This document shows, piece by piece, positions 1 to 64,000 of a stretch of 64,000 nucleotides of DNA. The stretch comes from Coralloluteibacterium stylophorae. GTDB taxonomy: Bacteria; Pseudomonadota; Gammaproteobacteria; Xanthomonadales; Xanthomonadaceae. Each line of letters begins with the position of its first letter. Positions within the stretch are counted from its first letter, which is position 1. The notes under the pieces are model-generated. The model had not been told where the DNA came from and did no database searches. It was given only the letters and a program-made list of their open reading frames with translations. The stretch is taken from contig NZ_JAGQFT020000002.1 in NCBI RefSeq assembly GCF_018122625.2, positions 62,001 to 126,000 on the forward strand, read 5' to 3'. The position numbers were made by a program, and so were the translations under genes.

Positions 1-1332
1 GACGACGACGTCCGCCAGATGCTCGCGACGATCGGCGCGGACGACATCGAGGCGCTGTTCGACGAGATCCCCGCCTCGCTCAAGGTCCGCTCCCTGGAGA
101 AGGTTCCGGAGGGCCTGTCGGAGATGGACGTGTCGCGGCTGATGCGCGAGCGTGCGCGCGCCGACGAGGTCGAGCTCAACTTCGCCGGCGCGGGTGCCTA
201 CGAGCACCACATCCCGGCGGCGGTGTGGCAGATCGTCGGTCGCGGCGAGTTCTATTCGGCCTACACGCCATACCAGGCCGAAGCGAGCCAGGGCACGCTG
301 CAGCTGATCTACGAATACCAGACGATGCTGACGCGGCTGACCGCGACCGACGTCTCCAACGCCTCGATGTACGACGGCGCCACCGCGCTGGCCGAGGCGC
401 TGCTGATGGCCGAGCGTAGCCAGCGCCGGGGCGGCGCGCGCCGCGTGCTGGTGCCCGAGTCGGTGCACCCGGCCTACCGGCAGACGGTGCGCGCGATCCT
501 GGACCTGCAGCAGATCGAGGTGGTCGAGCTGCCGTGCCCGGGTGGCTGCCTGGATGCGGCGACGCTGGCCGCGGTCGAGGGCGACTACACCGCGCTGGTC
601 GTGCCGCAGCCGAACTTCTTCGGCGTGCTGGAGGAGGCCGATGCGCTCGCCGACGCCGCGCACGCCGCCGGCGCGCTGGTGGTGGCGGTGGTCAACCCGA
701 TGTCGCTGGCGCTGCTGAAGCCGCCGGGCGAGTGGGGCGGGCGCGGTGCCGACATCGTCTGCGGCGACGGCCAGCCGCTGGGCGTGCCGCTGTCCTCGGG
801 CGGGCCCTACTTCGGCTTCCTCGCGTGCAAGAAGGAGCTGGTGCGCAACATGCCGGGCCGCATCGTCGGCCGCACCGTCGACGTCGACGGCCGCGACGGC
901 TACGCACTGACCCTGCAGGCGCGCGAGCAGCACATCCGCCGCGCCAAGGCGACCTCCAACATCTGCACCAACCAGGGTCTGCTGGTCACCGCGGCGACCA
1001 TCTACCTCTCGCTGCTGGGACCGCAGGGCCTGGCGGCGGTCGCGCAGCGGTCGCTGGCCAACCTCGCGGCGCTGCGCGAGCGGCTCGTCGCGATCCCGGG
1101 CGTCGAGCCGCTGTTCGCCGGGCGCGAGCACTTCCACGAGACGGCCTTCCGCCTGCCGAAGCCCGCCGCCGAGGTCGTCGAACGGCTCGCCGCTCAGCGC
1201 GTGGTGGCAGGCGTCGCGCTCGGCGACTTCTACGCAGGGCGCGACGACGTGCTGCTGGTCTGCACCACCGAGACCAAGCGCGCCGAGGACCTCGACCGCT
1301 TCGCCACGCTGCTGGCCGACGCGTTGCGCTGA
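1..1332 (+). CDS. gcvPA: Glycine dehydrogenase (aminomethyl-transferring) subunit 1, 5' end outside window
   Basis: This is the alpha half of the two-subunit P-protein of the glycine cleavage system. With GcvPB it decarboxylates glycine and passes the aminomethyl group to the lipoyl H-protein. The frame is open from base 1 and reads [20 protein letters not shown], matching the family N-terminus about ten residues in, so the true start lies upstream and the Met at base 19 is internal. The AGAYEHHIP stretch and the SQGTLQ and SNASMYDG motifs are typical of GcvPA. The pyridoxal-phosphate lysine belongs to the other subunit. A strong hairpin follows the stop. The partner gcvPB is at the far end of the window, not next door. 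Family assignment is secure. Confidence 0.95.
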
Positions 1333-1355
1333 GCGCATCGCGGCATCGCCCATCG

Positions 1356-1391
1356 ACGCCCGCGTCGCTCGCTGCGACGCGGGCGTTTCGT
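1356..1391 (+). terminator. Intrinsic terminator of gcvPA
   Basis: A perfect 13-bp stem (1356-1368 with 1374-1386) has a 5-base TCGCT loop and is followed by TTCGTTT, 23 bases after the gcvPA stop. It should end the gcvPA transcript. The tail is not a pure U tract. Confidence 0.8.
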
Positions 1392-1561
1392 TTGCGCAGT
1401 CCGCGCATTCGTATCGTTCCGCGTGCGCATCGGGCGTGCGAAACGCGTGTTCGCGCTGCCGAGCAGCGATCGACGATGCGAGGTGCAGGCGAACGCGACG
1501 GATGCGTGCAAAGCATGCATCGCACCTTCGCGCGATGGCGGTGCGGCGTGCGGCGCATTGG

Positions 1562-1590
1562 CTGAAAGCCTTGTGCAGCAAGGCTTTCAG
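1562..1590. repeat. Perfect 12-bp hairpin
   Basis: CTGAAAGCCTTG (1562-1573) is the exact reverse complement of 1579-1590, around a 5-base loop TGCAG. No T tract follows on the plus strand, so it is not an obvious terminator in that direction. Confidence 0.75.
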
Positions 1591-1670
1591 ACCATCATGC
1601 GGATGCGCGGGACGATGCGCCGGGAGCGAGGCATCGCCCGCGCTGCTCTGCAGGCGCATCGGCATCGGCC

Positions 1671-1699
1671 CGCAAAGCCCGCAGTGGCGCGGCTTTGCG
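1671..1699. repeat. Perfect 9-bp inverted repeat just upstream of promoter-like sequence
   Basis: CGCAAAGCC (1671-1679) and GGCTTTGCG (1691-1699) flank an 11-base spacer. The right arm ends 12 bases before the TTGACA at 1712, a position where a regulator could bind. Its role is unknown. Confidence 0.6.
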
Positions 1700-1711
1700 C
1701 GCTGAAACTTG

Positions 1712-1740
1712 TTGACAGTGTCTGACCCCCTGATTAGGTT
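1712..1740 (+). promoter_or_regulatory. Sigma-70-like promoter of candidate small RNA
   Basis: A perfect TTGACA (1712-1717) is followed after 17 bases by TAGGTT (1735-1740), with a TG at 1731-1732 close to the -10. Transcription would start near 1747. A consensus -35 in such G+C-rich DNA is unlikely by chance, though the -10 is only a partial match. Confidence 0.6.
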
Positions 1741-1746
1741 TCGCCG

Positions 1747-1918
1747 CAACAACGCGATCGCGCAGACGAGTGAGCTTGAGCAAGACGTCGACGAGGGCAT
1801 TCGAGTACGGGTCCATCCGGTATGCATCTTCGGTGGATCGCAGAGCAGCTTTCCCTCGCAAAAACGCATCGCACGCATCGATCGACCGACGCCCTCGCCA
1901 GTTCGGCGTGGGCGTTTT
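1747..1918 (+). ncRNA. Candidate structured small RNA of about 170 nt
   Basis: The interval lies between a promoter-like pair and a strong intrinsic terminator and contains no plausible protein gene. The predicted transcript can fold. CGAGGG near 1793 pairs with CCCTCG near 1856. Inside that, GGTCCATC (about 1810-1817) pairs with GGTGGATC (about 1832-1839) using two G-U pairs. A short CGCGATCGCG palindrome lies near the 5' end (1753-1762). The 3' hairpin is at 1889-1915. I do not recognise it as 6S, tmRNA, RNase P, SRP RNA or any named Xanthomonas small RNA. The alternative is a long 5' leader of the downstream histone-like gene, but the terminator argues against that. The start is inferred from the promoter, so the 5' end may be off by a few bases. 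Confidence 0.5.
1889..1918 (+). terminator. Intrinsic terminator of candidate small RNA
   Basis: ACGCCC (1889-1894) pairs with GGGCGT (1910-1915) and CGCC (1896-1899) with GGCG (1905-1908), leaving one T-T mismatch and a 5-base loop. TTTT ends at 1918. This is a good stem and U-run in an otherwise gene-free region. Confidence 0.75.
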
Positions 1919-1943
1919 CGTGTCGGCCAGTCGGGGGGGCGTT

Positions 1944-2085
1944 CGCGACCATGGTCGCGGGCGGTGGTCGACGATCGATGCATCGATCCGGATCGCGGCG
2001 TTCGACGCCGCGGGCGGTGACCGCGACGTCGTCGCGGTGTCCAGCCGGCTCCTCCGCGCCGGTTGTTTCGCTTTACCAGTACTGG
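1944..2085. repeat. Cluster of five perfect palindromes and hairpins upstream of histone-like gene
   Basis: In sequence: CGCGACCATGGTCGCG (1944-1959), GATCGATGCATCGATC (1973-1988), GCGGCG/CGCCGC around TTCGA (1995-2011), ACCGCGAC/GTCGCGGT around GTC (2020-2038) and CCAGTACTGG (2076-2085). All are exact. They lie between the small-RNA terminator and the ribosome site at about 2107. They could be protein-binding sites or leader RNA structure for the histone-like gene. No known operator is recognised. Confidence 0.7.
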
Positions 2086-2118
2086 GCAATCCGAAAGCCA
2101 ACTGACGAGGAGTTGACC

Positions 2119-2631
2119 ATGGCTACCAAGAAAGCCGCGAAGAAGTCCGCCAAGAAAGCGGCGGCCAAGAAAGTGACGAAGAAGGTCGTCGCCAAGAAGG
2201 CCGTCAAGACCACCAAGAAGGTCGCAGCCAAGAAGCCGGCCGCCAAGAAGGTCGCGAAGAAGGTCGCGAAGAAGTCCGCAGCCAAGAAGCCGGCTGCCAA
2301 GAAGGTCGCCAAGAAGTCGGTGGCGAAGAAGGCCGCGGCCAAGAAGAGCGCCGCCAAGAAGCCGGCGGCGAAGAAGGTCGCCAAGAAGTCGGTGGCGAAG
2401 AAGGGCTCTGCCAAGAGCGCCGCCAAGAAGCCGGTCGCGAAGAAGGCGTCCGCCAAGACCGCCGCCCGGAAGCCGGTCGCGAAGAAGGCGTCCGCCAAGA
2501 CCGCCGCCAAGAAGCCGGCCGCCAAGACGGCCGCCAAGACGGCCGCCAAGAAGCCGGCTGCCCGCAAGGCCACGAAGAAGGCCGCTCCCGCTCCGATGCT
2601 CCCGCCGACCCCGGTCGCGCCGGTGCTCTGA
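2119..2631 (+). CDS. Lysine/alanine-rich histone-H1-like protein (AlgP-like)
   Basis: The 170-aa protein is built almost wholly of KKAAAKK- and KKPAAKK-type repeats, with a short proline-rich tail ([12 protein letters not shown]). Such tails resemble eukaryotic histone H1 and bacterial AlgP/AlgR3 or Hc-like proteins, which bind DNA through their charge and act as nucleoid or transcription-architecture factors. I chose the ATG at 2119 because a GAGGAG-type ribosome site lies just before it and the lysine repeats begin there. The frame stays open further upstream but that part has no protein character. The reading frame consists of degenerate repeats, so length probably varies between strains. 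A DNA-binding role is inferred from composition; which genes it affects is unknown. Confidence 0.85.
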
Positions 2632-2659
2632 AGCGGACCCCGACTGCCGTAGTCCGACT

Positions 2660-2694
2660 CTCTCCCCGCAGCCCAGGCGGGGAGGGAGCTTTTC
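2660..2694 (+). terminator. Intrinsic terminator of histone-like gene
   Basis: CTCCCCGC (2662-2669) pairs with GCGGGGAG (2677-2684) around a 7-base loop. GGAGC and TTTT at 2690-2693 follow. Confidence 0.7.
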
Positions 2695-2786
2695 CGGTCA
2701 TTCCCGCGCGCCGGCCCGCTGTCCCATGCAGTCCGCGAAGCCGCGTCCGCCTCCGCGCCGCCTGACCGTAGTCTCCCGACCCCGCT

Positions 2787-4019
2787 TCAGCGATTGCGCC
2801 GGCGCACGCGGTCGACCTGGACCCAGTCGCGCCCGGGCAGACCCAGCACGCTGTCGATGAAGGTCGGCATCAGCCCGGTCGGCACCGCGCTCTCGCTGTT
2901 CCACAGCACCACGATGCCGACGTCGCGGTCCGGCAGCAGCGCGATGAGCGTGCGGTAGCCCTGTACGGCCCCGCCGTGGAACACCAGCTTGTGGCCGGCG
3001 TAGTCGTAGATCCGCCAGCCGAGCCCGTAGTGCGCGTCGCGCAGGCGCTCGTGCCGCCACGGCGTGTGCCTGATCTCGCTGGGCGTCGACACCTGAGCGC
3101 GCTGCGTTTCCTCGAGCACGGCAGGCGGCAGCACCTCCGGTCGATGGCCGAGCTGCGCGATCGCCCACTGCGCCATGTCGCGCGGGCTGGCGTTGACGCC
3201 GGCCGCCGGCGGCACCCGGTAGTAGGACTCCTTCGGTCGCACCGGCACCCAGCCGCCGCGCCCACGCACGTGCGGGCGCGCCCAGCTCGGCGTGTTCTCC
3301 AGCGCCTGGCGGCCGTAGGTCGCGGTGTACATGCCCAGCGGGTGGAAGATCCGCTTCTCGACCTGGTGCGAGTAGAAGTCGCCGGTGGCGGCGAACACCA
3401 GGTCGCCGATCAGGCTGAAGGCGATGTTCTGGTAGGCGTAGCAGTCGCCGGGCTTGCACGCCAGCGGCGCCGTCGCCAGACGGTTGGCCAGCACCTGGTA
3501 GGGCTCGTCGGCCTCGAGGTCGCGGTCGTAGGTGTTGTGCGGGAGTCCCACGCGATGGCTGAGGATGTCGCGCGCGGTCAGCGCCTGCGCGCCCTCGAGG
3601 TCCTTGAGCTTGAACGCGGGCAGCTGGTCGACCAGGCGCGTGTCCCAGCTCAGCGCGCCTTCCTGCACCAGCTGGCCGGTGACGGCACCGGCGAAGGCCT
3701 TGGACAGCGAGGCGAGGCGGTAGGCGGTGTCGGGGCCGGCCGGCTGGCGGCTGACGGTGTCGGTCACGCCATACGCGTCCTGCACCAGCACCCGGTCGCC
3801 CTGGACCACGGCGATGCCGATGCTGGGAATGCGCGCGGCCTCGACCACGCGCTCGGCCAGCCGTGCGATGTCGCGGGCCTGGCTGCCGTAGTCGCGCTCG
3901 GCGGTCGCGGTGACCGAGCCGGAGGCGCCGCTGGCGGCGGCCGGCGCGCTGGCGAGGGCGAGGAGGGCGGCCCCGAGGAGGCCGGTGAGTGCGGATGCGG
4001 CTGTTTTCTTGGCTGACAT
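2787..4019 (-). CDS. Serine hydrolase, beta-lactamase / penicillin-binding-protein fold
   Basis: This is a 410-aa exported member of the class C beta-lactamase-like family (Pfam Beta-lactamase, PF00144). An N-terminal signal peptide (about residues 1-29, ending in AAA-rich sequence) sends it to the periplasm. The family triad is visible: S104-x-x-K107 (SLSK), Y196-x-N198 (YQN) and H348-G-G replacing the KTG box. These proteins hydrolyse esters or peptides, often D-amino acid peptides; activity against beta-lactams cannot be assumed. I chose the ATG at 4019 because it starts the signal peptide. An in-frame ATG at 4052 has no ribosome site and would put charged residues first. It is divergent from lemA across a 75-base gap. 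The exact substrate is unknown. Confidence 0.88.
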   Translation of the reverse strand: MSAKKTAASALTGLLGAALLALASAPAAASGASGSVTATAERDYGSQARDIARLAERVVEAARIPSIGIAVVQGDRVLVQDAYGVTDTVSRQPAGPDTAYRLASLSKAFAGAVTGQLVQEGALSWDTRLVDQLPAFKLKDLEGAQALTARDILSHRVGLPHNTYDRDLEADEPYQVLANRLATAPLACKPGDCYAYQNIAFSLIGDLVFAATGDFYSHQVEKRIFHPLGMYTATYGRQALENTPSWARPHVRGRGGWVPVRPKESYYRVPPAAGVNASPRDMAQWAIAQLGHRPEVLPPAVLEETQRAQVSTPSEIRHTPWRHERLRDAHYGLGWRIYDYAGHKLVFHGGAVQGYRTLIALLPDRDVGIVVLWNSESAVPTGLMPTFIDSVLGLPGRDWVQVDRVRRRNR

Positions 4020-4094
4020 CGCCTGCGTATGCTTGGGTTCGGACGGCGTCATCGTGCGCACGGTGCGCGCGACCCGTCCAGGGGGAGGATGAGG

Positions 4095-4691
4095 ATGACG
4101 ATCGTACTGGTCGTACTGCTGATGATCTTGGCCGGTGTCGCGTTCTGGGGCATCGGTATCTACAACGGGCTGGTGACCTCCCGCAACGGTTACCGCAACG
4201 CCTTCGCCCAGATCGACGTGCAGCTGACCCGGCGCCACGATCTCATCCCGAACCTGGTGGAGACGGCGAAGGGCTATCTCGCCCACGAACGCGAGACGCT
4301 CGAGGCGGTGATCGCCGCCCGCAACCGGGCGGTCGGCGGGCTCGACGCCGCCAAGTCCAGCCCCGGCGATCCGGCCGCGATGCAGCAGCTGGCCGGCGCG
4401 GAGAATGCCCTCACCCAGTCGCTGGGCCGGCTGTTCGCGCTGTCGGAGGCCTATCCCGACCTCAAGGCGAGCCAGACGATGATGCAGCTCAACGAGGAGC
4501 TGACCTCGACCGAGAACCGGGTCGCCTTCGCACGTCAGGCCTACAACGATTCGGTGATGGCCTACAACAACAAGCGCGAGGTGTTCCCCTCGAGCGTCGT
4601 GGCCAACGCCTTCAACTTCGCGCCGGCGGCGCCGCTGGAGATCGGCGCGGACGAGGCGCACAAGCGCGAGGCGCCGCAGGTCCGCTTCTGA
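4095..4691 (+). CDS. lemA: LemA family membrane protein
   Basis: The protein is 198 aa, the usual LemA length. It has one N-terminal membrane helix (about residues 2-24) followed by the all-helical LemA domain. The family signature YNGLVTSRNGYRNAFAQIDV and RRHDLIPNLVETAKGY are clear. LemA proteins are widespread but of unclear function; they are commonly encoded beside TPM-domain or M48 proteases. The ATG at 4095 is preceded at good distance by GGAGG (4084-4088); the ATG at 4089 abuts that site and is less likely. The next gene starts 25 bases on and is an M48 protease, so the two are probably one operon. Confidence 0.92.
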   Translation: MTIVLVVLLMILAGVAFWGIGIYNGLVTSRNGYRNAFAQIDVQLTRRHDLIPNLVETAKGYLAHERETLEAVIAARNRAVGGLDAAKSSPGDPAAMQQLAGAENALTQSLGRLFALSEAYPDLKASQTMMQLNEELTSTENRVAFARQAYNDSVMAYNNKREVFPSSVVANAFNFAPAAPLEIGADEAHKREAPQVRF

Positions 4692-4716
4692 GGGCGGCGC
4701 GCGGCACGGGCCCGGC

Positions 4717-6612
4717 ATGAACTTCTTCGAGCGTCAGGACGTCGCGCGCCGCCAGTCGCGGCGGCTGGTGTGGATGTTCGCGCTGGCGGTGGTCGGCATC
4801 GTGGTCGCGGTCGAGGCGGCCGTCTTCCTGGTGCTGCACCGCCCCGGCGAATCGGCGGCCGCGCTCGCCGGGCCGCTGCTGATGGCGGCCGTGCTGACCC
4901 TGGCGGTGATCGGGCTGGCGTCGCTCTACCGGGTGGCGAGCCTGCGTCAGGGCGGCGCGCACGTGGCCCGGCAGCTCGGCGGCGTGGAGATCGGCGGGGA
5001 CGGTGGCGATCCCGACTACCGCCGGCTGCGCAACGTGGTCGAGGAGATCGCGATCGCCTCGGGCGTGCCGGTGCCGGCGATCTTCGTGCTGGAGCACGAG
5101 CCCGGCATCAACGCCTTCGCCGCCGGCTACGCGCCCAGCGATGCCGCGGTGGCGGTGACCCGCGGCGCGCTCGACGCGCTCAACCGCGACGAGCTGCAGG
5201 GCGTCATCGCCCACGAGTTCAGCCACATCCTCAACGGCGACATGCGGCTCAACATCCGCATGATGGGTGTGCTGTTCGGCATCTTCGTCATCGCGCTGAT
5301 CGGGCGGAAGGTGCTGATCTACGGCCGTGGCGGCCGCGATGCGCGCAGCGCTGCGGCCCTGCTGGTGGCCGCCCTGGTGGCGATGGTGGTGGGCTATCTC
5401 GGGCTGGTCCTCGGCCGCCTGATCAAGGCGGCGGTGAGCCGCCAGCGCGAGTTCCTGGCGGATGCCTCGGCGGTACAGTTCACGCGGCAGACCCGCGGCA
5501 TCGCCGGGGCGCTGAAGAAGATCGGCGGTCTGCCGTCCGGTTCGCGGCTGGCCGACCGCGCCGACGGCGAGGAGGTGAGCCACATGCTGTTCGGCGAGGG
5601 GCTCGGCTTCTCGGGCCTGTTCGCCACGCACCCGCCGCTGGTCGAGCGCATCCGCGCGCTGGAGCCGGATTTCCGCGAGGAGGACCTGCAGGCGCTGGCG
5701 GCGCGATGGCGTGCCGCGCCGCCGCGGGGCTTGGACGAGGACGTGGCGCTGGGTCTCGCGCCGGCGGCAGGATCCGCTGCGTCGACGCGTGCCGACGCGC
5801 GAGAGCTTTCCGAGCGCGTGGCCGCGCCCGGCGAGCGCGACTACGAGCGCGCCGGCGCGCTCGGCGCGTCCGTCCCTGGGTTCCTGCACGCTGCGGCGCA
5901 CGATTACGGCGGCGCGATGACCCTGGTGCTGGCCCTGCTGCTGGCGCGGGACGACGCCGCACGCCGACGCCAGCTCACGGTCGTCGAGGCGCGCTACGGC
6001 CGGGCCGCGGTCGCCGAGATCGGCCGGTTCCGCGCGGACGTCGAGCGGCTCGATCCGGCGCTGCGCCTGCCGCTGGCGGCGATGGCCTTCCCGCGCCTGC
6101 GGCGGCGGCCACGCCCGCAGCTCGAGCTGTTCGTCGAGACGGTGCGGACGCTGTCCGACGCCGACGGCCTGATCGACCTCTTCGAGTACTGCCTGGCGCA
6201 GATGCTGCGCGTGCAGGTCGTGGAAGCGCTGGATCCGGGCCGCCACTGGCGGCCGGGACGGCGCCGGCTGGACCAGGTGCGCGAGCCCGCGCTGTGCCTG
6301 CTCGCCGTGCTCGCGCATGCCGGCCATGCGGACGAGGCCGCTGCGCGGCGCGCGTTCAACGCGGGCGTCGCGGCGCTGTTCGCCGACGGCACCGCCGTCG
6401 CCTACGAGCCGCCCTGCGGTGGTCCGCAGGTGCTCGATGCGGCATGGCCGGCACTGGACGCGCTCGATCCGCTGGCGAAGGCGCGCCTGGTCGAGGCGCT
6501 GGCGCAGGCGGTCGGCCACGATGGACGGGTCGGCGTGGCCGAGGCCGAGCTGCTGCGTGCGACCTGCGCCGTGCTGCATTGCCCGCTGCCGGCGATCCTG
6601 GGCGACGACTGA
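4717..6612 (+). CDS. M48 family membrane metalloprotease (HtpX-like) with C-terminal extension
   Basis: This 631-aa integral-membrane zinc protease has the catalytic HEFSH at residues 166-170 and a further EFLAD motif near residue 243 that supplies the third zinc ligand. Hydrophobic helices lie near 15-37, 48-70, 185-205 and 210-235, the layout of HtpX, which degrades damaged membrane proteins. HtpX itself is about 290 aa. The extra ~300 residues after the protease domain are helical, Ala/Arg-rich and not recognised; they may be a cytoplasmic adaptor. It follows lemA closely, and LemA-M48 pairs recur in proteobacteria. The family call is secure, the substrate is unknown. Confidence 0.88.
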   Translation: MNFFERQDVARRQSRRLVWMFALAVVGIVVAVEAAVFLVLHRPGESAAALAGPLLMAAVLTLAVIGLASLYRVASLRQGGAHVARQLGGVEIGGDGGDPDYRRLRNVVEEIAIASGVPVPAIFVLEHEPGINAFAAGYAPSDAAVAVTRGALDALNRDELQGVIAHEFSHILNGDMRLNIRMMGVLFGIFVIALIGRKVLIYGRGGRDARSAAALLVAALVAMVVGYLGLVLGRLIKAAVSRQREFLADASAVQFTRQTRGIAGALKKIGGLPSGSRLADRADGEEVSHMLFGEGLGFSGLFATHPPLVERIRALEPDFREEDLQALAARWRAAPPRGLDEDVALGLAPAAGSAASTRADARELSERVAAPGERDYERAGALGASVPGFLHAAAHDYGGAMTLVLALLLARDDAARRRQLTVVEARYGRAAVAEIGRFRADVERLDPALRLPLAAMAFPRLRRRPRPQLELFVETVRTLSDADGLIDLFEYCLAQMLRVQVVEALDPGRHWRPGRRRLDQVREPALCLLAVLAHAGHADEAAARRAFNAGVAALFADGTAVAYEPPCGGPQVLDAAWPALDALDPLAKARLVEALAQAVGHDGRVGVAEAELLRATCAVLHCPLPAILGDD

Positions 6613-6683
6613 GCCGCCTGCGATGGCGGGGCGTGCCCGCGCTGGGCTAAGGTGCGCCGCGACCGAGAGGAGTGTGTGCGCCG

Positions 6684-8024
6684 ATGACCGAACGCCTGCA
6701 GCGAACGCGCGCCGCGCGCGGGCGTTGGCCATCGCGACGGCCGCTGGCCGATCTGCCGGGCGGCACCGCGATCCCGCTGGTGTGGTCGTTCCTGTACTTC
6801 TTCTTCCTGCTCACCGGTTACTACGTGCTGCGGCCGGTGCGCGACGCGATGGGCGCCTCCGCCGACGTGGCCGCGGTGTTCCCCGCATCGATGATCGACT
6901 GGTTCCAGGCGCGCGGGATCAGCCTCGGCGACTTCACCCTGCAGGTCCTGTTCACCGGCACCTTCGTTGCGATGCTGCTGCTGCAGCCGGTCTATGGCGC
7001 ATTGGTGAGCCGTTTTCCGCGCCGGGTGTTCCTGCCGGTGGTGTACCTGGTGTTCATCGCCATCCTCGTCGGCTTCTACTTCGCCTTCGACAGTGGCACG
7101 AGCGGGCGCGGCGCGGCGTTCTTCATCTTCGTCGCCGTGTTCAACCTCTTCGCGGTGGCGGTGTTCTGGAGCTACATGGCGGACGTCTTCGCCAACGAGG
7201 ACGCCAAGCGCGTGTACGGCTACATCGGCGCCGGCGGGACCCTCGGCGGGTTGCTCGGGCCGGAACTCACGACGTGGCTGGTCGAGCCGCTGGGGGTGGC
7301 CAACATGCTGCTGATCTCGGCCGCCTTCCTCGGGCTGTGCCTGCTGTGCATCGTGATGCTGATGCCGCACGCACGGCGGCGCGAGGGCGGGCAGCGGCGC
7401 GGCGAGATCGGCGGCGACATCCTGGCCGGCTTGCGCCTGGTCGCCCGCGAGCCGCTGCTGCGGGCGATCGCGCTGCTGATCTTCTTCGGCGTCGGCGTCG
7501 GCACCCTGCTGTACAACGAGCAGGCCGCGATCGTGCGCAGCCTCGCGGCGGACGACGCGCGGGTGGCGGTCGCTTTCTACTCGCGGCTCGACCGCTGGAT
7601 CAACTGGCTGGTGCTGATCGTGCAGGTGCTGCTGACCCGGCGCCTGCTGGTCCACCTCGGCGTGGCCAAGGTGCTCATGATCCCGGCGCTGGCGATCCTC
7701 GCCGGCTACATGCTGCTCGCCGCGTCGCCGTTGCCGCTGCTCATCGCCATCGTCCAGGTCGGCACCCGCGCCGGCGAGTTCGCGATCGGCAAGCCCGCGC
7801 GCGAGACGATCTACACCCGCGTCGCGGCGGAGTGGCGCTACAAGGCCAAGGCGGCCATCGACACGGTCGTCTACCGCGGCGGCGACCTCACCTTCGTCTG
7901 GGTGCACAAGCTGTTGGCGGCCGGCGGCTCGCACGTGGTGTTCGGCGCCGGCATCCTCGTCGCCGCCGCGATGACCCTCGGTGCCTGGCGTGTCGGCCGC
8001 GAACAGGCGCGCTTGCCGGAGTAG
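6684..8024 (+). CDS. Multi-pass transporter of the Tlc-like / MFS type
   Basis: This 446-aa protein has about 12 hydrophobic helices. The first contains LTGYYVLRPVRDAMG, a signature of bacterial proteins related to ATP/ADP and nucleotide translocases (NTT/Tlc) inside the major facilitator superfamily. The motif VYGYIGAGGTLGGLLGPELT near residue 180 is the usual glycine-rich turn. Free-living bacteria carry such proteins with no proven substrate, so nucleotide transport should not be assumed. I chose the ATG at 6684; a GTG at 6672 in the same frame abuts the GAGAGGAG ribosome site (6664-6671). It follows the protease after 71 bases and ends before a hairpin at 8177. Confidence 0.75.
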   Translation: MTERLQRTRAARGRWPSRRPLADLPGGTAIPLVWSFLYFFFLLTGYYVLRPVRDAMGASADVAAVFPASMIDWFQARGISLGDFTLQVLFTGTFVAMLLLQPVYGALVSRFPRRVFLPVVYLVFIAILVGFYFAFDSGTSGRGAAFFIFVAVFNLFAVAVFWSYMADVFANEDAKRVYGYIGAGGTLGGLLGPELTTWLVEPLGVANMLLISAAFLGLCLLCIVMLMPHARRREGGQRRGEIGGDILAGLRLVAREPLLRAIALLIFFGVGVGTLLYNEQAAIVRSLAADDARVAVAFYSRLDRWINWLVLIVQVLLTRRLLVHLGVAKVLMIPALAILAGYMLLAASPLPLLIAIVQVGTRAGEFAIGKPARETIYTRVAAEWRYKAKAAIDTVVYRGGDLTFVWVHKLLAAGGSHVVFGAGILVAAAMTLGAWRVGREQARLPE

Positions 8025-8176
8025 ACGCCGGCCGGGACGCTGCCAACGGCCCGCGGCTGCGCGCTCGTGATCCGCAAGCGGCGCCCGACTGCGCGCAGCG
8101 GGTGGGGCTCAGGAGGCGCGACGGGGCCGCATGGCCGGCGGGCGAAACGGGTGCCGGGGATCGCGCCGGACGCGTG

Positions 8177-8201
8177 GCCGGGCGGGATCTTCCCGCCCGG
8201 C
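8177..8201. terminator. Perfect 11-bp hairpin between convergent genes
   Basis: GCCGGGCGGGA (8177-8187) pairs exactly with 8191-8201 around a 3-base loop. It lies between the ends of the transporter gene and fadE and can work on both strands as a stem, but has no T run. Confidence 0.55.
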
Positions 8202-8210
8202 GCGACGGGC

Positions 8211-10685
8211 TCAGGCGGCCTCGGCCGCGTCCGCGAGGCGCACGATCTGCCGTGCGCCGGCCGCCTCGAGCTCGGCGTGGTCGAAGTCGTCGACGGTGAT
8301 GGCGTCGAGCGTCATTGCCCGCAGCTCCTCGAGCTGGGTCTTCTCGACGGCGCTGATCCAGCCGCGCTCGACGCCGGCGGCCAGCTGCGCGTCGTACGGC
8401 GCCGTCTCCATGTCGCTGCCCTTGAGCGCCTTCAGGAACTTGCGCTCCACCGGCTCGGCCAGGACCACCTTCGGCAGGTAGGAATTGATGCGCCCGGCCG
8501 GGTTGTTGTCGCAGGGCGTGACGAAGGTGCCGTGGGCGAGGCGGTCGCGGGCGTCGCCCGGCGTCATCAGCAAGGCGGCAGCGCGGCGGCCGAGGCGGTC
8601 GCTCGGCGCCTGCGCGCGGCGTCCCAGCGGGAACACCAGCATCCACAGCAGCCAGCCGATCGGCCGCACCGGGAAGTTGCGCAGGGCGCCCGACAGCGCC
8701 AGCTCCATCTTGTGCACGGCGTCGTGGAAGGCCCAGGCCAGGAGCGGCTGGTCGGACGTCGGCCGGCCGTTGTCTTCGTACCGCTTGAGCATCGCGCTGG
8801 CGATGTAGAGCTGGCTCAGCACGTCGCCGAGCCGGCCGGAGAGCTTCTCCTTGAACTTGAGCTTGCCGCCGAGGGTGAGCATGGAGGTGTCGGCGCACAG
8901 CGCCAGCGCCGCCGAGTAGCGGTTGAGCTTGCGGTAGAAGCGGCGGGTGTAGGCGTCGCCGGGCGCGCGGCCGAAGCGGGACGCGGTGAGGCCCATCCAC
9001 AGCGCACGGACGGCGTTGGAGACGGCGAAGCCGATGTGCGCGAACAGCACCCTGTCGAACTCGCGCAGGCGCGTCTTGCGCTCCGGGATCATCGCCGCCT
9101 GCATCTCCTTCAGCACCCACGGATGGCAGCGGATCGCGCCCTGGCCGAAGATCATCAGGCTGCGGGTCATGATGTTGGCGCCCTCGACGGTGATGCCGAT
9201 GGGCGTGCCCTGCCAGGCGCGGCCGAGGTAGTTGCGCGGCCCGAGGATGATGCCCTTGCCGCCGTGGATGTCCATGGCGTCGCGCACGACCTCGCGGCCC
9301 ATCTCGGTGCAGTGGTACTTGGCGATGGTCGACGGCACGGCGGGGTTCTCGCCGCGGGTGACGGCCGCGGCGGTCGCCTCCGACAGCGCGCTGACCGCGT
9401 AGGCGTTGCCGGCCATGCGCGCCAGCACTTCCTCCACGCCCTCGAAGCGTCCGACCGACAGCCCGAACTGCTTGCGGATGCGCGCGTAGGCGCCAGTGGC
9501 CACGGTGAACAGCTTGGAGCTGCCGCTGGCGGTCGAGGGCAGCGTGATCGAGCGGCCGATCGACAGGCACTCCACCAGCATCGCCCAGCCCTTGCCGGCG
9601 TACTCCTCGCCGCCGATCAGCGCCGACAGCGGGACGAACACGTCCTTGCCGCGGATCGGGCCGTTGTGGAAGGGCACGTTGAGCGGGAAATGACGGCGGC
9701 CGATTTCCATGCCCGGCGTCTCGCGCGGGATCAGCGCCAGCGAGATGCCGAGGTCGGCCTTCTCGCCGAGCAGCTTGTCCGGATCGTAGAGGCGGAAGGC
9801 CAGGCCGATGATGGTCGCCACCGGCGCCAGGGTGATGTAGCGCTTCTCGAAGTTGAGGCGGATGCCCACGACCTCCGCTCCGTTCCACTGCCCGGTGCAG
9901 ACCACGCCGGTGTCGGGGATCGAGGTCGCATCCGAGCCCGCGAACGGGCCGGTCAGGCCGAAGCAGGGAATCTCGCGGCCGTCGGCCAGGCGCGGCAGGT
10001 AGTGGTCCTTCTGCTCCTGGGTGCCGTAATGCATCAGCAGTTCGCCCGGGCCGAGCGAGTTCGGCACGCCGACGGTCGAGCTCAGCAGGCTCGACACCGA
10101 CGCCAGCTTCTGGATCACCTTGTGGTGGGCCAGTGCGGAGAAGCCGAGGCCGCCGAACTCCTTCGGAATGATCATGCCGAAGAACTTGTGCGTCTTGCAG
10201 AACGCCCAGACCTCGGGCGACAGGTCGGCGCGCACGTGGGTCGCCTCCCAGTCGTTCATCATCCGGCACAGCTCCTCGCAGGGGCCGTCGAGGAAGGCCT
10301 GCTCCTCCGCGGTGAGCGTGGCCGCGGGCTGCGACAGCAGCTTGTCCCAGGCGGGGCGGCCGGAGAACAGCTCGCCCTCGAAGCCGACCGTGCCGGACTC
10401 GAGCATCTGCCGCTCGGTCGACGACAGTGGCGGCAGGATCTTCGTGTAGAACTCCAGCAGCGGCGCGGTGATGCGCTTGCGCCGGAAGTCCGGCAGCAGC
10501 AGCGGTACGGCGACGGCGGCAAGCAGCAGCGCGCACACGGCGACGGCGATGCCGTTGCCGCCGAGGGCCCAGGACACCAGAAGCAGGACCGCGCTCAGGC
10601 CGGCCCAGACCGGCAGCGACAGCCTGTGATAAGCGGCGATGCCGCCCGCCAGCAGCAGGGCGAGGATCGGAAGGAAGATGCTCAT
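8211..10685 (-). CDS. fadE: Acyl-CoA dehydrogenase FadE, long membrane-anchored form
   Basis: FadE is the FAD flavoprotein that catalyses the first step of fatty-acid beta-oxidation, turning acyl-CoA into trans-2-enoyl-CoA. The protein is 824 aa, the usual length of gammaproteobacterial FadE, much longer than classical ~380-aa acyl-CoA dehydrogenases. Two hydrophobic N-terminal helices (about 1-60) tether it to the inner membrane. The PFAGSDATSIPDTG substrate/FAD motif and GFAFRLYDP-type core are present, followed by the C-terminal DUF1974 region typical of FadE. Its ATG overlaps the stop of the upstream alpha/beta hydrolase by four bases (ATGA), so the two are translated from one mRNA. The divergent TetR regulator and an operator-like palindrome suggest fatty-acid-responsive control. 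Confidence 0.93.
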   Translation of the reverse strand: MSIFLPILALLLAGGIAAYHRLSLPVWAGLSAVLLLVSWALGGNGIAVAVCALLLAAVAVPLLLPDFRRKRITAPLLEFYTKILPPLSSTERQMLESGTVGFEGELFSGRPAWDKLLSQPAATLTAEEQAFLDGPCEELCRMMNDWEATHVRADLSPEVWAFCKTHKFFGMIIPKEFGGLGFSALAHHKVIQKLASVSSLLSSTVGVPNSLGPGELLMHYGTQEQKDHYLPRLADGREIPCFGLTGPFAGSDATSIPDTGVVCTGQWNGAEVVGIRLNFEKRYITLAPVATIIGLAFRLYDPDKLLGEKADLGISLALIPRETPGMEIGRRHFPLNVPFHNGPIRGKDVFVPLSALIGGEEYAGKGWAMLVECLSIGRSITLPSTASGSSKLFTVATGAYARIRKQFGLSVGRFEGVEEVLARMAGNAYAVSALSEATAAAVTRGENPAVPSTIAKYHCTEMGREVVRDAMDIHGGKGIILGPRNYLGRAWQGTPIGITVEGANIMTRSLMIFGQGAIRCHPWVLKEMQAAMIPERKTRLREFDRVLFAHIGFAVSNAVRALWMGLTASRFGRAPGDAYTRRFYRKLNRYSAALALCADTSMLTLGGKLKFKEKLSGRLGDVLSQLYIASAMLKRYEDNGRPTSDQPLLAWAFHDAVHKMELALSGALRNFPVRPIGWLLWMLVFPLGRRAQAPSDRLGRRAAALLMTPGDARDRLAHGTFVTPCDNNPAGRINSYLPKVVLAEPVERKFLKALKGSDMETAPYDAQLAAGVERGWISAVEKTQLEELRAMTLDAITVDDFDHAELEAAGARQIVRLADAAEAA

Positions 10686-11575
10686 GACACGGCTCCGGAT
10701 GCGCGACGCGATGAAGGAGAAGCGGAAGGGGGTGCGAGGCCGCCGAGGAACGGCAGGACCGCCTCGACGAAGGCCTGGTTGTCGTCGCCGGCGACCATGT
10801 GGGTCGCGGCGGGAAGCTGGACGTGGCGCGCGTGCGGCGCCAGCGCGAGAAACTCCTCGACCGTCGCGCGCGAGACCAGGTCGCTGCGGCCGCCGCTGAC
10901 CAGCAGGGTCGGCACGCGCAACGCGCGGGCGGCCTCGGCTACCAGCGGCTGGAAACGGGCGGTGTCGTGGGCGAACTCGGTCAGCAGCCGTGGATCCCAG
11001 TGCCAGTGCCAGCGGCCGTCGCGCTCGCGCAGGATCTCGCGCAGCTGTGTCGCCGTCTTGCGTGCGCGGTGGGGCAGGTAGGCGGCGATCGCATCGGCGG
11101 CGGCCTCCAGGCTTGCGAAGCCCTCGGGATGGGCGCGCATGAAGCCGAGGATGCGTTCGACGCCGGCCTCTTCCCAGCGCGGCGTGATGTCGACCAGGAC
11201 CAGGGCGCGGAATGATGCGGCGTGGTGCTGGGCGAGCAGGCCGAGCAGGCCGCCCATCGATGCGCCGACCAGGACCGGCGCCGGCGCCTGATCGGCCATG
11301 GCGATCAGGTCCGCGACGAACGTCTCGCCGGCATAGGGAACGTCGACGGGGTTCCGCCCGGAGTCGCCGTGGCCGCGGGCGTCAAAGCGGATCGAGGAGT
11401 GCCCCGCCGCAGCCAGGATCCGGGCGCTGCCGTCCCAGGCGCGTCGGGTCTGGCCGAAGCCGTGGGCGAACAGCACCGGCGCGCCGCTGCCCCCGCGGGT
11501 GCGGTCGAAGGCGAGGCGGGTGCCGTCCGACGTGGCCAGGACTTCGGCGGATGCGGTGGCTGGCGAGATGACCAT
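10682..11575 (-). CDS. Alpha/beta hydrolase
   Basis: This 297-aa cytoplasmic alpha/beta-hydrolase has an oxyanion-hole HGFGQT early, the nucleophile elbow G-A-S-M-G-G (VGASMGGLLGL), the RFDARGHGDSG strand typical of esterases and epoxide-hydrolase relatives, and a late catalytic His in AATHMVAGD. It lies directly upstream of fadE with a 4-base overlap, so a role in releasing or clearing acyl groups (esterase or thioesterase) fits, but the substrate cannot be read from sequence. I chose the ATG at 11575; a TTG two codons earlier is also open. The start codon sits inside a palindrome (11565-11594), so repression would act at both promoter and translation start. Confidence 0.85.
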   Translation of the reverse strand: MVISPATASAEVLATSDGTRLAFDRTRGGSGAPVLFAHGFGQTRRAWDGSARILAAAGHSSIRFDARGHGDSGRNPVDVPYAGETFVADLIAMADQAPAPVLVGASMGGLLGLLAQHHAASFRALVLVDITPRWEEAGVERILGFMRAHPEGFASLEAAADAIAAYLPHRARKTATQLREILRERDGRWHWHWDPRLLTEFAHDTARFQPLVAEAARALRVPTLLVSGGRSDLVSRATVEEFLALAPHARHVQLPAATHMVAGDDNQAFVEAVLPFLGGLAPPSASPSSRRASGAVS

Positions 11576-11594
11576 ACGCAATAGTATGGATCTC
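11565..11594. promoter_or_regulatory. Palindromic operator candidate over the hydrolase-fadE start
   Basis: Inner arms CCATAC (11572-11577) and GTATGG (11584-11589) flank a 6-base centre. Outer arms GAGAT (11565-11569) and ATCTC (11590-11594) extend the symmetry, with a 2-base insertion on the left only. The site covers the ATG at 11573-11575 and lies 125 bases from the divergent tetR gene. TetR-family repressors bind such sites. That this TetR binds here is an inference. Confidence 0.55.
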
Positions 11595-11719
11595 GCTTCG
11601 GGAGCGCGTCAACGCTGCTCCCGGGCCATCCACGTGCCTGATGTCCAACGGTTTATCCAGCGCCCGCGAGTGCTGCGCGCGCTAGGCGCCCCAGCGACGG
11701 GCCGGTACACTCGATCGTT

Positions 11720-12328
11720 ATGCCTGCACAGAACGACGCTTCCGCAAGCTCCCGGCCGAAGGCCGACCGCCCCGGCCGCCTGAGCGCCGACGACTGGTCC
11801 CAGGCCGCGCTCGACCAGATCGCCGAGCAGGGCGTGGCCAGCGTGGCGGTCGAACCGCTCGCGCGCCGGCTCGGGGTCACCAAGGGCAGCTTCTACTGGC
11901 ACTTCGCATCGCGCGACGCGCTGCTGGTCGCCGCGCTCGAGCGCTGGGAGGCGATCGAGCAGGAGACCGTGTTCGGACGGCTCGAGCAGATCCCGCAGCC
12001 ACGCGAGCGCCTGCGCGCGCTGTTTCGGGTCGTTGCCCAGGAAGTGACGCCCCACGCGATCTACTCGGAACTGCTCAAGGCGATCGACCATCCCGCGGTG
12101 CAGCCGGTGATCGAGCGCGTCTCCGGGCGGCGTCTCGCCTACCTGACCCAGGCGTTCCAGCAGGTCGGCCTCTCCGGCGACGCCGCCCAGCACCGCGCGC
12201 GCCTGACCTATGCCGCCTACGTCGGCTTCCTGCAGCTCAACCGCCAGCTCCACCAGCCGCGCCTGCATCACGACGAGTTCGAGGCCTACGTGGCGCACAT
12301 GATGGCGACGTTGATTCCCGAGGGCTGA
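11720..12328 (+). CDS. TetR/AcrR family transcriptional regulator
   Basis: This 202-aa regulator has a TetR helix-turn-helix at about residues 37-62 (EGVASVAVEPLARRLGVTKGSFYWHF-like, with the invariant GSFYWHF turn). The all-helical C-terminal ligand domain is divergent. It is transcribed away from the alpha/beta hydrolase-fadE operon, the classic arrangement of a local repressor and its target. A TACACT -10-like element at 11706-11711 lies only eight bases before the ATG and no ribosome site is seen, so the mRNA may be leaderless. The ligand is unknown; an acyl-CoA is plausible from context only. Confidence 0.88.
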   Translation: MPAQNDASASSRPKADRPGRLSADDWSQAALDQIAEQGVASVAVEPLARRLGVTKGSFYWHFASRDALLVAALERWEAIEQETVFGRLEQIPQPRERLRALFRVVAQEVTPHAIYSELLKAIDHPAVQPVIERVSGRRLAYLTQAFQQVGLSGDAAQHRARLTYAAYVGFLQLNRQLHQPRLHHDEFEAYVAHMMATLIPEG

Positions 12329-12524
12329 TCCCTGTCTGCCTGCGCCGCATCGCGCCGCGACGCGTAGCACATCCCTCGACAGGTGTCGCCCGGCGATCGG
12401 CACGGTCGCCGCACGGACGGCGACGGTGGGTTCAGTCGCCTGCTTCCACCATGCCGGCTCATATCACAGCCGAAGCTGGCTGGACGATTCCCGTCTTCCC
12501 GGCTCGGCGTCGTCGGTGGTCGAC

Positions 12525-13562
12525 ATGCAGTTCGCAAGCGCCTCTCATTTTCCGGTCGACCTGCACGTGCCGGGGCGTCGCTTCGGATTCCTGCGGATCA
12601 ACGAGACGGTGCTGGAGCGATCGACGTTCCTCGACAACCGGATCGAGGCGCCTCTGCATCAGGCGGAGTGGCGCTCGCTGGAAGAGGTCGCTGCGTCCGT
12701 CCCGCAACCGGCAGCGCCGCCGATGTGGCTGCTGCATACCTCGTTCTGCTGCTCGACGCTGCTCGCCCGCGCCTTGCACCTGCCTCCTTCATCCGTCGCG
12801 CTGAAGGAACCGCTGATCCTGCGGCGGCTGGCGGATGCGCAACGTGCGGGATGGGCGATCGATCCGTTTCTTCCGCCCACTGTGGCCCTGCTCGCGCGCC
12901 CCTGGCATGCGGGAGGGCGGGTCGTGGTCAAGCCCACCCACGTGGCCCTCAATGTTGCCGCGGCCCTGGTCGAGGCGGCGCCCGGCTCGCGGGCGCTCGC
13001 CATCTCGACGGGTATCGAGGCATTCCTCATCTCGAACCTGAAAAAGCCGCCAGCGACGCAGCAGAAGATTCCGGAACTCGCGCAACGGGCGCTGGAGGCG
13101 AGCGGGCTTGCCGCCCGGCTGCCGCCGGCTGCTTTGGCCCCGCCCGACATGTGGGCGGTGGCGGCGCTGCAGTGGTGCGCGCAGCGCGAGACGCTGGCAT
13201 CGATCCGCACACGGATCGGCGATCAGCGCTTCCGGATGATCGATGCCGATGTGCTGCTGGAGGATCTTCCGGGGCATGTCGCGGCCGTCGCCGACTGGTT
13301 CCAGCTGCAGCCGAGCGCGACCCGGCTGCGGTCGCGCGTCCAGGCCGTCTCGACGGTTCATGCCAAGAGCCCGGGCGAGATCTACGACTGGACTGACCGC
13401 GCGCGGGAGACGCGCTACCTGCTGCAGCAGTATGGGGACGATCTGCGGCGGACGTTGGCCTGGGCGGAACGGTGGGTCTACCCTGCGATGTCATCCGATG
13501 CCTTGGCGCTCGAGCGTACCGCGCCTCAGTACCTGGCTGGAGCAGCCGGCGCTTCGGCGTGA
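12525..13562 (+). CDS. Sulfotransferase-like P-loop protein, divergent
   Basis: This 345-aa protein resembles the sulfotransferase fold. After an N-terminal beta-rich segment comes WLLHTSFCCSTLLARAL (about residues 68-84), the position of the PAPS-binding P-loop, but with CCST instead of the usual RSGTT. KEPLILR follows, and a basic C-terminal third (RLRSRVQAVSTVHAKSP) is where the 3'-phosphate site would be. If active it would transfer sulfate from PAPS, but the altered loop leaves this open. The start is uncertain: ATG 12525 is chosen because similarity to a folded protein begins there, although no good ribosome site precedes it; the frame is open upstream to 12426. It is the first gene of the sulfotransferase/oxygenase/receptor cluster. 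Confidence 0.65.
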   Translation: MQFASASHFPVDLHVPGRRFGFLRINETVLERSTFLDNRIEAPLHQAEWRSLEEVAASVPQPAAPPMWLLHTSFCCSTLLARALHLPPSSVALKEPLILRRLADAQRAGWAIDPFLPPTVALLARPWHAGGRVVVKPTHVALNVAAALVEAAPGSRALAISTGIEAFLISNLKKPPATQQKIPELAQRALEASGLAARLPPAALAPPDMWAVAALQWCAQRETLASIRTRIGDQRFRMIDADVLLEDLPGHVAAVADWFQLQPSATRLRSRVQAVSTVHAKSPGEIYDWTDRARETRYLLQQYGDDLRRTLAWAERWVYPAMSSDALALERTAPQYLAGAAGASA

Positions 13563-13689
13563 AAGGGCAGTCGCTCGACAGCGACGCGCTTCTCCGGTGA
13601 CTGCCGGTGCGCAACAATGTGGCGCAGCTATCGTCGGTCAGCCCTGCTGATCGGCAGCCCACCAGCCACCAGCACAGGAGCCCGTCGCG

Positions 13690-14250
13690 ATGAAGCTTGA
13701 ATCCGCACGCAGCGCCATTGTCGACGGTCGGCCCGTGCAGGTGTTCGACGGTCTGCTGCCGGATCCCGGCAACTATGCCCAGGCGCTTGCGACGGCGCCG
13801 TTCCGGAGGTCCGAGCAGGCTCGTGCCGACACGCCGGAGTATCGACACTGGGCAAGCGAGACGCCGGTCGACGTTCTGGCGCGGCAGCCGATCGGGACGA
13901 TCACCGCGCAGGCGGTGATGGCGGCGACCGGTGGAGCCCGGTACCGCCCCTTCCGGGCGTACACGAACAGCAACGCCTATGGCGACATGCTCTTCAGCCA
14001 TGTCGACTGCGCGCCGGACGTCGGCGACGTCACCGCCCTCTGGTACCTCTGCGATCGCTGGGACTTCGAGTGGGGCGGCGAGACCGTGTTCTTCGACGCA
14101 CGCCAGGAGATCGCGTTTTCGGTCCTGCCGAGGCCCGGCAGGCTCGTGGTCTTCGACGGCGCCATCCTGCATTGCGGGCGACCGCCAGCCAGGATCTGCT
14201 ACGGTCCCCGCTTTACCTTTGCCATCAAGTACGAACGTGTTGCTGGTTGA
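13690..14250 (+). CDS. 2-oxoglutarate/Fe(II)-dependent oxygenase, prolyl-4-hydroxylase-like
   Basis: This 186-aa double-stranded beta-helix oxygenase shows the full metal and cofactor set: H104-x-D106 (SHVDC), distal H161 (AILHCGR) and R174 (GPRFTFAIKY) for the 2-oxoglutarate carboxylate. WYLCDRWDFEWGGETVFFD and PRPGRLVVFDG are typical of prolyl-hydroxylase-type enzymes that act on peptides or amino-acid side chains. An AGGAG ribosome site (13676-13680) supports the ATG at 13690. It sits between two sulfotransferase-like genes on the same strand; the next gene begins 41 bases on, so co-transcription is likely. The substrate is unknown. Confidence 0.85.
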   Translation: MKLESARSAIVDGRPVQVFDGLLPDPGNYAQALATAPFRRSEQARADTPEYRHWASETPVDVLARQPIGTITAQAVMAATGGARYRPFRAYTNSNAYGDMLFSHVDCAPDVGDVTALWYLCDRWDFEWGGETVFFDARQEIAFSVLPRPGRLVVFDGAILHCGRPPARICYGPRFTFAIKYERVAG

Positions 14251-14291
14251 CCTTCGCGTCCTCTGGCGATAACTGCCGCGCGCATACATCA

Positions 14292-15851
14292 ATGAGTCTT
14301 CGCATCGAGCGGCTGCGTACGCGTAGTCAGCACTACCTGACCCTGAAGCAGTGGGACGCCGCAGCCGCGAGCTATGAGTCGCTGCTGGCTGTTGAGCCCG
14401 ACGATGTCGACGCGCTCCTCGGATATGCGAAGGCGCAGAGCAGCCGCGGCAGGGTGCGCGCTGCACATGCCGCCGCCTTGCGTGCGCATGCACTGGCACC
14501 GCGGGAGCCGCGACAGGTGCTGGAGCTGGCAGGGCGCCTGCGTCTGCTGAACGAGTCGGGTCTGTTGGTCGATCTGCTGCGGCAATCGGGCATCGAACGG
14601 CACGATGATCCGGATGCGCTCCTGGAGCAGGCGCTGAGCGCGAGCACCATCAATGCCCATGAGGAGTCCCTGGTGCTGGTGGACCGGGTGCTCGAGCTGG
14701 CGCCGGACCTTCCCGAAGCCCGCTATCTCCGCGGCAACGTCATGATGTTCTTCGGGCGCATGGACGAGGCGGAAGTCGAACTCGAACGTGCGATCACCCT
14801 CAAGCCGGGCTATGCACAGGCGCACTGGGTCTTGTCGCGGCTGCGGCGGCAGACGCTCGAGCGCAATCACGCACAGCGCATCCGGGCCCGGCTCGCCGAG
14901 GTTCGCCCGGGCGGCCACGGCGAGACCTACCTGTCCTTCGCTCTGCACAACGAGCTCCACGATCTCGGACAGTACGCGGATGCATGGCGTGCGCTGGAAC
15001 GGGGATGCGCCGCAAAACGCGGTCTCGCTCCCCACGACCGAGCGGTGACCGCGCGTCTCTTCGATCGACTCAAGCAGCTGTGCACAGCAAACTTCGTGAA
15101 CCCCGGCCCTGCACCTGAGGGATCATTCGTGCCGATTTTCGTCATCGGCATGCACCGCTCCGGAACGACCCTGCTCGAGCGCATCCTTGGCGGTCATTCG
15201 CAGGTGGCCGACGGTGGTGAAACGTATCTCTTCACGGGTCAGATGAAGATCGCGGCGGATACGCACGTCTCCGGCGTGCTCGATCAGCGCCTGCTGGACA
15301 GGGTTTCGGACGTCGACTATCAGGCGGTGGGTGCCGGTTTCCTGCGGGCATCCGCCTGGCGCGCGCGAGGCCACGCCTACCTCACCGAAAAGCTGCCCTC
15401 CAATTTCCTGCACGCCGGGTTCATTGCGAAGGCGCTGCCGCAGGCGCGCTTCCTGCACATGCGTCGCGATCCCCGCGAGACCTGCTTCTCGAACCTGCGC
15501 ACGCTGTTCTCGGACATCGCGAGTTACTCGTACGACCAGCTCGACATGGCCGACTACTACCGCCGCTACCTCGACTTGATGGGTCACTGGCACGACGTGA
15601 TGCCGGGCAGGATCCTCGACATCTCCTACGACGCGCTGGTCGAGGATGCCGAGGCGGTGGCCAGGGACGTATTCGCGTTCTGCGGGTTGTCCTTCGAACC
15701 CGGCACGCTCGACCTCAACCGAAACGGGGCGGTCTCCACCGCCAGCAGCGCACAGGTCCGCGGCTCCATCAGCAAGCGGAAGGTTCCCGATTGGCAGCAC
15801 TACCGGCGGCACCTGCAGCCGATGCTGGAGGCGCTGGACGACCTGGTCTAG
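14292..15851 (+). CDS. Tetratricopeptide-repeat sulfotransferase
   Basis: This 519-aa protein has two parts. Residues 1-265 form TPR-like helical repeats (for example QWDAAAASYESLLAVEPDDVDAL and EARYLRGNVMMFFGRMDEAEVEL). Residues about 275-519 form a sulfotransferase domain with an intact PAPS P-loop, VIGMHRSGTTLLERIL, and a later LHMRRDPRETCFSNL that holds the 3'-phosphate-binding residues. TPR-sulfotransferase fusions are common in xanthomonads and alphaproteobacteria, usually beside 2OG oxygenases and TonB-dependent receptors; their substrates are not established. The TPR part suggests a protein or peptide acceptor. It ends 16 bases from the convergent stop of the second oxygenase. Confidence 0.88.
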   Translation: MSLRIERLRTRSQHYLTLKQWDAAAASYESLLAVEPDDVDALLGYAKAQSSRGRVRAAHAAALRAHALAPREPRQVLELAGRLRLLNESGLLVDLLRQSGIERHDDPDALLEQALSASTINAHEESLVLVDRVLELAPDLPEARYLRGNVMMFFGRMDEAEVELERAITLKPGYAQAHWVLSRLRRQTLERNHAQRIRARLAEVRPGGHGETYLSFALHNELHDLGQYADAWRALERGCAAKRGLAPHDRAVTARLFDRLKQLCTANFVNPGPAPEGSFVPIFVIGMHRSGTTLLERILGGHSQVADGGETYLFTGQMKIAADTHVSGVLDQRLLDRVSDVDYQAVGAGFLRASAWRARGHAYLTEKLPSNFLHAGFIAKALPQARFLHMRRDPRETCFSNLRTLFSDIASYSYDQLDMADYYRRYLDLMGHWHDVMPGRILDISYDALVEDAEAVARDVFAFCGLSFEPGTLDLNRNGAVSTASSAQVRGSISKRKVPDWQHYRRHLQPMLEALDDLV

Positions 15852-15867
15852 CTAAACGTTCGGATGC

Positions 15868-16527
15868 TCAGGCGCCGCGCATCTGGAACCAGCAGTTGAA
15901 CGCCACGGTGATGCGTTCGTCGTTGCCGAAGAATGGCAACACTTCATGCTGTACCCATGACGGAAACAGCACGAGCTGCCCGCCCTTGAAGCGCAGGTTC
16001 CAGGTGCCGTGCTGGTAGGGCATGGCCAGCCGCGCATTCCCGGCATCAAGGAACATGTTGCTGTAGCCGTGCGGGTTGTGGAAGCGGAGCACCCCGGACT
16101 CAGGCTGATCCGGGACCTCCTCACCCGGCGAGACGCAATACACGCCGGACCACGACGCCATAGGGTGCGTGTGCGTGATGGTGAATCCGCCCCGTCTCGT
16201 CACGTGATACCAGGTGTGCGAGAAGATCTGCAGCCGTCGCATCTGACCATCGTCATAGCCGTTGAGATGTTGCACCGTCCGGCCGAGGACGCTCCAGCAG
16301 AACTCGCGCAGGCGCTGGATGGCCGGTTCCTGCCAGGCGAACAGCGTGAAATCGCTTTCGAACACGCCTCGCTGCTGGGGCAGCGAAGGGTTCGGGTTGC
16401 CGAACCCACCCTCGCTCTCCCGCTGGAGCAGAAGAGCCTTCAGCTGCGCGTTGAGAGCCGTGGCTTCTGGATGCATGGCATCGGCGAAGGGAACGGCAAA
16501 GGGTGGATAGATGTTGGGCTCAATCAT
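15868..16527 (-). CDS. Putative 2OG-Fe(II) oxygenase of the TIGR02466 / 2OG-FeII_Oxy_5 type
   Basis: This 219-aa protein belongs to a different oxygenase family from the one at 13690. It shows H119-x-H121 in TITHTHPMASWSGVYCV, distal H194 in LFPSWVQHEVLPF and R205 in ERITVAFNCWF, matching the putative 2OG-Fe(II) oxygenase family PF13759. The ATG at 16527 has no clear ribosome site. It is transcribed in the same direction as the TonB-dependent receptor upstream of it but is separated from it by an intrinsic terminator, so expression may depend on read-through or on a weak promoter (TATGCT at 16554-16559). Catalytic role and substrate are inferred from family only. Confidence 0.85.
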   Translation of the reverse strand: MIEPNIYPPFAVPFADAMHPEATALNAQLKALLLQRESEGGFGNPNPSLPQQRGVFESDFTLFAWQEPAIQRLREFCWSVLGRTVQHLNGYDDGQMRRLQIFSHTWYHVTRRGGFTITHTHPMASWSGVYCVSPGEEVPDQPESGVLRFHNPHGYSNMFLDAGNARLAMPYQHGTWNLRFKGGQLVLFPSWVQHEVLPFFGNDERITVAFNCWFQMRGA

Positions 16528-16558
16528 CTGATGAGGTTCGCTATGAGGCTACGAGCAT

Positions 16559-16588
16559 AAAAAATGCGGCCCCTTCCGGGGCCGCATT
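16559..16588 (-). terminator. Intrinsic terminator of the TonB-dependent receptor gene
   Basis: AATGCGGCCCC (16563-16573) and its exact complement (16578-16588) form an 11-bp stem with a 4-base loop. On the minus strand the stem is followed by a run of six T (16564-16559). It lies 24 bases past the receptor stop. Confidence 0.9.
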
Positions 16589-16611
16589 CGTGTCGCACAT
16601 ACCGACGTCGA

Positions 16612-19521
16612 TCAGAAGCGCTGGGTGTAGCGGGCGTAGTAGAAGCGGCCCGGCACGTCATACTCAGGATCGAAGCTGTTGGCGAAGGTGGCCACCGAGC
16701 GCGGCGGCTCCTTCTCCAGGACGTTGTTCACGCCCAGGGTGATGCGACCGTTCCACGGCGTCTTCCAGTAGCCACTGACATCGTGGTAGGTGGTCGCGCC
16801 GATGTGGTTCTCGGCCGCAGCGATCGGCGTACCGTCTTCATCATCGACGATGCGATCCGGATCGGAGCAGAGGAACGAGTAGCCATAGTCGACGTAGGAC
16901 TGGCAGTCTTCATCGAGTCCCGAGTAGAAGCGGACGTTCCAGGTCGCGCCGAAGTCGGCGTACTCCCAACGGGTCGCCAGCGTGGAGCGCAGGCGCCAGA
17001 TGGGTCCGTACTCGCCCACCTGATTGCCGCCTTCGCTGACCTCACCACGAACGCCGTCGCCGTCCAGATCCTCTTCATACTTGGAGATATACGCGCTGTC
17101 GAGGGTGAACGAGAACGTGCCGTAGGCCGTTTCCGGGAGACGGTAGTTCAGGGTCAGATCGTAGCCTTCAACCTCGGTGCTGCCGATGTTGTTCTGGACC
17201 GAAAGCAGGTCTTCGATGCTGCCGTCGGGCTTACGCGTGATCAGCGAGCAGAAGTTTGTCAGGCCGTCGACGAAGCACGAGTTCAGGATGGCGTTGCCGG
17301 AGAACGTGGTGATGGTGTTCTCGAGCTCGATGTTCCACCAATCCAGCGAGATGTCGAAGCCCTGGATGTAGCTCGGGCTGTAGACGAAGCCCAGCGTCTT
17401 GCTGGTGGACAGCTCGGGCTGCACATTGGGGTTGCCGCCGACGGTGATGCGCTGCTGCTGGTTCGGAGCCACATAGCCGCCCTGCGGAACGCCGGATGCC
17501 ACGCAACGGGCTTGGCCTTCCGCAGACAGGCTGCCGAACGAGGCGGTGCTGCACGGATCGTTGATGGTCGGGAACGAGTCCGACTGGCCCTGGAACAGCT
17601 CGGAGATGGAAGGCGCGCGGAAACCTTCCGTGTAGTTACCGCGGACCATCAGGTCGTTGATCGGCTTCCAGCGGAAGCCCGCCTTGCTGTTTTGCGTGTC
17701 GCCGAAGGTGCTGTAGTCGGAGTAGCGGGTCGCGATATTGAGGTCGAGCAGCTGTGCGCCCGGCAGGTCCGCGAGCAGCGGGATCTGCAGCTCGAGGTAG
17801 GCTTCGTCGACGTCGTAGCCGCCGTCGGTCGCGGTACGAGCATTACCGGTGGTGTCGCCGGCGTTGATCAGCGCGTCCGGATGATCGTAGCCAGACTCCT
17901 TGCGACGCTCCGCGCCCAGCGAGAACTGCAGCGGACCTGCTGGCAGCTCGAACACGTCGCCGGACAGCGAGGCGTACCAGTACTTGTTCTGGTAACCGTA
18001 GTTGTCATGCGCTTCGAAGCCGACGTAGTCCAGCATCTCCTGGGTCAGGGAGCCGTAGCCATAGAGGTCGAGCGGCACGCAGCCGCCACCCACTGGATTC
18101 GCCGCGGTGCCGCACTGCAGGTTGCCATCGGCGTCGACGAACGTCGGGCCGAGCGCGTTACCCAACGCGGTGAAGGTGAACAGGCCGTCGGTGGTGTCGC
18201 TCTGCTCGTTCTCGCCCCAGAAGTAGCCGGCATCCCATGCGAAGTAGCGATCACCGACTTCGAAGTCGCCCTCAAACCCCAGCGTGATCGCGGTGGTGTT
18301 CACATCCTGCATGAAGCGACGGCCGCCGCTTTCAGTGAAACGACGCTGGATGCGGGTGACGTCTTCGCCAAACGGATTGTAGGCGTTGTCCGCGGACCAG
18401 ACGACGCCGGCGCCGTTCCCCGAACCGACCGTGCCGAGGGTGACGGGCATGGCGGCCAGCAGCTGCTCGGATTCGCGCTCGTTGTAGATGGCCGTGGCTT
18501 TGAAGCGCACATTGTCGGTGACATCCAGCGACGCGTTGCCGAAGATCGAGCGACGCTCCTGCGGAGTGAGCAGGTAATTCTCGGGAGCGAAGTTGTAGAT
18601 GTCGGCGCCGCCGAAGGGACGCGCCGGGCTGCCGGGGCCGTCGGTGGTCAGCGTACCGGGGACGCAGCTTGCGCCGTCCGTTGCACCCGGGAACTGGTTG
18701 CCGGCAGCAACGTTGATCGGATTGCCGTCATCGTCAAAACGGCCGGTGAAACAGGCGCTGTCGCCGAAGCCGAAGCGGCCATCCGGAGTGGTCGAGCTGC
18801 CGAACGCGTTGCCGGTGCCGAAGGTTGGCTCGGCGGAGATCTCGCGATCGCCGGCCATGACCGGGTTTTCCTTGACGTAGCCGACGCCGAAGGTGGCAGT
18901 CCAGCGGTCGCCGACGCTGCCGATGGTGAAGTCGTAGGCTTCGCGGTTGCCGTCGCCCTTGTCGAACTGGCCGAAGTAGGCATTCGCCTCGGCGCCGTCG
19001 AAGTCGGTGCGAAGCACGATGTTGATCACGCCGGCGATGGCGTCGGAACCGTAGATGACCGAGGCGCCGTCCTTCAGGACGTCGATGCGCTCGACCGCGG
19101 CGGTCGGGATCGTGTTGAGGTCGACCGCGCCGCCGAGGCCGGTGCCGCCGATCCAGCGACGGCCGTTGACCAGCACCAGGGTGCGGTCGGAGCCGAGGTT
19201 GCGCAGCGAGACCCGGGTCTCGCCGTTGCCGCCGTTGTTGAACGTGCTGTTCAGCGCCGAGCCGCCGGTGCTCAGGTTCTGGATCACGTCGCCGATCGAG
19301 GTGAGGCCCTGCGACTGGACGTCCTCGCGGCTCAGCGAGAACACCGGCTGCGAGGTCTCGACGTCGACGCGCTGGATGCGCGAGCCGGTGACCTGGATGC
19401 GGTCGAGGGTGGTTGCTTCGGAGGACTGCGCGAGCACGGCCGGGGCCGTCATCGCCAGCCCCGTGCCCGCGAACATCGCGACCTTGATCGCATTGCTCAG
19501 CGGCTTGGTCTTAAACGTCAT
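16612..19521 (-). CDS. TonB-dependent outer-membrane receptor
   Basis: This 969-aa outer-membrane transporter has a signal peptide (about 1-31, ending AVLAQ), a TonB-box-like region before LDRIQVTGSRI, a plug domain (about 45-170, with LVLVNGRRW and DVLKDGASVIYGSDAIAGVINI) and a long 22-strand barrel ending in the terminal Phe required for insertion (YYARYTQRF). The extracellular loops contain paired cysteines. It should import a bulky ligand using TonB energy; the ligand is unknown. The ATG at 19521 has a GGAGAGAG ribosome site. Base composition is lower in G+C than most of the window (60% in 17101-17160, against 73% in 26041-26100 within pilT, both counted by hand). It is divergent from nothing; the small barrel gene upstream has its own terminator. 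Confidence 0.93.
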   Translation of the reverse strand: MTFKTKPLSNAIKVAMFAGTGLAMTAPAVLAQSSEATTLDRIQVTGSRIQRVDVETSQPVFSLSREDVQSQGLTSIGDVIQNLSTGGSALNSTFNNGGNGETRVSLRNLGSDRTLVLVNGRRWIGGTGLGGAVDLNTIPTAAVERIDVLKDGASVIYGSDAIAGVINIVLRTDFDGAEANAYFGQFDKGDGNREAYDFTIGSVGDRWTATFGVGYVKENPVMAGDREISAEPTFGTGNAFGSSTTPDGRFGFGDSACFTGRFDDDGNPINVAAGNQFPGATDGASCVPGTLTTDGPGSPARPFGGADIYNFAPENYLLTPQERRSIFGNASLDVTDNVRFKATAIYNERESEQLLAAMPVTLGTVGSGNGAGVVWSADNAYNPFGEDVTRIQRRFTESGGRRFMQDVNTTAITLGFEGDFEVGDRYFAWDAGYFWGENEQSDTTDGLFTFTALGNALGPTFVDADGNLQCGTAANPVGGGCVPLDLYGYGSLTQEMLDYVGFEAHDNYGYQNKYWYASLSGDVFELPAGPLQFSLGAERRKESGYDHPDALINAGDTTGNARTATDGGYDVDEAYLELQIPLLADLPGAQLLDLNIATRYSDYSTFGDTQNSKAGFRWKPINDLMVRGNYTEGFRAPSISELFQGQSDSFPTINDPCSTASFGSLSAEGQARCVASGVPQGGYVAPNQQQRITVGGNPNVQPELSTSKTLGFVYSPSYIQGFDISLDWWNIELENTITTFSGNAILNSCFVDGLTNFCSLITRKPDGSIEDLLSVQNNIGSTEVEGYDLTLNYRLPETAYGTFSFTLDSAYISKYEEDLDGDGVRGEVSEGGNQVGEYGPIWRLRSTLATRWEYADFGATWNVRFYSGLDEDCQSYVDYGYSFLCSDPDRIVDDEDGTPIAAAENHIGATTYHDVSGYWKTPWNGRITLGVNNVLEKEPPRSVATFANSFDPEYDVPGRFYYARYTQRF

Positions 19522-19598
19522 GACTCTCTCTCCAGAAAGGGCTTTCAAGTGCATCTGTAACCACCCCTGAACCGACGAGGAACCGGGGGTGCCTCCGG

Positions 19599-19627
19599 AT
19601 CATAGCGGCTCTTCCAAGAGAATTAAA
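19599..19627 (-). promoter_or_regulatory. Promoter candidate for the TonB-dependent receptor
   Basis: On the minus strand TATGAT (19604-19599) is preceded after 17 bases by TTTAAT (19627-19622). Transcription would start near 19592, giving a leader of about 70 bases. The -10 is good, the -35 weak. Confidence 0.5.
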
Positions 19628-19667
19628 GTAGCGTTAACACACGCCGTCTTGACATCGATCTGGATGC

Positions 19668-19693
19668 AAAAAACCCCGGCGGGGCCGGGGCTT
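19668..19693 (-). terminator. Intrinsic terminator of the small barrel gene
   Basis: CCCCGGC (19674-19680) pairs with GCCGGGG (19684-19690) around a 3-base loop. On the minus strand six T follow (19673-19668). This separates the upstream gene from the receptor gene. Confidence 0.85.
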
Positions 19694-19732
19694 GCGGGTC
19701 GTTCCTGCTGCTTTTTCTATGTGATCGGCGCG

Positions 19733-20707
19733 TCAAAGATCCTGCTGGTAACGGACGTACGGCACCCGTCCGGCGTCTTCCGTCTCCTCGCCGGTCGTGC
19801 TGCTCCACGGGTTCTTGCCGCGGGTGACGATGTTGTCCGCGCCCACGCTCAGACGGCCCTGCCAGGGCGTGCGCCAGCTCAGGCCGAGGCCCAGGCTGCC
19901 GAAGCTGTCGTCCTGGCCCGGAAGTTCGGTGACGCGGCCGATGACCGAGCCGCTGAAGGCGCCGTAGCCGGCGCCGACGCCGACCGACGTGGTATCCCAC
20001 TGGTCCGGCAGGAGCGCGGCCGCGGCATCGTTGGCCGGAACCAGGCGCGCGCGCGCGACGGTGCCGCCGATCTCGAGCCAGCCGTCGCTGCCGAGCTGCA
20101 GCACGCCACGCGCGCCGAGGTCGTCCTGCCTGACCTGCGCATCGACGGGAAGGGCCGACAGCGGATTGATCGACAGCCACTGGGGCAGCGACGAACCCGC
20201 CGTCGCCGCGCCTGCGAGCGGTGCGCCCTGGAGACGCGAGCGGGTGACGCCGGCTTCGATCGAGACGCTGGCGTCGCCCCGCTCCAACTGTGCCTCGAAG
20301 CCGAGGCGGCCCCCGCTCGCCGACTGATCGTCCATGCGTGCCAGCAGGCAATGCTCGGCGAGCCCGCCCAGCGTTGCCGCGAGGCCGCTCCTGCCGTTGC
20401 ACAGCAGCGCCAGGTTGCCCATCGGCTCGGCCTCGAGCGAAGAACGCAGGCGGACGCCGTCACCCACCGTGCGGCTCGCCCCGAGACCGAGACCCGGGCG
20501 CGGCGCGAGCGGCGGCAGTGGCGCGTCGAACAGGCGCGACTCCTCTTCCGCCGGCTCGAGCAGAAGCAGCGCCTCCACCTTGCCGCTGTCGTGGTTCCAG
20601 ACCGGCAGCACCGCGGTGTCCGTCGCCGTCGTCTGCGCAAGCGCCGGCGCTGTCGACCCGGCGAGGGCGAGGGCGGCGGCGAGCAGGCTGGTAGGCAGCG
20701 TCGTCAT
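19733..20707 (-). CDS. Exported protein with a TonB-receptor-like C-terminal barrel end but no plug
   Basis: This 324-aa protein has a signal peptide (about 1-24, ending APALAQ). The body alternates short beta-strands with turns, as in an outer-membrane barrel. Its C-terminus, W-R-TPW-Q-GR-LSVGADNIV...GRVPYVRYQQDL, closely parallels the end of the neighbouring receptor, W-K-TPW-N-GR-ITLGVNNVL...GRFYYARYTQRF. There is no plug domain and no TonB box. It may be a receptor-derived remnant turned small barrel, or a partner of the receptor. It has its own terminator and sits directly upstream of the receptor on the same strand. The name of any family is unknown to me. Confidence 0.7.
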   Translation of the reverse strand: MTTLPTSLLAAALALAGSTAPALAQTTATDTAVLPVWNHDSGKVEALLLLEPAEEESRLFDAPLPPLAPRPGLGLGASRTVGDGVRLRSSLEAEPMGNLALLCNGRSGLAATLGGLAEHCLLARMDDQSASGGRLGFEAQLERGDASVSIEAGVTRSRLQGAPLAGAATAGSSLPQWLSINPLSALPVDAQVRQDDLGARGVLQLGSDGWLEIGGTVARARLVPANDAAAALLPDQWDTTSVGVGAGYGAFSGSVIGRVTELPGQDDSFGSLGLGLSWRTPWQGRLSVGADNIVTRGKNPWSSTTGEETEDAGRVPYVRYQQDL

Positions 20708-20794
20708 GGCGTGATGGACAGCGGAGGGCAGGGATGGTTCAGGGTCGATCGCGTCCTCAGCCTAGGCGATTTACGTGTTGTTAACAAGTGAACT

Positions 20795-21697
20795 TCACTG
20801 CAGCCCGGGCGGCGCCGGATGGGTGGCCGCCGGGCCGAACAGCGCCTCGATATCCCCACGGTCGAACCGGTAGGCCGTTCCGCAGAACTCGCAGCGGATC
20901 TCGGCCTCGCCGCTGGCCGCGGCGGCCAGCGCTTCCTCCTCCCCGATCCCTCGCAGGACTGCCTCGACGCGCTCGCGGGAGCAGGAGCAGCCGAAAGAGA
21001 GCGGGGTATAAGCCAGCAGCCGCGCGTCCTCCTCGTGGAACAGCCGCCACAGCAATTGCTCCGCCGGAAGCGCGCGTAGTTCGTCGTCGCGGAGCGTTTC
21101 CAGCAGCGCGCCTACGCGGGTCCAGCCGTCGCTGTCGCCGTGGTCTCCCGGCAGCCTCTGCAGCATCAGGCCGGCCGCGGTATCGCCCTCGGCCGTCAGT
21201 CTGAGCAGGGTCGGCAGCTGTTCGGAGTTCGCGAAATAGCCTTCGAAGGCGTCGCCGAGGGTGTCCGCATCCAGGTCGACCAACCCCTGGTAGCGCTGGG
21301 GCTCGGGGGCGCCGGCCGGCTGGTTCTCGATCGTGATCGCAAGCACCGCGCCCTCGCCCAGATCGCGCGGCGACAGGCACGCCGGTACCGCATCCTCGGC
21401 GTGGGCGAGGCCGCGCAGCGTGCCCTGGGCCGTGCATTCGGCGAACAGGGTCCGCAGCGGTCCGGTGCCCTTCATCTGCACGCTCAGGCGGCCCTCGACC
21501 TTGGCGTGGCCGGTGAACAGGGCCGCGGCGGCGGTGGCCTCGCCCAGCAGCCGCGCCACCGGCCCGGCGTAGTCCGAGGTGCTGCGGATGGTCTGCCAGG
21601 TGGCATCGAGCCGCACCAGCACGCCGCGTACGCCCGCACGTTCGAGGAGGAAGCGGTGCAGCGCGTCGGGAGTGGCAGTGGAGTCGTGATCGGTCAT
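20795..21697 (-). CDS. hslO: Redox-regulated chaperonin Hsp33
   Basis: Hsp33 is a cytoplasmic holdase chaperone that is switched on by oxidation of a zinc-binding cysteine cluster. All four cysteines are present: C237-x-C239 (FGCSCS) and C269-x-x-C272 (RCEFC). The 300-aa length is normal. I chose the ATG at 21697 because the family N-terminal sequence ([23 protein letters not shown]) starts just after it; the frame is open far upstream without homology. It is divergent from mtgA with 60 bases between. Confidence 0.95.
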
Positions 21698-21757
21698 GCT
21701 TGTCCTGCCGGCGCATCGCGCCGGCGTCCTGTCGGTGGCTGGAGTCGAACGTCGGGT

Positions 21758-22459
21758 ATGGGTGCGCGCAGCGGTCGGATCAAGCGGTTGCGGCCGTTGC
21801 GGTGGCTGGTCGGAATCGGCCTGGCTGCCGTTCTCGCCAGCGCGTGCCAGGTGCTGGCCCTGCGCTGGGTGGACCCGCCGCGGAGCATGGTGATGCTCGC
21901 GCACCGGCTGGACGGCGGTGCGGTGGACGTCCGCTGGCGAGACCTCGACGCGATCGCGCCGGTGCTTGCGATGTCGGTGATCGCCGCCGAGGACCAGCGC
22001 TTCGCCAGCCACTCCGGATTCGACTTCGCCGCGATCCGCTCCGCCGTGGCGGAGGCGGACGGTCGTCCCCGGGGTGCCAGCACGCTGAGCCAGCAGGTCG
22101 CCAAGAACGTGTTCCTCTGGAATGGGCGCAGCTGGCTGCGCAAGGGGCTGGAGGCCTGGTACACGGTGCTGGTCGAGCTGATCTGGCCGAAGCGGCGGAT
22201 CCTCGAGGTCTACCTCAACGTCGCCGAGTTCGGCGAGGACATCTATGGTGCGGAAGCGGCGGCGCAGCGGCTGTTCGGCAAGCCCGCGTCCGCACTCACC
22301 GCGGCCGAGGCGGCGCGGCTCGCCGCGGTGCTGCCAAGTCCACGCCGATGGTCGGCGCGCAGTCCAGGACCCTACGTGCAGCGGCGGAGCGCCTGGATCC
22401 AGCGACAGGTGCGCCAGCTGGGCGGCGAGGCGTACCTGCGCGACTGCTGCGGGCGCTGA
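21758..22459 (+). CDS. mtgA: Monofunctional peptidoglycan glycosyltransferase MtgA
   Basis: This 233-aa inner-membrane enzyme polymerises lipid II into glycan strands (GT51 family). It has one N-terminal membrane helix (about 13-35) and then the glycosyltransferase domain with the catalytic-Glu motif [30 protein letters not shown] and the [15 protein letters not shown] motif. No transpeptidase domain follows. The ATG at 21758 gives the usual length. The next gene starts 25 bases after its stop on the same strand. Confidence 0.95.
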
Positions 22460-22484
22460 CGCCGGCCCCGGCTACCATGCGCTG

Positions 22485-23480
22485 ATGCCGAACCGCCAGC
22501 GCCTCGCCGTCGTCGTCGCCGCCTACAACGAACAGGCGGCGCTGCCCGTGCTGCACCGGCGGCTGATGGATGTGCTCGATCGCCTGGATCTGGACACGCA
22601 GCTGATCTACGTCGACGACGGCAGCCGCGACGACACCTGGGACACCCTGCTCGGCCTCGCGGCCGCGGACGCGCGCGTCGCTCTGCTGCGGCTGTCGCGG
22701 AACTTCGGCAAGGAGCTGGCGATGACCGCCGGGCTCGACCGGGTCGACGCGGACGCGGCGATTATCATCGACGCAGACGGCCAGGACCCGCCGGAGCTGA
22801 TCCCGCAGTTCGTCGCGCGCTGGCGCGAGGGCTACGACGTGGTCTACGGCACCCGCACCGAGCGCGAGGGCGAGGGCTGGCTCAAGCGTGGTAGCGCACA
22901 CCTCTTTTATAGGGTCATCGGCCGGCTCTCGCACACGCCGATTCCGCGCGACACCGGCGACTTCCGGCTGATGTCGCGCCGGGCGCTGGACGCGCTCGGG
23001 CAACTGCGCGAGCGCCAGCGCTTCATGAAGGGGTTGTTCAATTGGGTCGGCTACCGGCAGTGCGCCATCGCCTACGAGCGTGCGCCGCGGCTGGCGGGCG
23101 CGAGCAAGTTCAACTACTGGCGCCTGTGGAACTTCGCGCTCGACGGAATCACCAGCTTCTCGACCGCGCCGCTGCGGGCGGCGACCTACCTCGGTGTGGC
23201 GACGGCGATGCTGGCCTTCGTCTATGCCTGCTTCGTGGTGGTGAAGGCGCTGTTTCTCGGCGATCCCGTCCAGGGCTGGCCGACGATGATGGCGGTGATC
23301 CTGTTCCTGGGCGGGGTGCAGCTGATCGCGCTGGGCGTGATCGGCGAGTACCTGGGGCGGCTGTACGACGAGAGCAAGCAGCGCCCGTTGTACCTCGTCG
23401 ATGCGTGGCAGCCCGGGGCGGCGACTCCCGCCCCGCCGCCTGCTGCGCCGCAGCGCGTGGCGGGCGGACCCTGGGAGTAG
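22485..23480 (+). CDS. GT2 family glycosyltransferase, GtrB/ArnC-like
   Basis: This 331-aa enzyme has an N-terminal GT-A domain with VVAAYNEQ, YVDDGSRDDT and the metal-binding IDADGQDPPEL, then GTRTEREGEGWLKRG and a GDFRLMSR motif. Two membrane helices lie near residues 225-250 and 265-285. This is the arrangement of GtrB, ArnC and dolichol-phosphate-mannose-synthase-like enzymes, which transfer a sugar from a nucleotide to undecaprenyl phosphate. The sugar is unknown. No flippase or periplasmic transferase lies next to it. The ATG at 22485 starts a canonical N-terminus. Confidence 0.88.
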   Translation: MPNRQRLAVVVAAYNEQAALPVLHRRLMDVLDRLDLDTQLIYVDDGSRDDTWDTLLGLAAADARVALLRLSRNFGKELAMTAGLDRVDADAAIIIDADGQDPPELIPQFVARWREGYDVVYGTRTEREGEGWLKRGSAHLFYRVIGRLSHTPIPRDTGDFRLMSRRALDALGQLRERQRFMKGLFNWVGYRQCAIAYERAPRLAGASKFNYWRLWNFALDGITSFSTAPLRAATYLGVATAMLAFVYACFVVVKALFLGDPVQGWPTMMAVILFLGGVQLIALGVIGEYLGRLYDESKQRPLYLVDAWQPGAATPAPPPAAPQRVAGGPWE

Positions 23481-23512
23481 CATCCGCAGCACATCCGCGC
23501 ACGGAGCTGGCG

Positions 23513-23941
23513 ATGCATACGGTTCGGCAGATCCTCGACGACAAGGGAGGCGACATCGTCCATGTCGCACCGGATGCGCCGGTCCTGGATGCGATCCGGT
23601 GCATGGCGGAGCGCAGCGTCGGTGCGGTGCTGGTGATGCAGGGCGGCGAGCTGGTCGGCATCGCCTCGGAGCGCGACTACGCGCGCAAGGTGATCCTGCA
23701 GGGACGCGCCTCGCACGACACGCCCGTCAGCGACATCATGTCGGCGCCGGTGGTCACCGCCTTGCCCGACGACACGGTGGCCAGTTGCATGCGCACCATG
23801 ACCGACCGCCGCCTGCGCCACCTGCCGGTGGTCGAGGGCGGGCGCGTCGTCGGGGTGATCTCGATCGGCGACCTGGTCAAGGCCGTCATCGAGGACCAGC
23901 AGCTGCAGATCGACGCGCTGCAGCGCTACATCGGCAGCTGA
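23513..23941 (+). CDS. CBS-domain protein
   Basis: The 142-aa protein consists of two CBS motifs (about 8-65 and 73-135), with VGIASERDYARKV and VVGVISIGDLVKAV as the paired ends. Such stand-alone CBS pairs bind adenine nucleotides and modulate partner proteins or report energy state. It sits 32 bases after the glycosyltransferase and converges on proC. The partner is unknown. Confidence 0.9.
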   Translation: MHTVRQILDDKGGDIVHVAPDAPVLDAIRCMAERSVGAVLVMQGGELVGIASERDYARKVILQGRASHDTPVSDIMSAPVVTALPDDTVASCMRTMTDRRLRHLPVVEGGRVVGVISIGDLVKAVIEDQQLQIDALQRYIGS

Positions 23942-23948
23942 GGCGGCG

Positions 23949-24788
23949 TCAGTCGTCGTTCTCGGCGGCGAGGCTGCGCCCGCGGGCGGCGGCGGCGGCG
24001 ACCGCGCGGCGGACGACGTCGCGAAGACCGCCGGATTCCAGCGCCTCGACCGCCGCCTGCGTGGTTCCGCCGGGCGAGGTCACGCGTCGACGCAGGGTGG
24101 CTGCGTCCTCGTCGGACTCGGCGAGCATGCGGCCGGCGCCGAAGGCGGTCTGCGCGGCGAGCAGGCGCGCGGTGTCGCGATCGAGCCCGGCCTCCTCGCC
24201 GGCCTCGGCCATGGCTTCGGCCAGCAGGAAGAAGTAGGCCGGGCCGCTGCCGCTGACCGCAGTGACCGCATCGACCTGCGCTTCGTCCCGCACCCAGGCG
24301 GTCCGCCCGACCGTTGCCAGCAACGTTTCGGCGGCCGCCCGGCCGGCCGTGTCCACCCGTGCGTTCGCGTACAGCCCGGTGGCCCCGGCGCCGAGCAGCG
24401 AGGGCGTGTTCGGCATCGCGCGGACGATGGCCTGGCCGCCACCCAGCCAGCGATCGATCTGGCTTGCGGTGACGCCGGCGGCGATCGAGATCACCAGGGG
24501 CGTGCGCTCCTGTGCCAGTGCGGTCAGCTCGCCGCAGACCGTGCGCAGCACCTGCGGCTTGACCGCCAGCACCCAGACCCCGGCGCCGTCGGCGGCGTCC
24601 AGGTTCGATGCATGGGCGGCGATGGCGGGATGGCGCGAAGCGAGGCGGGCGCGGTTCTCCTCCGCCGGGTCGGCGACGGCGATCGCCGGCGGTGCGCTGC
24701 CCGCGCAGAGGCCGCCGATCAGGCTGGCGGCCATGTTGCCGCCCCCGATGAAGGCGATGCGGGATGCGGGTAGGGCGGTGCTGGTCAT
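23949..24788 (-). CDS. proC: Pyrroline-5-carboxylate reductase
   Basis: ProC makes L-proline from pyrroline-5-carboxylate with NAD(P)H, the last step of proline synthesis. The 279-aa protein has the Rossmann motif IAFIGGGNMAASLIGGL, AVKPQVL and the conserved AVSGSGPAYFFLLAEAM of the C-terminal dimer domain. Its start overlaps the stop of yggS by four bases, so the pair is one operon. The proC-yggS-pilT order is the same in Pseudomonas. Confidence 0.96.
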   Translation of the reverse strand: MTSTALPASRIAFIGGGNMAASLIGGLCAGSAPPAIAVADPAEENRARLASRHPAIAAHASNLDAADGAGVWVLAVKPQVLRTVCGELTALAQERTPLVISIAAGVTASQIDRWLGGGQAIVRAMPNTPSLLGAGATGLYANARVDTAGRAAAETLLATVGRTAWVRDEAQVDAVTAVSGSGPAYFFLLAEAMAEAGEEAGLDRDTARLLAAQTAFGAGRMLAESDEDAATLRRRVTSPGGTTQAAVEALESGGLRDVVRRAVAAAAARGRSLAAENDD

Positions 24789-25510
24789 GCGGACTCCGTG
24801 GTGGTGGCGGCCTGCTTCGGCTTCGGCGGACGCGGGCCGAACAGCGCCGTGCCGATGCGGACCAGGGTGGCACCCTCGGCGAGGGCGAGCTCGAAGTCGT
24901 CGCTCATGCCCATCGAGAGCGTATCGAGCCCCGGATGGGTGGCGGCGAGTCGGGTCTGCAGCGCCGCGAGACTGCGGAAGGCCGCGCGGCGGGTGGAGGG
25001 ATCCGGCACCGGCGCCGGGATCGCCATGAGCCCGCGCAGGGCGAGCCGCGGCAGCGCGGCGACGTGGGTCGCGAGCGCGGGAACCTCGTGCGGTTCGCAG
25101 CCGCCCTTGCCGGGCTCGCCGTCGACGTTCACCTGGATCAGCACGTTGAGCGCCGGACGGGCCGGATCACGATGACGCGACAGCGCGTCGGCCAGCTTCG
25201 CACGGTCCACCGTCTGCACCCAGTCGAAGGCATGCGCGGCTTCGCGGGCCTTGTTCGACTGCAGGCGGCCGATCAGGTGCCACTCCAGTCCTGGAAGGCC
25301 CGGATCCGCGGCGCAGGCGGCGATCTTCGGCAGCGCCTCCTGCACGTAGTTCTCGCCGAACGCCAGTTGCCCGAGCGCGGCGAGCGCGGCGATCTCCTCG
25401 ATGCCGCGGGTCTTGGACACCGCGAGCAGTCGCGACCGGCCGGCGGCCGGTGCGGTCGCGCCGGAGATCCGGCACTGCAGCTGATGGAGGCGGCTTGCGA
25501 GCTCGGGCAT
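24785..25510 (-). CDS. yggS: YggS family pyridoxal-phosphate homeostasis protein
   Basis: The 241-aa single-domain TIM-barrel protein binds pyridoxal phosphate through the Lys in LLAVSKTR and has FGENYVQE and WHLIGRLQSNK. Members carry and balance PLP and affect amino-acid pools; no enzyme reaction is firmly known. It is divergent from pilT across 173 bases and overlaps proC downstream. Confidence 0.95.
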   Translation of the reverse strand: MPELASRLHQLQCRISGATAPAAGRSRLLAVSKTRGIEEIAALAALGQLAFGENYVQEALPKIAACAADPGLPGLEWHLIGRLQSNKAREAAHAFDWVQTVDRAKLADALSRHRDPARPALNVLIQVNVDGEPGKGGCEPHEVPALATHVAALPRLALRGLMAIPAPVPDPSTRRAAFRSLAALQTRLAATHPGLDTLSMGMSDDFELALAEGATLVRIGTALFGPRPPKPKQAATTTESA

Positions 25511-25625
25511 CGGGAGTGCTGGATGGGCGGACGCGCCGGCGTCCGACGGATCGGACCAGCGCGGGCGGCGCGGCGGCCGTCGGCAGGACGGTCGCGGACG
25601 GCCACGTGCGGTGCATGGGAATGGC

Positions 25626-25631
25626 TATACT
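25626..25631 (+). promoter_or_regulatory. Possible -10 element of pilT
   Basis: TATACT lies 53 bases before the pilT ATG. No convincing -35 is found 16-18 bases upstream, and no sigma-54 GG/GC pair was recognised, so this is tentative. Confidence 0.35.
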
Positions 25632-25683
25632 GCCGCGGGGGAGGTCGGCTCGACCACCGAAAAGCGCACGGGGAGCGCGCACA

Positions 25684-26721
25684 ATGGATATCGCTGAACT
25701 GCTGGCCTTTTCCGTCAAGAACAAGGCGTCCGACCTGCATCTGTCCGCGGGCCTGCCGCCGCTGATCCGCGTCGACGGCGACGTGCGCCGCATCAACATC
25801 GCGCCGCTCGACCACAAGCAGGTGCACGCGCTGGTCTACGACATCATGTCGGACAAGCAGCGCCGCGACTACGAGGAGTTCCTCGAGGTCGACTTCTCGT
25901 TCGAGATTCCCGGCATGGCGCGCTTCCGCGTCAACGCCTTCAACCAGAACCGCGGCGCCGGCGCGGTGTTCCGTACGATTCCGTCCGAGGTGCTGACGCT
26001 CGAGGATCTCGGCACGCCGCCGATCTTCCGCGAGCTCATCGACCAGCCGCAGGGCCTGATCCTGGTGACCGGGCCGACCGGCTCCGGCAAGTCGACCACC
26101 CTGGCGGCGATGATCGACTACATCAACAAGACCCAGTACGGGCACATCCTCACCGTCGAGGACCCGATCGAGTTCGTCCATACCTCGCAGAAGTGCCTGA
26201 TCAACCAGCGCGAGATCCACCGCGACACGCACGGCTTCAACGAGGCCCTGCGCTCGGCGCTGCGCGAGGACCCGGACTACGTGCTGGTCGGCGAAATGCG
26301 CGACCTGGAGACCATCCGCCTGGCGCTGACCGCGGCAGAGACCGGCCACCTGGTGTTCGGCACCCTGCACACGAGCTCGGCGGCGAAGACGATCGACCGC
26401 ATCATCGACGTGTTCCCCGCCGGCGAGAAGCCGATGGTGCGCTCGATGCTGTCGGAGTCCCTGCGCGCGGTGATCTCGCAGGCCCTGCTGAAGAAGGTCG
26501 GCGGCGGGCGCACCGCGGCGTGGGAGATCATGGTCGGCACCCCGGCGATCCGTAACCTGATCCGCGAGGACAAGGTCGCGCAGATGTACTCTGCGATCCA
26601 GACCGGCCAGCAGGCCGGCATGATGACGCTCGACCAGCACCTGCAGGACCTGGTCAAGCGCGGCCAGGTCACCCGCCAGCAGGCCAAGGAATACGCCAAG
26701 GACAAGCGCCTCTTCGAATGA
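25684..26721 (+). CDS. pilT: Type IV pilus retraction ATPase PilT
   Basis: PilT is the hexameric cytoplasmic ATPase that powers pilus retraction and twitching. The 345-aa protein has an N-terminal PAS-like domain, the Walker A GPTGSGKST at residues 130-138, the Asp box (ILTVEDPIEF), Walker B (VLVGEMRD), the His box (GHLVFGTLHTSS) and the C-terminal AIRNLIRE motif that is specific for PilT. GGGGAG provides the ribosome site. pilU follows after 110 bases. Confidence 0.97.
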   Translation: MDIAELLAFSVKNKASDLHLSAGLPPLIRVDGDVRRINIAPLDHKQVHALVYDIMSDKQRRDYEEFLEVDFSFEIPGMARFRVNAFNQNRGAGAVFRTIPSEVLTLEDLGTPPIFRELIDQPQGLILVTGPTGSGKSTTLAAMIDYINKTQYGHILTVEDPIEFVHTSQKCLINQREIHRDTHGFNEALRSALREDPDYVLVGEMRDLETIRLALTAAETGHLVFGTLHTSSAAKTIDRIIDVFPAGEKPMVRSMLSESLRAVISQALLKKVGGGRTAAWEIMVGTPAIRNLIREDKVAQMYSAIQTGQQAGMMTLDQHLQDLVKRGQVTRQQAKEYAKDKRLFE

Positions 26722-26831
26722 GGCGGGACGTCACAGCACCCCGGCGGCGGCCTGCGCTATCGTCGCGCTCCGCCCGCCGGCGGACACTCCCGTAGAACCC
26801 AGCCAGCATCGACGGCCCGCGGAGGCCAGCC

Positions 26832-27962
26832 ATGAGCACGATCGATTTCTCGTCGTTCCTGAAGCTGATGGCGCACAAGCGCGCCTCGGACCTGTTCATC
26901 ACCGCCGGCGTGCCGCCGTCCATGAAGGTGCACGGGAAGATCTCGCCGATCACCCAGAGCCCGCTGACCCCGCAGCAGAGCCGAGACCTGGTGCTGGGCG
27001 TGATGAACCCGGCGCAGCGCGAGGAGTTCGAGAAGACCCGCGAGTGCCAGTTCGCCATCGGCGTGTCCGGCGTCGGCCGCTTCCGCGTGAGCTGCTTCTA
27101 CCAGCGCAACCAGGTCGGCATGGTCCTGCGCCGCATCGAGACCAAGATCCCGACGGTGGAAGAGCTGAACCTGCCGCCGGTGGTCAAGACGCTGGCGATG
27201 ACCAAGCGCGGGATCATCCTGTTCGTCGGCGCCACCGGCACCGGCAAGTCGACCTCGCTGGCGGCCCTGATCGGCTACCGCAACCAGAACTCGACCGGGC
27301 ACATCATCACCATCGAGGACCCGATCGAGTTCGTGCACCGGCACGAGGGCTGCATCGTCACCCAGCGTGAGGTCGGCATCGACACCGACAGCTGGGAGGC
27401 GGCGCTGAAGAACACCCTGCGCCAGGCCCCTGACGTGATCATGATCGGCGAGGTCCGCACCCGCGAGGGCATGGACCACGCCATCGCCTTCGCCGAGACC
27501 GGCCACCTGGTGCTGTGCACCCTGCACGCCAACAACGCCAACCAGGCGATGGACCGCATCATCAACTTCTTCCCCGAGGACCGGCGCAACCAGCTGCTGA
27601 TGGACCTGTCGCTGAACCTCCGCGGCGTGGTCGCCCAGCAGCTCGTGCCGACCCCGGACGGCAAGGGGCGACGCGTGGCGATGGAGATCCTGCTCGGCAC
27701 GCCGCTGGTGCAGGACTACATCCGCGACGGCGAGATCCACAAGCTCAAGGACGTCATGAAGGAATCGACGAACCTGGGCATGAAGACCTTCGACCAGAGC
27801 CTGTTCGAGCTCTACCAGGCCGGCGAGATCTCCTACGAGGACGCGCTGCGCTACGCCGACTCGCAGAACGAGGTGCGCCTGAAGATCAAGCTGGCGCAGG
27901 GCGGCGACGCGCACACCCTGAGCCAGGGTCTGGACGGCGTCGAGCTGTCGGAAATCCGCTGA
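26832..27962 (+). CDS. pilU: PilT-dependent retraction ATPase PilU
   Basis: The 376-aa PilT paralogue has Walker A GATGTGKST from residue 133, ITIEDPIEFVHRHEGC, MIGEVRTREGMDHA and GHLVLCTLHANN. PilU supports PilT during retraction under load and is typically encoded next to it. The C-terminal tail after residue 345 is longer than in PilT, as usual for PilU. A 10-bp hairpin follows the stop. Confidence 0.96.
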   Translation: MSTIDFSSFLKLMAHKRASDLFITAGVPPSMKVHGKISPITQSPLTPQQSRDLVLGVMNPAQREEFEKTRECQFAIGVSGVGRFRVSCFYQRNQVGMVLRRIETKIPTVEELNLPPVVKTLAMTKRGIILFVGATGTGKSTSLAALIGYRNQNSTGHIITIEDPIEFVHRHEGCIVTQREVGIDTDSWEAALKNTLRQAPDVIMIGEVRTREGMDHAIAFAETGHLVLCTLHANNANQAMDRIINFFPEDRRNQLLMDLSLNLRGVVAQQLVPTPDGKGRRVAMEILLGTPLVQDYIRDGEIHKLKDVMKESTNLGMKTFDQSLFELYQAGEISYEDALRYADSQNEVRLKIKLAQGGDAHTLSQGLDGVELSEIR

Positions 27963-27968
27963 ACGGTC

Positions 27969-27992
27969 GGCCGGCGCCGCAGGGCGCCGGCC
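27969..27992. terminator. 10-bp hairpin after pilU
   Basis: GGCCGGCGCC (27969-27978) pairs exactly with 27983-27992 around GCAG, starting seven bases after the stop. No U run follows. Confidence 0.5.
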
Positions 27993-28143
27993 TGGTCCGG
28001 CGAGAGCGCCGTGCGGCGGATGTCGGTGTGCGTGGTTGCAGGGCAGGGGCCGAGGGCCTAGCCTGAGCGTTCCCTTTCCGATGTCGTGCGTCCACCGGCA
28101 TCGCGAGTCTCCTGCTCATTCCCCTTTCCAGACGAGGTTCTTC

Positions 28144-28626
28144 ATGGAAATCGCGCAGAACAGCGTGGCGTCGTTCAACTACACCCTCACCGACGACGAC
28201 GGCACCGTGGTCGATACGTCGAACGGCCGTGAGCCGCTGGCCTATCTGCACGGTGCCGGCAACATCGTGCCGGGCCTCGAGGCGGCCCTGGCCGGTCGCA
28301 AGGCGGGCGATCGCCTCACGGTGGACGTGCAGCCCGAGGAGGGCTACGGCGTGCGCCACGAGCAGCTGGTGCAGCAGGTGCCGCGCGAGGCCTTCCAGGG
28401 TGTCGACGACGTCAAGGTCGGCATGCAGTTCCAGGCGCAGACCCAGGGCGGCCCGCTGTCGGTGGTGGTGACCGAGGTCGGCGAGGGCACGGTGACCGTC
28501 GACGGCAACCATCCGCTCGCGGGCAAGGTGCTGCATTTCGATGTCGAGATCACCGAGGTTCGCGCCGCGTCGCCCGAGGAACTGCAGCACGGCCACGTGC
28601 ATGGCGCCGGCGGCGTCGAGCACTGA
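28144..28626 (+). CDS. slyD: FKBP-type peptidyl-prolyl isomerase, SlyD-like
   Basis: The 160-aa protein has the SlyD layout: an FKBP domain (SFNYTLTDDDGTVVDTS, LAYLHGAGNIVPGLEAALAG) with the IF chaperone flap inserted (EEGYGVRHEQL...GNHPLAGKVLHFDVEI). It catalyses proline isomerisation and has chaperone activity. The His-rich metal-binding tail of E. coli SlyD is reduced to a few residues (HGHVHGAGGVEH). It is inserted in the pilus-associated region but no pilus role is known. Confidence 0.92.
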   Translation: MEIAQNSVASFNYTLTDDDGTVVDTSNGREPLAYLHGAGNIVPGLEAALAGRKAGDRLTVDVQPEEGYGVRHEQLVQQVPREAFQGVDDVKVGMQFQAQTQGGPLSVVVTEVGEGTVTVDGNHPLAGKVLHFDVEITEVRAASPEELQHGHVHGAGGVEH

Positions 28627-28647
28627 TCCTGCGCCTCCCGCGAGTCC

Positions 28648-28680
28648 GACGCCCGGCCCTGTGCCGGGCGTCGTCGTTTC
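28648..28680. terminator. Terminator between slyD and tag
   Basis: GACGCCCGGC (28648-28657) pairs with 28663-28672 around a 5-base loop, followed by GTCGTTTC. It lies between convergent genes. Confidence 0.7.
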
Positions 28681-29236
28681 AGGCGCCGGCGGTCGCGCGA
28701 CGCCAGGCGGGCGAGGCGGCGAGGATGCGCGCGTGCACCGGGCAGTCCTCGCGATGCGCGCCCGGCAGGTAGCCGGTGCTCATCAGGAACTCGCCGACGA
28801 TCTCGCCGCCCATGAACTTCAGGCGCCGCTTGAACGCCCGCGTCCACGCCGTCCGGTCGACGCCGTGCCGCGCCGCTTCGTCGTCGAGCCAGGCACGCAG
28901 GCTGCCGTACTCGCCGACCAGCGCCTCGAGCACGCCGGCGTTGTGGATCGCGGCGTCCACCTTCAGCCGGTTGCGGATGATGCCGGCGTCGGCCAGCAGC
29001 CGCGCACGGTCGGCGTCACCGTAGCGGGCGACGGTGGCGATGTCGAAGCCGTCGTAGGCGGCGCGGAAGGCGGCGCGCTTGTTCAGGATCGTCAGCCAGC
29101 TCAGGCCCGCCTGGTTGATCTCCAGGACCAGGCGCTCGAACAGCGCGGCGTCGTCGTCGATCGGGAACCCGTATTCGTGGTCGTGGTAGGGCGCATGGAC
29201 GGGATGGCCGGGTGCGCTGTCGCAGTAGCCGCTCAT
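28679..29236 (-). CDS. tag: DNA-3-methyladenine glycosylase I
   Basis: Tag excises 3-methyladenine from alkylated DNA and starts base-excision repair. The 185-aa protein has Y-HDHEYGFP near the N-terminus, [15 protein letters not shown] and [17 protein letters not shown], with the late zinc-binding Cys/His set (C at residue 5, H near 18, and the EDCPVHAR tail). The ATG at 29236 gives the conserved [12 protein letters not shown] start. It is divergent from yqgE. Confidence 0.94.
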
Positions 29237-29294
29237 GCCCGGGATTATGCGCCCGCACGCCGCCGCCACGCGGCGGGTGCTTAGAATGCGGGGC

Positions 29295-29858
29295 ATGGAC
29301 GCCGACCGATCCTTCGCCAATCAGCTCCTGGTCGCGATGCCGGCCATGGCCGATCCGCATTTCACCCGCGGCGTCACCCTCATCCTCCAGCACGACGAGG
29401 ACGGAGCGATGGGCCTGATGGTGAACCGGCTGTCGGACTTCACCCTCGGCGAGGTGCTCCGGCAGATGCAGATCGAGACCCAGGATCCGGCGCTCGCCCT
29501 GGCGCCGGTGCTGCTGGGCGGCCCGGTGCAGCCCGAGCGCGGTTTCGTGCTCCACGACGACGCCCGCGAGTGGGGCTCGACCCTGCGCATCCACGACAGC
29601 CTGGCAGTCACCACCTCGCGCGATATCCTCGAGGCGATGGCGGTCGGGCGCGGCCCGAAGCGGGCGCTGATGGTGCTGGGCTATGCCGGCTGGGGCGCTG
29701 GGCAGCTCGAGCACGAGCTGGGCGACAACGCCTGGCTGACCGTGCCCGCCGATGCCGCGATCCTGTTCGAGACGCCGATGGAGACGCGCTGGCAGGCCGC
29801 GGCCGGCCGCATCGGCGTCGACGTCGGGCGCCTTACGGACTACGCCGGGCGTGCCTGA
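29295..29858 (+). CDS. YqgE/AlgH family protein
   Basis: This 187-aa member of the DUF179 family has the conserved [36 protein letters not shown] and [15 protein letters not shown] motifs. The biochemical role is unresolved; in Pseudomonas the gene is called algH and affects alginate regulation. It overlaps ruvX by eight bases, a pairing conserved widely. I chose ATG 29295; an ATG three codons upstream (29286) is also possible. Confidence 0.92.
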
Positions 29859-30318
29859 CCCCGGCGGCGCGGCGACGGTGCTGGCGTTCGACGTCGGCTC
29901 GCGGCGGATCGGCGTGGCGATCGGCAACGTCCTGTCGGCGAGCGGGCGCGAACTCGCGGTGGTGGACGTGCGCGCCGGCGCGCCGGACTGGGCGCGCATC
30001 GAGACACTGCTGCGCGACTGGCGGCCCGACGCCCTGGTCGTCGGCGATCCGCGCCTCCTGGACGACGAATCCGGCGACCAGCCGGCGCGTCGGCGCGCGC
30101 GCGGCTTCGCGCGCGAGGCGGCGGCGCGCTCCGGGCTTCCGGTCTGGCTCGTCGACGAACGTTCGACCTCGATGGATGCCGCACGACGCTTCGCCGCCGG
30201 CCGCGCCGCTGGAGCGCGGCGGCGCAGCCAGGCACGGGACCTGGACGCGCTGGCCGCCGTCATCATCCTCGAGCGCTGGTTCGAGGCGCCGGAGGACGCG
30301 GAACCCGCGAGCGCGTGA
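29851..30318 (+). CDS. ruvX: RuvX/YqgF pre-16S rRNA nuclease
   Basis: The 155-aa RNase-H-fold nuclease matures the 5' end of 16S rRNA and has been linked to Holliday junction resolution. [33 protein letters not shown] and the late [13 protein letters not shown] supply the acidic active site. The start is a GTG at 29851, overlapping the end of yqgE, because the family similarity begins right after it. Confidence 0.92.
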
Positions 30319-30387
30319 GTCGCGCCTGCCTGGCGCCGGGCGCAGCAGGTAGCATTCGCGTCTTTCGTTCCCCACGTGACGCCTGCC

Positions 30388-31377
30388 ATGCGCGATTTCC
30401 AGCTCCGTCCCGACGGCGGCCTTCGGCATCTGCTGACCCTGGAAGGGCTGCCGCGGCGTACGCTGGAGCAGCTCCTCGACCGCGCCCAGGCCCTGCGCGA
30501 CGAGGCCTACAGCGGCGTGTCCCTGCGCGGACGGCTGGCTGGCCATACGGTCTGCAACCTGTTCTTCGAGCCCTCGACCCGCACGCGCAGCAGCTTCCAG
30601 CTCGCCGCGGCGCGGATGGGTGCCGACGTCCTCAACTTCGACGCCGCCAGCGCGTCGACCAAGAAGGGCGAGACCGACCTCGATACGCTGAAGACCCTGC
30701 GCGCGATGGGCGTGGATGCCTTCGTCATCCGCCATGCGCACGACGGCGCCGTCGCGGCGCTGGCGGAGAAGTCCGGCGGCGCCTCGCTCATCAACGCCGG
30801 CGACGGGCGCAGCGCGCATCCCACGCAGGGCCTGCTCGACATGCTCACCCTGCGCCAGCGCAAGGGCGACGACTTCGGCAGCCTGCGCGTGCTGATGGTC
30901 GGCGACATCCTGCACTCGCGCGTGGCCCGCTCCGACCTCCACGCCATGCGCACCCTGGGCGTCGGCGAGATCCGCGTGTGCGGGCCGGGCAACCTGCTGC
31001 CGGACGACGAGGTGCTGGCGGGCTGCGAGCGCGTCGCCTCGCTCGACGAGGCACTGGCCGGGGTCGATGCGGTGTTCATGCTGCGCCTGCAGCGCGAGCG
31101 GATGGTCGAGGGCCTGGTGGCTTCGCTGGACGACTACTTCCGCGACTACGGCCTGACCCCGGCGCGCCTGCGCCGCGCCGCGCACGGCGCGATCGTGCTG
31201 CATCCCGGGCCGATGAACCGCGGCGTGGAGATCGACGACGCGGTCGCCGACGGCGCGCAGGCGGTCATCCTGGACCAGGTCGCCAATGGCGTGGCGGTGC
31301 GGATGGCGGTGCTCGAGGCGGTGCTCGAGCCGGAGCCGCAGGCGACGACCGCCTTCGGGCCCTGGTGCCGCGCCTGA
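30388..31377 (+). CDS. pyrB: Aspartate carbamoyltransferase catalytic subunit
   Basis: PyrB joins carbamoyl phosphate and aspartate to make carbamoyl aspartate in pyrimidine synthesis. The 329-aa protein has the carbamoyl-phosphate loop FFEPSTRTRSSF, the HPTQGLLD motif, MVGDILHSRVARS and VLHPGPMNRG. A GTG four codons earlier is less likely than the ATG at 30388. The regulatory pyrR and the pyrC-like gene that accompany it in Pseudomonas are absent here. It converges on tonB with seven bases between stops. Confidence 0.96.
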   Translation: MRDFQLRPDGGLRHLLTLEGLPRRTLEQLLDRAQALRDEAYSGVSLRGRLAGHTVCNLFFEPSTRTRSSFQLAAARMGADVLNFDAASASTKKGETDLDTLKTLRAMGVDAFVIRHAHDGAVAALAEKSGGASLINAGDGRSAHPTQGLLDMLTLRQRKGDDFGSLRVLMVGDILHSRVARSDLHAMRTLGVGEIRVCGPGNLLPDDEVLAGCERVASLDEALAGVDAVFMLRLQRERMVEGLVASLDDYFRDYGLTPARLRRAAHGAIVLHPGPMNRGVEIDDAVADGAQAVILDQVANGVAVRMAVLEAVLEPEPQATTAFGPWCRA

Positions 31378-31384
31378 AGCGGCG

Positions 31385-32250
31385 CTACTCGTCGCGCAGG
31401 GTGCCGCCCGGCAGGAAGCGCCAGGTCCGGGTGATGTGCAGCACGTCCACGTCCTCCTCGTCCGGCAGGCGCTGGAACGGCTGCGACAGGCGCACGATGC
31501 GCAGGACCGCCTCGTCCAGCAGCGCGCTGCCGCTGGACTCGTTGATCACGATGCCTTCCACCGTGCCGTCGCGGCGTACCGCGACCGTGGCGCGGACCGC
31601 GCCGCTGAGCCGGCGTCGCCGCGCCTCGTCGGGATAGTTCAGGTTGCCGACGCGCTCCACGCGCTGGACCCAGGCGCGAAGGTAGCCGGCGTAGGCGTAT
31701 TCGCGGGTGCTGGCGGAGACGAACTTGCGCCGCGGCTTCTTCGCGTAGAGCTCCTGCTGGCGATCGATCTCCGCCGCCAGGCGGGCCATCTCCAGGTCGG
31801 CCTCGACCACCTCCCGGCCGGTCGGCTGCGGCCGCGCCTGCGTGGTCCGCGACTCCTGCGGAGGAGGCACGCGCTGCGACGCCTGCGGCGCGGTGAGGAC
31901 ACGCTCGGCCGGCGTGGGCTCGGGCGGGGGCGCCTGCGCGGCGACCGGCACTGGCGCCACTCCCGGGCTCGGACTGGGTGTCGAGGACGGCTGCGGCTCG
32001 CGCGGGCGTCGGGCCTCGTCGCGGTCGCCGCCGCCCTGCTGGCTGGACTGGGCGAGGAAGTCCGCCTCGTCCGGTGCAGCGTCGCTGCGGGTCTGGACCA
32101 GGATCACGTCCAGCGTCGGCGTGATCGGCGCCGCCGCGTCGAGGCCGAAGCCGACTCCCAGCAGCAGGACGCCGTGCAGGATCAGCGAGAAGGCGATGGT
32201 CGCGGCGAGGCGGTCGCCGCTGCCGACGGGCGGGCGCGCGACGGCGGCGG

Positions 32251-32254
<4 letters not shown>
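31385..32254 (-). CDS. TonB family energy transducer
   Basis: The 289-aa protein has one N-terminal membrane helix (about 17-38), a long Pro/Gln/Arg-rich periplasmic spacer and a TonB C-terminal domain (about 200-289, with NLNYPDEARRRRLSGAVRATVAVRRDGTVEG). It overlaps gshB by four bases. By position between gshB and yqgE it corresponds to TonB3 of Pseudomonas aeruginosa, which is needed for normal twitching. It could also serve receptors like the one at 16612, but no ExbB/ExbD genes are nearby. Confidence 0.88.
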
Positions 32255-33201
<947 letters not shown>

Positions 33202-33289
33202 GAAAGGCTTCCGTGACGCGCTCCGCAGATATCGTAGCAGCGCGCCCGGCGAGGCCCCTGCGGGGCACATCACAGATGGTGTGAAATCC

Positions 33290-33320
33290 TTGACAGTCTT
33301 GCGCGCGGCTGCGGTATAAA
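33290..33320 (+). promoter_or_regulatory. Promoter of the pilGHIJ-chpABC operon
   Basis: A consensus TTGACA (33290-33295) and a near-consensus TATAAA (33315-33320) are separated by 19 bases, two more than optimal. Transcription would start near 33327, 63 bases before pilG. The AT-rich -10 stands out in the surrounding sequence. Confidence 0.6.
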
Positions 33321-33389
33321 TGTTCCTTCGTTGTTAAGTCGTAGCGGGATACGGCCGCCGGCCGAGCCGCATCAGGGGATCGAGTTGTG

Positions 33390-33791
33390 ATGGACGACGC
33401 CAATCGCTCCGGCACCCTTGCCGGGCTCCGAGTCATGGTCATCGACGACTCGAAGACGATCCGTCGCACGGCCGAGACCCTGCTCAAGAAGGAAGGCTGC
33501 GACGTCGTTACCGCGACCGACGGGTTCGAGGCACTCGCCAAGATCGCCGACCAGCATCCGCAGATCATCTTCGTCGACATCATGATGCCGCGGCTCGACG
33601 GCTATCAGACCTGCGCACTGATCAAGAACAACCAGATGTTCCGGTCCACGCCGGTGATCATGCTGTCGTCCAAGGACGGGCTCTTCGACAAGGCGCGGGG
33701 GCGCATCGTCGGTTCCGAGCAGTACCTGACCAAGCCGTTCACCCGCGAGGAACTGCTTTCGGCGATCCGCACCCACGTCGGCGCGCACTGA
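33390..33791 (+). CDS. pilG: Twitching motility response regulator PilG
   Basis: The 133-aa stand-alone receiver domain has the acidic pocket in VIDDSK, the phospho-acceptor D63 in FVDIMMPRLDG, S/T in IMLSSKDG and the conserved Lys in YLTKPF. PilG is the CheY-like output of the Chp pathway that promotes pilus extension. The ATG at 33390 follows a possible GTG one codon upstream. It heads the operon. Confidence 0.95.
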   Translation: MDDANRSGTLAGLRVMVIDDSKTIRRTAETLLKKEGCDVVTATDGFEALAKIADQHPQIIFVDIMMPRLDGYQTCALIKNNQMFRSTPVIMLSSKDGLFDKARGRIVGSEQYLTKPFTREELLSAIRTHVGAH

Positions 33792-33822
33792 GCGCCGGTC
33801 GAGCCATCTGAAAGGGGATCAC

Positions 33823-34191
33823 ATGGCGCGCATCCTGCTCATTGAGGACTCACCGACCGACACCGCGGTCTTCACCGGCATGCTCGAACGCAACGGGCAC
33901 CAGGTGCTGACCGCCGGCGCGGCGGAGGACGGCATCCGCATGGCCCGCGACGAGCGGCCGGATCTCGTCCTCATGGACGTCATCCTGCCGGGGATGAACG
34001 GGTTCCAGGCCACGCGCGCGCTGTCGCGCGACCCGGCGACGCAGGCGATCCCGGTCGTCATCGTCAGCACCAAGAGCATGGAGACCGACCGCAGCTGGGG
34101 GCTGCGGCAGGGCGCCCGCGACTACCTGGTCAAGCCGCCGGAGGAGCGCGAGTTCATCGCGCGGATCCAGGCGATCCTGGGTGGAGGCTGA
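33823..34191 (+). CDS. pilH: Twitching motility response regulator PilH
   Basis: This 122-aa single receiver has phospho-acceptor D52 (VLMDVILPGMNG), LIEDSPTD at the N-terminus and DYLVKPP. PilH opposes PilG in the Chp pathway and may act as a phosphate sink. An AAAGGGGAT ribosome site lies before it. Confidence 0.95.
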   Translation: MARILLIEDSPTDTAVFTGMLERNGHQVLTAGAAEDGIRMARDERPDLVLMDVILPGMNGFQATRALSRDPATQAIPVVIVSTKSMETDRSWGLRQGARDYLVKPPEEREFIARIQAILGGG

Positions 34192-34195
34192 GTCC

Positions 34196-34732
34196 GTGAC
34201 GGTCTCCGGAGCACGTCCCTACGCCGTCCTCCTCGACTACGAGGCGCGCAGCCTGGCCCACGAGGCCGGGCTGCCGGAGGCCGCCGAGGCGCCCGGCCAC
34301 TGGCGTGGCGTCGGTTACCGGATCGGGCCGCGGCGCCTGGTGTCCGCGTTCGAGGAGGTCGTCGAGATCCTGCCGATGCCGCAGGTGACGCCGGTGCCGG
34401 GCGCGCAGCCGTGGATGCTCGGCATCGCCAACCTGCGCGGCACGCTGCTGCCGGTCGTCGACCTGCGCCTGTTCCTCGAGGGCGAGCGCACGGTGCTGCA
34501 CGAGGGCCAGCGCGTGCTGGTCATGCGCCAGCACGGCGGCAACGTCGCGGTCCTGATCGACGAGTTGTTCGGGCAGCGCGGCTTCCACGAGGAGGATGCC
34601 GTCGCGCCGGAGGCCGAAGGCCGGTACGCGCAGCTGGTCAAGCGCGCCTACCGCTACGACGGACACGTCTGGGGCGTGTTCGACATCGCGCTGCTGGCGC
34701 GGACGCCGGAGTTCAGACAGGCCGCGGCCTGA
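34196..34732 (+). CDS. pilI: CheW-like adaptor PilI
   Basis: This 178-aa CheW-domain protein couples PilJ to the kinase ChpA. The core has VVEILPMPQVTPVPGAQPWMLGIANLRGTLLPVVDLR. I chose a GTG at 34196 because GGAGG at 34183-34187 lies eight bases before it and within the end of pilH. Another GTG at 34181 overlaps the pilH stop and has no ribosome site. The stop codon of pilH precedes this start by four bases, which suggests coupled translation. Confidence 0.92.
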   Translation: MTVSGARPYAVLLDYEARSLAHEAGLPEAAEAPGHWRGVGYRIGPRRLVSAFEEVVEILPMPQVTPVPGAQPWMLGIANLRGTLLPVVDLRLFLEGERTVLHEGQRVLVMRQHGGNVAVLIDELFGQRGFHEEDAVAPEAEGRYAQLVKRAYRYDGHVWGVFDIALLARTPEFRQAAA

Positions 34733-34873
34733 GTGGTGAGCAGGGTTCCAGTCGTCACGCCGTGGGCGCCTTCGGCCCGTGGCGTGCACCGCGCCAGGGG
34801 CGGCGGAGTCGGCTCCGCCGGCGCGGAGCAAGTCCTTCGGGCACGTGCAGTCTTCACATCCAGGGGTTGAACC

Positions 34874-36889
34874 ATGAGCAGTGCAGCACAGGGAGCAGGT
34901 GGACGGGTCGGCGGCATCGGCGCCCCGGTCTGGATCGGCCTGCTGGCGATCTTTCTCGTCCTCTTCGGCGTCAATACGGCCTACACGCTGTATCTCGGTG
35001 CCGGAGAGTCCACGGCGGCCGCCCGCGTCGCCGACATCCAGGTGCAGTCGCAGCAGCTCGCGAAGTTCGCGGGCGAGGCGGTCAACGGCAACGCCGAGGC
35101 CTTCGGTGAGTTCAGCGAGACCTACGGCGCGATCAACAACCACCTGCAGGCGCTGAACGCGGCCTACGGCGGCGAAGGCGGCCGCGTGCAGACCGCGCTC
35201 GACAAGCTGATGGCGACCTGGAATCCCATGTCCAGCCACGCCCAGCGCATCATCGACGGCGAGCAGAAGGTGCTGGCGCTCGCCGACACGGCCAATGCCT
35301 TCACCGCGCGCGTGCCGCGGCTGCAGGCCGACCTGGACGAGGTCGTCCGCGCGATGGCCAACAGCGGCGCGAGCTCCGACCAGGTGCTGATCGCCGCGCG
35401 CCAGCTGGTGCTGATCGACCGCATGTCGCGTCGCGTGACCGAGATCCGCGCCGGCGGCGCCGGCGCCATCGTCGCCCGCGACGCGCTGCAGAACGACGCA
35501 GCGATGTTCGGCTCGGTGCTCGGCGGCCTGCAGAACGGCAATCCAGAACTCAACTACGTGCGCCTCACCAGCGAGTCGGCGCAGGCCGCGCTGGAGCCGG
35601 TCACCACCGCCTACAGCGAACTGCAGGCCGACATCGCCAGCGTCGTCGACGCCTCGGTCGAGCTGTACGAGGTGCAGCAGTCGGCGGCGGCGATCTCCGA
35701 GGAATCCAACGTCCTGCTCGACGACGCGCGCTCGCTGTACGAGGCGATCTCGGCGCTGCCGACCACGCGCCTGTTCCCGGGCAACTGGTTCGGCGCCGCC
35801 TTCGGCCTGCTGGCGATCCTGTCCCTGGTCGGCCTGCTGGTGACCCTGTCGCGCGACCAGCGTCGCCGCACCCAGGACGCCGAACTGCAGAACATGCGCA
35901 ACCAGAAGGCGATCCAGCAGCTTCTGGACGAAATCATCCCGATCGCGGAAGGCGACCTGACCATCAATCCGACGGTCAGCGAGGAATACACCGGCGCCAT
36001 CGCGGACTCGATCAGCTACACCGTCGACGAGCTGCGCACCCTGGTCGGCACGATCAACGAGACCTCGGTGCAGGTGTCGGCCGCGGCGCAGGAAACCCAG
36101 GCCACGGCGATGCACCTGGCCGAGGCCGCCGAGCACCAGGCGCAGCAGATCAGCTCCTCGTCGGCAAAGATCAGCGAGATCGCGCTGTCCATCGACGAGG
36201 TCTCGAAGAACTCCGCCGAGTCCGCCGACGTGGCGCAGCGCTCGGTGCAGATCGCGGCCAAGGGCGCCGACGTGGTCCGCCAGACCATCCACGGCATGGA
36301 CAACATCCGCGACCAGATCCAGGAGACCTCCAAGCGCATCAAGCGCCTGGGCGAGAGCTCGCAGGAGATCGGCTCGATCGTCGAACTGATCAACGACATC
36401 GCCGAGCAGACCAACATCCTGGCGCTGAACGCGGCGATCCAGGCGGCCTCCGCCGGCGAGGCCGGTCGCGGCTTCGCGGTGGTCGCCGACGAAGTGCAGC
36501 GCCTCGCGGAACGCTCCTCCAACGCGACCCGCCGCATCGAGACCCTGGTCCAGACCATCCAGTCCGACACCAACGAGGCGGTCAGCTCGATGGAGCAGAC
36601 CACCTCCGAGGTGGTCGCGGGTGCGCGCCTGGCCGAGGACGCGGGACTGGCGCTGGGCGAGATCGAGAAGGTGTCCACCGACCTCTCCGACCTCATCCAG
36701 AACATCTCGTCGGCGGCGCGCCAGCAGTCGGCGGCGGCGACCAACATCACCGCGACGATGAACTCCATCCAGGAGATCACCTCGCAGACCTCGCACGGCG
36801 CGAACCAGACGGCCGAATCGATCGGCAACCTCGCGCAGCTCGCCGCCGACATGCGCCGGTCGGTCGCGAAATTCAAGCTGCCCGGTTGA
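34874..36889 (+). CDS. pilJ: Methyl-accepting chemotaxis protein PilJ
   Basis: This 671-aa membrane receptor has helix TM1 at about 16-38, a long periplasmic helical region (PilJ/type IV-methyl-accepting domain), helix TM2 near 308-328 ([19 protein letters not shown]), then a HAMP-like part and the long signalling coiled coil with the hairpin tip [40 protein letters not shown]. PilJ senses pilus-related input and controls ChpA. A perfect GGCGGAG/CTCCGCC hairpin (34802-34819) lies in the 141-base gap upstream. Confidence 0.95.
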
Positions 36890-36965
36890 ACGGCAGCGCC
36901 TGGACATTGACATGGCTGTGCGCGGCCTCGTGCCCGCACGCGCCGAGTAGGGACGGAAGGCGCCG

Positions 36966-43977
<7,012 letters not shown>

Positions 43978-43985
<8 letters not shown>

Positions 43986-45744
43986 CGGCGGACTGCGGGT
44001 CGCCCTGCTCGCGCGCGCCGGCGCCGCGCGGGAACAGCTCCGCCAGGCGCTCGTCGAGCATGGCGCCGTGCTCGTGGCGGAGGGCGATCCGGCGGAGCTG
44101 GATCCGGGCCACGTCGCCGCGCAGGCACCGCAGGTGCTGCTGGTGGGCCTTGAGCCCGCCGTCGAGGACGCGCTGGAGCGCTTCGATGCGCTGGTCGACG
44201 ACGCCGCGATCGAGGTCGTCTACGACGACGTCGAGGTCACCGGCGGGCTCTCGGGCTGGGAGCGCGCGCGCTGGGTCCGGCACCTGGTCGCCAAGCTGCG
44301 CCGCGACGACGAGGTCCTGCCGCCGCCGCCAGAGGGCGCCGAGCCCCTGCCCGGCGGCGACAGCTACGTCGACCTCATCCCCACCGGCACCCTGGTCGGC
44401 GCCGAGGCGTCCGCCACGCCGGACGAGGTCGACGCGCAGCCCGCATCGGAGGCGGATGCACGGCCGCAGTCTTTCGCAGCGACCACCGCCATGGACGCCA
44501 TCCCCGTCGCCGCGGACGACGCCGGGAACCCCGCGCAGGCGCCGTCGTGGCAGATGGAGGATGCAGGGGCCGCGGAGTCCGATGGCCTGGCCGAAGACGC
44601 CGGCGCCATGCGGATCGACATCGGCTTCGTTACCGAGGACGACACCGCCGGGGACGGCGCCCAGGGTCTGGGCGAGCTGAGCGAGGAGGACCGCGCGCTG
44701 CTGGCGAGCTTCGATGCCGCTGCGGACGAGGATGCTCCGGCCGACGATGAGGCCGACGCGATCGAGTTCGAGTTCGCCGGGCTCGGCGAGGACGAGGGCG
44801 ATGCCGGCGACGGCGCGACGCCATACCACGACCTCGACGTCGCGGACCCGCAGGACGAGCCGCGGTACCAGCCCCTGCGCGAGCAGACGCCGCCCGCGCC
44901 CGGACCTGAGCCGGAAACCGCGGCCACGACCACCGCCGCGAGCGCGACCCCGACCGACCTCGCTTCCGACCGCGCCGGCTTCGGCAGCCTCAGCCTCGCG
45001 CCACTCGACGACGACGCGGCACCGCCGGTGACCGCGCCTGCGGCCCCGCGCGCGGCGGCGACGCCCGGCCGCGACTGGCGCGAGATCGACATCTCCGGGC
45101 TCAGCCTGGTCGAGGACGAGCCTGCCGATGCCGAGGCCCCTGCCGCCGGCGGGGAGGCGCAGGACGTGGCCGCGCCGACCGCGGCCGACCGCGCGGCCGA
45201 GGACGAGGCTGCCGGCAACGGTTCGCCGGCGCGCGCGATCCTGCTGCTCGCCGGGCTCGGCGGGCCCGACGCGGTGCGCCAGTTCCTGGGCGCGCTGCCG
45301 GATCGCCTGCGCGTGCCGGTCCTGCTGTGGCAGAAGCTGGACGGTGCGCGTCACGACCGTCTGGTCGCCCAGCTCGGCCGCGCCAGCGTGCTGCCGGTGT
45401 ATCTCGCGCAGGAGGGGCAGACCGCCCGCGCCGGTCAGGTCGCCGTGCTGCCGGAGACGGTCACCGCGGTGGACGAGGGCGACGGTGTCGTGCGCTTCGT
45501 CGCCGGTGCTCCCGACATGCAGGCCCTGGTCCGCGTCGCGGGCGGCGTCAGCGTCCTGCTCAGCGGTGCCGACCTGGCCGCGGTCGAGCCGGCGGTGCTC
45601 AGCGTCGCCATCGGCGGACTGGCCCTGGCGCAGGACCCGGGCACCTGCTTCGACGCCGCCGCCGCGACCGCGCTGGCGGCGCGGGGCGGGACCGCTGGCG
45701 CGCCGGCGGCACTCGCCGCGCTGGCCGTCGCCCACTTCGCCTGA
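43978..45744 (+). CDS. chpB: ChpB: CheB-like protein with degenerate methylesterase domain
   Basis: The 588-aa product has an N-terminal pseudo-receiver (about 1-105, no phospho-acceptor Asp in PQVLLVGLEP), a long acidic Ala/Asp linker and a C-terminal CheB-like fold (about 418-588). Aligned by eye to Salmonella CheB, the nucleophile loop GASTGG is LAGLGG (residues 424-429), so the catalytic Ser is Gly. The QH motif with the catalytic His is QK. The GMGxDG motif with the Asp is SGADLAA. All three catalytic residues appear lost. It sits between chpA (8-base overlap) and chpC, the normal place of chpB. A non-enzymatic scaffold or vestige is likelier than a working methylesterase. Confidence 0.8.
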
Positions 45745-45772
45745 TCCGCATCCATCATTCCGGGCATCGAGC

Positions 45773-46243
45773 ATGAGCATCCACCAGCGCGACATCCGAG
45801 GCGTCCTGATCGCCGTGACCGGCGGGCGCCTGCTGCTGCCGAACGCCTCGGTCGCCGAGGTCATCACCTATTCGGTACCCGAATCGGTTCCCGGCGCGCC
45901 GGACTGGCTCCTGGGCCGCACGCCATGGCGCGGCTGGCGGCTGCCGCTGGTGTCGTTCACGACGCTCGCAGACTGGGGCCGGGAGCGCGGCGAGCAGGGC
46001 GCCAAGGTCGCGATCATCAAGCTGCTCGCGCGCAATCCGCGGCTTCCCTATGTCGCCGTGGTCTCGCACGGATTCCCGCGCCTGGTCACGGTGTCGGCGG
46101 ATGCGCTCGTGCCGGTCGAAGGCGGCGACGCACCGGGCGGCGCCGTGCATTCGCGGGTGCTGCTGAACGAGGAGGCGGCGGCGATTCCCGACCTCGACAT
46201 GATCGAGCGCCTGCTCGAGCAGACGCTGTACGCCGCGGCCTGA
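45773..46243 (+). CDS. chpC: CheW-like protein ChpC
   Basis: The 156-aa protein is a CheW-domain adaptor. The family pattern is visible as DIRGVLIAVTGGRLLLPNASVAEVI near the start and WRGWRLPLVSFTTLADW in the middle. By position after chpB it is ChpC of the Chp system and may link the kinase to other receptors. The ATG at 45773 lies 28 bases after the chpB stop. It ends the operon and converges on rsmE. Confidence 0.85.
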   Translation: MSIHQRDIRGVLIAVTGGRLLLPNASVAEVITYSVPESVPGAPDWLLGRTPWRGWRLPLVSFTTLADWGRERGEQGAKVAIIKLLARNPRLPYVAVVSHGFPRLVTVSADALVPVEGGDAPGGAVHSRVLLNEEAAAIPDLDMIERLLEQTLYAAA

Positions 46244-46261
46244 GTCCGCGGCGAAGGCGGT

Positions 46262-46993
46262 TCAGCCGAGATCGCCGAAGCGCGCCAGCAGCGCTGCGAG
46301 GACCGCGAGACCGGCGGTCTCGGTGCGCAGGATCCGCGGCCCGAACCGCAGTCCCCGGAAATCCGCCGCGGCCAGCGTCGCCAGGTCGCGCTCCGACAGC
46401 CCGCCCTCCGGACCGATCACCACCGTCACGCGGTCGGGCGCGGCAGGCAGGTCGCCGAGGCCGGTGCCGGCCTGCGGGTCCAGGATCAGCCGCAGCCCGG
46501 CGGGGCGGGTGGCGGCGAAATCGGCGAGCGCGGTCGGTTCGTACAGCTCCGGCAGGCGTGAGCGTCCGCACTGCTCGCAGGCACTGGCGATGACCGCCTG
46601 CCAGTGCGCCATGCGCCGGTCCGCCCGCTCGCCGCCCAGGCGCACCTCGGTGCGCTCGGTAACCAGCGGCACGATCGCGGCCACGCCGAGTTCGGTGGCC
46701 TTCTGCAGGATCAGGTCCATCTTGTCGCCCCGCGCCAGTGCCTGCGCGAGCACGATGCGCAGCGGCGCTTCGGTGGCGACCGGCGTGGCGCCCTCGATCT
46801 CGACCTCGGCCGCCTTCTTCTGCGCGCCGGTGATCCGCGCCGCGTAGTCGTGGCCATCGCCGTTGAAGAGCACACAGGCGTCGCCCACCTGCAGGCGCAG
46901 CACCCGCAGCAGATGCACGCTCGCGTCCTCGGGCAGGGTCAGGCGCGCGCCCACGGCGAGCGGCGCCGCGATGTGGCTGCGGGTCAGGCGCAC
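46262..46993 (-). CDS. rsmE: 16S rRNA (uracil1498-N3)-methyltransferase
   Basis: RsmE methylates U1498 of 16S rRNA with S-adenosylmethionine. The 243-aa SPOUT protein has HLLRVLRLQVGD, KATELGVAAIVPLVTERTEV, VVIGPEGGLSERD and LGPRILRTETA-like FGPRILRTETAG. The GTG at 46993 gives the family start VRLTRSH and overlaps the end of bioA by ten bases. Confidence 0.95.
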   Translation of the reverse strand: MRLTRSHIAAPLAVGARLTLPEDASVHLLRVLRLQVGDACVLFNGDGHDYAARITGAQKKAAEVEIEGATPVATEAPLRIVLAQALARGDKMDLILQKATELGVAAIVPLVTERTEVRLGGERADRRMAHWQAVIASACEQCGRSRLPELYEPTALADFAATRPAGLRLILDPQAGTGLGDLPAAPDRVTVVIGPEGGLSERDLATLAAADFRGLRFGPRILRTETAGLAVLAALLARFGDLG

Positions 46994-48372
46994 GCGACGG
47001 CCTCGTCGATGGCGGCGCGCGTGGTCTCCGCCAGGAGCGCCAGCTCCTCCTCGCCGACGCAGTAGGGCGGCATCCAGTAGAGGATGTCGCCCAGCGGGCG
47101 CAGCACGACGCCGCGGGCGAGCGCGGCGCGATAGGCGTGCAGGCCGATGCGCCGCTGCGCCGGGAAGGGCTTGCGCCCGCCGCGCGCGGCCACGAGCTCC
47201 ATCGCCACGACCATGCCGACCTGCCGGACCTCGGCCACGTGCGGATGCGCGCGCAGCGGCGCCGCGAGCTCGGCCATGCGCGCGGCGGTGCCGCGGTTGC
47301 GGGCGACGACGTCGTCCTGTTCGAAGATGCCGAGCGTCGCCAGCGCCGCGGCGCAGGCGATCGGGTTGCCGGAATAGCTGTGCGAGTGCAGGAAGGCGCG
47401 TTCGCGGCTGTCGTCGAGGAAGGCGTCGTAGGTCGCCTGCGTGGCGAGCACCGCCGACAGCGGCATGAAGCCGCCGGTCAGCCCCTTGGACAGGCACAGG
47501 AAATCCGGCTGGATCCTCGCCTGCTCGCAGGCGAACAGCGTCCCGGTGCGGCCGAAGCCGGTGGCGATCTCGTCGGCGATCAGGTGCACGCCGTGGGCGT
47601 CGCACAGCGCGCGCGCGCGGGCGAGGTAGGCCGGGTGGTGCATGCGCATCCCGCCGGCGCACTGCAGCAGCGGCTCGAGGATCAATGCGCTGACGGTGTC
47701 GCCGTGCTCCTCGAGCAGCGCGGCGAGGGCATCGGCCGCGCGGTGCGCGCAGGCCTCGGCGTCCTCGCCGGGATGCGCGTCCCACGCGTCCGGCGAGGGC
47801 GCGAACAGGGGCTGCAGCAGCAGCGGCGCGTAGACGCGGCGGTACAGCGGAACGTCGCCCACGGCCAGGGCGCCGAGCGTCTCGCCGTGGTAGCCACCGG
47901 TCAGCGCGACGAAGCGCGTGCGGCGCTCGTCGCCGCGGTTGCGATGGCTGTGGAAGCTCATCTTCAGCGCGACTTCCACCGCCGCCGAACCGTTGTCGGC
48001 GTAGAACACCTTGGTCAGCGGCGCGCGTCCGGCTTCGCGCGGCGCAACCGCCAGCAGGCGCTCGGCCAGCTCGACCGCGGGCGCGTGCGAGAAGCCGGCC
48101 AGGATCACGTGCTCCAGCGACGTCGCCTGGCGCGCGATGGCCGCGGCGATGCGCGGCTCCGCGTGGCCGAACAGGTTGGTCCACCAGGAACTGACCGCAT
48201 CGAGGTAGCGGCGGCCGTCGACGCCCACCAGCCAGGCGCCCTCGCCGCGCTCGATCGGGACCAGGGGCAGCGTGTCGGGATGCTCGCGCATCTGTGTGCA
48301 CGGGTGCCAGAGCACGTCGAGGTCGCGTCTGCGCCAGCCCTCGGCGCTCTCGGGGGAATGCGGGGAAGACAT
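46984..48372 (-). CDS. bioA: Adenosylmethionine-8-amino-7-oxononanoate aminotransferase
   Basis: BioA transfers an amino group from S-adenosylmethionine to 8-amino-7-oxononanoate (KAPA) in biotin synthesis. The 462-aa class III aminotransferase has WHPCTQM, SSWWTNLFGHAEPRI, GGYHGET, IADEIATGFGRTGTLFA and the PLP lysine in CLSKGLTGG. Other bio genes are not nearby. It is divergent from nudE. Confidence 0.96.
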   Translation of the reverse strand: MSSPHSPESAEGWRRRDLDVLWHPCTQMREHPDTLPLVPIERGEGAWLVGVDGRRYLDAVSSWWTNLFGHAEPRIAAAIARQATSLEHVILAGFSHAPAVELAERLLAVAPREAGRAPLTKVFYADNGSAAVEVALKMSFHSHRNRGDERRTRFVALTGGYHGETLGALAVGDVPLYRRVYAPLLLQPLFAPSPDAWDAHPGEDAEACAHRAADALAALLEEHGDTVSALILEPLLQCAGGMRMHHPAYLARARALCDAHGVHLIADEIATGFGRTGTLFACEQARIQPDFLCLSKGLTGGFMPLSAVLATQATYDAFLDDSRERAFLHSHSYSGNPIACAAALATLGIFEQDDVVARNRGTAARMAELAAPLRAHPHVAEVRQVGMVVAMELVAARGGRKPFPAQRRIGLHAYRAALARGVVLRPLGDILYWMPPYCVGEEELALLAETTRAAIDEAVACA

Positions 48373-48377
48373 GGCGC

Positions 48378-48405
48378 GGCATGGTACATCCCCATGCCGG
48401 GGATG
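48378..48405. promoter_or_regulatory. Two overlapping inverted repeats between bioA and nudE
   Basis: GGCATGG (48378-48384) pairs with CCATGCC (48392-48398). CATCCCC (48387-48393) pairs with GGGGATG (48399-48405). They share bases and so cannot both form. They lie in the 107-base divergent promoter region just upstream of bioA. The E. coli BirA operator is not recognised here. Confidence 0.4.
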
Positions 48406-48479
48406 CCCGGAGCGCGCTGCTAGACTTCGGCGGATGCCGGCCGGGCCGCCGTGGTCCGGCCCCGAACCGTGGAGCGCGC

Positions 48480-49057
48480 GTGGCCCACAGCGACAGTCCC
48501 GACCGTCCCCTGATCCCGCCGGTGATCCACCGCGTGCGTGCGCGCGAGGAGGCCGACCGCATCGTCGAGACGGTCGACCTGGAGTTCAGCAACGGCGAGC
48601 GGCGGCTCTACAGCCGCATCCGCGCGCGCGGCCAGGGTGCGGTGATCATCGCGGCGATGCCGGACCCGGAGACGGTGCTGCTGGTGCGCGAGTACGCCTG
48701 CGGCGTCGAGCGCTACGAACTCGGCCTGCCCAAGGGCCGCATCGACGGCGACGAGGGCGTGCTCGCCGCGGCCGACCGCGAGCTCAAGGAGGAGGTCGGC
48801 TTCGGCGCGCGCACCCTGACACAGCTGCGCAGCCTCAGCCTCGCTCCGAACTACATGACCCACCAGGCCTACGTGGTGCTGGCCGAGGACCTCTACCCCG
48901 AGCGCCTGCCGGGCGACGAGCCCGAGGAGCTCGAGGTTGTGCCGTGGAAGCTGGACGCGCTCGACGAACTGGTCCTGCGCGAGGACTGCTCGGACGGGCG
49001 TTCGCTGGCGGCCCTGTTCGTGGTGCGCGAGGTCGTGCGCGCCCGCGGGGCGTGCGC

Positions 49058-49061
<4 letters not shown>
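48480..49061 (+). CDS. nudE: NudE-type Nudix hydrolase (ADP compounds hydrolase)
   Basis: This 193-aa Nudix enzyme splits ADP-ribose-like and dinucleotide substrates. The Nudix box GRIDGDEGVLAAADRELKEEVGF fits G-x5-E-x7-REL-x-EE-x-G. The GTG at 48480 is preceded by GGAG and starts the conserved region. Its stop overlaps the start of cysQ by four bases. Confidence 0.9.
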
Positions 49062-49838
<777 letters not shown>

Positions 49839-49846
<8 letters not shown>

Positions 49847-50657
49847 GGCCAGGCCGGACCCGGGCGACATCGCCGGCCTGCTCGCGGTGATGGCGCGCCT
49901 GCGCGATCCCGAACGCGGCTGCCCATGGGACCTGCAGCAGCGCTTCGAGACGATCGCGCCGTACACGATCGAGGAGGCCTACGAGGTCGCCGACGCGATC
50001 GACCGCGGCGACCTCGACGACCTGCGCGACGAACTGGGCGACCTGCTGCTGCAGGTGGTGTTCCACGCGCGCATGGCCGAGGAGGCGGGCCGCTTCGGCT
50101 TCGCCGAGGTGGTCGCGGGCATCCGCGACAAGATGCTGCGCCGGCATCCGCACGTGTTCGGCGATGCGCGCGCCGGCGATGCCGCCGCCGACTGGGAGGC
50201 GATCAAGCGCCGGGAGCGACGGGACCGTGGCGCGGCCGACACCTCGGCGCTGGCCGGCATCGGCCGCGGCATCCCGGAATGGCAGCGGGCGCTCAAGCTG
50301 CAGGCGCGCGCGGCGAGGACGGGCTTCGAGTGGCCGGCACCGGGGCCGGTGCTGGACAAGCTTGCCGAGGAACTCGCGGAAGTGCGGGCGGAATTCGATG
50401 CGGTCGCCGCCGAGCCGGAGGACGCCGCCGCGCAGGACCGGCTCGAGGACGAGCTCGGCGACGTGCTGTTCGTGGCGGTCAACCTGGCCCGGCACGGACG
50501 CGTCGACCCCGGCACCGCGCTGCGGCGGGCGAATGCCAAGTTCGAGCGGCGCTTCCGCCGCATGGAGGCGCTGGCGGCGGCGGACGGGCTGGTCTTCGAG
50601 CAGCTCGGCCTGGCCGAGCAGGACGCGCTGTGGGCGCGCGCCAAGCGCGAGGAATGA
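49839..50657 (+). CDS. mazG: Nucleoside triphosphate pyrophosphohydrolase MazG
   Basis: The 272-aa protein has two MazG domains: CPWDLQQRFETIAPYTIEEAYEVADAI...LRDELGDLLLQVVFHARMAEE, and a second, LEDELGDVLFVAVNLARH. It hydrolyses NTPs to NMP and pyrophosphate, clearing aberrant nucleotides and affecting ppGpp signalling in E. coli. It is the last gene of the nudE-cysQ-mazG operon. Confidence 0.95.
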
Positions 50658-50739
50658 ACGGGCGTCGGCGCTGCGCCGCAACGTGCGCGCGCCGGCGCGG
50701 ATGCGCACCATGCTCGGCCCGCTCCGCCGGGAGACGCCC

Positions 50740-51042
50740 ATGTCCCGATTCGCCAGCTTCCGCGAGTTCTATCCCTTCTACCTGAGCGAGCACGCCCACC
50801 CGGTCTCGCGCCGGCTGCACTTCCTCGGCAGCTGCGGCGCCGTGCTGCTGGTGGCGCTCGCCGCGGCCACGGCCAGCGCGTGGTGGCTGCTGGCCGCGCT
50901 GGTCTGCGGCTACGCGTTCGCCTGGGTCGGGCACTTCTTCTTCGAGAAGAACCGCCCGGCGACCTTCCGCCACCCGCTCTATTCCTTCCTCGGCGACTGG
51001 GCGATGTTCGCCGACATCCTGCGCGGCCGGATCCGCCTCTGA
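50740..51042 (+). CDS. DUF962 / Mpo1-like membrane protein
   Basis: The 100-aa product has two hydrophobic helices and the DUF962 pattern FREFYPFYLSEHAHPVSRRLHFLG, then AWVGHFFFEKNRPATFRHPLYSFLGDWAMF. Yeast Mpo1 of this family is an Fe(II) dioxygenase of 2-hydroxy fatty acids, and the His positions match in outline; the bacterial role is unproven. I chose the ATG at 50740 because GGGAG lies seven bases before it. It converges on the next gene with four bases between. Confidence 0.85.
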   Translation: MSRFASFREFYPFYLSEHAHPVSRRLHFLGSCGAVLLVALAAATASAWWLLAALVCGYAFAWVGHFFFEKNRPATFRHPLYSFLGDWAMFADILRGRIRL

Positions 51043-51046
51043 CGCG

Positions 51047-51397
51047 TCAGTCCAGGAAGATCAGCCAGCTGGCCAGCACGATCAGGGCGAAGCCGGCGAG
51101 ATGGTTCCAGCGCAGCGACTCGCCGAGGTAGAGCACCGAGAACGCGGCGAAGACCGCCAGGGTGATCACCTCCTGGATCGTCTTGAGCTGCGCGGCCGAA
51201 TAGACCTGGTGGCCGATGCGGTTGGCCGGCACCGCCAGCCAGTACTCGAACAGCGCGATCGCCCAGCTGGCGAAGACGACGATCCACAGCGGCGCCTTCG
51301 GGAACTTCAGGTGCCCGTACCAGGCGAACGTCATGAACACGTTCGAGGCCAGCAGCAGGGCGATGGGGGCGAGGAAGGACGCGGCTTGGCTGGGCAT
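51047..51397 (-). CDS. DUF486 family membrane protein
   Basis: The 116-aa protein has four hydrophobic helices. FMTFAWYGHLKF, IALFEYWLAVPANRIG and YSAAQLKTIQEVITL are conserved in the DUF486/DMT-like family. Function is unknown; the fold resembles small multidrug-resistance transporters. The start is ATG 51397. Confidence 0.85.
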   Translation of the reverse strand: MPSQAASFLAPIALLLASNVFMTFAWYGHLKFPKAPLWIVVFASWAIALFEYWLAVPANRIGHQVYSAAQLKTIQEVITLAVFAAFSVLYLGESLRWNHLAGFALIVLASWLIFLD

Positions 51398-51462
51398 GGG
51401 GGCAGGGTGCACGGCGGGGGCGACAGCGTAATCCGCCGCCGCCCGCGCCGCCCGGACCAACC

Positions 51463-53952
51463 TCAGCCCTCGCGCAGTGCCCGCGCCGGCGGCGTGCGCA
51501 GCACGTGCCGCGTGCCGAAGCGGCCGGCGGCGATGGCGAGCAACAGGCCACCGGCCGCACCGCCCAGCAGGATCTCCCAGGGCAGTTCCAGTGCCATCTC
51601 GAACGCCTGCCGGGCCAGGATCTCGCCGGTGAGCACCGCGCCGAACACCGCCAGCAGCGCGGCCAGCCCGCCGAGGGTGGCGAACTCCACCGTTACCGCC
51701 GCCGCGAGCTGCCGCTTGCGGGCGCCGAGGGTGCGCAGCACCGCGCTTTCGAAGCGGCGTTCGGCCGCGGTCGACTGCAGCGCGGCCAGCAGCACCAGCA
51801 CGCCGGCGGCAAGACTGAAGCCCAGCACCAGCTGCACCGCCTGGGCGACGCGCTGCATCACCTCGCGCACCCGCGACAGGATCGCGTCGATGTCGATGAG
51901 GGTGACGTTGGGGAAGGCGCGGCTGACCTGGGCCAGCTCCGGGCCCCGGCCGCCGGGAAGGTGGAAGCTCGAGATCAGGCTGTAGCCGGCATCGCCGACC
52001 GCGCCGGCGTTGACCACCACGAAGAAGTTCACCCGGAACGAATCCCACTGCGCCTCGCGCAGGCTGGTGATCGCGAAGTCCAGCACCCGCTCGCCCACGC
52101 GCACGCTGAGCGTGTCACCCAGGGCCAGGCCGTAGCGCTCGGCGAACTCGCTCTCGACCGAGGCTTCCGCGGCGCTGCTGCCCGGCTCCCAGAAGCGGCC
52201 GGCGACGAGCGTGTTGGCCGGCGGGAAGGTGCTGCGCCAGGTGAAGTTGAGCGGGCGGTCGGGATCGCCGGAGCCGCCGCGGTCGTCGTCGTTGTCGCCG
52301 CGGCGCGGCGGCGGCGCGCCGTTGATGCCGACCAGGCGCCCGGTGCTGAACGGCTCGATCTGCACCTGGCTTGCGCCGAGCGCATCGAGGCGGGCCGCGA
52401 CCGCCTCGCGCTGGTCGGGCTGCACGTTCATCAGGAAGTAGTTCGGCGCATCCGGCGGCAGCCGCGCCTGGCACTGGCGGAGCAGAGCAGGGCCGATCGC
52501 GGCCAGCAGCAGCAGCGCGCACAGCGACAGCGACAGGCCCACGAGCTGCAGCACGCCGAGCCCGCGGCGGCGCAGCAGCGAGGCGAGCCCGAGGCGGGCC
52601 GCCCCGCGCAGGCGCGCCTGCACCCGTCCGAGCACCCACAGCAGCAGCGCGCCGAGCAGACCCGCCGACACGGCCAGGGCGCCGAGGCCGGCCATCACCC
52701 ACAGCGCCAGTTCCAGCTCGCGGGTGGCATAGACCGCAAGGCCCACGCTCGCCGCGAGCGCCGCCAGGTAGGCGAGCGCGGAGGTCGGCGGCAGGGTCGC
52801 GTAGCTGCGGTTGAGCACGCGCATCGGCGGCACCCCGCGCAGGCGCAACAGCGGCGGCAGGGCGAAGCCGACCAGCAGCACGATGCCGATCGCCGCGCCA
52901 GTGAGCGCCGGCGCCGCGTTCGGCAGCGGCAGGCGCGCCGGCAGCAGCGTGCCCAGGATCTCCACCAGTCCGGCCTGCGCGGCCATGCCGGCGGCGATGC
53001 CGAGAGCGCAGGCCGGCACCGCCAGCATCACCAGCTGCAGGGCGAGCGTGGCGAGGATGCGGTTCTGGCGCGCGCCCATGCAGCGCAGGATCGCCACCTG
53101 GTCGGTACGGCGCAGCGCGAAGCGGTTGGCCGCCAGCGCGGTGGCCACGCCCGCGAGCAGCACCGCGAGCAGCGCCGCCAGGGCGAGGAAGCGGCCGGCG
53201 CGCTCGAAAGCCTGGCCGACCGAGCGCTGGGCGTCGGCGAGGCTGACCATGCGGAAGCCCTCCGCGCGCGGCTGCACCCAGTCGCGGAAGGCGTCGACCG
53301 CCGCGGCGTCGCCGGCCACCATCAGCCGCTGCGAGACGCGGCTGCTCGGGCCGAGCAGCTCCGCACGCTCCACGTCGGCGAGGCTGACCAGCAGGCGCGG
53401 GGCGAGCTGCATCAGCTCGCCCGCCGCATCCGGCTCGGTGTGCAGGAGCCGGCTGACCCGAAGCGCGCCGTCGCCGAACTCGATGCTGTCGCCGACGTCG
53501 ACGCCGAGCGTCGACAGCAGCCGCGCGTCGGCGTAGGCCTCGCCCGGCGGCGGTGCGCGCGCGGGCTCGGGCGCGAGGCCGCTGCGTTCGCGCGCGACCT
53601 GCAGCGTCCCGCGCAGCGGGTAGCCGGCGTCGACCGCCTTGATCTCGGCGAGCTGGCTGGCGTCGCCGGCGAAGACCACGCTGGGGAACTCGACGATGCG
53701 CGCGGTGGCAAGCCCCTGCCGCTCGGCCTCCGCCTGCCAGGCCGGATCCGGCGCCTGGCGGCCGCGCACGCCGAAGTCGCCGCCGATGACCTCGGCGCCG
53801 CTGCGCTCCAGCGCCAGCTCGACGCGGTTGACGAGCGTGCCCACCGCCGTCATCACCGCCACGCCGAGCACCAGCGCGGCGAACACCGTCGCCAGGTCGC
53901 CGTGCCCGAACTCGCGGCGCAGCGAGCGCCAGGCGAAGCGGACGACGTTCAT
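51463..53952 (-). CDS. ybbP: ABC transporter permease, YbbP-like (FtsX family)
   Basis: The 829-aa inner-membrane protein has about ten membrane helices, with two FtsX-like modules and periplasmic domains between. YbbP-type permeases of the MacB/Lol superfamily do mechanical work on envelope molecules rather than classic transport; the substrate is unknown. Its start overlaps the stop of the ATPase gene by four bases, so the pair forms one transporter. Confidence 0.88.
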   Translation of the reverse strand: MNVVRFAWRSLRREFGHGDLATVFAALVLGVAVMTAVGTLVNRVELALERSGAEVIGGDFGVRGRQAPDPAWQAEAERQGLATARIVEFPSVVFAGDASQLAEIKAVDAGYPLRGTLQVARERSGLAPEPARAPPPGEAYADARLLSTLGVDVGDSIEFGDGALRVSRLLHTEPDAAGELMQLAPRLLVSLADVERAELLGPSSRVSQRLMVAGDAAAVDAFRDWVQPRAEGFRMVSLADAQRSVGQAFERAGRFLALAALLAVLLAGVATALAANRFALRRTDQVAILRCMGARQNRILATLALQLVMLAVPACALGIAAGMAAQAGLVEILGTLLPARLPLPNAAPALTGAAIGIVLLVGFALPPLLRLRGVPPMRVLNRSYATLPPTSALAYLAALAASVGLAVYATRELELALWVMAGLGALAVSAGLLGALLLWVLGRVQARLRGAARLGLASLLRRRGLGVLQLVGLSLSLCALLLLAAIGPALLRQCQARLPPDAPNYFLMNVQPDQREAVAARLDALGASQVQIEPFSTGRLVGINGAPPPRRGDNDDDRGGSGDPDRPLNFTWRSTFPPANTLVAGRFWEPGSSAAEASVESEFAERYGLALGDTLSVRVGERVLDFAITSLREAQWDSFRVNFFVVVNAGAVGDAGYSLISSFHLPGGRGPELAQVSRAFPNVTLIDIDAILSRVREVMQRVAQAVQLVLGFSLAAGVLVLLAALQSTAAERRFESAVLRTLGARKRQLAAAVTVEFATLGGLAALLAVFGAVLTGEILARQAFEMALELPWEILLGGAAGGLLLAIAAGRFGTRHVLRTPPARALREG

Positions 53953-54665
53953 GCCGCCTGCTCCTCGCGCAGGCGGCCGCCCTCGATGCGCAGCACGCGC
54001 TGGCAGCGGCGGGCGAGGGCGAGGTCGTGGGTGACCAGCACGAGCGTGGTGCCGGTGTCGCGGTTCATCGCGAACAGCAGGTCGCCGACGTGGCGCCCGG
54101 TGGCCTGGTCGAGGTTGCCGGTGGGCTCGTCGGCGAAGAGGATGCGCGGCCGCGCGACGAAGGCGCGCGCCAGGGCCACGCGCTGCTGTTCGCCGCCCGA
54201 CATCTGCCGCGGGTAGTGGCGACGGCGCGCGGTCAGCCCGACCGCCTCCAGCGCCGCGGCGACGCGGCCGCCGTCCTCCTGGCCGGCGAGCTCCAGCGGC
54301 AGCGCGACGTTCTCCTCGGCGGTCAGCGCCGGCAGGAGATGGAAGCTCTGGAACACGAAACCGACTTCGCGCGCACGCAGCGCCGCGCGCGCCTCCTCGT
54401 CCATCCGTTCAAGGTGCGCGCCGCCGAGCACGATCTCGCCGCGCGTGGGCACGTCGAGCCCGGCCAGCAGGCCCAGCAGCGTGGTCTTGCCCGAACCCGA
54501 GGCGCCGACGATGGCGACGCTTTCCCCGGGGTTCACGTGCAGCGTCACCCCCGCCAGTATCGTCAGTTCCCCTTCCGGTCCCTGCACCGACTTGCCGAGG
54601 TCCCGCACTGCAATGACCGCTTCCCCGCCTGCCGCTTCCGTGTCCGCCTGGATCTCGCGCTGCAT
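53949..54665 (-). CDS. ybbA: ABC transporter ATP-binding protein, YbbA-like
   Basis: The 238-aa LolD/MacB-type ATPase has Walker A GASGSGKTT, the signature SGGEQQR and Walker B ILFADEPT, and a VLVTHD switch. It energises the permease that follows. I chose ATG 54665, the only upstream ATG; its 5' end overlaps the divergent tesA gene by 53 bases. The tesA-ybbA-ybbP order is the same as in E. coli. Confidence 0.92.
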   Translation of the reverse strand: MQREIQADTEAAGGEAVIAVRDLGKSVQGPEGELTILAGVTLHVNPGESVAIVGASGSGKTTLLGLLAGLDVPTRGEIVLGGAHLERMDEEARAALRAREVGFVFQSFHLLPALTAEENVALPLELAGQEDGGRVAAALEAVGLTARRRHYPRQMSGGEQQRVALARAFVARPRILFADEPTGNLDQATGRHVGDLLFAMNRDTGTTLVLVTHDLALARRCQRVLRIEGGRLREEQAA

Positions 54666-55266
54666 CGTCGTCCTCTGTCTGTGGATGGCGGCCGCGGCCG
54701 CCTGGGCGGCGCCCAGGCCGCTGCTGGTCGTGGGCGACAGCCTGAGCGCCGCGCACAACATTCCCGTGGAATCGGGCTGGGTGAGCCTGCTGGAGGATCG
54801 CCTCGCCGAGTCCATGGTGACACCGCCGAAGGTCATCAATGCCAGCATCAGCGGCGAGACCAGCGCCGGCGCGCTGACCCGGCTGCCGGCGCTCCTGGAG
54901 CAGCACCGGCCGGGCGTGGTGGTGATCGAGCTCGGCGGCAACGATGCGCTGCGCGGGCTGTCCCCTGTGCAACTGCGCGACAACCTCGCGCGCATGATCG
55001 AGGCGAGCCGCGAGGCCGGCGCGAAGGTGCTGCTGCTCGGCATCGAGATCCCGTCGAACTACGGCCCGGCCTACCGCGACCGGGTGCGCGGCGTCTACAG
55101 CGGCCTGGCGGAATCGCTGGACGTGGCGATGCTGCCCTTCCTGCTCGACGGCATCGCGCTCGATCCGGCGCTGATGCAGGCCGACGGGATCCATCCGACC
55201 GCTGCCGCGCAGCCGCGCGTGCTCGACAACGTCTGGCCGCGACTCGAGCCCCTGCTTGACGAGTGA
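54613..55266 (+). CDS. tesA: Arylesterase / lysophospholipase TesA
   Basis: The 217-aa exported SGNH hydrolase has a signal peptide ending in AAWA, the nucleophile block VVGDSLS, GGND and DGIHP. TesA hydrolyses acyl-CoA, lysophospholipid and ester substrates in the periplasm. The ATG at 54613 is assumed; a GTG nine codons in (54640) is also possible and would still leave a signal peptide. Both starts overlap the divergent ybbA gene. Confidence 0.92.
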   Translation: MTASPPAASVSAWISRCIVVLCLWMAAAAAWAAPRPLLVVGDSLSAAHNIPVESGWVSLLEDRLAESMVTPPKVINASISGETSAGALTRLPALLEQHRPGVVVIELGGNDALRGLSPVQLRDNLARMIEASREAGAKVLLLGIEIPSNYGPAYRDRVRGVYSGLAESLDVAMLPFLLDGIALDPALMQADGIHPTAAAQPRVLDNVWPRLEPLLDE

Positions 55267-55301
55267 TTCACTGCGTTCACGTTCAAATCACCGCGAAATC
55301 G

Positions 55302-55320
55302 TCAGCTTTCACAAAGCTGA
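55302..55320. promoter_or_regulatory. Hairpin upstream of the two-component system
   Basis: TCAGCTTT (55302-55309) and its complement (55313-55320) flank a 3-base loop. TTCAC also occurs at 55267-55271 and 55276-55280. The hairpin could end tesA or be a binding site of the regulator. No known box is recognised. Confidence 0.4.
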
Positions 55321-55344
55321 AGCCACTCCGTTGGGGTTTTGATC

Positions 55345-56085
55345 ATGCGTAGCCGAGAAGAACCCGCCGGCCTTGTGCTGGTGGTCGAAGACAACCGCAA
55401 CATCTCCGAGATGGTCGGCGAATACCTGGAGTCCCGGGGGTTCGGCGTCGACTATGCCGCCGATGGCCTGGACGGATTCCGCCTGGCGAGCGACAACAGC
55501 TACGACGTCATCGTGCTCGACCTGATGCTGCCGCGGCTCGATGGCATCGGCGTGTGCCGCCGCCTGCGTCAGGAGGCCAAGAAGGCCACGCCGGTGCTCA
55601 TGCTCACCGCGCGCGACACGCTCGACGACAAGGTCGCCGGCCTCGACGCGGGCGCCGACGACTACCTGGTCAAGCCCTTCGCCGTGCCCGAGCTGGAGGC
55701 GCGCATCCGCGCCCTGATCCGCCGCGAGCGTCGCCAGGTCAGCGCCGAGCTGCTCAAGGTCGACGACCTCGTCCTGGACACCGCCAGCCTGCGCGTGACC
55801 CGCGCCGGCCGCGAGATCCAGCTGTCGCCGATCGGCCTGCGCCTGCTCACGATCCTGATGCGGGAGTCGCCGCGCGTGGTCAGCCGCCGCGACATCGAGC
55901 GCGAGATCTGGGGCGACGCCCTGCCGGATTCCGACACCCTGCGCAGCCACCTCTACAACCTGCGCAAGGCCATCGACCGGCCGTTCGAGAAGCAGCTCCT
56001 GCACACGGTGCAGACCGCGGGCTACCGTGTCGCGGACCTGGAAGCCCCGCCGGCGTCCGCGTCCGCGGCGGCTGTCGGAGCCTGA
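55345..56085 (+). CDS. OmpR-family response regulator
   Basis: This 246-aa DNA-binding regulator has a receiver with D59 (IVLDLMLPRLDGIG), LTARDT and DYLVKPFAV, then a winged helix-turn-helix (about 140-235; RREI... ending GYRVADL). It is followed by a sensor kinase 22 bases after its stop, so they form a pair. The partner genes and stimulus are unknown. I do not assign it to a named system (ColRS, PhoPQ). Confidence 0.92.
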   Translation: MRSREEPAGLVLVVEDNRNISEMVGEYLESRGFGVDYAADGLDGFRLASDNSYDVIVLDLMLPRLDGIGVCRRLRQEAKKATPVLMLTARDTLDDKVAGLDAGADDYLVKPFAVPELEARIRALIRRERRQVSAELLKVDDLVLDTASLRVTRAGREIQLSPIGLRLLTILMRESPRVVSRRDIEREIWGDALPDSDTLRSHLYNLRKAIDRPFEKQLLHTVQTAGYRVADLEAPPASASAAAVGA

Positions 56086-56107
56086 GGACGATGCTCCAGG
56101 TGCATTG

Positions 56108-57178
56108 ATGAAACGCAGTTCCGAACTGCGCGAGAAGGTCCGCCGGGCGTTCCTGCTGCATGCCGCATCCATCCTGTTCGCCGCCCTCGCGGGGGCGGCG
56201 ATCACGTGGCTGGCGATGACGCACGCCCAGGACCGCATCGACGCGATCGGCGAAAGCGCCCTGGCCCTGCTGGCGGCGCTGGCGCTGGTGATCGTGGTCG
56301 CAGCCTCATGGCGGACCTATCGCGGCTACAGTCGCGCGGTCGGGCCGATGCGCTGGCTCGCCGGGCGCGTGCGCGACTTCGATCCCCGCAGCCATGCCGG
56401 CGACGGTTTCGCGCCGGACGACCTGCCGCGTGGCATGGACGCGGAGACCCGCGTGCTGGCCTCCTCGCTGCACGAGATGTCGCAGCACGTGCAGGAGCTG
56501 GTCGAGCGCGAACGCAGCTTCACCCGCGACTCCAGCCACGAGCTGCGCACGCCGCTGACCGTCATCCGCATCGCCAGCGACCTGCTGCTGTCCGATCCGG
56601 GGCAGTCGGAGTACGCGCGTCGCTCGCTGCGACGCATCCAGGACGCGGGCCGCGAGATGGAGGCACTGATCGACTCCTTCCTGCTGCTGGCGCGGGCGCC
56701 CGACATGGAGCGCACCGGCGAGGAGGCGCGGGTGGCCGACCTGGTCTACGAGCAGGTCGAGGACGTGCGTCCGCTGCTCGAGGGCAAGGACGTCGACCTC
56801 CACGTCGAGCACGAGTTCGACTTCCTCGTCCAGGCACCCTCCCGGGTGGTGGCGGTGCTCATCGGCAACCTGCTCAGGAACGCCTGCATCTTCACCGACC
56901 GCGGTCGCATCGTGGTGCGGATCGGGCGCGGCGAGGTGACGGTGGAGGACAGCGGCGTGGGCATGAGCGAGGACGTGCTCGCGCGCGCGTTCGAGCCGTT
57001 CTACCGCGCCACCGAGGGGCGCCGCGGGCACGGCATCGGGCTGTCGATCGTGCGCCGGCTGAGCGACCGCTTCGGCTGGTCGATCGACCTCGACAGCACC
57101 CCCGAGCGCGGCACCGTCGCCCGCGTCCGCTTCCCGGAGGCCGAGGTCGTCGGCCGCCACGTCGTCGTCGAGCACTGA
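56108..57178 (+). CDS. Sensor histidine kinase with very short extracytoplasmic loop
   Basis: The 356-aa kinase has TM1 at about 17-38 and TM2 at about 49-67, leaving only about ten periplasmic residues. The dimerisation helix carries H144 (HELRTPLTV); N box NLLRNACIF, G1 EDSGVGMS and G2 GHGIGLSIV follow. The short loop suggests it senses the membrane itself or a partner protein. No clear HAMP domain is visible between TM2 and the His helix. Confidence 0.9.
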   Translation: MKRSSELREKVRRAFLLHAASILFAALAGAAITWLAMTHAQDRIDAIGESALALLAALALVIVVAASWRTYRGYSRAVGPMRWLAGRVRDFDPRSHAGDGFAPDDLPRGMDAETRVLASSLHEMSQHVQELVERERSFTRDSSHELRTPLTVIRIASDLLLSDPGQSEYARRSLRRIQDAGREMEALIDSFLLLARAPDMERTGEEARVADLVYEQVEDVRPLLEGKDVDLHVEHEFDFLVQAPSRVVAVLIGNLLRNACIFTDRGRIVVRIGRGEVTVEDSGVGMSEDVLARAFEPFYRATEGRRGHGIGLSIVRRLSDRFGWSIDLDSTPERGTVARVRFPEAEVVGRHVVVEH

Positions 57179-57205
57179 GGTCCGGCGGCCGGCGTCGGGC
57201 CCTGC

Positions 57206-57871
57206 TCAGGTCCCGCTGCGTCGCTCGCGCCGTCGTCGCCACCAGCCGAGGCCGAGCACGAGGAGCATCACGGCCGCCAGCGCGACCAGCGCCTGGCCGA
57301 GATCGCCGTCGAGCGCCGACTCTCCCAGCACCACGAAGGCGATGCCGTAGATGCCGCTGATGGCGAAGGCGCAGGTCGCATAGATCGGGAACGGTACCCG
57401 CGCGACGCCCAGCAGGTAGTGCTTGGCGAAGAGCGGGACGCCCGGCGCGAGCTTGACCATCAGCGCGAAGCGCCAGGCGTCGGTCCGCGCGCCGGCATAG
57501 TCGGGCAGGGTGCGCTGGTGGCGCCGCAGCCAGCGCCGCAGCCATGGCCGCAGGCCGCTGTGTGCAAGCCAGTAGCACAGCACCAGGTTGGCGGCCAGCG
57601 CGATCGCCGAGCCGCCGAGACCGCCGGCCACGCCGAAGCGCATGCCGGCGATGATGAAGAAGGGCGTGATCGGCACGCCCAGTGCGGGCAGGACCGCCAT
57701 CGCCACGAAGAAGGGAACCGGGGCCAGGTCGCGCAGCAGGTCCTGCGCGGCGTCCAGGTCGAGGCCGGCCCAGCGCCATCCAGCCACCGCGGCGAGGGGG
57801 AGCGCCGCGACCAGCACGACCGACCCCCACGGCACGGCCCGGGTGCCGCGGTCGTGCACGGAGCGCGCCAT
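57206..57871 (-). CDS. TVP38/VTT-domain (DedA-related) membrane protein
   Basis: The 221-aa multi-pass membrane protein has the VTT-domain signatures ALGVPITPFFIIAGMRFG and KLAPGVPLFAKHYLLGVARVPF. DedA relatives flip undecaprenyl phosphate or phospholipids; this one's substrate is not known. Its ATG shares one base with the stop of the upstream TerC gene, so translation is coupled. Confidence 0.82.
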   Translation of the reverse strand: MARSVHDRGTRAVPWGSVVLVAALPLAAVAGWRWAGLDLDAAQDLLRDLAPVPFFVAMAVLPALGVPITPFFIIAGMRFGVAGGLGGSAIALAANLVLCYWLAHSGLRPWLRRWLRRHQRTLPDYAGARTDAWRFALMVKLAPGVPLFAKHYLLGVARVPFPIYATCAFAISGIYGIAFVVLGESALDGDLGQALVALAAVMLLVLGLGWWRRRRERRSGT

Positions 57872-59436
57872 CAGGCCGGGTCCGCCGTCACCGCCGATTG
57901 CAGCGGGACGGCCCGCACCTCGACGATGCGCGGTCCCTGCATCTCCACGACCTCGAAGCGCCAGCCCTGGTGCTCGAGCGCCTCCCCGGTGGCGGGGACA
58001 TGATCGAGATGGAAGATCAGCAGCCCGGCGAGGGTGTGGTAGCTCGCCTCGCGGTCGTGGTCGAAGTCGAGCAGGTGCGCCGCGGCCGAGGCGGGCATCC
58101 CGCCGTCCAGGCGCCAGCTGCCGTCGTCGTTGCGCGCGGCGATGCGGTCCGGGTCGCGGGTGTCGGCGAGGTCGCCGACGATGGCGGCGAGGACGTCGCT
58201 GGCGGTCACCAGGCCTTCGACGCTGCCGTACTCGTCGAGGACCACCGCGACCGGGATCGGATGCCGGCGCAGGTCCTGCAGCACGCGCAGGGCGCTGGCG
58301 CTTTCGTGCACGATCAGCGGCGCGGTGATCGCCGCCGCGGGGTCGAGATCGCCGCCGTCGAGCAGCTGCTGCAGGAGCGCGCGCGACTCGACCACGCCTT
58401 CGAAGCGGTCGAGTTCGCCACGGGCCACCGGGATGCGGCTGTGCGGCGATTCGCGCAGCGTCCTGACCTGGGCGTCGCGGTCGTCGTCCAGGTCGAGCCA
58501 GTCGATGTCCGGGCGCGGCGTCATCAGCCATTCCACCGGCTTGTCGGCGAAGCCGAGCACGTTGTAGACCATGTCGCGCTCGGTCTTTTCGAAGCCCGGC
58601 TCGGCGGCGTCGGCCACGCGGTCGTGGACGTCGGCGTCGTCACCGGGGCCGTCCTCGCGCGGGCGGCTGCCGAGCAGCTTGAGCACGGCCTCGGCGGTGC
58701 GCTCGCGCATCGGCCGCGCGCGCGCCTGCTTCTGCCGGTTGCGCAGGGCGAGCTGGTTGAACACCTCGATCAGGATCGAGAAGCCGATCGCCGCGTAGAG
58801 ATAGCCCTTGGGCAGGTGGAAGCCGAAGCCCTCGGCCAGCAGGCTCAGGCCGATCATCAGCAGGAAGCCCAGGCACAGCATCACCACCGTCGGGTGCGCG
58901 TTTACGAAGCGCGTCAGCGGCTTGCTCGCCAGGATCATCACGCTCATCGCGACGATCACCGCCACGTACATGATCGACAGGTGCGGGACCATGCCCACCG
59001 CGGTGATCACCGAGTCCAGCGAGAACACCGCGTCGAGCACGACGATCTGGGTGACCACCACGCCGAAGCTCGCGTAGCCGCCGCTGCTCTGCGCGTGGTC
59101 GCGCCCTTCCAGGCGCGAGTGCAGCTCCATCGTCGCCTTGAACAGCAGGAAGATGCCGCCGGCGATGAGGATCAGGTCGCGTCCGGAGAAGCCGCGCCCG
59201 AGCACCTCGAACAGCGGCTCGGTCAGGCGCATGATCCAGGACAGGAACGCCAGCAGGACCAGGCGCATGACCAGCGCCAGGCCGAGGCCGATGATCCGCG
59301 CGCGGTCGCGCTGCTCGGGCGGCAGCTTGTCGGCGAGGATGGCGATGAACACCAGGTTGTCGATGCCGAGGATGATCTCGAGCACGATCAGCGTGGCGAG
59401 GCCCATCCAGGCGGTGGGGTCGGCGATCCATTCCAT
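57871..59436 (-). CDS. TerC-CBS-CorC integral membrane protein
   Basis: The 521-aa protein joins a TerC-type membrane domain (about 1-235, with [21 protein letters not shown] and [17 protein letters not shown]) to a CBS pair (about 290-420) and a CorC/HlyC transporter-associated domain (about 435-515). E. coli YoaE and YegH share this order. TerC proteins are linked to metal (manganese) efflux or insertion; here the metal is not proven. The acidic residues of both TerC halves are present. Confidence 0.9.
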
Positions 59437-59663
59437 GGCGAATCAGGACTCTGCGATGAGCCGGTCGGCCTGCGTCGACGCAGGGCCGCGCAGTGCAGCC
59501 GAGGCATGCGCGGCACGTGCGCCGCGCGCGGCGCCGGCCCGCAACGGAGCCGGTGCGGGGCGCGATGCGGGGGCGGACCGGAGGGGGAGGGAGCGCGCGG
59601 ACCGCGCGGCGGAGCCGCGGGACGCCGCGGTGGCCGGGTCCGGGTCGGAGGCGGGCATGCGTC

Positions 59664-59699
59664 GAGCATACCCGATGCCGGTGATGCGCCGGTATGCTC
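59664..59699. promoter_or_regulatory. Inverted repeat in the terC / isoaspartyl peptidase divergent promoter region
   Basis: GAGCATACC (59664-59672) and GGTATGCTC (59691-59699) are exact complements with an 18-base spacer. Each arm contains TATGCT on the outward strand, a usable -10 for the divergent genes on either side. No matching -35 is obvious. Confidence 0.4.
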
Positions 59700-59729
59700 G
59701 GCGGTCCCGTTCCGTCGCCCGGAGGTTGC

Positions 59730-60728
59730 ATGCGCCGTCTCGCCTTCCTGTTCACCGCCCTCGCCGTCGCCAGCGGCGCACAGGCGGCGGAGCCTCGGGT
59801 CGCCATCGCAATCCATGGCGGAGCGGGCACGATGTCGCGCGCCGCGCTGACCCCGGAGGCCGAGAAGGCGATCCGCGCCGACCTCGACCGCGCGCTCGAT
59901 GCCGGTCACCAGGTACTCGTCGCCGGTGGGCCCGCGCTGGACGCGGTCGAGGCGGCGGTGCGCGTGCTCGAGGATTCGCCGCGCTTCAACGCGGGCCGCG
60001 GCGCCGTCTACAACGCCGAGGGCGTCAACGAGATGGACGCGGCGATCATGGACGGGCACAGCCTGGCCGCCGGTGCGGTCGCCGGCGTCCACCGCGTGCG
60101 CAACCCGATCGGGCTGGCGCGGGCGGTGATGGAGAAGTCGCGGCACGTGATGCTGGTCGGCGATGGCGCCGAAGCCTTCGGCCGCAGCGTCGGCATCGAG
60201 ATGGTGGAGCCGTCCTACTTCGGCACCGAACACCGCCGCCGGCAGCTCGAGGAGGCGCAGGCGAAGGAACGGGCGCAGCCGCGGGCGGCCCTGCCCGCCA
60301 GCGCCTACTTCGGGACCGTCGGCGCGGTCGCCCTGGATGCGGAAGGCCACACCGCGGCGGCCACCTCAACCGGCGGCATGACCAACAAGCGCTGGGGGCG
60401 CGTCGGCGACGCGCCGATCATCGGTGCCGGCACCTATGCCGCGGAGGATTGCGCGGTATCGGCCACCGGCTGGGGCGAGTTCTTCATCCGCCTCGCGGTG
60501 GCGTACGACATCTGCGCGCGCGCGGCCTACCGCGGCGACAGCGTGGCCGAGGCCGCGACCGAGGTGGTCATGCGCCGGGTGCCCGGGCTGGGCGGCGACG
60601 GCGGCGTGATCGCCATCGACGGGCAGGGCCGGATCGCGCAACCGTTCAACACCCCGGGCATGTACCGCGGCTGGATCGCCGCGGACGGCAGCCGCGGCAC
60701 CGCGATCTTCGCCGACGCGGAGGAGTGA
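59730..60728 (+). CDS. iaaA: Isoaspartyl peptidase / L-asparaginase (Ntn hydrolase)
   Basis: The 332-aa exported Ntn-hydrolase cleaves isoaspartyl dipeptides and asparagine after self-processing. A signal peptide (1-20, ending QAA) is followed by AIHGGAGT, GRGAVYNAEG and the cleavage site GTVGAVALD, with nucleophile T196 at the start of the beta subunit. STGGMTNKRWGRVGDAPIIGAGTYA is the usual binding region. GGAGG at 59721-59725 supports the ATG at 59730. Confidence 0.93.
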   Translation: MRRLAFLFTALAVASGAQAAEPRVAIAIHGGAGTMSRAALTPEAEKAIRADLDRALDAGHQVLVAGGPALDAVEAAVRVLEDSPRFNAGRGAVYNAEGVNEMDAAIMDGHSLAAGAVAGVHRVRNPIGLARAVMEKSRHVMLVGDGAEAFGRSVGIEMVEPSYFGTEHRRRQLEEAQAKERAQPRAALPASAYFGTVGAVALDAEGHTAAATSTGGMTNKRWGRVGDAPIIGAGTYAAEDCAVSATGWGEFFIRLAVAYDICARAAYRGDSVAEAATEVVMRRVPGLGGDGGVIAIDGQGRIAQPFNTPGMYRGWIAADGSRGTAIFADAEE

Positions 60729-60734
60729 GGCGGC

Positions 60735-60760
60735 GCGCCCGCGCAGCGTTGCGCGGGCGC
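60735..60760. terminator. Hairpin between iaaA and the AIM24 gene
   Basis: GCGCCCGCGCA (60735-60745) pairs with 60750-60760 around GCGT. It lies between convergent stops. There is no U run. Confidence 0.55.
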
Positions 60761-60773
60761 GGACCCGGTCGCG

Positions 60774-61778
60774 CTAGAAGCCGCGGTCGCCGCCGAGCAG
60801 GTCGCCGAGGCTGCCGAGGACCGAGCCCTCTCCCTGGCGCTGGCCGCCGGCCTGCGGCGCGGCCATGAACATGCGGCTGGCCAGGCGCGAGAACGGCAGC
60901 GACTGCAGCCAGACCTTGCCCGGCCCGGTCAGGGTCGCGAGGAACAGGCCCTCGCCGCCGAAGAACATGGACTTGACCCCGCCGACGCGGCGGATGTCCA
61001 TGTCGACGCCGTCGGTGTAGGCGACCACGCAGCCGGTGTCGACGTCCAGGCGCTCGCCTGCGCGCAGCTCGCGCTCGACCACGGTGCCGCCGGCGTGCAC
61101 GAACACCAGGCCGTCGCCCTCGAGCTTCTGCATGATGAAGCCCTCGCCGCCGAACAGCGCGGTGAGCACCTTGCGCTGGAAGTGGATGCCGATCGACACG
61201 CCGCGAGCGGCGCAGAGGAAGCTGTCCTTCTGGCAGATCACCCGGCCCCCGAAGTTCGACAGCGACAGCGGCACGATGGTGCCGGGGTAGGGCGCGGCGA
61301 AGGCCACCCGCGCCTTGCCCTGGCCGCCGTGGGTGAACACGGTGGTGAACAGGCTCTCGCCGGTGATCACGCGCTTGCCCGCGCCGACCAGCTTGTCGAG
61401 GAAGCCGCCGCCGCCGCCGCGGGTGCCGTCGCCGAAGATCGTCTCCATCCCGACCGCGGCGTCCTTGTACATGAGCGCCCCGGCCTCGGCGATGGCGCTC
61501 TCGCCCGGATCGAGCTCGACCTCGACGAACTGCATGTCCTCGCCGTAGAGCCTGTAGTCGATCACGTCGGCGCGCTGGGTCTGCGACATCGGCGGCGGCC
61601 GGGTGCCGGCCGGCGTCGGCTCGCCGCCGAGCTCGGCGCAGCTCGCGATCGGGATCCACTCGGCGAAGCCGGCGCGCCAGCAGTGGCCCTGCGGATGCGC
61701 GCGGGCGCGTGCGATCGCCGCCTCCTCGTCGAGCGGGCCTTCCTGCTTGCCGTCGTAGCTGAGGTACCACTGGTGCAT
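60774..61778 (-). CDS. TIGR00266/AIM24 protein with N-terminal GYF_2 domain
   Basis: The 334-aa protein begins with a GYF_2-type segment (WYLSYDGKQEGPLDEEAAIARARAHP...CWRAGFAEWIPI, about 1-55), followed by the AIM24 beta-helix family (VEVELDPGESAIAEAGALMYKD to VKSMFFGGEGLFLATLTGPGKVWLQSLP). AIM24 proteins have no settled bacterial function. The C-terminus is Gly-rich. It ends close to the iaaA hairpin. Confidence 0.85.
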   Translation of the reverse strand: MHQWYLSYDGKQEGPLDEEAAIARARAHPQGHCWRAGFAEWIPIASCAELGGEPTPAGTRPPPMSQTQRADVIDYRLYGEDMQFVEVELDPGESAIAEAGALMYKDAAVGMETIFGDGTRGGGGGFLDKLVGAGKRVITGESLFTTVFTHGGQGKARVAFAAPYPGTIVPLSLSNFGGRVICQKDSFLCAARGVSIGIHFQRKVLTALFGGEGFIMQKLEGDGLVFVHAGGTVVERELRAGERLDVDTGCVVAYTDGVDMDIRRVGGVKSMFFGGEGLFLATLTGPGKVWLQSLPFSRLASRMFMAAPQAGGQRQGEGSVLGSLGDLLGGDRGF

Positions 61779-61849
61779 GGGTCGTCTCCGGATAGGGCGC
61801 GGGGAGCCCGATGATGCCGGGCGTGGATGACCGGGTCAGCCGCCGGAGG

Positions 61850-62509
61850 TCACGGCAGCGGCGGGGCCGGCGGCAGCAGGCGGGCCTCGATGCCGGCACG
61901 TGCGGCGGCATCCAGGCCGAGCGCGTCGGCCAGGCGCGCGAGGTAGTCGCGCTCGGCCGGGGTGTCCACGCGGATCGCCAGCAGCGATGCCGCGTAGGCA
62001 TCCGCGGCGAGCCCGTCGCGGAGCGTGGCGATGAGGCGCTCCAGCGGCAGCGGATGCGCAAGCTCGTGGTCGAGCGCGGCCAGGGCCTCGGTATCGAGAC
62101 CGGCCTCGCGGGCGCGCGAGACGATGCCACGATGCTCCTGGCTGTCGATCAGGCCGTCGGCATGCGCGGCGGCGATCATCGCGCGGACCAGGGCGAGCGC
62201 GTCCTGCTGCTCCGGTGTCATCGGTGCGGTTGCTGCGCTGCGCGCGGGCGGAGGCGGCGGGGTGCCGGCGGGCGCTGCCGCCGGGGTGCCGGCGCGGGCC
62301 TGGTCCTGCTCCCGGTAATGCTCCCAGGCCGCATAGGCGACGCCGAGCGCGCCCAGGGCCAGGCCGCTGCGGCCGACGAAGCCCCCGAGCCCGCTGGCGT
62401 TCCCGGGCGCAAGGCCATAGCGCTGGTGCTTCTTCCTTTTCTTCTTGCCGTAGCCGCCGCCGAGCGACTCGCCCAGCATCTGGCCCAGGAGGTGCCTCGC
62501 GTCGAACAT
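61850..62509 (-). CDS. DUF533 / TerB-like protein
   Basis: The 219-aa protein has an N-terminal region ([20 protein letters not shown], then a basic KKKRKKHQR stretch), one hydrophobic segment (about 42-62), a Pro/Ala linker and a C-terminal TerB-like helical domain ([30 protein letters not shown] and [19 protein letters not shown]). It belongs to the DUF533 (YebE-like) family. Function is unknown. Confidence 0.85.
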
Positions 62510-62665
62510 GCGCCGTCTCCGAGCAGGGCGGAAGCGCCGGGCCACGCGGGTGCGCGACCGGCTCCGCGGCGCCATCCTGCCATCCGGGGGCTCCGGACGC
62601 GGGCGGGCGCTGTGGCACCATACGCGCTCCCCATCGCCAGACCCGACGGCCCCGGCCGGACCCAC

Positions 62666-64000
62666 ATGCTGATCTTCGAGCAGTCGCAGCCCGGCCGCAG
62701 CGCCGCCGCCCAGCGCCCCGAGGGCGCCGATGCCTCCGCGCTTCCCGAGCGCTTCCGGCGCACCTCGCCGACCGGCCTGCCGGAGGTGTCCGAACTGCAG
62801 GCGGTGCGGCATTTCACCAACCTCAGCCGCAAGAACTTCTCGATCGACACGAACTTCTACCCGCTGGGTTCGTGCACGATGAAGTACAACCCGCGCGCCT
62901 GCCATTCCCTGGCGATGCTCGACGGCTTCCTCGGCCGCCATCCCTATGCGCCCGATGCGCTCTCGCAGGGCTTCCTGTCGTGCATGTACGAGCTGCAGGA
63001 GATCCTCGCCGACGTCACCGGCATGCAGGGCGGCGTCTCGCTCACGCCGATGGCCGGCGCGCAGGGCGAGTTCGCGGGCATCGCGATGATCATGGCCTAC
63101 CACCGCCAGCGCGGCGACCTGGAGCGGACCGAGATCATCGTGCCCGACGCGGCACACGGCACCAATCCCGCCACCGCCGTGATGTGCGGCTGCACGGTGC
63201 GCGAGATCCCGACCCAGGCCGATGGCGACGTCGACGTCGAGGCGCTGAAGAAGGTGCTGGGCCCGAAGACCGCCGGCATCATGCTGACCAACCCGTCGAC
63301 GATCGGCGTGTTCGAGCGCCGCATCGTCGAGATCTCGAAGCTCGTGCACGAGGCCGGCGGCCTGCTGTACTACGACGGCGCCAACCTCAACGCCATCCTC
63401 GGCAAGGTGCGGCCCGGCGACATGGGCTTCGACGCCATCCACATGAACCTGCACAAGACCTTCTCCACCCCGCACGGCGGCGGCGGGCCGGGCGCCGGCG
63501 CGGTGGGCGTCTCCGAGCGCCTGCGCGAGTACCTGCCGGTGCCGCAGGTGGTGAAGGAAGGCGAGGGCTACCGCCTCGTCCACGAGAAGGAGCGTCCGCT
63601 CTCGATCGGCCGGTTGTCGACCTTCGCCGGCAACGCAGGAGTGCTGCTGCGCGCCTACGTCTATGCGCGCCTGCTCGGCCGCGAGGGCATGCGCCGGGTG
63701 TCGGAGTTCGCCACGCTCAACGCCAACTACCTGGCCAGGCGCATGGCCGAGAAGGGCTTCGACCTCGCCTATCCGCAGCGCCGCGCCAGCCACGAGTTCA
63801 TCGTCAGCGTGCAGAAGCAGAAGAAGGCGCACGGCGTGACCGCGCTGGACTTCTCCAAGGGCCTGCTCGACTACGGCATCCACGCGCCGACCAACTACTT
63901 CCCCCTGCTCGTGCCCGAGTGCCTGCTGATCGAGCCGACCGAGACCGAGAGCAAGGAAGTGCTCGACGGCTTCGTCGAGGTCATGGCCGAACTGCTGGAG
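62666..64000 (+). CDS. gcvPB: Glycine dehydrogenase subunit 2, 3' end outside window
   Basis: This is the beta half of the P-protein, carrying the pyridoxal phosphate. The frame runs open to the last base, 445 codons in. The catalytic lysine is K264 in [50 protein letters not shown] and [14 protein letters not shown] are family motifs. The 156 bases upstream show no glycine riboswitch by eye. Its partner gcvPA lies at the opposite end of the window. Confidence 0.95.

Follow-up and report, generated by a model that had tools for sequence, protein, structure and literature searches.

Among the bacterial kin of tyrosylprotein sulfotransferases (TPST), RaxST acts on RaxX. Predicted neighbourhoods in which TonB receptors adjoin 2OG or JmjC oxygenases, halogenases or SapC were reportedly assembled by Iyer, Abhiman, de Souza and Aravind in 2010, with modification of peptides or siderophores proposed. 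The locus of Coralloluteibacterium stylophorae analysed here likewise has oxygenases adjoining a TonB receptor. To our knowledge, outer-membrane receptors are not recognised as targets of sulfation and hydroxylation, and no account of the locus was found in the open-licence literature at the level of titles and abstract openings.

Parts and borders of the locus

ORF calls across the window (the whole 64,000-nt stretch of DNA that was analysed) recovered six consecutive genes where a sequence-only reading of the same DNA had placed them. The borders of the locus are hsp33 on one side and tetR/acyl-CoA dehydrogenase on the other, an address common across the host's family. The features are as follows:

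11720–12328, forward strand: TetR-family regulator (PF00440), border of the conserved site, seen in locus maps
12525–13562, forward strand: ST1, divergent sulfotransferase-fold protein of 345 aa, TPST-like by predicted structure
13690–14250, forward strand: OXa, FlmC-like 2OG-Fe(II) oxygenase of 186 aa (PF13640)
14292–15851, forward strand: TPR-ST, TPR repeats plus TPST-type sulfotransferase, 519 aa (PF13469, 3.3e-46, and TPR models)
15868–16527, reverse strand: OXb, 2OG-Fe(II) oxygenase of 219 aa (PF13759, 8e-20)
16562–16589, reverse strand: terminator-like hairpin in the gap between receptor and OXb (fold scan against shuffles)
16612–19554, reverse strand: TonB-dependent receptor with plug, 980 aa (PF00593, 5.7e-38; PF07715, 2.3e-22)
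19733–20707, reverse strand: XOO1806-family plugless outer-membrane barrel (NF052276), core neighbour of hsp33
20795–21697, reverse strand: Hsp33 (PF01430), other border of the conserved site

The gaps between the six genes measure 127, 41, 16, 84 and 178 bp, leaving no gene-sized space for a precursor peptide; the sequence-only reading had likewise found neither a precursor peptide nor a transport ATPase inside. The window locus yielded no halogenase, SapC or biosynthetic gene, and no exporter, transporter or biosynthetic assembly line occurs among the recurrent interval gene families of related loci. The GC content of the six-gene block is 0.63–0.69; most of the window's other 2-kb stretches have 0.70–0.76. 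Terminator-like hairpins separate the barrel, receptor and OXb genes (7 such sites in the region, vs 4.2 ± 2.2 in shuffles), so that these genes probably do not share a single simple transcript. Sixteen of 18 cassette loci carry a similar GGCCCC..GGGGCC..T-run on the upstream side of OXb; a promoter scan found 1 site, vs 0.7 in shuffles, and an Rfam search gave no match.

Sulfotransferases, oxygenases, receptor and barrel

The predicted domains of TPR-ST agree with the TPR-sulfotransferase claimed earlier. By sequence it is closest to protein-tyrosine sulfotransferases: four solved sequences match at E ≤ 1e-5, every one of this kind, and residues R289, E310 and K367, kept in 68, 68 and 69 of 69 homologues, align with the TPST catalytic Arg/Glu/Lys (which we take to be Arg78/Glu99/Lys158 of TPST2). 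Its predicted activity is transfer of sulfate from PAPS to tyrosine. TPR-PF13469 relatives were found in 26 of 185 sampled Gammaproteobacteria genomes, three of the 26 in the window's own family.

ST1 had been described as a divergent sulfotransferase-like protein. It has no Pfam match up to E = 1, and its sequence profile found one chance-level match among solved structures; a structure model was therefore used instead. The AlphaFold model (pLDDT 89.6) matches tyrosylprotein sulfotransferases first, which favours the description: Foldseek ranks TPST2 best (1.8e-4, TM 0.47; TM range 0.40–0.47), and VIA-align places TPST entries at ranks 1–7 (Z 15.1–14.1, rmsd 3.4–3.9 over 222–237 residues), the next entry having Z 12.9. 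Thus, a TPST-like fold is predicted for ST1. In a weak alignment with TPR-ST (probability 11.7%, E 0.0025), E95, K136 and S170 agree, and F74 and T162 stand opposite R289 and R392.

OXa exceeds the PF13640 cut-off (39.4 vs 27 bits, E 1.3e-9), and the H104, D106 and H161 of its HxD...H metal motif are invariant in 13 sequences. Its nearest family is FlmC (NF052475), yet it scores under that curated cut-off (128 vs 240 bits); the sequence-only reading had called it a prolyl-hydroxylase-type oxygenase. OXb, for which a TIGR02466-type assignment had been given, reaches 54.7 bits against a cut-off of 62.5 and falls instead in the broader PF13759; its solved relatives are 3bvc and 2rg4, and H119, H121, H194 and R205 are invariant in 22 sequences. 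Both domains of the large TonB-dependent receptor, as it had been called, are over their cut-offs (plug PF07715, 80 bits; barrel PF00593, 132 bits), and its nearest solved sequences are BtuB and other TonB receptors, mainly across the plug.

The small barrel passes the XOO1806 (NF052276) cut-off (314.4 vs 280 bits). Its model (pLDDT 72.8) matches CymA best (Z 14.9), and its last 49 columns are homologous to the receptor tail. It occurs in 117 of 119 family genomes, with or without the other genes, and within 2 kb of hsp33 in 100 of 116. As such a core gene it was ruled out as a specific part of the cassette, to which it is probably not particular; the plugless receptor-like barrel of the sequence-only reading is present, though not as a component peculiar to the system.

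Linkage of enzymes and receptors across genomes

At a family match cut-off of 80 bits, the co-occurrence that the sequence-only reading had proposed to look for, four or more of the six families inside 15 kb, is seen in 22 of the 116 family genomes, and 8 of the 116 have the complete set; both counts include the genome of the window. With the barrel as anchor, a receptor lies within 12 kb in 91 of 116 genomes. A mechanical gene caller and author-set tblastn cut-offs, with contig ends hiding neighbours at some loci, gave enzyme and receptor together in 66 genomes, enzyme alone in 3, receptor alone in 25 and neither in 22 (Fisher p 5e-8, ignoring kinship); weighted by genus, these counts become 28.3, 2.5, 12.3 and 9.8 over 53 genera. 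In the named loci with an OXb of at least 60% identity, a receptor is present in 30 of 30 and TPR-ST in 29 of 30; below 60% identity, a receptor accompanies just 19 of 50 OXb relatives. The window's genome has three TPR-STs, each no more than 5 kb from a receptor plug.

Kinship was controlled with a single-gene hsp33 FastTree tree covering 108 of 116 rows (the 8 without an hsp33 match left out). OXb and its receptor clade occur together in 15 cases, OXb only in 1, the receptor only in 2 and neither in 90, and gain and loss of the two coincide (7 independent pairs, median p 0.016). Median p values were 0.125 for OXb with TPR-ST, 0.0625 for OXb with OXa, 0.125 for OXa with TPR-ST, 0.125 for TPR-ST with any receptor or with the receptor clade, and 1 for the AspH-like protein with any receptor. 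Independent variation between close relatives, named in advance as the outcome that would make the grouping accidental, was not seen for OXb and the receptor clade; ST1 and OXa are missing from some loci (of 61 two-bordered loci, 10 contain ST1). The grouping of the six genes is beyond chance.

At the same site, relatives carry either Oar-type receptors together with TPR-sulfotransferases or receptors paired with an AspH-like TPR-hydroxylase whose nearest solved relative is AspH (E 3e-32); some have another PF13640 oxygenase. Locus maps show the TPR-ST family accompanying two receptor classes. An insertion hotspot beside hsp33, giving grouping with no joint function, would account for the differing cargo of relatives, their tandem receptor duplicates, the sigma, anti-sigma and DUF4097 genes inserted in some, and the low GC of the block. 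A general hotspot is expected to be more varied, however: of 227 interval genes, 171 encode receptors or one of the five enzyme kinds, and 21 are singletons or small groups, partly annotated. Moreover, a receptor lies near TPR-ST in six of seven retrieved loci that lack the barrel (L052, L053, L059, L068, L069 and L071, not L070), and OXb changes together with its receptor clade. This already disfavoured explanation is very improbable.

Candidate target residues were sought in 20 OXb-linked receptors, 7 unlinked receptors of the same clade and 69 others, and no residue in this set follows the enzymes beyond kinship. Same-clade receptors without neighbouring enzymes are those of loci L025, L027, L028, L029 and L030. 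Candidates such as P662 and P963, which are altered in two receptors lacking OXb (L025 and L028), were rejected as OXb-dependent residues; the two loci are from one genus, so that the change represents at most one event. Acid-flanked tyrosines are not enriched in TPR-ST-linked receptors (2.83 vs 2.61 per protein, 48 vs 49 proteins).

Proposed substrate and comparison with known systems

In Lysobacter-type bacteria the receptor is maintained at one address with enzymes that resemble those sulfating or hydroxylating animal proteins, which suggests chemical modification of the receptor or its cargo, and it is very probable that receptor and enzymes act jointly. Our preferred reading, to which we give a probability of roughly 0.45, is that the locus encodes a set of cytosolic protein-modifying enzymes tied to a receptor, with the receptor polypeptide as their substrate. 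By inspection, no signal peptide was found on the enzymes, which, with their cosubstrates PAPS and 2-oxoglutarate being cytosolic, would place their action before export. The TPR domain might dock on the receptor preprotein while it is still unfolded. In segments destined for surface loops, side chains would be hydroxylated by OXa and OXb and sulfated by TPR-ST, perhaps with ST1; the modified receptor would then undergo Sec export and BAM insertion. The benefit could be altered ligand specificity, or a receptor hidden from phages and bacteriocins. In favour are the linkage of enzymes to receptors, the protein-modifying solved relatives, the conserved TPST catalytic residues and the two receptor classes that TPR-ST accompanies. 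Against it weigh the residue and tyrosine comparisons, the same-clade receptors lacking enzyme neighbours, the pair tests above 0.05, the OXb relatives below 60% identity, the terminator-like hairpins and the resemblance of the AspH-like protein to lipid hydroxylases. The sequence-only reading had suggested that a peptide, a protein loop or an imported ligand is hydroxylated and sulfated; the enzyme types fit this, and the small barrel drops out as not specific to the set.

Ligand processing is a common explanation for enzymes beside an uptake receptor, and linkage suits a ligand as well as a receptor substrate: an imported peptide or metallophore could be processed in the cytosol, or a self-made compound hydroxylated, sulfated, released and retrieved. 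A methyltransferase at some related loci fits such chemistry. However, TonB receptors carry their ligands no further than the periplasm, whereas the enzymes appear to be cytosolic, and the TPR-ST family goes with two receptor classes. The window's gaps have no room for a precursor peptide, and no transporter, exporter or assembly line is among the recurrent interval families. We consider action on a ligand rather unlikely. Outer-membrane lipids or surface glycans, with the receptor as a neighbour working in the same envelope, are an improbable substrate. PF05118 and PF13469 do contain lipid- and sugar-acting enzymes, and the AspH-like protein of relatives weakly resembles the lipid hydroxylases OlsC and LpxO (115 and 55 bits, far under cut-offs), but the nearest solved structures belong to enzymes acting on proteins, the TPR domains point to protein partners, and it is receptors to which the enzymes are linked; lipid or glycan gene families do not recur in the interval.

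Modification of the receptor itself can be extended, more tentatively, to a general proposal: TonB receptors of these bacteria may undergo sulfation and hydroxylation in the cytosol, ahead of export, through an exchangeable kit at one ancestral address, a bacterial counterpart of eukaryotic TPST and AspH that diversifies outer-membrane receptors. If so, a bacterium could alter the chemistry of a receptor while its gene stays the same, which would bear on nutrient uptake and on the phages and bacteriocins that exploit such receptors; large families of TPR-sulfotransferases and 2OG oxygenases with no assigned function would gain a testable role. If the ligand is the substrate instead, the locus would point to imported or recycled compounds of a new class.

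The small barrel is by score a member of the XOO1806 family; that model covers the barrel alone, and its siting beside hsp33 and receptors across the family was seen in this analysis. TPR-ST resembles TPST1 and TPST2 in sulfotransferase-domain sequence and catalytic Arg/Glu/Lys, and ST1 resembles them by predicted fold, appearing in its weak alignment to lack two arginines that hold PAPS in TPST. Unlike TPST1 and TPST2, TPR-ST is fused to TPR repeats, apparently cytosolic, and linked to an outer-membrane receptor. AspH (TPR plus PF05118) has a domain order identical to that of the relatives' TPR-hydroxylase, which is absent from the window itself and found at the site in relatives. In contrast to the TonB-receptor neighbourhoods attributed to Iyer and co-workers, the window locus has TPST-like sulfotransferases and one conserved chromosomal address.

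The cassette and its recurrence across the family

The six genes lie in a 4.0-Mb genome as two facing groups: a divergent sulfotransferase-fold protein (ST1), a 2OG oxygenase (OXa) and a TPR-sulfotransferase (TPR-ST) on the plus strand; then a second 2OG oxygenase (OXb), a plug-bearing TonB-dependent receptor and a plugless barrel on the minus strand, with 16 bp between the ends of TPR-ST and OXb. The locus has no gap big enough for a precursor peptide gene. Its borders and hairpins are:

Border, one side: TetR, alpha/beta hydrolase, acyl-CoA dehydrogenase
Border, other side: Hsp33, transglycosylase, glycosyltransferase, CBS protein
16589-16562: terminator-like hairpin, receptor/OXb interval
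19686-19672: terminator-like hairpin, barrel/receptor interval

Terminator-like sites are not enriched in this region (7 versus 4.2 +/- 2.2 in shuffles), but a hairpin like that of the receptor/OXb interval precedes OXb in 16 of 18 cassette loci. In several relatives (L012, L014, L016-L019, L021, L031, L045) adjacent enzyme genes share 4 bp. A GTP-dependent PEP carboxykinase gene separates tetR from the cassette in many relatives and is absent from that place in the window (12329-12524).

Among 119 family genomes, matches were found to the barrel in 117 (E <= 1e-10), TPR-ST in 87 (E <= 1e-50), the receptor in 84 (E <= 1e-150), OXb in 41 and OXa in 24 (both E <= 1e-15), and ST1 in 22 (E <= 1e-10). 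With the barrel gene as anchor, neighbourhoods were read in 117 genomes, the window's own among them; one locus (L018), whose anchor falls just beyond its stretch, was dropped, leaving 116. Hsp33 lies within 2 kb of the anchor in 100 of these, and 91 have a receptor no more than 12 kb away. One or more of five enzyme kinds are present at 69 anchors, 66 of them with a receptor (Fisher p 5e-8, kinship ignored) and three (L077, L135, L143) with no receptor in range. The sequence-only reading had proposed a six-gene system that linkage in relatives would support, and such linkage does recur: 22/116 genomes have four or more of the six families inside 15 kb, and 8/116 have all six. When kinship is controlled for with an hsp33 tree of 108 genomes, gains and losses of OXb go with those of its receptor clade (7 independent pairs, median p 0.016), and none of the remaining pairs read there falls below 0.05. 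Receptors of the window's clade also occur with no adjoining enzymes (L025, L027-L030).

A scan of named genomes, partly overlapping the first sample, gave 80 OXb loci. The 30 with at least 60% identity, found in Lysobacter species, Vulcaniibacterium thermophilum, Luteimonas and Pseudoxanthomonas spadix among others, have a receptor in 30, TPR-ST in 29 (the other, L160, runs into a contig edge), OXa in 21 and ST1 in 19. Distant OXb relatives are often unlinked: among the 50 below 60%, a receptor is present in 19, TPR-ST in 14, and any of receptor, TPR-ST or AspH-like protein in 25.

TPR-STs also neighbour receptors away from the barrel. The genome containing the window encodes three (E <= 1e-50), and each has a receptor plug no more than 5 kb away (2/2 when the window's own is set aside); the genome has 36 plugs, and 8.4% of it lies within 5 kb of one. 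The two additional loci are:

L052, G000:C2:336357-340587: TPR-ST locus of the same genome
L053, G000:C5:417-4390: TPR-ST locus of the same genome

One of these TPR-STs adjoins an Oar-like receptor on the same strand, the other a facing TBDR-class receptor. Contig 11 encodes a fourth strong PF13469 protein, which has no plug closer than about 15 kb. Barrel-less TPR-ST loci, a sample chosen by rank and not randomly, have a receptor nearby in 6/7.

Exchangeable content of the address

The intervals of 61 two-bordered loci contain 227 called genes, 171 of which are receptors (62 TBDR-class, 14 Oar-class) or enzymes (41 TPR-ST, 19 OXb, 15 OXa, 10 ST1 and 10 AspH-like TPR-hydroxylases). TBDR-class receptors occur in 51/61 loci and Oar-class receptors in 9/61, sets that may overlap. 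Two main cargoes recur: receptor-OXb-TPR-ST-(ST1)-OXa, as in the window, and Oar-like receptors followed by one or two same-strand TPR-STs. The other 56 genes comprise 7 sigma factors, 9 DUF4097 proteins, 2 PF00850-like proteins and 38 unnamed: 7 anti-sigma-like, 3 methyltransferase-like, 7 grouped by likeness to two PF13640-matching proteins (L086, L131), and 21 singletons or small groups, annotated in part, some perhaps not genes.

In several Lysobacter-type genomes (L012, L016-L020 and others) a block of ECF-type sigma factor, anti-sigma-like protein and DUF4097 lies inside the cassette, between TPR-ST and OXb, and the trio also appears in some Oar-type loci (L061, L062, L065). Class-I methyltransferase-like proteins, possibly a further member of the enzyme kit, are encoded between the receptor and TPR-ST or the barrel at L085, L089, L092, L110, L136, L153 and L220 (L092, L110 and L220 were scanned). 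Related receptors located away from this address (L038, L039, L042, L047) lie near thiC, have an AraC-type regulator and winged-helix/PD40 protein beside them, and lack the cassette enzymes.

Enzymes, barrel and receptor

TPR-ST has a PF13469 domain. In the PDB its sulfotransferase domain has four distinct sequence matches with E <= 1e-5, every one a protein-tyrosine sulfotransferase. R289, E310 and K367, retained in 68/69, 68/69 and 69/69 homologues respectively, align with Arg78, Glu99 and Lys158 of TPST2. ST1 has no Pfam match and no meaningful match in a PDB sequence search; in structure comparison of its predicted model (pLDDT 89.6), the top seven entries are all TPST (Z 15.1-14.1, rmsd 3.4-3.9), ahead of other sulfotransferases (Z 12.9 downward). 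In a weak profile alignment with TPR-ST (E 0.0025, probability 11.7%), E95, K136 and S170 of ST1 pair with E310, K367 and S400, but F74 and T162 stand opposite R289 and R392; ST1 may therefore be an enzyme that has diverged, or else a partner protein. The HxD...H motif of OXa is invariant in 13 sequences, and in OXb, a PF13759 oxygenase with putative metal binding, HxH plus a later His and Arg are invariant in 22. Among solved structures the TPR-hydroxylase comes closest to AspH entries; its similarity to OlsC and LpxO scores far under their cut-offs.

The barrel is an XOO1806-family protein, and its plugless model, of moderate confidence (pLDDT 72.8), matches CymA best (Z 14.9); Foldseek returned nothing for it at E <= 0.001. 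In profile comparison with the receptor, the last 49 barrel columns alone align (hhalign E 2.8e-7), as if two different barrels had C-terminal strands in common. Two cysteines of the barrel (C103, C120) are invariant. In an alignment of 21 receptors, eight receptor cysteines (C481, C492, C668, C684, C760, C769, C884, C896) show little or no variation, which suggests disulfides in surface loops.

Proposed modification of the receptor

Receptor and enzymes are co-located, OXb and its receptor clade are co-inherited, and the closest solved relatives of the enzyme types are protein modifiers. We propose that the enzymes act in the cytosol, where the TPRs would serve as the docking part and the receptor preprotein would be sulfated and hydroxylated ahead of export. 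A terminator between receptor and OXb would make the receptor abundant and the enzyme scarce, fitting substrate and catalyst; sequence tests for a target residue in the receptor gave none. The ligand of the receptor, rather than the receptor, could instead be the substrate, a weaker explanation because the TPR-ST family goes with two classes of receptor and because none of the gene families recurring in the interval is a transporter, an exporter or biosynthetic.

Searches of an open-licence library, which covers few subscription papers, turned up no conserved address where a receptor is paired with exchangeable TPST- and AspH-like kits. The gene families of the locus are already known, and a link between oxygenases and receptors has been proposed earlier.
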